Positions 1 through 64,000 of a stretch of 64,000 nt of DNA are shown here, piece by piece. Both the position numbers and the translations under genes were made by a program. The first letter of the stretch is position 1. Every line of letters begins with the position of its first letter. Source of the stretch: Liolophura sinensis (taxonomy: Eukaryota; Mollusca; Polyplacophora; Chitonida; Chitonidae); NCBI RefSeq assembly GCF_032854445.1, contig NC_088306.1, positions 9,696,193 through 9,760,192 on the forward strand, read 5' to 3'. The notes beneath the pieces were generated by a model that saw nothing but the letters and a program-made list of their open reading frames with translations, was not told where the DNA came from and made no database searches.

Positions 1-125
1 AAGAAACCTTTGTTAAATTTATCTGGTGATGCCCTGACATCATTATTATTTTCAAGCAGTATGCAGTATTTTACCCGTTTCCAAAAATGACAGAAATGTT
101 GATAGACTTTGCTCCGAGCCCTCAC

Positions 126-191
126 CTTTGTACTTCCAGTTTGTACTTCTTGGCTTTCAGAGCTGTATTTTCACTCTGGATCTCATTTAGT
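126..191 (-). CDS. CNTROB: CNTROB coding exon (residues 880-902), last one in window
   Basis: Acceptor TTGCAG precedes position 191 and donor GTGAGG follows 126. It reads LNEIQSENTALKAKKYKLEV, which is coiled coil, and completes the split codon of the exon at 2011-2198. It ends in phase 2, so further exons lie left of position 1. Confidence 0.8.
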
Positions 192-3100
192 CTGCAACAG
201 GAATACATTCTAATAATCAGTAAACAGGCTCTGATAAGGCCGACGTTCAAGGTTGTTGTGGTGAATTGAAGAAAAAGGGCAAGACACTTTCACTTGCCCT
301 AATTCTTCAACCTTCCGACTATCTCTGCAACTAATATTTTGAAACATTCTGAGAAAACTATGGGGTGTAGAGAAATAATTTGCACAGTTTTATGAAGGTT
401 GCATCTTTAATGACACGAGCAAAATCATTTTAGCATCTTTTATTAGGTTACCATAGTTAGGTTCATAAATTCCACTGGAAAAAGCACTTTAGTAGTTGAA
501 AAGGTCGATGATTACAGTAACACATCAAAAATAGAGACAACTCTCCAGCAGAGTACATGTAAATCCATCACTGAGTATACACATGTGGAGAGAAAAGTGT
601 GCAAAGGAAGACGTCTTTATGTTCGTCAGTCGTCAACTCTGCATGAAATTTGACCAAATTAATCCAGAAATAACGTAAAACTGTTTTTGTAAGGCATAAC
701 TTTAACACAACGAGGACACAGACAGATGCTCAAGGGACAGACGATCTCAGCTAACCTGCTTCCAATCAAGGCTCAACCTGCGGATGGTCGTGGGTTTCCT
801 CCCACCATAATGTTGGCCGTCGTCGTATAAGTGAAATATTCTTGAGTACGGCGTAAAATACCAATCAAATAAATAAATAAATAAATAAATCCAATCAAGC
901 CCTACATATATGACGCTGCTACTGTCCTCTTTTACTAGAATCATTTTCAACTGGTAAAATTCATTCTCCTGATATCTGACATATCTTATTGTGCATTCAG
1001 TTTAAAGTACATCCACTAAAACACGATATGGTGGAGAGTTAGTCATTGCAGAAGCTGTAAATTCTGTTCAAAAATTCTATCAATCTGCTCTTCTGAGAAA
1101 CCTTTGCTCCATCCATGACTACTTGGCTTGAGTCACTAGAATCATTTTCAGCTGGTAAAATTCAGCACTTGCATGTGTTCAGTAGTTATACGTTCTCCTG
1201 ATATCTGACATTCTCCTTATTGTGCATTCAGTTTAAAGTACATCCACTAAAACACGATATGGTGGAGAGTTAGTCACTGCAGAAGCTGTAAATTCTGTTC
1301 AAAAATTCTATCAATCTGCTCTTCTGAGAAACCTTTGCTCCATCCATGACTACTTGGCTTGAGTCCTTCTTTGTGTTTATTTTCAAGAACAGACTTTTCA
1401 TCACCAATGATGTATCAGTGTGTTGCTGCTATTATAATTCTCTTAGATAGATTAGATACATTATTCCATAAAAACAAAAAAAAAAATTTAAAAAAATTCA
1501 AGAATTCTTGACATACTCTTGTCAAATAGGTATTTATTTATTTATTTGACGGGTGCTTTACGCTGTACTAAAAGAATATTTCACGTATATGACGGCAGCC
1601 AGCATTATGGTGGGAGGAAACTGGGCAGAACCCAGGGGAAACACATCCCCACATCGCCCATAACCAGGTTGCTGGCAAACCTTTCCACTTACGGACGGAG
1701 AGGGAGCCCACGTGAGCTGGACTTTAACTCACAGTGACCACATTGGTGAGAGGCTCGTGGGTCATTACGCTGACATAGCATGCTAGCTAACTGAGCCACG
1801 GCCATGTTTTTTTCTTAAAATCGTTATGAAAATTGTTGAACACAAGTACCTTAAATTCTTGTGTAGATTTACACTTTTTTCACCATATGACTGCAGTCAC
1901 TCAGTCAAATTATCTCCCTTATTGGGATTCGATTAAAACATGACATTACACTTTTTGGTTCCGATAAGTGCATTATAAGCAGCGTACGGCCATTACAAGG
2001 TTTGCCTTACTTTTTGGAATACTCTTGATATTCCAGCTCTGCCTTCTGTTTCATCATCTCCTCGTAATGATGGGTCTGTTGTAAGATTTCAGCTCGGTGC
2101 TGACTCGTCAATTCCTCCACGTGCTGCCGATGAGCAGCTGTCAGTCTCTGCTCTAGGGCCTCTCTCTCTACACTGAACTCTGTCATCTTCTCAGAAATCT
2201 GAAACAGACAACAGAATAATACATACTGTACAGGACAGACAGTAAGCTGGTTTGGGGACTAAAAGACTTTAATTTTTTAAACTGTAAATTTAATTCAAAC
2301 GTTACGTGACTGGTTATAAGAAATAATAACAAAAAAATTGCGGACCTGTTTTTTGAATTTACTATGTTACTTGAACTTGTCCAACACCAAGGCAACTGGC
2401 AGAAATATACATAATCATAAATTCGCCTACTGTGACACCAGCGGTAGAAAACATAGACTTTTGTGTTTTACTGCAAAATTTTCCATCACAAACCTAGCTT
2501 GAAATGTTATCTACTTAAATATTAAAATGTAGGAAATCATTTCTGTATGATCTGGATCCTGACAAGCATTACAATTAGCTTTGAAGCGCAGAGTCATTTT
2601 TCATAGTACATTGTACATGTATGTATGTATACTTGAGTTTTATGTCGTACTTAACAATGTTTCAGTCATATGACGACAACGAGTCATTAGGTGTGTGTAT
2701 ATACACTGTCTCTTCTTTTGGCAGGCCGAGTGCATGCCGCCGAAGTGCTGTAGCCACTGAAGTATCACGCTGAAGACACCAGACATGACACCCTTCTCAG
2801 TCACATACATCTGACACCGGGCCAACCAGTCTGTTTTCTCCCGACTTAAAAAAATGACTCACTGGATGCATATAACTAGATAAAAATGAGCGGCTTTCTT
2901 CTGGCTGGTTAGCTTGACACCTTATACATGTATATCTTGTGTTTGACACATTGAACCAGTATTTTTGGTAGCCAATTTACTGGCGTAGGAAATACTACTG
3001 ATGTGAGAAAACATTGCAGTAGGAAGTGACAAATAAGACATGAATTATAATCCCACAAATTATAATCCCACAAACCATAATCCACAAATTATAATCCCAC

Positions 3101-6100
3101 AAATCGCAATCCCACAAATTATAATCCCACAAATTATAATCCCACAAATCGCAATCCCACAAATTATAATCCCACAAATCATAATCCCACAAATCATAAT
3201 CCCACCCACAATTATAATCCCACAAATTATAATCCCACAAACCATAATCCCACAAATTATAATCCACAAATCGCAATCCCACAAATTATAATCCCACAAA
3301 CCATAATCCCACAAATCATAAATCCCACAAACCATAATCCCACAAATTATAATCCCACAAATCATAATCCCACAAATCATAATCCCACAAATCATAATCC
3401 CACAAACCATAATCCCACAAATTATAATCCCACAAACCATAATCCCACAAATTATAATCCCACAAATCATAATCCCACAAATTATAATCCCACAAACCAT
3501 AATCCCACAAATTATAATCCCACAAATCGCAATCCACAAATCATTAATCCCCACAAATTATAATCCCACAAATCGCAATCCCACAAATTATAATCCCACA
3601 AACCATAATCCCACAAACCATAATCCCACAAACCATAATCCCACAAATTATAATCCCACAAACCATAATCCCACAAATTATAATCCCACAAATCGCAATC
3701 CCACAAATTATAATCCCACAAACCATAATCCCACAAATTATAATCCCACAAACCATAATCCCACAAACCATAATCCCACAAATCATAATCCCACAAATTA
3801 TAATCCACAAACCATAATCCCACAAACCATAATCCCACAAACCATAATCCCACAAATTATAATCCCACAAACCATAATCCCACAAATTATAATCCCACCA
3901 ATCATAATCCCACAAACATAATCCCACAAATTATAATCCCACAAACCATAATCCCACAAATTATAATCCCACAAATCATAATCCCACAAATTATAATCCC
4001 ACAAATTATAATCCCACAAACCATAATCCCACAAATTATAATCCCACAAATCATAATCCCATAAATTTTAATCCCACAAATCATAATCCCACAAATCATA
4101 ATCCCACAAATTATAATCCCACAAATCGCAATCCCACAAATTATAATCCCACAAATTATAATCCCACAAATTATAATCCCACAAATCATAATCCCACAAA
4201 TCGCAATCCCACAAATTATAATCCCACAAATCGCAATCCCACAAATTATAATCCCACAAATTATAATCCCACAAACCATAATCCCACAAATCGCAATCCC
4301 ACAAATTATAATCCCACAAATCATAATCCCACAATCATAATCCCACAAACCATAATCCCACAAATCATAATCCCACAAATCATAATCCCACAAATCGCAA
4401 TCCCACAAATTATAATCCCACAAATTATAATCCCACAAATTATAATCCCACAAATCATAATCCCACAAATCGCAATCCCACAAATCATAATCCCACAAAT
4501 CGCAATCCCACAAATTATAATCCCACAAATTATAATCCCACAAATCGCAATCCCACAAATTATAATCCCACAAATTATAATCCCACAAATCATAATCCCA
4601 CAAATCGCAATCCCACAAATTATAATCCCACAAATCGCAATCCCACAAATTATAATCCCACAAATTATAATCCCACAAACCATAATCCCACAAATCGCAA
4701 TCCCACAAATTATAATCCCACAAATCATAATCCCACAAATCATAATCCCACAATCATAATCCCACAAAACCACATGTACACACACCCTTGTCTCATAGTC
4801 CGATTTCAGATCAGCCTCCAGCTTCTTCAGATTGTTCTCGTGCTTTGCTTCGTTTAGACTCATCTCTACCTTCAGGCTCTCCTGAAAAAAAAAAAAAAAA
4901 AAGTCAGCAAATCAAGTGTTGAGAGCTTACAACAATTTTAGGTATTTATCTAATATTCAGTGGTATACTCTGTCATACAGTTAACATTTAATTTATAGGT
5001 GTGCAACTGTTTACATGGATTAGCTCCTAAATATACACCTTCACGTACACACATCTTGGGCTTTCGCAAAAGATCTATTGATTTGCTGGTAGATCTGTCG
5101 GTACAACCAGTATAAACAATACACATTTTAAATGTACCACTGTCTGAAGACAGCCGTGCAAACAATCATTAACGGTACATGGGTGTGTCCCATAATTGTT
5201 ACATGCATGATATTAGTTTAAAGGGATACAAAATTGATTCTGATAGGCTGGTGTAAGAGATAGGCAAATGAGGGCTATGCCTTGCCTGAGCTCAACTTTA
5301 GCTACGGTACATTCACTCAAGTGTGATCATGGCTGCGAGATTTAACCCACAAAACCATATCCTCACTGACCGCCACTGAGCGATCATTCTGTATCCCTTT
5401 AAGTGCTTTTAAGCAGTGTTAAAAATCCTTCACTTCACTGACAGCAGTCATGTTTATACGTGGTGGAATCTGGACAAAAACAACACTAGATAAAGGACAA
5501 TTTGACCTAAAAACTGAAACCAAGCCATGGGTACTAGTTTAGAGGTAGTCATCTAAACAGAGGCAGTCTTGGTAGCTCTCACACTGATGCTACAATTTTT
5601 CAATTTTAATCAGCAAAAAAGTAAACTGATTCATGAAATTCTGTGTAAAAAAAATCTAAATCAATTTCAAATAAAATATAAATCAATAAAGACAAAGTTT
5701 CAAAATTTGACAGATGTCATCGCAGTCCAGTACTCCACAATGAGGGTTATCAGGAGATGTTTGTGGTCACCTTTTCCCTGACGGCAGCGTCCAGTTCCTT
5801 CTCTAGTTTGTCCATCTCTGTCACGATCACTTTCAGCTGTTCTTCCACTTCCTGTACCAGGGCGCCCTTCTCCTCAGTACGCTTCTAAAGACAGATCATT
5901 CACAGGAATTCAATTAAAAACAAAGTGAAAACCTGCTCCCATTTGATATTAGATCTACTCAAAATGTGCCAGTGATCCTGATGGCCAGATTGGTGTAATG
6001 ATTAAAGGAGAAGAAAACTTTTAAAAAAGACACTATGGGCTGAAAAGAGCACATTTTATTCTATCTGGTGGTGCCTGCTGCATAATTTTACGATTTGTCC

Positions 6101-7294
6101 TCGCCATACACATAAAGCCTGTAAATGGTAAAGCTGGCATAAATCGCTGAGTTCATCGTGTACTCCATCTTTAACACCCTGTAATTTATGCTGGGGGTGT
6201 GTTGCCTCTCAACCCATGAGAGTCTTTAAAACTGCTGGCTTGTTCGTGTAAACTAGGAACCCACATCCAACATTCTAGTTTCCCGATCGTCAAGCGGAAA
6301 ACGAACTGTACTGTTCGCTACCTTCTGGGAAGAAGAGTTCAACCGGAAATGTACAAACTGCATTTTGTTGGTTTCCCACGGCAATTCTCCTCTTAACACA
6401 GAAGACTTCAGGACCAGTTCTTAGGCAAAATGGAGTCGCCCACAATGTATTTTGGCGCTGACTTTATTTATAATTTATCAACTTGAGGTACATATTATAA
6501 TTTGTTTTGTGGCATGCACCTGTGAGGAAATGCATACTCTTTTCTATGGTATTTGATTGATATTTAAATTTTCTTCTCCTTTAAAACAGAAAAATAACGC
6601 TCAAATCCCAAATATCACATCATGATGTTGGCAATCATTGATGTCCACCTCAATAAAAAGGCTCAACACACTTCAAAATCCTGTCACATTTATGTTCAGA
6701 ATTATTTAACTTGTTTCACCTTTAGAGAAAAATCAAAATGTGATGAAGAGAAACCATTTCCCCTGTTCTTGTACCTGACACACTTCCCCACACATGAAGC
6801 GCAGACAATAAAAGACACACATGAACGGGAGTGCTGAGTTTGATTCTACAAGATCTGTTGTAAGCAGAAAGGTGTTTTCAGGTATGTTTAAAAGGTAGGA
6901 TGTACTTCTACTGGATAAAGGTGTGTTTCAGAGCCAAAAGTAATATTATATGAACAATATTTGCCTCTAAAAATGCACTTTTTCACACAAACTTTTGGGG
7001 CAGATACAGTACTGAATTTCGCCTCAAGTTTAACATTTTTCTTGATTCTGACTGATTCATCCACCTTATAAGAACCACTTAAGAGATTTTTGTGATGTTT
7101 GATTACTTTCTTCTCATGAAAACTTGAGTGCTGGCATAAAAAGTGTCATATTCTGGCTTTAAGTGTACTTCTCAAGGTTCACTTTTACATACCAAACGTT
7201 AGGTGAAATACAGCATATGGTGTCAGTGGCAACATTGTCAGTTTTGTCTCGATCCTTAGCCAGACGTTACATGACATACTTACCCTCTCTTCTT

Positions 7295-7331
<37 letters not shown>

Positions 7332-10300
7332 ATTGGTGTTTTGCGCCGTACTCAAGAATATTTCACTTATACGACGGCGGCCAGCATTATGGTGGGTGGA
7401 AACCGGGCAGAGCCCGGGGGAAACCCACGACCATCCGCAGGTTGCTGACAGACCTTCTCACGTACGGCCGGAGAGGAAGCCAGCATGAGCTGGACTTGAA
7501 CTCACAGCGACCGCATTGGTGAGAGACTCCTGGGTCATTACGCTGCGCTAGCGCTTTAACCGACTGAGCCACGGAGGCCCCCTCTTCTTGGATGGCCTTC
7601 AGCTTGCTTCCTTAGCCAGACAGTACATGACATACTCACCCTCTCTTCCTGGATGGCTTTCAGCTTGCTTCCTTAGCCAGACAGTACATGACATACTTAC
7701 CCTCTCTTCCTGGATGGCCTTCAGCTTGCTTCCTTAGCCAGACAGTACACGGCATACTTACCCTCTCTTCCTGGATGGCCTTCAGCTTGCTTCCTTAGCC
7801 AGACAGTACATGACATACTTACCCTCTCTTCCTGGATGGCCTTCAGCTTGCTTCCTTAGCCAGACAGTACATGACATACTTACCCTCTCTTCCTGGATGG
7901 CCTTCAGCTTGCTTCCTTAGCCAGACAGTACATGACATACTTACCCTCTCTTCCTGGATGGCCTTCAGCTTGCTTCCTTAGCCAGACAGTACACGGCATA
8001 CTTACCCTCTCTTCCTGGATGGCCTTCAGTTTGCTTCCTTAGCCAGGCGGTACATGACATACCCTCTCTTCCTGGATGGCCTTCAGCTTGCTTCCTCAGC
8101 CAGACGGTACATGGCATACTTGCGCTCTCTTCCTGGATGGCCTTCAGCTTGCTTCCTTAGCCAGACAGTACATGACATACTTACCCTCTCTTCCTGGATG
8201 GCCTTCAGCTTGCTTCCTTAGCCAGACAGTACATGACATACTTACCCTCTCTTCCTGGATGGCCTTCAGCTTGCTTCCTTAGCCAGACAGTACATGACAT
8301 ACTTACCCTCTCTTCCTGGATGGCCTTCAGCTTGCTTCCTTAGCCAGACAGTACACAGCATACTTACCCTCTCTTCCTGGATGGCCTTCAGCTTGCTTCC
8401 TTAGCCAGACAGTACACGGCATACTTACCCTCTCTTCCTGGATGGCCTTCAGCTTGCTTCCTTAGCCAGACAGTACATGACATACTTACCCTCTCTTGCT
8501 GGATGGCCTTCAGCTTGCTTCCTTAGCCAGACAGTACATGACATACTTACCCTCTCTTCCTGGACGGCCTTCAGCTTGCTTCCTTAGCCAGACAGTACAC
8601 GGCATACTTACCCTCTCTTCCTGGATGGCCTTCAGTTTGCTTCCTTAGCCAGACAGTACATGACATACCCTCTCTTCCTGGATGGCCTTCAGCTTGCTTC
8701 CTCAGCCAGACGGTACACGGCATACTTGCGCTCTCTTCCTGGATGGCCTTCAGCTTGCTTCCTTAGCCAGACAGTACATGACATACTTACCCTCTCTTCC
8801 TGGATGGCCTTCAGCTTGCTTCTTTAGCCAGACAGTACACGGCATACTTACCCTCTCTTCCTGGATGGCCTTCAGTTTGCTTCCTTAGCCAGACAGTACA
8901 TGACATACTTACCCTCTCTTCCTGGATGGCCTTCAGCTTGCTTCCTTAGCCAGACAGTACATGACATACTTACCCTCTCTTCCTGGATGGCCTTCAGCTT
9001 GCTTCCTTAGCCAGACAGTACACGACGTACTCACCCTCTCTTCCTGGACGGCCTTCAGCTTGCTTCCTTAGCCAGACAGTACCTGGCATACTTACCCTCT
9101 CTTCCTGGATGGCCTTCAGCTTGCTTCCTTAGCCAGACAGTACATGGCATACTTACCCTCTCTTCCTGGATGGCCTTCAGCTTGCTTCCTTAGCCAGACA
9201 GTACACGACATACTTACCCTCTCTTCCTGGACGGCCTTCAGCTTCCTTCCTTAGCCAGACAGTACACGACATACTTACCCTCTCTTCCTGGATGGCCTTC
9301 AGCTTGCTTCCTTAGCCAGACAGTAAACGACATACTTACCCTCTCTTCCTGGACGGCCTTCAGCTTGCTTCCGTAGCCAGACGGTACACGGCATACTTAC
9401 CCTCTCTTCCTGGACGGCCTTCAGCTTACTTCCTTAGCCAGACAGTACATGACATACTTACCCTCTCTTCCTGGATGGCCTTCAGCTTGCTTCTTTAGCC
9501 AGACAGTACATGACATACTTACCCTCTCTTCCTGGACGGCCTTCAGCTTGCTTCCGTAGCCAGACAGTACACGACATACTTACCCTCTCTTCCTGGATGG
9601 CCTTCAGCTTGCTTCCTTAGCCAGACAGTACATGGCATACTTACCCTCTCTTCCTGGATGGCCTTCAGCTTGCTTCCTTAGCCAGACAGTACATGGCATA
9701 CCCTCTCTTCCTGGATGGCCTTCAGCTTGCTTCCTTAGCCAGACAGTACATGACATACTTACCCTCTCTTCCTGGATGGCCTTCAGCTTGCTTCCTTAGC
9801 CAGACAGTACATGACATACTTACCCTCTCTTCCTGGACGGCCTTCAGCTTGCTTCTTTAGCCAGACGGTACAGGACATACTTACCCTCTCTTCCTGGATG
9901 GCCTTCAGCTTGCTTCCTTAGCCAGACAGTACATGACATACTTACCCTCTCTTCCTGGATGGCCTTCAGCTTGCTTCCTTAGCCAGACAGTACATGACAT
10001 ACTTACCCTCTCTTCCTGGATGGCCTTCAGCTTGCTTCCTTAGCCAGACAGTACATGGCATACTTACCCTCTCTTCCTGGATGGCCTTCAGCTTGCTTCT
10101 TTAGCCAGACAGTACATGGCATACCCTCTCTTCCTGGATGGCCTTCAGCTTGCTTCCTTAGCCAGACGGTACAGGACATACTTACCCTCTCTTCCTGGAT
10201 GGCCTTCAGCTTGCTTCCTTAGCCAGACGGTACACGGCATACTTACCCTCTCTTCCTGGACGGCCTTCAGCTTGCTTCCTTAGCCAGACAGTACATGACA

Positions 10301-13300
10301 TACTTACCCTCTCTTCCTGGATGGCCTTCAGCTTGCTTCCTTAGCCAGACAGTACCATGACATACTTACCCTCTCTTCCTGGATGGCCTTCAGCTTGCTG
10401 TCTGTCAGCTCGTCCAGTTTGTGGAGTAGCTCTCGCTCTCGTCTGTACCAGTTGTCTTGTTCCTGAGGTTAATATGACGAAAACATACAAGATATCCTGG
10501 TAAGCTTAACTTTCCATATCATAAGGCCTTTGATGCCAACTTCACTCAACAACCTAATTCTATGTACACAATTACCTCCCCTTGGCACACTATGCATAGC
10601 CTTAGCTGCCAGGTTAAAGTAGGGCCAGACCAAAGCAGGATATCCTGCAGCATGTATGTGAGGCTACATGTATAGGTACAAAGGAGAATTCTCCTGGTAT
10701 TTGGTTTTAACTGTTCTTGAGTACATAAAGGAAACAGTGGAAACAGTAGATCCGGTCCTTTTTTTGCAATAAAGAGCATAGACTTAAAGGGTGGGTCAAG
10801 CAGCAGTGCCTGACCCTATGGATACTTTAAACATATGAACTACAAAAGCCATTTATGGTCACAAACAGTATGATTTTCACCAGGAAATTAAGCTGGAAGT
10901 ACTAAATGAGTGTTCCATAACAGAGCCAGGTCAAAAAATGCTATGTATTCAGGCATTCACCTTGTGAAGCTGCTCCTGAAGATTCTCAACTTTGACCTCA
11001 GCAAGGTCACGACCTTCCTTAGCTCGCTCCCATTCTGCGGTCATCCGCTGCGCCCGATCTCTTTCTGAGGACAGCTGATCAAACATGCTGGACATTTCAC
11101 GGGACTGCTCTTCTAACTGGAAAAAAAAAATGAAACCATTCAGCTGCAAGTCAGGTCTTAAAAAGAGTCCATAATTCTACTTCAGTACACGTTTGTTGTT
11201 AAAAAGGTCCAAAAATTTCAAACAAAAACCTATTATTGATGTTACTCTTTGCTACTATGTACTTGGTCAAATGTATTCTGTCTTCACCAGTTTCAACACG
11301 AGTTATCTGCCTAGCTTGTTCACTTTGCTCTGAACAAAGGATTTCAAACAACGTTTCACTAACTTGTGCTACCTGGCCTCCAACGGAGAGTACAATGACA
11401 GAATTATAGTTACATGTACAACATACTTACAGCTCTGTACCTGATTTCAAGCATGTAGAGAGACAAGAAGCAGTCCTCTCATATGTAGCTAAGCCTTCCC
11501 CACTCCCCCACTCCAACTAACCCCTCAGTACTTTACCTGGGTGTTTAGTTTATCCATGGATATTGTGGCTGTTTCCCTTTCTTCTCTCAACTCCTCTACT
11601 AACCCTGCTAAATCGGACTCAAATTTCTTCAGTGCCTAGAAAAAATGAAATAATCATGTTACTCTATTCCAGCTGGTATAATCTATGGGAAGCTGATTAA
11701 AGGTAGTTTAAAACCCTGAGGTGAGGAAATTTTGTGGTGTAAAGAATTATGTGTATGTGATATTTTGGTTATGGCAAATATGCAATCTTGTTCCCCTGTA
11801 AACCATTACACTAAGGCCAGGTGCCATGATGATGGTGCCTTAGGATCCCAAAGCTATGCAAGGCTTAAATGGACCTTTGCAAACTATCCTTGCAAGTGGG
11901 TCAATCTGATATCCTATGCAAAGGTTACAAATGTTCAATCTTACATGCAGCACAAAAATTGTAGCACTAATTGAAAGTTTTCTTGATTACCACAAAGAGG
12001 TAAATTCAGTCCATAAATCTTGAAAAAAATAGTCACAGAGACATTTTGTACCAGAAAATGTAAGCATGGAGGCTTTCTAGAAAACATGTGTTTACTACAG
12101 AAAAAAAGTATGTAACAAGTAAATTTTTACACTGAAAGTCTATCAACTTAAATGAAATTATTCACAAAGGCAAAAAAACCCTAAATCCAATACAAAAAGT
12201 TCAACCTTCCATAAGTAGGCCATATTTATTTATTTATTTATTTGATTCATGTTTTATGCCATAATCAAGAATACTTCACTTATAAGATTGAGGTACATAT
12301 TAGAATTTTTTTATGGCATGCGCGGAAATGCATATTCTTTTCAATGGTATTTGACTGATATTTAAATTTTCTTTTCCTTTAAACATGAGAGTGATAAATG
12401 TTTCAAAAAGAATTAAAAACAAAAAAACCTTCCATACATACATGAGATCCCATTATACAGGAGCTGAAAAAAAAGCTTAACCTTCCATCCATGTGTGAAA
12501 CTCCATTGAACAGGAGAGGAAAAATAAGCTTAACCGGACAACACCACAGACACTTTTGCCCGTCACAATATCTCGCCTTACTTCGTACAGGCGAGCTAAA
12601 AAGGAACATATTTGTAATGACAGTGTAGAGTAACTTTTAATCTTTGATTTATTTTATTTATTTCATTGGTGTTTTACGCCGTACTCAAGATTATTTCACC
12701 TTTACAACTGCAGCCAGCATTATGGTGGGAGGAAACCAGACAGAGCCCAGGGGAAGCCCACAACCATTTGCAGGTTGCCGGCAGACCATCCCACCTGAAT
12801 AGAAATTTGTTGTAATTTTAGAATAATAAAATGTCTTGTAATTAAGGCCAGGTCTGAGAGCTTTGTAATTAGCGGACAAAGACCGATATAATAGTCAATG
12901 ATACTGCGTGAAAAGATTTTCAGATTGGATAAATGTATGTCATTTTCTTTTCTTTTTTACTTCTATCTTTCGGACAAGTTTAGCATTTCAGCAGAAGATG
13001 TTACTCTGAGATACAGTTTAAAGTCTACATATTTGTACAAAGTATCTTCAAACAACTGAGCATTCTTACTGCAGCTTGCTGCTGAAGAGAGGACTCCATC
13101 TGACTCTTCTCTGCCTTCAGCTTTTTGAGGAGTTCTTCTGAATCAGCCTCTTTCCTCTTCCAGCCATCCACCACCTGAGCAAATTGCTACAATAACAGCG
13201 ACAACAGAGATCAATAGAGAGAACATAACACACCTGTATACTGTATTTCACCTAATGTTTTAGTATTTTTCAGGGACATGTAGCGCACTTTGCTTGATTC

Positions 13301-16300
13301 TGACCGAATCATCCACCTTATACGACAATTTATTTTCGTTTTCAATGCAGTCTGATTAATTTCTTGTCAGAAGAACTCAAGTGTTGCGTCAAAAGTATCA
13401 CTGTAGGGCCTTTGTGTTCTTCTGAACCTGCATTTTTTACATTACCAAACTTCAGATGAAGTCCACTAGAACATTTCACTTAGAGGACGGCAGCCAGCGT
13501 TATGGTGAGAGGCAATCGGGCAGAACCCGCAGGGTTTTCATTTAGAATCGGAGAAGGAGGTCAGAGTTGAAAAGTAGGCGGCTGAATTGAAAGCAGTTAA
13601 GTGACAATTACTACTGACTTAAACAGTAAGAATATTCAAAGTAGGTGGCAACTGGGACGACAGTAGACAGTTGTCTGATGCCGGCTACTTGCCCTTTTGG
13701 AACACCATGAACCCGTGTGAAACCCACGACCATACGCATGTACACATATTTAAACAGCTCTTGTCACATTGTAGGTTAATGTCAAAATAATCTCTATACC
13801 TTGTGAATAGATTCAATTTTGCAGTCCAAGGCAGTGCTGGAGTTTTTGAGGGCTTTCAAAAAAATCTGACCATCTATTTGTGACAAATAATGAATAGGGA
13901 GTTCTTCAATTTTTATTGTATCGGGAATAATAAAATAATAGTAACAATAAAACAAGCTGGTTCAAGCATTGTACTCCTCTGTTCTTTTCTATAAGATGGC
14001 AATGTTTCTGTTCAGTGGTGATCGTAAAGCAAAGAGGTAGGTCACAAGCAAAGAGGTAGGTCACAAGCAAAGAGGTAGGTCACAAGCAATGAGGTAGGTC
14101 ACAAGCAAGGAGATTGGTCACAAGCAAAGAGGTGGGTCACATGCAAAGAGGTAGGTCACCAGCAAAGCGGTAGGTCACAAGCATGAGGTAGGTCACAAGC
14201 AAAGAGGCAGGTCACAATTAAAGAGGTCGGTCACAAGCAAAGAGGTAGGTCACAAGCAAAGAGGTTGGTCACAAGCAAAGAGGGTGGTCACAAGCAAAGA
14301 GGGTGGTCACAAGCAATATGGGTCACAAGCAATGAGGTGGATCACAAGCAAAGAGGTGGATCACAAGCAAAGAGGTGGGTCACAAGCAATGAGGTAGGTC
14401 ACAAGCAATGAGGTAGGTCACAAGCAATGAGGGAGGTCACAAGCAATGAGGGAGGTCATGAGAGAGGTCACCAGGAAAGACGTAGGTCACAGGCAAAGAG
14501 GTAGGTCACAAGCAAAGAGGTTGGTCACAAGCTATGGGGTAGGTCACAAGCTATGGGGTAGGTCACAAGCAAAGAGATGGGCCACAAGCAAAGAGATGGG
14601 TCACAAGCAAAGAGATGGGTCACAAGCAATGAGGTAGGTCACAAGCAAAGAGGTAGGTCACAAGCAATGAGGCATCACAGTAGACAATTATGCAGTTCAC
14701 ACAGATTGTGTGAGCGGTGAATGTCGAGCAATCACGCCAGTTATATACATACCTTATCCAACTGCTCTACCATTGAGTCCTTCTTATTGCTCTGTGCAAC
14801 AACCACGGCAAGCTGCTGTTGTGCTTCCAATAGCTGGAAACCAAATACAGTAAAAGTTTCATGTTAAAACCCGTGAAAAAGCAAACATTTAACTCGACAG
14901 ACATTCCACACATGCAACAAAGGAAATCATTTCATGTAACATTTTTCATATTCAACCACATGCAAAATACTGATGCTTTCTTTCATTTCTTGGGAACTTC
15001 AAAAAATTACAAATCTTCTGGGTTGTGATTTAGAACGTGCATAACAATACTGGAAACGGAAATTTTCGGAATATTCAAGTACTACACTAAAGGTAACATA
15101 TACACACAACGCATTTCTGAAATGCTCCATGAAACAATGTTACCTGGAAAAGCATCTTTGCACTTTTAGTGTCATCTCCTTATATACCTGTTTATTTATT
15201 TATTTGATTGGTGTTTCATGTCATACTCAAGAATATTTCACTTATACGACCGCAGCCAACATCATGGTGAGAGGAAACCGGGCTGAGCCCAGGGGGAAAC
15301 CCACAACCATCTGCAGGTTCCCATGTACGGCTGGAGAGGAAGCCAGCATAAGATGGACTTGAACTCAAAGTGACCACATTGGTGAGAGGCTCCTTATATA
15401 CATACCTTTGAGTTCAACTGTTGTATATGGCTTTCACAATGCTGCAACAGACAAAATAAGACAGGCAAAGTATACAAACCATTTACTGTTAACGTTACCA
15501 TTTCATAACCAAATTTGCAGACTTCATTTCTGAAATTCAGAAAGTTGCATCTTTAGAATATTGCTGTAAGATTTTTTTTTTTTTTTTTTGATTGGTGTTT
15601 TACGCCGTACTCAAGAATATTTCACTTATACGACGGCGGCCAGCATTATGGTGGGTGGAAACTTGAACTCACAGCGACCGCATTGGTGAGAGACTCCTGG
15701 GTCATTATGCTGAGCTAGCGCTTTAACCGACTGAGCCACGGAGGCCCCCTTGCTGTAAGAAGATACTTATTGATTTTTTATCACAAGGATTACAGGGTTC
15801 GCACAGAGAAATAGGAAAGAAATTCCAGCAGTTTTCCAGGATCAAAGTGCAATTTTCAAGGAAAGATTTTATATAATTTTTACAGATGTTGCGAGAGAAA
15901 TTTTCAGCAAAAAATCGATTTGCATACTTCCAGCTGAAATTTTGCATAGCTCAAATAATAACCTTACCTATACCCAAAATACCAACCTTGTCTGTGCACC
16001 TGTTACAGTTTAAAAATCAGTAACAAAGTTCCTAAAATCTATTACCCTAATTCTTCTCAAATTTAGGACAAATATCAGTAGTGTTGAAAGTAGAATATTA
16101 CATTTCTTTACCAGTAAAGATATGAGTATGTGGATCATTAGATGGTCTAAACATGTGAGAAAAAAGTAACTCACTATTCCTGCTACAATTACATGAATAT
16201 TGGCCAAAATGAACAGACCAGGTGTCCCAAATTTTACAAGAAATATGGTAAGCGGGTCGCATTACAACTTTTTCAAATTTTAGAACCATATTTTATTACT

Positions 16301-19300
16301 TAAATATAAATACTTCACGTATGAGTGTTTTTGAGAGGTTAGCTGTACGAATTCAGTTTTTTCACGTTTTGATGAGAAAAAAAGATTGACATACACGACA
16401 AACATTTCCTCCCACCCAACACCAGAATTTTCAAGGAGTTTCCGCGAGTTTTTATTTTTCTCCAGGATTTTCAAGTCCTTGAATCAGACTTTCGTTTTTC
16501 CACGAATTCCACGAGTTTCAATGGCTGTGCGAACCCTGGATTAAGTAAATCACTTTATCTTCCTTTCATACACAACTACACGTATCACAAACATAGGGTT
16601 ATCAGGCTACAACTGAATGTCCTTAAAAAGGGATGCCTGGACACCCTTTTTCACATTTCTGTTTACCCCCCTTGATCACACACATCAATGAGAAATACAT
16701 AAAAATCTTTCTCTACATTTCTGTAAGAAGATACTGTACTGTGGGTCTACATTTTTAATAATAAGTGTTACTCGAGTTTGTACCTTTCTGCGATATCGCT
16801 CTTTCTCCAGTGTTTCCTTTAAGAACCGATTCTCTGCCACAAGCGTTGGATCTGATTGGTATCTGCCAGAGTTGTCTCCCCATATACGTTGTGAGGCATC
16901 ATCGAGGCAGACAGGGTTGGACGGTTCTGAGTGACCACGTGTGCTGTGATCAGAAAATAGAAATCGGTCTTACTTCTACATGAAAGCCTCAGTCAGTAAT
17001 TCAAAAGTCTCAGTTAGTGCAAATTTAAAAGTTCCAGTCAGTTCAAATTTAAAAGCCTCAGTCAGCCCAAATTCAAAAGCCTCGATTTTTATTTGCAGTA
17101 TTCCAAGGCTAAAATTTAAGACTTTGTGAAATCGGCTTATCGTACCTTCTCATTAATTACAGACACCCACTTACTGAGACACACCGACAGTAAGCGGGTA
17201 TATCAGAGGAGTTTCCCGTGAGGCACTCACTGCCATGAGAAAATATTGATCTCTGAAGAGTACGTATTGCTGTGAAACGCATTGGTAATTTGACAGAAAG
17301 TACATTAACAGTGTTCGCACAGAAAAGTTCAAGTGGTTAGAAAAGGCCTGATTTCACAGTTCCCGCACGAGAAATTTCATATGTAGATTTCATTTGGCAG
17401 TTGCAGGTCTGGGACATGCAAGACTCTGGAGTCATTGCCAGACACAACACCTAAACATATATGTTCTGTGTCATAATAAATGTCTAAAGTAAAGAGAAGA
17501 ATTGCCACATTCTCCTATGCATTCATCTACTAATCACTATAAAGGTATGCTCAAAAGTTACAAATGATGCAGAATATGACATGGTATCAGTAAATGCGCT
17601 AACATGTCCCTTAACACCCATCCCTGGGAAACCTCACTCAGTTCAATCGAACTTCAATTAAACTGAAGCATCTTGACAAACTCTTCAGTTGAATGTTAGT
17701 GAGAGAAAATATGCAAAGCGTATGTGGGTATATGGATTGCAAAAATCAAGACTACATGTAGAACAACTGCTACAGGTACTGGCTTTAGAAATTTTACCAG
17801 ATAACAAACTCACAACAAAAAGCTTGATTAAAACATTATGGAAATTCACGGCTCGTATGTATCCCACTGACAATATATTTTTTAAGCAGTTTTCCCAAAT
17901 TACCGTCAGGTATATATATATTGGTGAATGAACGATTACCTACAGTGAAAAAACTTTTGAACCAGGTTTTATTTTTAATGTGGCAATAAAACCTTTAAGG
18001 TTATGTTTACGAGACTATATCTACTTTTGGCTGTCACCCCCAACTTTCAGCTAACCTGCACCACATGTTGTTGTGATAAACATGGACTCAAAAGTGAAAG
18101 AACTGGTGGTTATTCGCTAGTCACTTCACATACTCATCGAAGAGTCCACATGTTCATTGTGTCAAATGCAGGACTTGTAGGCAAACGGCAAGGATGCGGG
18201 CTGAAAAGCCTGTAATTACAAACATGTGCTTAGTCAATATTCGTGGAGTTAATTTTTTTTTTTTTTCTTCTACATCCTGACATTTATCGCAACACCAAGT
18301 CCATCTCTGCCTCTTACAACTGTTCACTGGCGCCAAAATTGAACCTTTAAAAACCCGGCAGTCTGTCTCGTCTCTCCCCATCTTGCCAAGCTGGTGAGGC
18401 TCACTGATCTGACTACCGGTAATCCCCTACCCCTCAACAGAGAGCGTATGACTTAAGACAACAGCCCTCGCAACGCATCGTGCAATAAATTTTCTGAAAA
18501 TGCATCTGAAATTGATGAGAAGGTACGGGCATACACAACTGAAATTCAGTTGAAAATTCCTTCCACTAAAATGCATGAAAGATGTGATAACACCCACTAA
18601 CATACAAAGAGCCTAGCAGTAAGAGAAGAGGCAACACAATGCTAAGCAGCAAATGGGCATAAATGGAAAATGTGTATTCATGAGATGTAACTCTCAAGCA
18701 GTCAAGAGGTTAATTAATTTCAAATAAGCATGAAAGTGTTGTGTTACAATGTTATAGCTATAAGACTACATCTTACTCAAACCACAAAGTGCTCCCCTGG
18801 CTTCTGGGAGAAAAATTTGAATCTGCTGCTCGAGGAACTTGACTTGAATGACCTTGACCCCCAAGAAGGTCACTAACACCATCTGCATTGCCATGTTCTA
18901 CATTACCTGAAAGAAAGAACAGAAATTGTATTGCCAGCATGAGAAATATGTGAAACAGATACAAAAACACTTGTCTGACATTGGATAGTGTTAATATGAA
19001 GAATATATATTACACCGTTTTGTGCCGTCACAATACATAAATAGACATAACCTAATTCTTCCAACCTTTTCAACTGCAGAGAAATAATTTGCACAGTTTC
19101 ATGAAGCTTACATTTTTAATGATGCAAACAAATGATATTTTAGCATCATTTTCATCATAATAGTTTGCACATATTCCTCTAAAAAAGTGCTTTAGTGACT
19201 GGAAAGGTTGAAGAGTTACGGAGTACATAATGATCTTCAGATAACCACTGCTTGTATTTTACTTCAAAACTCTAAGTGGATATTAATTTTATCTAATTTA

Positions 19301-22300
19301 TCTGTAGTGCTGTCTAATGTAATTTATCTGTAGTGCTATCTAATGTAATTTATCTGTAGTGCTATCTAATGTAATTTATCTGTAGTGCTGTCTAGTGTAA
19401 TTTATCTATAGTGTTGTCTAATGTAATTTATCTGTAGCGCTGTCTAATGTAATTTATATACAGTGCTATCTAAAGTAATTTATATGTAGTGCTGTCTAAT
19501 GTAATTTATCTATAGTGTTGTCTAATGTAATTTATCTGTAGTGCTATCTAATGTAATTTAGATGTAGTGCTGTCTAATGTAATTTATCTGCAGTGCTATC
19601 TAATGTTTAACGTAATTTATCTGTAGTGCTATCTAATGTAATTTATCTGTAGTGCTATCTAATTTATCTGTAGTGCCATCTAATGTGTAATTTATCAGTA
19701 GTGCCATCTAATGTAATTTAACTGCAGTGCCATCTAATGTAATTTATCTGTAGTGCTATCTAATGTAATTTATCTATAGTGTTGTCTAATGTAATTTATC
19801 TGTAGTGCTATCTAATGTAATTTAGATGTAGTGCTGTCTAATGTAATTTATCTGCAGTGCTATCTAATGTTTAACGTAATTTATCTGTAGTGCTATCTAA
19901 TGTAATTTATCTGTAGTGCTATCTAATTTATCTGTAGTGCCATCTAATGTGTAATTTATCAGTAGTGCCATCTAATGTAATTTAACTGCAGTGCCATCTA
20001 ATGTAATTTATCTGTAGTGCTATCTAATGTAATTTATTTGTAGTGCTATCTTATGTAATTTATCTGTAGTGCTATCTAATGTAATTTATCTGTAGTGCTA
20101 TCTAATGTAACTTATCTGTAGTGAGTGAGTGAGAGAGTGCTTGGGGTTTAAGGTCATACTTAACAATGACGACGAAGAAATCCTTAGACGCCTTACCGAA
20201 GGCAAGTAAGCGGCCCCACCTGAGCCATAATACTGATACAGGTCAACCAGTTGTTGCACTATCCCCTTCAAGCTGAATGCCAAGCAAGGAAGTCACACCT
20301 TCATCTTTTAAGGTCTCAAGTGTAACTTGACCCAAGACTGACCCTTGATCTACCGCTCCCGAAGCGGATGCTAATATATCTGCAGTGCTCTACCAACTGT
20401 GCTATCGGGGCCGGTATTTGTAGTGCCATCTAATATAATTTATCTGTAGGGCTATCTAATGTAATATATCTGCAGTGCTATCTGAAATAAGAATGTGACA
20501 CTTACCTACTAAAGCCTGCCCTTGTTGAATGACCTTCTTCAGATGCCCAAGGACCTCATCCATATCCTTGCCTTCTGGATGGCTGAACATTGGTAGCTCT
20601 CCTGACATAGGAGGTGAAGAAGGTTGAGGCTGAAATCCAAAGATAAAATCAGAGATACTGGTTAATACACATATTATTATTGTCCCAGGTAGCACTGCAA
20701 GATATACAATTAAATATTAGGATTTTCAGTTGAACAACAGTTGGGAAATGAATTGTACTAAATAGCCAGAGTTCAGTTCAGTGATTGTTAATTTCAATAA
20801 CTGCAGGAAATACAGTATACATGCTCAATAAATTTACTTTCAAAGGAAGCATTTATTTATTTATTTGGTGTTTTACGCCGTACTCCAAATATTTCACTTA
20901 TATGACAGCCGCCAGCATTATGATGGGAGGAAACTGGGCAGAGCCTGGGGGAAACACATGCCCATCCACAGGTTGCTGGAAGACCTTCCCACGTGCGGCC
21001 AAAGATCTAAGGAAGTAAAGCACACAGCCAACATTTTGACAAAATTGATAACTACCGTGTATTTTATCTTACCGCAGATGTAAAATCCTGGTAAACTTGA
21101 GGTGTAAAGTGGGACTCATCGGGCACAAGTACTGAAAATTTGGACACTGCTGTGTCCTGAAACTCAAACCCTTTCAAATTTGATACAGCTGAATGGGAGG
21201 TAGTTGCCATGGATGCTTCAGAGTTGTTTCTGTCTGTTTGAGCCGATTGATTCTCGTTTCCATAAAACAACGCATTTCCAGCAAGTGGCACAGAAGTACC
21301 CGCTCTTAAATGCACCTGTTGAGAGTTACCTCCCTTGTCCTGTGCCCACCCAAGAAAACCAGAAGATCTGTCTTGACCTGATACCCTGCTACCAATGGGC
21401 TGCTGTGTTGCTTTACCCCCAAATGCTCCCTGAGAGATGGGCTGAGAGTGAGGAAACCCTGTGAAGTGTCCTTGCCATGGCTTTTGGTTGGTGGGGGTAA
21501 CTCTGGTACCCGTACTGCTGAAGTCATTTTGTGCCATTCCCTGCACGTGGGAAGGGCGTGATATTTTGTAACTGGCCAGGCCATCATTTCTGTGGTTAGG
21601 CCCCATGCGCACAGGGTACATCTGCGGGGATCCTACCTCACTCTGACCAGACACTACCTCTGGTCTCTGGAAACCTTTCCCCTTGAAATCCTGTCGGGGA
21701 GGACGCCCAGCCATCATCTGAAAGCGATTCTGGATGGTATCCTCATGTTCAGCACCGTCAATGACCGGCGACCTTTCGCGCGAGCCCCTGTCTGAAGGTG
21801 ATTCCTCACCCATTCTGCCAGCGTCCATCAGCCGACACTCCAGCTCCCTCTCCATTGCACTCTCCATGTAATGTTCAGGAAGAATTGGGCTGGCTTCCAT
21901 CTCACCCACAGACAGAGCTACTGGGTGTTCAGGGGAGAGAGCTGTGCCAGATTTTGTGGCAGACTTTGGGTTAGGTGTAGAAGACTTTGACAAGCTGGCA
22001 CCAGGAAGCCGTGAGTGGTTTCCTGTCCCCTCAAACTCATCAAAGTCAAGCATTTTGATTGGTGAAAACAACATGGGTTCTGCAGTCCCAGCCTCTGATT
22101 CAGGTCTGGAGTCACCTAGGCTGCGCCTCAACAACGGACTTGCTGCAGTGTTCTGCACAAGAGTTCCAGAACCGCTGCTCTGCAGCAGGTGCCCAGCAAA
22201 CAGAGCATTAGTTGTTGAGTCTTCCTCTGTTCCAGTCTCCCCAGGAATGTCACGACCACAGTCCACGAATCCCTGCTCACTCTGAGCCAGGCCCTTTCCT

Positions 22301-22317
22301 GTGAGCTCCTCTTCCAT
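126..22317 (-). CDS. CNTROB: Centrobin (centriole protein), multi-exon, 3' end outside window
   Basis: Coding exons in gene order: 21073-22317, 20506-20629, 18777-18906, 16784-16943, 15406-15441, 14753-14833, 13070-13186, 11537-11635, 10961-11116, 10370-10462, 5771-5884, 4786-4881, 2011-2198 and 126-191. All junctions have AG/GT borders and compatible phases, giving at least 901 residues; the last exon ends in phase 2, so the gene runs off the left edge. Residues 1-500 are Ser/Pro-rich and look disordered. From about residue 535 to the end the protein is continuous coiled coil. Identification rests on blocks matching human centrobin as I recall it: HCESHIQQLN, AQQQLAVVVA, KKDSMVEQLDK, VVDGWKRKEA and KVEMSLNEA, in the same order. 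Centrobin is a daughter-centriole protein that binds tubulin and is needed for centriole elongation. Human centrobin is about 903 residues, so this one is longer. It is transcribed divergently from TRAPPC1. The function is known from the family and was not tested here. Confidence 0.87.
298..517. mobile_element. MITE-like element 3
   Basis: Left end CTAATTCTTCAACCTTC, right end GAAAAGGTCGATGATTA (inverted). Shares AGAAATAATTTGCACAGTTT with the copy at 19049. Confidence 0.78.
774..893 (+). mobile_element. SINE family A, 5'-truncated
   Basis: It has the central and 3' blocks and an (AAAT)n tail and lacks the tRNA-like head. Confidence 0.9.
929..1365. repeat. Tandem duplication of about 220 bp in a CNTROB intron
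   Basis: Two near-identical copies share CTAGAATCATTTTCA, AGTTTAAAGTACATCCAC and GATATGGTGGAGAGTTAGTC. The second copy has a short insertion. Both lie between exons 126-191 and 2011-2198. Confidence 0.85.
1529..1803 (-). mobile_element. tRNA-headed SINE (family A), full length
   Basis: Read on the minus strand: tRNA-like head with A box TGGCTCAGTTAG, a B-box-like GAGTT, a conserved central block CCCACCATAATGCTGGC, and a 3' block GTGAAATATTCTTTTAG ending in (AAAT)n. This central block resembles the conserved domain of widespread invertebrate SINEs. Confidence 0.9.
2011..2198 (-). CDS. CNTROB: CNTROB coding exon (residues 818-880)
   Basis: Acceptor TTTCAG, donor GTAAGG. It begins ISEKMTEFSVEREALEQRL and continues as Gln/Glu-rich coiled coil (RQHVEELTSQHRAEILQQ). 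It ends in phase 2. Confidence 0.85.
2635..2835 (+). mobile_element. SINE family B, partial
   Basis: TTATGTCGTACTTAACAATG and GACACCGGGCCAACCAG blocks. Confidence 0.82.
3044..4769. repeat. 15-bp minisatellite, about 115 units
   Basis: Unit TTATAATCCCACAAA with variants TCATAATCC, CCATAATCC and TCGCAATCC. It lies in the CNTROB intron and starts 16 nt past the donor of exon 4786-4881. Because 15 is divisible by 3, all frames stay open and give meaningless LWDYN-type repeats. Confidence 0.97.
4786..4881 (-). CDS. CNTROB: CNTROB coding exon (residues 786-817)
   Basis: A run of A residues on the plus strand forms the polypyrimidine tract before the TTTCAG acceptor; the donor is GTGTGTG. It has 32 codons in phase 0/0. 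The segment KVEMSLNEAKHENNLKKLEA lines up with the EMSLVQA region of human centrobin. The 15-bp minisatellite starts 16 nt past the donor. Confidence 0.88.
5218..5402. mobile_element. MITE-like element 2, 185 bp
   Basis: TTAAAGGGATAC at the left and GTATCCCTTTAA at the right; internal GCGAGATTTAACCCA shared with the copies at 44205 and 61420. Confidence 0.88.
5771..5884 (-). CDS. CNTROB: CNTROB coding exon (residues 748-785)
   Basis: Acceptor CTTTAG, donor GTGACC. It has 38 codons in phase 0/0, coiled coil with motif VTEMDKLEKELDAAVREK. Confidence 0.88.
6002..6584. mobile_element. MITE-like element 1, TTAA-flanked, 583 bp
   Basis: Bounded by TTAA with terminal inverted repeats AGGAGAAGAAAA and TTTTCTTCTCCT. 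No coding capacity. A TTAA duplication suggests piggyBac-type mobilisation; a TA duplication (Tc1/mariner) fits equally. Confidence 0.8.
7245..10390. repeat. 61-bp minisatellite carrying a CNTROB splice donor, about 46 units
   Basis: Each unit, read on the minus strand, is AGCAAGCTGAAGGCCATCCA, then GGAAGAGAGGGTAAGTATGT, then CATGTACTGTCTGGCTAAGGA. This is the last 30 or so nt of CNTROB exon 10370-10462 followed by its 5' splice site and early intron. Units differ by a few substitutions and small deletions. A SINE (7299-7581) is inserted after the outermost unit. Confidence 0.97.
7299..7581 (-). mobile_element. SINE family A, full length, poly(A) tail, with target duplication
   Basis: A tail of about 30 A residues. 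It is flanked by the 12-bp direct repeat CTCTTCTTGGAT (7287-7298 and 7582-7593), which is part of the 61-bp array, so it inserted into the array. Confidence 0.95.
10370..10462 (-). CDS. CNTROB: CNTROB coding exon (residues 717-747) whose end seeds the 61-bp array
   Basis: Acceptor CCTCAG, donor AGG|GTAAGTATG, which is a strong consensus. It has 31 codons, from EQDNWYRRERELLHKLDEL to KLKAIQEER. The last 30 or so nucleotides plus the donor are the unit amplified in the adjoining 61-bp minisatellite. Confidence 0.88.
10961..11116 (-). CDS. CNTROB: CNTROB coding exon (residues 665-716)
   Basis: A T-rich tract and CCAG acceptor precede it, and donor GTGAAT follows. It has 52 codons of coiled coil (LEEQSREMSSMFDQLSSERD and onward), phase 0/0. 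Confidence 0.9.
11537..11635 (-). CDS. CNTROB: CNTROB coding exon (residues 632-664)
   Basis: Acceptor TTCTAG, donor GTAAAG. It has 33 codons, ALKKFESDLAGLVEELREER and onward, phase 0/0. Confidence 0.9.
12227..12285 (-). mobile_element. SINE family A, 3' fragment
   Basis: Only the tail and the ATATTC/TCTTGA block remain. Confidence 0.75.
12283..12382. mobile_element. MITE-like element 1, right-end fragment
   Basis: Matches the last 100 bp of the element at 6002-6584, ending TTTTCCTTTAA. Confidence 0.8.
12648..12797 (-). mobile_element. SINE family A, lacking the head
   Basis: Central and 3' blocks with an (AAAT)n-like tail. Confidence 0.88.
13070..13186 (-). CDS. CNTROB: CNTROB coding exon (residues 593-631)
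   Basis: Acceptor ATTGTAG, donor GTAAGA. It has 39 codons. QFAQVVDGWKRKEADSEELL matches the human block that follows the KKDTMIEQLDK motif (VVEGWNRHEAE). Confidence 0.92.
13468..13739 (-). mobile_element. SINE family A fragment, apparently interrupted
   Basis: Positions 13468-13532 and 13717-13739 are consecutive pieces of the SINE consensus. About 185 bp of unrelated sequence lies between them. Confidence 0.55.
14030..14672. repeat. 18-bp minisatellite, about 35 units
   Basis: Unit GGTAGGTCACAAGCAAAGA with substitutions. It lies in the CNTROB intron, starting about 85 nt past the donor of exon 14753-14833. Confidence 0.95.
14753..14833 (-). CDS. CNTROB: CNTROB coding exon (residues 566-592), most diagnostic block
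   Basis: Acceptor TTCCAG, donor GTATGT. It has 27 codons, LLEAQQQLAVVVAQSNKKDS followed by MVEQLDK. This is near-identical to the human centrobin segment LQQQLAVAVA...KKDTMIEQLDK and anchors the assignment. Confidence 0.93.
15188..15392 (-). mobile_element. SINE family A, 5' end truncated
   Basis: Tail (AAAT)n to the B-box region. It ends 14 bp from the donor of CNTROB exon 15406-15441. Confidence 0.9.
15406..15441 (-). CDS. CNTROB: CNTROB 36-nt micro-exon (residues 554-565)
   Basis: Acceptor TTGCAG, donor GTATGT. It encodes HCESHIQQLNSK, matching human HCERHIQSLQ. A SINE ends about 15 bp downstream of its donor. Confidence 0.9.
15573..15748 (-). mobile_element. SINE family A, internally deleted, with target duplication
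   Basis: A poly(A) tail, an intact head and 3' block, but about 100 bp missing between GGTGGAAAC and TTGAACTC. It is flanked by TTGCTGTAAGA on both sides. Confidence 0.92.
16784..16943 (-). CDS. CNTROB: CNTROB coding exon (residues 500-553)
   Basis: Acceptor GATCACAG, donor GTACAA. It enters in phase 2 and leaves in phase 0. It holds the start of the coiled coil, ENRFLKETLEKERYRRK, which runs straight into HCESHIQQ as in the human protein. Confidence 0.9.
16990..17085. repeat. Short tandem repeat, about four units of 25 bp
   Basis: Degenerate unit CAGTCAGTTCAAATTTAAAAG with CCT, upstream of CNTROB exon 16784-16943. Confidence 0.7.
18777..18906 (-). CDS. CNTROB: CNTROB coding exon (residues 457-500)
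   Basis: Acceptor TTTCAG, donor GTAAGA. It is a disordered Gly/Ser-rich linker (NVEHGNADGVSDLLGGQGHS). Its phases (1 in, 2 out) fit both neighbours. Confidence 0.82.
19049..19220. mobile_element. MITE-like element 3
   Basis: Left CTAATTCTTCCAACCTTTTC, right GGAAAGGTTGAAGAGTTA, in a CNTROB intron. Confidence 0.78.
19290..20485. repeat. 26-bp minisatellite split by a SINE
   Basis: Unit TAATTTATCTGTAGTGCTATC plus TAATG. There is an internal higher-order repeat: about 250 bp of the pattern recurs at 19510-19740 and 19760-20000. A second-family SINE (20119-20413) interrupts it, and the array resumes at 20416 to within 22 nt of the donor of CNTROB exon 20506-20629. Confidence 0.95.
20119..20413 (+). 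mobile_element. SINE family B, complete copy
   Basis: It starts GTGAGTGAGAGAGTGCTTGG, continues with a TTTAAGGTCATACTTAACAA-type block and a TGACGACGAAG block, and ends in the reverse complement of a tRNA-like module. On the minus strand that module has A box TAGCACAGTTGGTAGAGC, anticodon-like CTTCGGGAG and B-box-like GGGTCAG. It is inserted in the 26-bp array. Confidence 0.85.
20506..20629 (-). CDS. CNTROB: CNTROB coding exon (residues 416-457)
   Basis: Acceptor GATTTCAG, donor GTAAGT. It encodes PQPSSPPMSGELPMFSHPEG and then a short helix, DEVLGHLKKVIQQGQALV. The 26-bp minisatellite begins about 22 nt after the donor. Confidence 0.85.
20849..21001 (-). mobile_element. SINE family A, lacking the head
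   Basis: Central and 3' blocks with (AAAT)n tail, in the intron just after the large CNTROB exon. Confidence 0.9.
21073..22317 (-). CDS. CNTROB: CNTROB first coding exon (residues 1-415)
   Basis: A 415-codon open exon starting MEEELTGKGLAQSEQGF and ending YQDFTSA at donor GTAAGA. It is low-complexity, with Ser/Pro/Gly-rich stretches and acidic patches such as KMLDFDEFEG, and looks largely disordered. The start context is GACTATGG. The in-frame upstream region lacks another good start. At least two short upstream ORFs precede it in the 5' UTR. Confidence 0.85.
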
Positions 22318-22484
22318 AGTCCCAGCTATCCCACTTTATCGAAAGATTGCAAAATTACAGAATCCCAATGTTGAGGTCGTGGGGATAGCCATAGAATGGA
22401 GAGGGTAATTTTAAATCATGTGAGATACAAGATCTTCTAGGGAAGCAGAGCACACAACAGACCTCTGTCATGAAGCCATGTTCT
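22318..22484 (-). other. CNTROB: CNTROB 5' UTR part of exon 2
   Basis: A TTTACAG acceptor just above 22484 marks the likely exon start. The leader contains a three-codon upstream ORF (ATG GCT TCA TGA) and a longer one beginning ATGACAGAGG, both ending before the main ATG. Confidence 0.55.
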
Positions 22485-23242
22485 CTGTAAACAAATAAAG
22501 TTAATTCATTAATTATTTACTTCATAATGACGAAGTATTACTGCTGGTGACATATCATGCTATGTTGCTGGCTGCTGAACCCTTTCAGCCACTCAGAACA
22601 AATGTACTGGAGACGAGAAGCTGTAAGCAGTCGACGAGGTGAGAGATAACATGGGAGGGTACAGGGAAATGAACAAAAACGGATGCTATTCAGGGAAATA
22701 CGGCTGATAATAACAAGAAATTGTAGTATGCAAGACAAGAGAACAATGTACACAGCATATATAAATTGTGAATGTCAAGACAACCTGGTTTCAGACTTAT
22801 TTAGCTGTACTATTTTAACTCAGATGTTATTTTAACAGCGTTTTCACTGCCCTTTGTGAGCAGGCAAACAAGTAAAATTGCAAATGTTCAGGTGTCTTCT
22901 GTCTCCCATATGCAAATGTCACAAATTATTTTTGATTTTGCAAGTCTCAAAGTCTCCAGTTAGTTCAATGTGGGCGGGGGGGTGGGGGGGGATCTAGTTT
23001 ACCTTGCAAAAGCTGGGGAAGCTCAATGTTCCTTACGAAATCCTGGCATTTGCCATTTCTCTTCACAGCTAACTGTACTCTACAACTACAGACGATACTT
23101 GAAAGGTAATATACTTGTTCAATAATGCCAAACAACATGTATAGTCTATAATGCCGACTAGGTACAGTGTGCTGTCAACACTTCCTAAAGTTAGACTAGC
23201 ATGACAGACACTCCAGCATAAACATCACAATGTGCTGAGCTT

Positions 23243-23411
23243 GCTTCCTCTCAGGTCTTAAGTGGTAAGGTCTGTCAGCAACCTGTGGATGGTTGTGGGT
23301 TTCCCTGGGCTCTGCTTGGTTTCCTCCCACCATAATGCTGGCCGCTGTCATATAAGTGAAATATTCTTGAGTACGGTGTAAAACACCAACCAAATAAATA
23401 AATAAATAAAC
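23243..23411 (+). mobile_element. SINE family A, 5'-truncated
   Basis: Central block, 3' block and (AAAT)n tail, in the first CNTROB intron. Confidence 0.9.
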
Positions 23412-23898
23412 AATGTGTTGACTGTGCATTGTGTCTAATCCTGACTGTTACGGTTGAAAATATCAAAGTCCGAAATTTCTGACTGGAACTCAGCTTGCAA
23501 CAGATATTATGATAAGACTGATCGTCTGACATGTCTGATGGCATACTGTAGTTCTAATCTGAAGCCGCTCCATTTAAAATGAGCAAGACTGCTTGTGCTC
23601 AGCTACTGCATGACAGTTCCTCAAGCAGGTCTTTGGAAAGTGGTTATGGTAGAAATGTGTTAATCAGAGAGTGTATACACTACGTTTACGTGCAGTCGTA
23701 CTACTATCATTCATCTGAAGAGAAGTTGCTCTGAGAGAAGGCACTTTTCTGACTAACTTTTTTTCGTCAGTCTGCTTGATTTCACTTGTCATGTAAAAAT
23801 CTGCTTTGAAGTAAAGTTATTAGATGCCTATTGTAACAATCTGTTCACCTCATAAGGTGTCAAAAGCAGTATGTCAAACAAATTTGTAAGAAACTTAC

Positions 23899-24000
23899 AG
23901 AATTCTCGGAGTTTTCAAACTCTGCCACACGCTTTGGAGTTTGCGTGATCGGACAAGTTGTCAGATGGACTTCCGGCAAAGAAATCACTACGCGTTGACA
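23899..24000 (-). other. CNTROB: Probable CNTROB non-coding exon 1
   Basis: Reading on the minus strand, a strong donor CT|GTAAGTTTC follows position 23899, and the next matching acceptor is at 22484. No long frame is present. The 5' limit is a guess; transcription probably starts between here and 24200. Confidence 0.45.
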
Positions 24001-24244
24001 AAAAAAAAAAAAAAAAAAAATTGAAATGATGCAGTGGTCTCTTTATAACATTTACAAGTATTTTATGACAAAAATGACTGATAAATTTGCCTATACAACT
24101 AATGCACAGAATCTGTTTTTGTCGTGGTTTGGATTTACATTTCTTAGCGGAATTATAGATTCGATAACTGATACGTGAGAAAGAGAACTTCCGGTTTGGG
24201 GGCGAATTGTCAGGATTTATGCTTGTCTTCGTAAAGTCAATACG
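23930..24244. promoter_or_regulatory. Bidirectional CNTROB/TRAPPC1 promoter region
   Basis: This segment lies between the presumed first exon of CNTROB (leftward) and the TRAPPC1 start codon (rightward). It carries two copies of ACTTCCGG, the ETS-family core, at 23969-23976 and 24187-24194, and an A-tract at 24000-24020. No TATA box is evident. ETS sites without TATA are common in divergent housekeeping promoters. Activity is inferred. Confidence 0.55.
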
Positions 24245-24343
24245 ATGACTGTCTTCAACTTGTATATTTTTGATAGAAATGGCACTTGCCTGTACTATAA
24301 TGAGTGGAATCGCAAGAAGCAACCGGGGATGAGCAAGGACGAG
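24245..24343 (+). CDS. TRAPPC1: TRAPPC1 exon 1 (residues 1-33)
   Basis: It starts at the ATG of [13 protein letters not shown] and ends KDE at donor GTGAGA, phase 0. Confidence 0.97.
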
Positions 24344-27300
24344 GTGAGAAGCTGATTGAAACCCTGAATGTAGTGTGTTGTTGTTGTAAACCGACGATTG
24401 TCAGTGTCAAACTTTGACTCCGGGGTCCGACTACACTGACTGTTGAGAAATATTTGAATGCCTGGATGTTTTCTTGTGAGATATGATAATTACAATCACA
24501 AAATTAGGGAATTTGGAAATAGAAGCTGCTGTCACGTGGTAGAGTGATATCAATTCATTGAAGAACCAGCTTCTCACAGTGAATATCTGTCTGAGTAGGG
24601 CTCGTTATAAACTAACAGAAACATTACCCTAGTCTTTACAACTGCCAAAAAATTGGAAAGGGAGATGAGGAGTTGTAAGACTAGGTTTGTGTTTACATGT
24701 TGCTGACCGTTTTGAGGTCTTAATGATTAGAGTGTCTGCCTTGAAGTCGGGAGACCGCGGGATCAAATCTGTCACTCCAGAAACATCAGCACTGAGAGGT
24801 TAGAGTAAGGAAACATGACTGGCTGGCCTGGTACCAGTATATGGTAGTGAACACACTGAATGGTACATTAGTATGACAGCTCTAGGCAGTTTTCTAACTG
24901 TCTTGGGCCAACAAAATTGGTATTTGTGAAGTTGAAGTATATGTCACATGGTAGGATGTTGTCAATTTTTTAAATAATCTGCATTTCACAATGAGCATCT
25001 GAGAAGTGGTCTGCAGCCAACAAAGTCATCAATTTTTCAATATTCCCCATTGCTCAGGGCTCCCATTGCTCTGGGGACCCTGGTACCAATAAGCCTTCCA
25101 TCAACAAGACCTATCTTACACCTGTTAAAGATCTCTAATATCCTTGCCAAAGGTTTTTGGTTTGCTCTGGACACTGAGGTAATTTCGTTTCCTCCACCCA
25201 TATATTGGCTAGCAGCCTCCATGGTATTAGTGGGAAACTCTTTTGAAGTGGCATTAAACAACAATTAAGATTATTTTTGGACGCATGACTGATTGCTGGG
25301 ATATTAAACGATTACTGTCTTCATCCTTATATTATCTTTCCACCAATCCACCATATCGAATGTGTCTTTACAGGAGTTCAAGCTGATGTATGGTATGATT
25401 TTTTCCATAAAATCATTTGTGAACAGGATTTCCCCATTGGATATGTATCCTTTGCTGAATGTTTAGTCAATCAGAGAAACTTGCTTGTAGGTCACTTATA
25501 CATCTGGCGTCAAAATGTTTGATATTTGAAGCTCTTCATAAAGACAAAAGTTGAGGTCATCCAATATGATTTAAAATTTTGAAAAGTATTAAATCTCATT
25601 TGTGTAATTTTAAAATATCATGGAAACGGATAAAATACATCAATTAATCATTTATGAGTCTGAGATTATGAATATTTGCATCGTGTTAAGTGATCTTGTG
25701 AAGGCCTGGGCCCAGTTTGAGGTCATCATTTTTATTTTGAGCTCTTAAAAAAGAGTGAGTGACCAAGCAAATTGAGCCCTGTAAATGTATAAATGTGTAT
25801 TTTTGAAAAGGTAAAGCTTTCGTGTGAATGTAAAGCATGGGTTAAATGACATAGAGCTACTACAAACAATTTTTTTTATTTATTGATTTATTAGTGATTG
25901 GTGTTTCATTTAAAATGTTGAAAGTAGACCTACCATTTGTTGTCATGTTTGGTGGAGCGGGGACACAAAGTATTTACATGGTGACTGTGAAAATTGATAG
26001 TGGTTCCATGGAGCATTTACATGTTGAGTGTGGAAATTGATGGAGGTTGAGCCAGCAGGCTGGACCACTATCAGTTTTCACACTCACCATGTAACTACTT
26101 TGTATCCCCCTTCAACCAAACATGATAACAAATTTATTATTCAGAAGAGCTTTAAAGTTTACTAAATTTATGGAAAAAAAATGGGTGGTTGTGTTTTCCT
26201 ATACTACTTCGATGCCTTACACAGGCCCGATGCAAATCATGTCTATTTGTAGCTCATTGCTATCTACGACATCACACAATGACACGCCTCCTCATTTGCA
26301 TTTAGTCCATTCACTTTCCAGCAGTGGTCGAACTTGTGAGTAAAGTGGAATGATTTTTTTTTTTTTTTTTTGATTGGTGTTTTACGCCATACTCAAGAAT
26401 ATTTCACTTATACGACGGCGGCCAGCATTATGGTGGGTGGAAACCGGGCAGAGCCCGGGGGAAACCCACGACCATCCGCAGGTTGCTGGCAGACCTTCCC
26501 ACTTACGGCCGGAGAGGAAGCCAGCATAAGCTGGACTTGAACTCACAGGGACTGCATTGGTGAGAGACTCCTGGGTCATTACGCTGCGCTAACCGACTGA
26601 GCCACGGAGGCCCCAAAATGGAATGATAGTTACTGTGCAAAAAGCAAGTGTCAAGTAGCACTAGAGGTAATATTTACAACAGAAATGCTCAGAGTTTCAG
26701 TGGTATGATTATCACATCGATAGAGATGCCAGTTGTCACTTCTTATTTACTTTACTTCTCCATGTTTATTTTTTAGATGTTTTTGTCTTGTTCACAATCG
26801 CTCTATTCCCAATGATGTCCCTACACTGTCTGCGCTACACAGAAATGAAGTAGGCCTATATTTCACTTTTTTGAATGATCCCATAGCAACTACCATATCG
26901 CGTGTGTGGAAACAAGGTTTTGCCGTATCGAGTGGGTCGGGCACCGATAGGAGGGTAACTGACCAATCAGATAGCAGAGAAACTACTACAGTTACATAGT
27001 GCATTCTGGTATCACTCAGATAACAGACTTTCCGTTAAATTTAACAGATTCATTTTGTCAGTGTATAGTATAGATCATATTTACCATCAGAGATAGGCAA
27101 CCTTGAGATAACGTAAAATGCAAATTTGATCTCCAAACCATAGGTATATAGGTTACCAGCTTCGGCAGAAATACCTCTGCCTCTGAGTTCGCATGGTGTT
27201 AAGTAGTTAAATGGATACAGAATTGGCACTGATTGGCTGGCTGTGGAGATAAGGGTCCAGCTCCGGTTAACCCTGCAGGCCGAAGCGGCTAGCACGCCAG

Positions 27301-29155
27301 CAGGGTGCAATGACCCAGGAGCCTCTCACCAATGTGGTCGCAGTGAGTTCAAGTCCAGCTCATGCTGGCTTCCTCTCCGGCCATATGTAGGAAGGTCTGT
27401 CAGCAACCTGCGGACGGTCCTGGGTTTCCCCCCGGTTTCCTCCCACCATAAAGCTAGCTGCGGTCGTATAAGTGAAATATTCTTGAATACGACGTAAAAC
27501 ACCAATCTGGTACTCATAAGTCTTGTATGAGAGCACATTTGGTCACTCGGTTATCAAAGGCCAATCATGCTTTGAGATCTGACATTTGTTTTAAACAATG
27601 ACTTTGCTATTGTATCATGTTTATGTATGGATTTACAACCTGCCACCAACTTGTCAGAGTTGTCCTTGACTGTGTATTAGGAGGGAAGGATTCATGAATT
27701 TGAGGACGAGTCAGTACAAACTACATTTCTATGAGACACCAAGTGGACTGAAATTCATTATGAACACAGACCTTAATGCTGGGAACTGTAGAGATGTGCT
27801 TCATCAAATTTATAGCACAGTAAGTAAAAGTATGCCGTCACATCTGTGTTAGTGATTACCATTGGTTGTTGGCTGACATGTCACCATCTTGACCAATGAG
27901 GTCACGTGTTCCAATCCAGCTCTGGCTGTTTCATCTGCAAGTTTCAGTCAGGAGGTTTGTCGGGTACCAGGTGAAAGTCAGTGGTTTACTTTGGGCACTC
28001 AGGTTTACTTATCATGGTCATACAAGTGAAGAATTCTTGAGCAAGGTGTGAAATATCAAATACATTAATAAATATTATAGGTTCTTATAATGTACGTAAG
28101 TTAGAAGGTCTGTCAGCAACCTGCGGATGGTCGTGGGTTCTCCCCGAGCCATGCCCACCCACCATAATGCTGGCCGCCGTCGTATAAGTGAAATATTCTT
28201 GAGTACAGCGTAAAACACCAATCAAATAAATAAATAAATAAATCTTATAATGTAGGCTATCAAGCATAAAGATGTAGGTCAGCTGTAATGATTTCATCGG
28301 TTATTGAGAATTCCTCAGTAATGAGGAAACAAGGCCATCCTTGGAAAAATTGTTTTAATTCTCGTTGCCTGACGTCATCTGAAAGAATAGTGTTGGTTTA
28401 TACATGTAGGGAATTGTTTGTTTTTTTTTTTTTTTTGCTTTTCTGGCTAATGAAAAAGACAGGAATTTTAAGTGAACAGTTGAAATTTGAGAGAAAAATC
28501 TAAAATAAAAGATGTTAAGAGTAGGGCAACACTAAGTTGAAAGGTCAGTATTTACATATTTTTTAGTGATGGCCGAAAGTATTTATGGCCGTGTAATAAA
28601 CTGTACACTAGAACTTGAGTGGTCCTTGAACTCATTACAGATTTCTGTTTTGTAACATTTTGTTTATTCACAACCATGACAAGCATAATAATATTAACCA
28701 AATGTACTACATTGAGTGTATTTAAGGGTAATTATTGAGTTATAGGTTTTTAATTTCAAGGCGTCTTTACCGTTAAACTTATTGTAAAGTGTATCTTAAA
28801 ATTTTAGACATGGTTTCAATATTTAGTTTATTCCTAGGTTATTGTTGCGGGTAATTCACTCATACTGCTGTACCATTTGTATTTTAATGTCTAACTTGTA
28901 TGAATCTGAATGCCCACTGCAGCAAGTGATTGGATTTCTCATACTGTTCTCATAACTTTGTGCTTTTGCTTGTTTTGAAATTAATGGTTTCTTCAGTTTG
29001 TTCTCTTCTTTTTTTGTCATTTTCAGATCTTTGTGGAGTATGTTGTGAAGAACCCATTATGTGCATTGGGAGAGCCCATTGCTAGTGAACTGTTCAAACA
29101 AAAGCTGGATGACTACATTAGAGGATTACCTGTCTTTGCTTCCAAAGTGTCATAG
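24245..29155 (+). CDS. TRAPPC1: TRAPP complex subunit 1 (BET5), complete four-exon gene
   Basis: Exons 24245-24343, 25374-25444, 27681-27819 and 29027-29155 join in phase to 145 codons plus stop, exactly the human length. Exon 1 reads [20 protein letters not shown], the N-terminal signature of TRAPPC1. Later blocks [33 protein letters not shown] and [11 protein letters not shown] match the human protein in order. TRAPPC1 is a longin-fold core subunit of the TRAPP complexes, which activate Rab1 and Rab11 in ER-to-Golgi and later traffic. A possible AATAAA poly(A) signal is at 29720-29725. It is head-to-head with CNTROB. The identification is certain; the UTR ends are not. Confidence 0.97.
24708..24890 (-). 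mobile_element. SINE family B, tRNA-like end
   Basis: Reads GAGGTCTTAATGATTAGAG, then GGGATCAAATC (B-box-like), then the family's CAGCACTGAGAGGTTAG block, in the first TRAPPC1 intron. Confidence 0.7.
25374..25444 (+). CDS. TRAPPC1: TRAPPC1 exon 2 (residues 34-57)
   Basis: Acceptor TTTACAG, donor GTATCC. It encodes [20 protein letters not shown] and PLD, then splits the Met57 codon. Confidence 0.96.
25932..26136. mobile_element. Foldback element, about 70-bp inverted arms
   Basis: The left arm TTTGTTGTCATGTTTGGTGG is mirrored by CAACCAAACATGATAACAAA at the right, with matching GATAGTGGT/ACCACTATC inside. The loop is about 65 bp. In a TRAPPC1 intron. Confidence 0.85.
26357..26614 (-). mobile_element. 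SINE family A, full length, poly(A) tail, with target duplication
   Basis: Flanked by TGGAATGAT on both sides. Closely similar to the copy at 7299-7581, so a young insertion in a TRAPPC1 intron. Confidence 0.94.
27207..27258. mobile_element. MITE-like element 2, left-end fragment
   Basis: TTAAATGGATACAGAATTGG with GATTGGCTGGC, then a SINE. Confidence 0.7.
27269..27508 (+). mobile_element. SINE family A, near full length, no tail
   Basis: Head, central and 3' blocks, ending at ACACCAAT without an A-rich tail. In a TRAPPC1 intron. Confidence 0.9.
27681..27819 (+). CDS. TRAPPC1: TRAPPC1 exon 3 (residues 57-103)
   Basis: Acceptor ATTAG, donor GTAAGT. It contains [20 protein letters not shown] and [10 protein letters not shown]. 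Confidence 0.97.
28105..28243 (+). mobile_element. SINE family A, 5'-truncated
   Basis: Central and 3' blocks with (AAAT)n tail, in the last TRAPPC1 intron. Confidence 0.9.
29027..29155 (+). CDS. TRAPPC1: TRAPPC1 exon 4 (residues 104-145 and stop)
   Basis: A T-rich tract and TTTCAG acceptor precede it. [17 protein letters not shown] leads to the C-terminus FASKVS and TAG. Confidence 0.97.
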   Translation: MFVEYVVKNPLCALGEPIASELFKQKLDDYIRGLPVFASKVS

Positions 29156-31800
29156 TCTATACCTGTTATACTACATTTATTGAAGATGTAATACATGTAT
29201 GAAGATTGTGACAACTGACTCAAAACTTTTCAATGCTGTCATTGCATGTGATGCCAGTTGTCGGTACCATTATGAATGGGTCTGTCACTACAAGGTGTGT
29301 TCGCTGAGAGGTTTAACCAGTAAACATAATGTTCCAGATCACCAGGACAGTCCCAATCCATCATATTTACAGTGCTTTATCATATGAATTCCATGCTAGA
29401 GACACGAACCATCCCACCCAGTCAAAGTTAACTGACTTAGAGGTCCGGTCAGACCTCTAACTGGTCTGTAGCAATCAGGCACTAATTGCCAGTTGCGGCA
29501 CTGATAGCTAATTTTGCCACCAGGACTGCTAATTTTGCTACCAAGACATAGTGACACACTTGTGAATCAAGCCAAGTGTAGTTGTGATAGAAAACTTCAG
29601 GTATGCCTGGTGCGGGTCCATTTCAAGCCTGGGGCAGGACATTTGTGGATTCCCCTTTATCACTGTGCATGGAATCTTGGTGAGACTTCGCAATCGATGA
29701 TGCTTGTGTGAGAGATGTGAATAAACTGGCAGAGCTAAGAGGAAAGCAGACAGAGTTCAGAAGAAACCAGCCAGTGGCAGGAGAAAGCTAGTCAGAACTT
29801 GGAGGAAACTAACAAAACTGGGTGCAACAGAACTGGGAGAGAACCACCCAGAACTGGGAGAGAACCAGCCAGAACTGGGAAACAGCCAGCAGAGCAGCAG
29901 CAAGTATTTTTTGGTGGACTCTCTAAGCTCAGTGAAGAGTCACTCAGGTTTTACGAAGCAGCAGAACTTGTGTCCGTTATTTGTCATGGGCATTTTAGGA
30001 TTGGCAGGAAAGACCTTCAAAAGTGTGATATTAATAGCCTTTTTATAGGTGTATTCTTATTCCACAGTCAGAACAATGAAACAGGAACCTCTCACCAATA
30101 TGGTGGCTGTGAGTTCAAGTCCAGCACATGCTGGTGTCCTCCCCAATTTGTACATAGGATGGTCTGTCAGCAACCTTTGGATGGGCATGGGTATTGTCCC
30201 ACCATATTGCTTACCACCACCCTATGAATGAAATATTCTTGAGTGTAAAGCAGTTATCCAATAAATAAATAAAATACTGTATGTAAGTAGTGCCATAATC
30301 AAGATATTGTTTCTTTCATGTTACAAGCCCTTTATAACAAAAGAGAGTTGATAGGTGTTTTTTTTTTTTGCCGCAGAAGGGAAGAACAATCGTAGAATCC
30401 TGTTCAAATGATCGATCACAAGTAAACTTCCTCAACATTGATCAGAACACATTTTCTACGGGATAATTTAATGCTAGCATTTTCTGGTCCTGTAAAGAGG
30501 GGGCGAGCATGTGAAAATATAACCGAAACCCTGTCCAGCTGATACTTTTGACATTTAGGTGATTCTTCCTTTGTGTGAAGGATCAACTATTATACTCTGT
30601 CTTCTGCTCATCATTCAATGTACATGCTTGTCTAAAAGTATGAAGAGTGTAAGAATCTAAGTGAACCTTAGCTCAGATAACCGGCTTTGACCGAAACATT
30701 TATACATGAGGGAGAGGAGAGCCAAAATCATGTTGTGTTGCATGAAGATTAGAGGATGGAACATATCAGCTTTGTATGTGAACTTTCCTGTGCCCATTTA
30801 GAAATGAACCGGTCCTGTCTAGTGTCACATCTATTGCTCCGACTTCACAAAAATGTATCAGTGAACAGATACAGTTTCTATCCACCAAAGTTTTCTCAGC
30901 ATCTCGCCGTGATGATCTCAATGACAATTCAGGAAATTATACCAATATATTCCCAGCTTCCTTAGCATAGTTTTGACGGGGAGAAAAGGTATCTACACTC
31001 CTGACTAACCTCTTTTTTTTTTTAAATTTTGGGATCTCCCGAACGGTATCTTCCCATGCCGCCAGAAGGGGTTCATGTGGGGGCCTCTGATACATATGAA
31101 ATGAGAGTAATAAAATGGTGAAGGCCAGCATAAAAGGGACTCTGCTGGGGATTCTTTGATAACGCAGGTTTAACACAAAAAAATCTTCCGTTTTGATCAT
31201 TTTCTGCAGATATTATGGTGTAAGGTCTCAATTTGTCACCGTGATTATACCATTCCATGACTGAATTATTTTAATTCACAAAAATAAACTATGGGATTCA
31301 AGCAAGTGGGTTATAGCCTGAGCAACTTGTCCCTGGAGGTATAGGCCTGTGTCCAAGCTTTGTCAGTGTTTGTAAACATTGGCGCCGGTTATAACCAAAG
31401 CCACACAATTCTCAGCAATTGAGTTTAGCGAGATTAGGTATGTTTTAAAGGTAGCCCTAATGCGTGGCGAAAAGAATTGGATCACGGAGAATTCTATATC
31501 TTGCCGTCGAAAGACGATGACAGCTGCTGTGTTTACAAGATTTCGTTGAACATTGTACAATTATTATGCCACATATTGAGCAGTTAATTTGAAATCTCAA
31601 CTCCCTAGGGAAACACAAGGATAATGGTCATCGGTTCAGCAAATTATGCGCCCCCCCCCCCCTCCAAAAAAAAAAATATGGCAACACTATTTTGCAAGTA
31701 TCCAAATGGATACGGTTGAAAACACCTCAGAGATTTTTCGATCCACTGGTATATCGAATACGTATACCGGTCGAAGCGTTATAAGGCCGGCTTTGGTCAT
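29156..31800. other. TRAPPC1 3' flank and intergenic DNA
   Basis: It contains a possible poly(A) signal at 29720, a short Gly/Arg-like AGAACTGGGAGAGAACC repeat near 29826-29880, and one SINE. A frame on the minus strand at 31020-31200 is not convincing. Nothing else is seen. Confidence 0.5.
30068..30272 (+). mobile_element. SINE family A, diverged
   Basis: Partial head, B-box region and a degenerate central block, with (AAAT)n tail. Confidence 0.85.
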
Positions 31801-31845
31801 CAATGGGAGAGGAAATTGTTAGCCAAAAAGTCGGCTGTGATCGTT

Positions 31846-31920
31846 TAATATTGGGTAAGGTCTAGTTCACGGCCGAGAAGCAATCCATATTGGGTAAGGT
31901 CTAGTTCACGGCCGAGTAAA
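31846..31920. repeat. Two-copy tandem repeat
   Basis: ATATTGGGTAAGGTCTAGTT with CACGGCCGAG occurs twice about 40 bp apart. Confidence 0.85.
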
Positions 31921-32094
31921 ATATGTATTTGGGAACAGAGCCTTCGGCAACGAAAATACGGTAAAACACATAGGCAAAAGTGAAGTGAATTACATTCGCC
32001 ACGACTAAGTCTCATTCCGTGGCGTATGCAAGTGGTGATTCTATAATATCTCGCTTTCTGAGCCCTACTCACGGACGTGCAGCTATTATTTTGA

Positions 32095-32432
32095 GTGAGG
32101 GAGTGCTTGGGGTTTAACGTTGTACTCAACAATTTTTCAGTCATATAACGACGAAGGAATCGTTAAGGTGTAGGCCTATGTAATGTGTCTCCTTGTTGCA
32201 GGACGAATTTCCACCGCTCTTTTATCTAGTGCTGCTTCACTGAGACGACTTACCAGAGGCAAGTAAACCGCACCGGCCGAGCCATTATACTGATACGGGT
32301 CAACCAGTCGTTGCACTGTCCCCTTCATGCTGAACGCCAAATGGGGAAGTTACAACTTCCATTTTTAAGGTCTTAGGTGTGACTCGGCCCAGGATCGACC
32401 CTGGAACTACCGCTCCCGAAGCGGACGAAGCT
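32095..32432 (+). mobile_element. SINE family B, near complete
   Basis: GTGCTTGGGGTTTAACGTTG through ACCGCTCCCGAAGCGGACG. Confidence 0.87.
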
Positions 32433-32771
32433 CTTCTGGGAAACATTCTTATAGGTCAAATATGATTGGCCCCGGACTCAAATTATGTTGACTCGCGGCA
32501 CATGCGCGCATGTGTGATATAATTTTACATGATGTCAGATTCTCAATAGACGTGAACGTGATTGACGTACCAGTTTAGGTCAATCGGTTAGACGGCATCA
32601 CGCGGTGAGTAGCTGAAAAACAGACCTTATTTTCGAATTCGACTGAGATTTTCTGAGGAAATATTGATGATCAGTGTCAGTAGTTGCAAAAGGTGGATAA
32701 ATGTCTTAGTTTGCGGACAGACCGTGTGTTATAAAGTGGATTTGGACGTTAAGCATTGCGTATGCAGCGAG

Positions 32772-32915
32772 ACCTTACGATGGTGTAGATGAATACAGAT
32801 ACAATGTCATGGTCGGGTGCACACGTCAAAGGATGGCAGTGGTCTCCACATATCGGTAAATATATGCCGTCCTTAAGACTGGATTTTCGAAAATTGTATG
32901 TCTTGCAAGAGCGTC
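32772..32915 (-). CDS. Possible orphan exon, Cys/His-containing
   Basis: Acceptor TTTATACAG and donor GTAAGG frame an open stretch, GDGRSCKTYNFRKSSLKDG then YLPICGDHCHPLTCAPDHD. The four Cys and two His could bind metal. No partner exons were found and no family was recognised. Confidence 0.18.
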
Positions 32916-33059
32916 CGTCACCTGTATAAAGAGAGTGACATTTCAAACGGTCGGCAAAAAACAAAATATTAAATGAAGTAAAATTTGGCTTCAGTAAAAA
33001 CACACAAAAAGAGTTCGGTCAGGGCTTTTCGAAGGGTCGGTCGCGTAACATCAAACATA

Positions 33060-35027
33060 TAATGTGTTAATTTTGGCCTAATAGACACTAATGGACCAAT
33101 CAGCTGGCTTCTTGTTTTAAGACGAGGTGAAGTTTGGATCATACTCGTTTTTACAATGTAACGTTTTCAGGAACGTTTTGGTGCAAATTTCAGCTCGTAC
33201 CATATTGCGTGTACATGTGGACTGCACCAAAAATAGAAATAATACCAATGTATAACTCAGTATTGTGTACATAAAATATGGTCAAATAATATATCATTAT
33301 TGAAAGTGATTACAAATGTATGGAGGTGTTTTTGTCTTTTTGTTCTCAAGGTTATTATCTCACAGTATAGATAAAGTCATATTTTGCATGGCATTTTATA
33401 ATGAAGGAAAACAACAGCTTGTAGAAATAAAGGAACTTGGCCCATATTTATCCAGCCTCTTGAGACTTGAGAAAAAAATTCAAACAACTACAGTTAAAAT
33501 TTTTCGCTTAAGGAGGCTTAAAATTTGTACACTGATTCTTGACTGCGGAACAATATTCTAACCACAATTTGAGTTATTTCCTGTACTGAGTTTGGCTTTC
33601 TAAGCACCTGTCGTCATATGACTGAAAATTTGTTGAGTAGGATGTTAAACCCCAAGCACTCACTCACTCACTCTAAGCACCTGAAATTTATCACTTAACT
33701 CTTCAGATGCTTGATAAATACGAGGTCTGGCCTTGTTTATCCTTTTGGCTTCATTAATGCCTTAATGCTGTAAATGAACACACAAACAGCTCAACTTGTA
33801 CAGCAGTTACAAGTTGATAATTTTTTTCAGCGGCAACGCTTAAATACAGACAAATGCTGTCCAAATGAAGCACTTGACACAGACACTGTGACAAAGCATG
33901 TGTATCATTTGCTAATTTCTGCAATAATTTTTATTTAAAATGGTCAATAGCTTTAGTACACAACAGTACATGATTTTTGGCGATGATAAAAGACAGGCAG
34001 CATGGTTGGAGGTAAAAATTAAGACATCAAGTTACAGACATGATTAAAAAAGCTGTCATCACATCAGTTCAAATTTATTCTTAAAAATTTTAATTTCATT
34101 CTTGCATTATTACGATCATTCAATATCATCCCCTGATCAAAATCGATCAGACTGTCAGGTTAAAAACAATGTCAACATTATAATTACTGCACAGTTACTT
34201 TTCAAATTAACTCGTTAAGTATGTGATTAGATTATGTCAGCTCACTAATACTGGGACTTATTGCACTATAATGCCAGGTTAAAGTTTGACAGGCGAGAAG
34301 ATGGTAGAAGGATAAAGCTGTCACAATTTTACCTCTTACAGCCTTAAAATAGGACTTCTGTCAAACATTCCAAAGTTGAAAAGTGCCCCTGGTTCCAGGG
34401 CTACAACCTAAAGGCCTAAACATGCCTATTTAATTCTTGTCCCTCTGCCATTTCACATGTAGTTGTAAACAAGTAAAACTGATTCGAGTGGTGCAGCTAC
34501 AAGGCTTAGAATGCAAAACCTGATCAAGTGTGTCGTAGGATACATGTATTTTGCTCCTCCGCAGAGAAAAGTTGTATTTAATTTGGTACCTTGCCTAAAC
34601 TGAACTCCTTTCCACCAGCTGTGCAGAAGAATATGGGACAAAAAAGAAAATAGTTTGAAAACTTTCAGAAAATGGAGATAGAGCAAAAGTGTAATTAGCT
34701 TATTTCTCTTTTCCCTATGTGTACAATGTACAATGTACAATGACAGTTGTGACTGCATACATTGCATTATTGAAGAAATTGCTTACAAAATATACTTCTT
34801 CGAAGACTTTTAAAATAGTAGAAAATATGCAGCATTGTAACTCTTATTTCTGCACCATGCGAGTCATGTTAACATAATAATGTAGTAAGTTTATGTTAGT
34901 AATTTGAGATGCAAGGTGAATGATGTACTTACTATAAATGACATAAACTTTTGACCTCAAAAATGTATTTTAGTTACAAATGTCATGAAATTTTATTTTT
35001 GACTATTTGTGCTATTTTTTGATAGCA
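33060..35027. other. Intergenic AT-rich DNA, no feature recognised
   Basis: Apart from a 70-bp SINE fragment at 33608, I see no supported gene, repeat family or regulatory signal. Confidence 0.5.
33608..33677 (-). mobile_element. SINE family B, 5' fragment
   Basis: GTCATATGACTGAAAATTTG to AACCCCAAGCACTCACTCAC. Confidence 0.85.
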
Positions 35028-35592
35028 GTGGAGACAAACATAAAAATGAAAAGTTCAGATGAAAGTCTGCAAAAAGTTATTCCTAAATTTGGTCTTCAAT
35101 ATTTTTTTTCTGACTTTTCCTTAAGAGGAAAAAAAGATAATTTGTATGGTGGGTATTTGGGACCACCTTTGGTATTTATAGTCTTTGTTTGATAATGTCA
35201 TTAATGAGGATGTAACACAAGTTTAATAAATATTTTTGCACTAGAATTTGTTCTTTTCAGCTAACATATATTAAACCTCAGTTTGGATCATATTTATATT
35301 GTTAACATGTTCATAAATATTATCATAATTTAGTTTAAATGCATATGTTTTGATATAAGCAACAAATTTACATTCAAATAAATTTATTAGACAAGCATCA
35401 CATTCTTATTTAGAACATTATTATGCAACAACGATAAATACCAAAAGTTGGTCCCAAGCACCCAACATACAAAAATATTTTCAAATACCTTTTTCTCTTG
35501 AATAAAAAAATATTAAAGATCATATTGGCAGAAAAGATTTGATGCTCTATCATCTGATTTTAGCATCATTTTTATGTTTTCTTCTCCTTTAA
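35028..35592. mobile_element. MITE-like element 1b, about 565 bp
   Basis: About 85% similar by eye to 48202-48774 along its length. Ends show inverted repeats (GGAGA..AACATAAAAATGA and its complement) and the interior is largely self-complementary. Confidence 0.85.
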
Positions 35593-35836
35593 GGTCAAAG
35601 GTCTTTTGCTACCTAACTTATCAAGTGTATTAATTGCATTTAACTTGGTTAACTTTGCCTCGGAAAAAAATGAAACACTGTAAGACTGTATAACAGAGCA
35701 TGCAAGCCTACACCTGGGCCTATGACTAGCATCACCTTAACGAGAACTCATGTGATAACAGTACACCGGTATACATTAATTTCTCAATATACACAGATGC
35801 TAATTAAGTTAATCACAAACATTTCTTAACAGTCTT

Positions 35837-36796
35837 CTAGAATTCCTCACCAGGCATATAAAGGGGATGTCTTTTAGCCCATTCAAAAGGGAACAATTTT
35901 AAATTTCGATCCAGTTTGTTTAGGTTTTGCATGTCACTTTCGTCCAGTTCAAAATTGTAAACCTCAATATTTTCTCGTATTCTCTTCTCAGAGCTACTTT
36001 TGGGAATTACGACAATGTTCCTCTGGAGCATGTGACGAAGCAACACCTGCCCTGCACTGCGTTTATGTTTCTTTGCTACGTTTTTCACAATCGCATCCTC
36101 CAATGGGAATGGTTCGTTCGGAGCTCTCTTTGGTAAACCTGGTGCACCAAAAGGGGCATAAGCTGTCATGACCATATTCCTGGATTTACAGTAGCGTAGA
36201 AGATTCTGTTGTTGTAGGTACACATGGCATTCACACTGCAAATTTGCTGGCTTGATTCTGGCATTCTGCCATATACCCTCCATTAATCGAATAGAAAAGT
36301 TTGACATTCCGATCGCCAATGCCTTTCCGCTATCCACCACTTTTTCCATGGCTGTCCAGGTTTTGTTTAAGTCATAATTCTCCAGCTCTCGTTCACCTTG
36401 AGCATTAACTGGTAAATGAATGCCGTCACCACGATTCTTATTTCCCCATGGGTAGTGAAGTAACAGCATATCCACATAAGGGGTTTTAAGAGCCTCTAAA
36501 GATTCTTCCAAGCTCGCTTTAACGTCTGCTGGTGCAAAATAAACGGACGGAATTTTCGTGGTGATAAAAAGATCTGCACGTTTCAGAGCCCCATGTCTGA
36601 CCTTTGCCTGCACCACATCGCCAACGTCATCTTCGTTATCGTATCGTCTAGCAGTGTCTATATGCCGGTACCCGTAGAACAAGGCCTTGTCAACCGCTAG
36701 CCTGCCCTCGCTTCCCTTCATCAGATATGTTCCCAGGCCCAGCGAGGGCATCTCCAGCTTTTTGACGGCGTTGAGAAGCGTAAGATGACGGGACAT
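35837..36796 (-). CDS. Aldo-keto reductase, AKR1-like, intronless, 319 aa
   Basis: A single open frame of 319 codons forming a complete (alpha/beta)8-barrel NADPH-dependent oxidoreductase. The catalytic tetrad is present: Asp47 and Tyr52 in YRHIDTARRYDNE, Lys81 in FITTKIPS and His114 in LLLHYPW. The family signatures MPSLGLGTY (residues 16-24), IGMSNFS and the cofactor-binding VIPKSSSEKRIREN are also present. Such enzymes reduce carbonyls to alcohols in the cytosol; the substrate cannot be told from sequence. Length is normal for the family (about 310-325). No introns interrupt it, unlike its neighbours, so it may be an old retrocopy; no poly(A) tract or target duplication is seen. The start was chosen because the frame opens there in context GAAAATG and barrel homology begins at once. 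Confidence 0.95.
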   Translation of the reverse strand: MSRHLTLLNAVKKLEMPSLGLGTYLMKGSEGRLAVDKALFYGYRHIDTARRYDNEDDVGDVVQAKVRHGALKRADLFITTKIPSVYFAPADVKASLEESLEALKTPYVDMLLLHYPWGNKNRGDGIHLPVNAQGERELENYDLNKTWTAMEKVVDSGKALAIGMSNFSIRLMEGIWQNARIKPANLQCECHVYLQQQNLLRYCKSRNMVMTAYAPFGAPGLPKRAPNEPFPLEDAIVKNVAKKHKRSAGQVLLRHMLQRNIVVIPKSSSEKRIRENIEVYNFELDESDMQNLNKLDRNLKLFPFEWAKRHPLYMPGEEF

Positions 36797-37010
36797 TTTC
36801 TCTTTGTTCTCCGACCTCGCATGCCAGATGGGCGGTTCACTGAAAAGTCGGGATTAAACTTGCAAAACTCTTTTATCCGCTCAAATATGTCGAGTCGTGT
36901 TGTCAGCTACGGGCACATTTATGAGTAACACGCGCGCAAACACGCCAGTTCTGTTGTTTCCTCGGTCGTGTCTACCTTAAACTTGAAATTGACTCAAAAC
37001 AAATGGGACC
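36797..37010 (-). promoter_or_regulatory. Upstream region of the aldo-keto reductase gene
   Basis: The 200 bp before the start codon are unique, with no recognised repeat and no clear TATA box. The promoter is assumed by position only. Confidence 0.25.
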
Positions 37011-37667
37011 AAGGATAACTTTTGTTAAACGCCGGGGAAGCCCATGCCCGTGTCGGGGATGCCGGAAGTGACGTGAGCAGACCTTGCCGTTGTTCCATCA
37101 CTGCGAGGAGGTTGTTGCAGCTGTAAATGACCTCGCAGTGTTGAATGAATAACGCTTGGCTGCTCAAGAAGGATGTTTTGACATACAGGCGTAGTGGTAT
37201 ATAAATTTTTATTTACCACTGACTGATTTAAGATCGAATGTGGCAGTTTAAAATTCATGTATTTGTACCCAAAGGAGTTAATGTCACTTAATCATCTTAT
37301 TCTGTGGTCATTAAGACAGCCTTGAATGAAACATTATAGGACATTGGGCCTTCGATTGACAACCGTTTTGAAATTTTCACTGATACACTAAATTTTTTAC
37401 TTATTTTAAATTTGGAAGTTTGACGGATAAGATTAACCTACCCTAAAAGAATGTCATTCTCTAGGTTTCGAGATCTGTAGGCCCAAAGGTCGCCCTGTAC
37501 AATGACAACGTCGTGCATTCGTCACGGTAGATGTACGTATGTCTATTCTCATTATATCAATGGATTTTTGCTAACATGCATGTGATAAATGGGGCATATT
37601 TTGATCATTTCGGGTTTACCCTTGCATTAATTTGCATATTAATCAGCTAGATTTGCATAACTCCATC

Positions 37668-37922
37668 GGTGGTTAGCGCGCCAGCGCGGGGCATTCTGAC
37701 CCAGGAGCCTCTCACCAATGCGGTCAATGTGAGTTCAAGGCCAGCCTATGTTGCCTTTCTCTCCGGCCGCATGTGAGTCTGGCAGCAGACGGATGGTTGT
37801 ACATGGGTTTCCCCCGGGCTCTGCCCGATTTCCTCTCAACATGTAGGCATAATGCTGGCCTTCGTCGTATAAGTAAAATATTCTTGAGTACGGCGTAAAA
37901 CTCAGCCAAATAAATGAATAAA
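37668..37922 (+). mobile_element. SINE family A, near full length
   Basis: The head lacks the first bases; a small insertion (ATGTAGG) lies in the central block. Confidence 0.9.
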
Positions 37923-38149
37923 ATACCTCCATCTTTTGATATACCAACATCTAGGACCTGTTCACAAGAAATTCATGAACTTTTGGTGAGATAGCACTCT
38001 TTCATGGGCCTTCTCGCCTTTTCAAATTTATCTTGCAGATTAATAAGCTCAATTTGTTCCAACGTAGTGAAAAAAATTGTATTAATATACATATTATTCA
38101 GCTTAAACTGCATATATGTGATTGAAAATGATACTTGTTGCTGCTTTCC

Positions 38150-38385
38150 TTGGCGCTCAGCACTGAGAGGTTACAGCAAGAAAGTAGGACTGGTTGAATC
38201 GGTGTCAGTATAATGTGACAGGGTAGGGTGTCAAATCTGGTGTCTTCGACATGATATTTTCGTAGCGGTAGTACGTTGACGGCACAGAATCGCCCTGCCA
38301 CAAGAAGACACAACTAGTACACAATTAAATAATCCTCGCATCGTCATGTAACTGAAAACTTAATAAGTATGACGTGAAAGCCCTA
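38150..38385 (-). mobile_element. SINE family B, diverged
   Basis: CTCAGCACTGAGAGGTTACA through TCGTCATGTAACTGAAAAC. Confidence 0.78.
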
Positions 38386-39336
38386 CGGGTAGCCTATAAA
38401 AATACATGCATACAAATAAGTCATATCCTCCAGATATATGTGAACCTACTATAAAATAAAATTCTTAAAAGTTTATTAGGGCTATGGTCTGAATGAAACT
38501 GCGTGGGATACGTTGCAAGAACTGATGGCTGCTTATTTCATGGTTTAGACACGGCCGCTAAACATTAAATTAACTGCCAAGCCCCACTCCCCTCCCCCTC
38601 TTCATTTATGATTGCCGGCACTTAATTTATTGTCGTTTTATGACGGCGCATATAGTAAATTTTTCAGTTGGACGTTTAAGTGAAAAGTCTAACGAGTATG
38701 GCATGGAGGAAACAGTTGACATTTGTTGAACATTCCACGTGAAAACTTCTACTTGGTGTGTGGCGAAGCGCATGCAAAACCACACGAACAGCACTGCCAA
38801 CTATAAAGCTTCCAAAGCACAGAGAACAATGAAAGGAGAGGAATGTAGAAAATTCCTTATCCTGAAACGAGACTGATCCAGTGTCTCGTGTGACATATAG
38901 CTATCAGTTTTAATGTATTCGTTAACCAGATAGCCGGTTAATTTCCCTGTATTCCTTCTGTAGGTACAGCATGTCTTCGTGTTTGGACGACAACTCCAAC
39001 TGTTTTCCATGTACATTTTTACGATTCTGGGGGGTACATATGTGTTTATATAGGCAAGGATGAAGACGTGTCGAATCAGGTGACGTGACAGATCATATTT
39101 CTCCGCAGCCTTGGTCACCATGACAACCCTGTAGTGGGCAAAGACACTGTATTTACTCTCTAATTAGGCATGGTGTTAGGTATGGGTTCGTGTATGGGCG
39201 ATATCTTCATTTGTTTGCCTGCTTGTGAAGTTGTTTAGTTGATATATAAAAAAAAATCCTATGCACGATTTAACTAGCAATTGAATTTCAATTCTGACGC
39301 AAAATAACACGTGATTTATAACTCGGCACCCTATTA

Positions 39337-39498
39337 GATTGGTGTTTGACGCCGTACTCAAGAACATTTCACTTAGCATTACAGAGGGGGAAACCCACGA
39401 CCATGACCGGTTGCCACGCACGGCCGGAGAAGAAACCAGCATGGGCTGGAGGCTCCTGGGTCATTGCACTGCGTTGGTACACTAACCACGGAGGCCAC
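39337..39498 (-). mobile_element. SINE family A, internally deleted
   Basis: 3' block to head, with gaps in the central block. Confidence 0.85.
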
Positions 39499-39697
39499 CA
39501 CTTCTAAACAGATAATGAACTATATACTTCCCGTCTAATTTATCCAGATGACTTAGTTTCTGGGAAATAAATGTGCATGAATGACAAAACCAATCACTTT
39601 TCACATTTCGCTCAAATCAGCCTGAATATGTGCATGAATAGCTTGTACATGTATATAGAGCCGATACATAATGCAGTACATATACACATTCATATCA

Positions 39698-39757
39698 ATG
39701 TCTCCTCCCAGCATAATGCTGGCCGCCGTAAATAAAATGCTCTTGAGCACGGCGTCA
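39698..39757 (+). mobile_element. SINE family A, fragment
   Basis: Only central and 3' block remnants (CATAATGCTGGCCGCCG, CTTGAGCACGGCGT). Confidence 0.75.
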
Positions 39758-40096
39758 ACTATAGAGTACTGGAAATCAACTGTGCGTAGGCCCCCTATAT
39801 TAATCTACGAAATGGGCTTTCGATGTATTTTAGGCTACGTCATCATAAAAAATAGGATCGCTTTGTTAGGAGTATTTTATTTCAAGGAAAGAAAAGAAAA
39901 GTACAAAACAGAAAAAAAAAAATATCCTAGACATTTGTATCTGGAAGCTGTGAGGGATAACAGTAAGTAAAAAAGAATAAGTAAAACAATTCTTCCTCCA
40001 GCCACACACTATAGGGTGCAAAAAGTCATTTATGTACTATCTTCATTTACATGTATATTACTATATGTAAAATCTATTCATCTATGTACTATAATG

Positions 40097-40161
<65 letters not shown>
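40097..40161. repeat. (TA)n microsatellite
   Basis: About 31 TA dinucleotides, left of a SINE fragment. Confidence 0.97.
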
Positions 40162-40162
<1 letters not shown>

Positions 40163-40169
40163 TACTGAC

Positions 40170-40347
40170 ATGGTGGGAGGATTATGGTAGGAGGAAACCG
40201 GGGGAAACCCACGACGATCCGCAGCCTGCTGGAAGACCTTCCCACTTACGGCCAGAGAGGAAGCCAGCATGAGCTGGTCTTTAACTGGACTTTAACTCAC
40301 AGCGACCGCATTGGTGAGAAGCTTCTGAGTGAGCCACGGAGGCCCCC
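40170..40347 (-). mobile_element. SINE family A fragment inside a (TA)n tract
   Basis: Head and central part. GTATACTGAC occurs on both sides, consistent with a target duplication or a split of the microsatellite. Confidence 0.85.
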
Positions 40348-40371
40348 ATATATATGTAGTATACTGACGCA

Positions 40372-40372
40372 G

Positions 40373-40441
<69 letters not shown>
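40372..40441. repeat. (TA)n microsatellite
   Basis: About 34 TA dinucleotides, right of the same SINE fragment. Confidence 0.97.
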
Positions 40442-40442
<1 letters not shown>

Positions 40443-40504
40443 TTTACACATTAAATGCATACATGAATTTTCACACTAAAATAATTCTTTTCATTGAGCA
40501 TTGG

Positions 40505-40630
40505 TTATAAAGCCTGGAGCATTATCACTGGTTTGAGCGTTGGTCATAGAAGTTTGAGCGTTGATCATAAAGGTTTGAGCGTTGGTCATAAAGGTTTGAG
40601 GGTTGGTCGTACAGGCTTGAGCAGTGTCAG
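40505..40630. repeat. 21-bp minisatellite, about six units
   Basis: Unit GGTTTGAGCGTTGGTCATAAA, in the 3' flank of the receptor gene just past its stop codon. Confidence 0.9.
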
Positions 40631-40673
40631 AAATGCCACATGTACAGCAGGTCTATGTGGAAAAATAACAAAT

Positions 40674-59436
<18,763 letters not shown>

Positions 59437-59800
59437 CGTAGGCCACTTGTCTTCCCAAAGTAGGGTGAGCCTATTTGTTCTTCACACGTGGGAAAGTTTG
59501 TTAGTAATTTGCCAAAGGTCGGTGGTTTAAAAAGGTCAAAAATTCTCAAGTATATGGCATTAAACAATAATCAAGTAAACAAATAATAAACCCCCAAAGT
59601 GTGCAAACCAGTCGGGTGTGTTGAAAATACATGAGTAAAGAAATATATATAAATATAACGCCTCTACATAGCGGCACTATTTTTTACCACTATGTCACCC
59701 GCCTCGATTCAGCACATCTTTCAGCCTTTTTTGTATTTTAGTGTTTCCTTGTACGATGGACGAGCTGACATACCGCGGGCCTTCGGCTGAGGTTTAAAAT
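59437..59800 (-). promoter_or_regulatory. Presumed upstream region of the receptor gene
   Basis: Assigned by position upstream of the inferred start. No TATA box or strong motif was recognised. Confidence 0.2.
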
Positions 59801-60780
59801 TCAAAGGACCTGGTACGGCAAGGTGGAGAATCGGCCCCAGAGACGTACGATAAGAAAGTGCGAATTCAAAAATCCGCGCACAATTCTGTAAATTTCAAAA
59901 GTATAAAACCTGGTGGAATCACCCATGAAAGTGACATGGCCGTAAAAGAGACGGTTGCTTAGTAATAAGCCACCAAAATGCATTCTCGATCAAAAAGGCC
60001 AATTTTTTTCTTTCAAACGAGGCCCTGTGTCTTTACGTTGTCAAGATCAACGTTAACCAGAAAAATATTTTTACTGAAACTTTCGTGTGTGTACTTTTAC
60101 GTGCTGTCAAAGTTTCGTTTTGGTTAATGATTGTCTTCTTACGCAAAAAAATAAACTTTATAATGTGATCAATTTTGTCCTATTTTGTCAAGTTTAACAA
60201 GTGTACAAAGGATATCACTGCCGAGAACAGGTTCCAAGTCAAACAAGAGATCGTGTCTTTGTACTTCTTATTTTTTCTTTGGCAGCCTCATTTTTTCAAT
60301 GAGTAAAGATATAGGCTGTCTTGCATTAAATAAGTGTTATCATCAAGTAGAGTGGATAATTGTTAAGCCATGGTATAATGTAAGGTGTGGCAACTATATC
60401 GAAACCATAGGTGAATCCTGGTTGAGAGCACATGTGGTAATCTAGCTATCATTAACATCAACGAGCGGAAGTATAAGGTTGAACATCTGTTATATATGTA
60501 TTTTTTTGATTGGTGCATAACTGCGTAGGGTGGGGGTGGGGCGGGGGGTGGGGGTGGGGGGGGGGGGCTCCGTTGATCAATAAATAAATAAAATAAATAA
60601 CTGCATACTCAATAATTTTCCGGAAAGTTACATTTGTGGTGCAGTTATTTTGCCCCACTCTACAGTGTCTAATGCAAAAAAAGATATTTTAGTGTGACTG
60701 GAGCAGGCTAACATTGTTTGATTTTATAACCTATAAATTACTTCAGTGTATGTTTGGAGATTTGTAAGTCGCATGCTTGC
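59440..60780. other. Region upstream of receptor gene, nothing recognised
   Basis: No repeat family or convincing exon other than a G-rich tract at 60530-60568 and a short AATAAATA run. Confidence 0.45.
60530..60568. repeat. G-rich low-complexity tract
   Basis: GGGTGGGGG-type runs with several G3+ blocks, able in principle to form a G-quadruplex on the plus strand. Confidence 0.75.
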
Positions 60781-60790
60781 CATATTACAG

Positions 60791-60882
60791 GAAAAGATGA
60801 GTAAAACAGAGCTGAAAAGAGAAGAAGCCTTAGAAGTGTCAGCACCGGTCACCCGCAGATATAGTCAGTTTGTCTTCTTGAG
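60791..60882 (+). CDS. Isolated candidate exon on plus strand
   Basis: Acceptor ATTACAG, donor GTGAAC. The 92 bp are open and read EKMSKTELKREEALEVSAPV and then TRRYSQFVFL, ending in phase 2. The charged then aromatic composition looks protein-like, and the internal ATG could be a start. I do not recognise it, and no partner exon was found in the window. It could be chance. Confidence 0.25.
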
Positions 60883-61419
60883 GTGAACAGTATCTTGCAC
60901 TGAGGCCGATTCCCGCTTTACGAAACACCAGGTCCCTAAGGCCTAGAATTTTTTTCATTTCAATATTCCTCACCACAAGTTCATACGAAGGTGATATTTT
61001 CTGATTACACCTCTGCCAGTCTTTGTTATGCATGGATGTAGACATACACGGTAGCCAGGCCATGGCAAAGAAGCTACTGTCGGCCCCAAAACTCTCTTGC
61101 GTCAGCGCTGCAGGCTATAAAATTGACGGGGAATCCCCTGTGTGTGTGTGCGTGTGTCGCGCATTTATAAACATACCCGTTACGCTTGACACAAGATGAC
61201 ACAAGAAGGCTCATACTTGTGTATATCTGTTTGACAACTGAAAAAAATAGATAAACATACACAGAGGCCTTCTTTGTATATATACAGCATGGGGAAAACA
61301 CAACTTGTATGCTTGAGTCGCCACAGTATGACTGCAATACCCTGTCAATGTGGGTTAAAGCTGTAATCAAACATTTATACTACATGTACGGCGATAAATA
61401 GACCTCACAAAACAGTCAA

Positions 61420-61604
61420 TTAAAAAGGACACAGGACCGATTCTGGTTGTCTGGTGTGAGAGATACTTGTAGGCAAGTCCAGGGTACGCCTTGACTAAGC
61501 TGAACTTTAGGTATGGTACATTTGTACAAGCGTGACCAAGACTGTAAGATTTAGCCCAGGATATTCACTTTCAGCCAATCAGCGTCGATTCTGTATCCCT
61601 TTAA
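61420..61604. mobile_element. MITE-like element 2
   Basis: Ends TTAAAAAGGACAC and TCTGTATCCCTTTAA, 185 bp. Confidence 0.87.
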
Positions 61605-62149
61605 AGACAAAGAAAATACTCACATGAATTGTATATATATATATGTTAGATGAAAATACCATTAAACCAAGGAAATAACCCGATTTATAATTTTTAGAAT
61701 AATTAATTAATAATTTTTTTCTACGGACTACGATGCATCTTAAACACTGGATTTAACGGTAAGAAGTTTGATCAAATCAGTTTTATTTTACACGCACAAT
61801 ACACGCAAAGCCTATTTTAAAAGTATTTACTCGGTTGGACAACTATAATAAGAAAATATTGATCTGCTTTTCAGAACAGTTTAATGGCCTTTCAGCTGAC
61901 ATTGACTTCGATTAACTTTAAGCTATTACTTTTTTTTTTGGCCATTTAAAATTCGCCAGGGGGGTTACTTTATAAGATGTATATGATAAATGAAAATGAA
62001 ATATAATACTGAGCATGGAGGATCCTAAGTAAATATTTGTTAGACCTAATAAAACCATTTCTTACGGTGAACATGAAGTCTGTCACTATATACACATAGA
62101 AAAAATGTTATATGACACAGTTATCACAGGAAAATATATAAAAAAAATT

Positions 62150-62840
62150 CTATAAAGTTTTGAAAGCCGAGAAGATGAAGTTCAGCACTGGTGATATGGC
62201 ACTGACGGACATTTCGCTCCAAGTAGCCATGTAGAAGCCCTTCTGGACTTGGTCAAGCACTAGCTCTGAAAGCGTCACATCACAATTGGCTGTCATGTCA
62301 AGGAACATATCAGCTGTCAGTTGTCAGTGTGGTTTCTTTAAGTGGATAGGTGGATATCCATGCAATAAATTGGATTTTGTGGTTAGTTTAAGTGTTAAAC
62401 TGATGCGTTTTGGGCCACATATTTATGAGCAGGGAACTGAGAACGGCTACAGGATCACAATGCGTACATGTTGGGCAGGATCCTGCAGTTGACAGGGTGA
62501 GCCGACAAGAAAAAACCGCCTAGGGAGAGTCATTGCTTGAAGAAAAATACGGTCCATTTGCATCATTTTTCCTTAGCAAAGTCAGATTTATTACGAAAAT
62601 ATCTTCCCAAAATCTGAATGAAAGATTCTGTTATCAATCAGAAGGTCCTGTTATGTTCGGTAAATCCCCTGATGTGGGTACAGCCAGCTTTGCCAAATGC
62701 TTACATCCATGCAGTACGAGGACAAGCAGGACCGCTAAAACACGCCCCTTATGTCCACGAAAATCGCCCTGACCTAACGCCAACCTATACTCTTTTTGGT
62801 TGGGTATCAGGCATTTTTGTTTGTATTTTTTCATTGTCAC
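62150..62840 (-). CDS. Candidate two-exon gene, 99 aa, hydrophobic segments
   Basis: Exon A is 62705-62840 (45 codons plus one base, donor GTAAGC). Exon B is 62150-62313 (acceptor CTGACAG, 53 codons plus TAG). The phases fit. Exon A carries the hydrophobic run RVLAVLLVLVLHG. Exon B reads DMFLDMTANCDVTLSELVLD and ends NFIFSAFKTL, which looks protein-like throughout. I do not recognise the family. The start is uncertain: an acceptor-like TAGGTCAG inside exon A could mean an upstream exon. Confidence 0.33.
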
Positions 62841-62881
62841 ATTGCTTAATACCGATGGTACGGGAGAGCTAATAGGTTTTG

Positions 62882-62889
62882 TGACGTCA
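62882..62889. promoter_or_regulatory. CRE palindrome TGACGTCA
   Basis: A perfect CREB/ATF site 18 bp before the plus-strand ATG at 62907 and about 40 bp before the start at 62840 on the other strand. Its position suits a shared divergent promoter; function is inferred. Confidence 0.4.
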
Positions 62890-62906
62890 CTCTAGATAGC
62901 TATAAC

Positions 62907-62927
62907 ATGGCAAAATGGCGTCACCAG
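62907..62927 (+). CDS. Candidate first coding exon running off the right edge
   Basis: ATGGCAAAATGGCGTCACCAG ends at a strong donor GTGAGT. The second ATG (62915) has a better start context. No later exon is seen before the window ends. It faces the candidate minus-strand gene across a CRE palindrome. Confidence 0.3.
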
Positions 62928-63102
62928 GTGAGTGGCTAGGTAGGCCTACTGACGATTGTTGACTATTTATTTTGTTCATAAGCGGTGTAGAATTTTTTAA
63001 ACATTTTAAAACATTTCTGGAATACTATTTTATTATTTAATTCGGCTTTATTGGCTGACTTTATATTCACTTTACGTTAGCCTTAATATCTTATACAATG
63101 GA

Positions 63103-63360
63103 AAAGTGGCCGAGGTGGTTAGCGAGCTAGCGCGACGCAATGGCCCTTTCACCAATGCAGTCGCTGTGAGTTCAAGTCCATCTCATGCTGGCTTCCTCTC
63201 CGACCGTACGTGGGAAGGTCTGACAGCAGCCTGCCGATGGTCGGGGGTTGCACCCGGGGTTTGCCAAGTATCCTCTCACCATAATGCTGACCACCATCGT
63301 CTTAAGTAAAATATTCTTGAGTACGGGGTAAAACACCCATCAAATGAATAACTGAATAGA
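63103..63360 (+). mobile_element. SINE family A, near full length
   Basis: A box TGGCCGAGGTGG, B box GAGTTCAAGTCC, and 3' block, with an AATGAATAACTG tail. Confidence 0.92.
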
Positions 63361-63633
63361 CAAAAGAAAAGTGCCACATTAACTAATTCAGAGACACCAG
63401 GGAATTCTCTCAAGCACAGCTAATCATCATTCCAGTACCCAGGCGAAATTAAACATAGGTGTATGAGCCATACTAAAATCTTGAGAAACTGCATGAATGA
63501 AGTATAAACAAAGGCTTCACATGGCGTTACATTATAGAATGTTGGCAATCTCATTTTAACCCCTGTACCACATGTTAACATTTTAATTATAAGATTGCTC
63601 GAAATTTTGATAAGGTACATGTACATGCATCTA

Positions 63634-63812
63634 CACTCAAAAAATTAATCTGTTCATTTCGACAGAAGAGATGTTAGAATGTATTCTGTTATTATAACAT
63701 AATACTGTGTTATATTCAACATAATATCCAGTTAGTTTCATAGAATCTTCATGTTGAATTAATAGAATATACATGTATGCTATGTTAAACAGAATAGTCT
63801 GTTGCAATAACA
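63634..63812. mobile_element. MITE-like element 4, copy beside a SINE
   Basis: CACTCAAAAAATTAATCTG start and GTTGAATTAATAGAATAT centre match the element at 46826. Confidence 0.75.
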
Positions 63813-63818
63813 TCACTC

Positions 63819-64000
63819 CGGGGCCTCCGTGGCTCAGTCGGTTAGCGCGCTAGCGCAGCGTAATGACCCAGGAGCCTCTCACCAATGCGGTCGTTGTGAA
63901 TTCAAGTCCAGCTCATGCTGGCTTCCTCTCCGGCCGTAAGTGGGAAGGTCTGACAGCAACCTGCGGATGGTCGTGGGTTTCCCCTGGGCTGTGCCCGGTT
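63819..64000 (+). mobile_element. SINE family A, cut by window end
   Basis: Excellent A box TGGCTCAGTCGG at 63830-63841 and a B box near 63897-63909, spaced as in a tRNA-type polymerase III promoter. It closely matches the young copies. Confidence 0.94.

Follow-up and report, generated by a model that had tools for sequence, protein, structure and literature searches.

Introduction

The closest described relatives of the locus reported here are the mirages of amphioxus, tandem arrays in which the repeat unit spans an exon-intron boundary, the copied units keep their splice signals, and the units are homogenized with one another. Excerpts of the paper describing these arrays place them in Adh3 and in the globin genes BflGb6 and BflGb9, with regular splicing reported for Adh3 and the globins (PMC3087553), and an excerpt of a further paper adds the genes TnC and PGBD5 (PMC3902484). 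A literature search covering molluscs returned only these amphioxus mirage papers (PMC3087553, PMC3902484). According to the excerpted account of BflGb6, two haplotypes carry 6 and 3 units and the copied boundary is the 3' one (PMC3087553), whereas in the array that we analyze here, known from a single haplotype, a 5' boundary is repeated in 47 units, 39 of which hold an exact donor. If a SINE in the array, described below, is a true guide to the species, the mirage phenomenon may extend beyond lancelets.

The human 6-16/IFI6 gene offers another point of comparison, with a repeat unit of about 12 nt. The minisatellite of this gene (G1P3) reportedly provides several donors within one transcript (Turri et al. 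1995), as our array does, and a passage in a citing paper states that two downstream units are used and give further protein isoforms, whereas at our locus every later donor leads to a stop codon. The Rogers model, in which introns arise through tandem duplication of AGGT segments and which the relevant portion of one paper illustrates with ATP2A1, fission yeasts and the potato RdRp gene, likewise involves tandem copies of splice signals (PMC4974935); as presented there, the copies create a new intron, whereas the present array lengthens an existing one. Tandem repeats are also described in earthworm metallothionein introns (PMC12783039), as is, in C. elegans, a minisatellite close to alternative exons (PMC4039745), in passages that make no mention of a copied donor. 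Our array is not without precedent: it belongs with the mirages of amphioxus and the minisatellite of human 6-16/IFI6, and with 47 units it is a large member of that known kind. Less usual here are the number of copies, a higher-order repeat of 10 units, and the presence of three more long arrays in the same gene. More broadly, tandem repeats that modify human gene structure are reportedly the subject of a published study (PMC2812944).

Results

The window, by which we mean the whole 64-kb stretch of DNA that was analyzed, contains a 61-bp minisatellite on its minus strand. Splitting the array at an anchor sequence gives 46 complete units (7609-10399), numbered on the minus strand from position 10399, and a 47th that starts at 7608, is interrupted by a SINE and extends to 7253. 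Tandem Repeats Finder (TRF) reports the same minisatellite as 7578-10399, with a period of 61, 46.5 copies, 94% matches and a score of 4998. Each unit runs from AGCAAGCTG through GAGAGG/GTAAGTATG to CTAAGGA and consists of 30 nt of exonic and 31 nt of intronic sequence on either side of a predicted boundary. The exonic part corresponds to the final 30 nt of the exon at 10462-10370, and the donor reads AGG/GTAAGTATG. An earlier note on this DNA had described a 5' splice site multiplied about 46-fold by a minisatellite whose unit joins the end of an exon, its donor and the early intron; in the assembly both parts of that description hold, with a split 47th unit in addition. Among the 46 complete units, 41 are 61 bp long, four are 57 bp, and one, unit 1, is 62 bp. 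The 3' remnant of unit 47 (7286-7253) carries an exact donor at 7284/7283 and borders TCGAGACA. Comparison by eye of the exon flank (..ACAGAC) and the intron flank (TCGAG..) with the unit junction revealed no evident microhomology at the ends of the array.

The exon that carries the authentic donor (10370-10462, minus strand) is 93 nt or 31 codons long and in phase 0, with the acceptor ...ttaacctcag/GAA and the donor AGAGG/GTAAGTA at 10370/10369. It is preceded by a 156-nt phase-0 exon at 10961-11116 and followed by a 114-nt phase-0 exon at 5771-5884, both on the minus strand, and it is the acceptor of the latter, tgatctgtctttag/AAG, for which all 47 donors compete. Splicing from donor 1 leaves an open reading frame across exons 11116-10961, 10462-10370, 5884-5771 and 4881-4786, so the exon limits proposed in the earlier note are compatible with open phase-0 splicing to 5884. 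Computed read-through over the same set of exons leaves the frame open for none of donors 2-47. The stop was printed for 11 of the 46 later donors and is always the same TGA in unit 2, within a stretch that the other products share; all of donors 2-47 thus run into this codon, as had been claimed, and the readable isoforms attributed to downstream donors of IFI6 have no counterpart among these predicted products. The accompanying claim that reading through a unit adds 61 nt and shifts the frame by one base does not stand, since unit 1 is 62 bp long and donor 2 therefore adds 62 nt, moving the frame by +2. In the product of donor 2 the stop lies 20 nt before the next junction, and because a further junction follows, the usual rule predicts that this RNA would be degraded. 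The TGA in unit 2 also rules out a protein-coding repeat made by exon read-through. A Pfam search with 238 residues joined from six exons of the gene, earlier labeled CNTROB, gave two matches, both under the curated cut-offs, and did not confirm that label; an Rfam search of the window at gathering scores gave no hits.

The donors themselves are well preserved. Within the complete units, 38 of 46 are exact copies of AGGGTAAGTAT, two read GTGAGT, four carry a 4-bp deletion (GGGTATG), and two read GCAAGT and also have an altered base just before it, in line with the earlier remark that a few units have GTGAGT or have lost the site. Unit 47 supplies one more exact donor, bringing the exact copies to 39 of 47 and those reading GTAAGT or GTGAGT to 41 of 47, with six altered; the copied units of this array, like those of mirages, have kept their splice signals. 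The deletions and GCAAGT changes fall in units 5, 12, 28, 29, 38 and 39 and the GTGAGT forms in units 23 and 46, none of them adjoining donor 1. In the 64-kb window the minus strand contains the 12-mer AGGGTAAGTATG 39 times, every time inside the array, and the plus strand not once.

Computed pairing with the 5' end of U1 is -12.6 kcal/mol for the consensus donor, -6.2 and -5.1 kcal/mol for the deleted forms, and -4.3 kcal/mol for GCAAGT. In 12-nt windows the array donor scores -11.1 kcal/mol, compared with -11.5 kcal/mol for the donor at 20506 and -4.5 to -10.1 kcal/mol for ten further presumed donors in this gene, hardly any of whose donors pairs with U1 better than that of the array. Substitutions affect 3 of the 9 columns that form the donor, 5 of 27 exonic columns and 11 of 25 intronic columns (exon versus intron, Fisher p 0.07), and the variants do not point clearly to selection that favors or disfavors the extra donors. 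Concealment of the donors by RNA structure is not likely: the first four units, as RNA, are no more stably folded than shuffled sequences (z +1.72; 191 of 200 shuffles were at least as stable), which argues that predicted structure does not mask the extra donors.

The sequence of the units records a history of copying. There are 26 distinct sequences among the 46 complete units, 16 of the 46 match the consensus if the extra base of unit 1 is ignored, and any two of the units are on average 94.7% identical. Rare variants recur every 10 units (z 4.7, a value reached by 1 of 500 shuffles), as for example in units 28-30 and 38-40, and lag 10 is alone among lags 1-30 in exceeding z 2.5. The spacing of the shared rare variants shows that blocks of units have been copied; together, the high pairwise identity and the lag-10 blocks amount to the homogenization between units that is seen in mirages. 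The SINE inside unit 47 (7298-7581, minus strand) has a 33-base A tail and is flanked by an 11-bp target duplication, TCCAAGAAGAG, at 7592-7582 and 7297-7287. From our reading of its promoter boxes it is presumably tRNA-derived, and it may resemble molluscan elements. Scans of collections of viral and genome contigs with a core of the SINE gave no match, nor did a scan of the viral contigs with a 36-base stretch of the unit.

A second SINE of the same family lies at about 15749-15572 (within 15561-15760), with the target duplication TCTTACAGCAA on both sides. Aligned with the element in unit 47, it shows three mismatches and a single long gap, which corresponds to an internal deletion.

Three further long arrays lie on the minus strand in the same gene, each shortly past a donor and none spanning a splice site. 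A 15-bp array (3043-4768) begins 17 nt past the donor of exon 4881-4786, a 19-bp array (14027-14672) begins 80 nt past the donor of the exon ending at 14753, and a 26-bp array (19294-20490), which joins two TRF stretches (19294-20123 and 20415-20490) across an insertion, begins 15 nt past the donor of exon 20629-20506. Under random placement of the arrays within their introns, the combined p for such proximity lies between 0.0040 and 0.0003, a post hoc figure whose range depends on doubtful exons (X7 is doubtful); excluding the 61-bp array, for which 30 nt on each side were allowed as an arbitrary margin, p is 0.012 to 0.0009. These values use 18906, the best candidate, as the acceptor of exon X3; the alternative at 18973 gives 0.0046-0.0003, and 0.014-0.0009 without the 61-bp array. 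The test covers four of the six tandem arrays in positions 1-22335, with poly-T uncounted and overlapping TRF rows merged. The two left out are a 24-bp array of 4.3 copies (16983-17083), which ends about 40 nt ahead of the likely acceptor of an exon starting near 16943, and a 53-bp array of 2.1 copies (12426-12535), whose nearest visible upstream donor is over 500 nt away. A preference of arrays for the 5' ends of introns is thus possible, and we treat it only as a lead, because it was noticed afterwards, in one gene, with two short arrays omitted, one of which is near an acceptor. Elsewhere in the window there are two other long tandem arrays, at 41351-42134 (27 bp) and 46113-46697 (65 bp); arrays at 29-60 kb fall outside the gene model used for the placement test.

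Discussion

We propose, with a probability of roughly 0.77, that the array is a near-neutral mirage that grew from a 61-bp segment across the exon-intron boundary and is spliced out with the intron from donor 1. The whole array would form the beginning of a 4.5-kb intron that is removed from this first donor. Donor 1 would be selected by transcription order combined with exon definition, being the first to be made and the one that closes a 93-nt exon with the upstream acceptor, whereas later donors would define exons of 155 nt to 3.2 kb. Donors 2-4, with exons of 155, 216 and 277 nt, might be used at a low level, giving RNAs with an early stop that would be removed by nonsense-mediated decay. 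Such an array would require no function, and we propose that it persists because the productive donor is the outermost one. The proposal is supported by the computed reading frame, since only donor 1 of 47 leaves it open, and the amphioxus mirages, which in the excerpted accounts are said not to disturb splicing, provide a precedent (PMC3087553, PMC3902484). It also agrees with the donor variants, which carry no clear mark of selection, and with the folding result for the first four units.

Several considerations nevertheless count against a near-neutral mirage. Enhancers cannot single out donor 1, because the exonic part of the unit has been copied along with the rest. If U1 occupies each of several equal donors, the one proximal to the acceptor tends to win in vitro, a rule that would favor a late unit and give no functional mRNA. 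The U1 pairing of the array donor, near the top of the gene's donors at -11.1 kcal/mol, likewise counts against this reading, as does the use of downstream units in human IFI6, as stated in the passage of the citing paper.

One alternative is that splicing is noisy with real effect, such that U1 binds many donors, distal ones are often used, many transcripts decay, and the length of the array sets the mRNA level in the manner of a VNTR switch. In its favor are the facts that 46 of the 47 donors are non-productive in the computed reading frame and that 41 of the 47 read GTAAGT or GTGAGT, along with the two downstream repeat units said by the citing paper to serve as donors in IFI6. We consider it rather unlikely, however: the excerpts on amphioxus mirages report regular splicing (PMC3087553, PMC3902484), and selection would be expected to remove an array of strong effect, unless the gene is tolerant. 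The units could alternatively behave as micro-exons or new introns, with an AG inside one unit serving as acceptor for the donor of a unit upstream of it, and here the portions of the literature that describe tandem-duplication intron gain (PMC4974935) and propose mirage-based intron gain for amphioxus globins (PMC3087553) offer models. The best AG of the unit is preceded by a stretch that is 65% pyrimidine (tgtactgtctggctaag), within the 59-100% of nine measured acceptors of the gene, but its T content is 0.41 compared with 0.47-1.0 in gene acceptors, the resulting exon would be 32 nt long and shift the frame, and adjoining units would leave little space for an intron. Judged on these features, acceptor use within the array appears conceivable but weak, and we regard units acting as micro-exons or new introns as very improbable.

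A different kind of explanation is that the array has been misassembled, its units inflated in number or mixed, and that the true array is shorter. There is precedent for this, in that the authors of the amphioxus study, in the excerpt concerned, write that one such array appears to be aberrantly assembled in the genome draft (PMC3087553). At our locus, by contrast, the 26 distinct units among 46, the 10-unit spacing of rare variants, and a SINE with its target duplication in the last unit suggest a real history, and make such an error quite improbable. From the sequence, the pattern looks like real turnover rather than assembly error, with the exact number of units less certain. On a larger scale, long arrays might be seeded at 5' splice sites throughout the genome, for example by R-loops or stalled replication, with a mirage as one outcome and with productive splicing regulated by the length of the 47-donor array; this is a speculative suggestion to which we give little credence.

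The array is a natural experiment in which one donor must be chosen from about 40 near-identical ones that face a single acceptor. The outcome of that choice is readable, because every other donor adds a fixed stop and about 61 nt per unit.

Elsewhere in the window, a stop-free frame of 338 codons on the minus strand (35840-36853), apparently a single exon, matches the aldo/keto reductase family (Pfam PF00248, E 3.7e-49), and might be either a retrocopy or a genuine single-exon gene.
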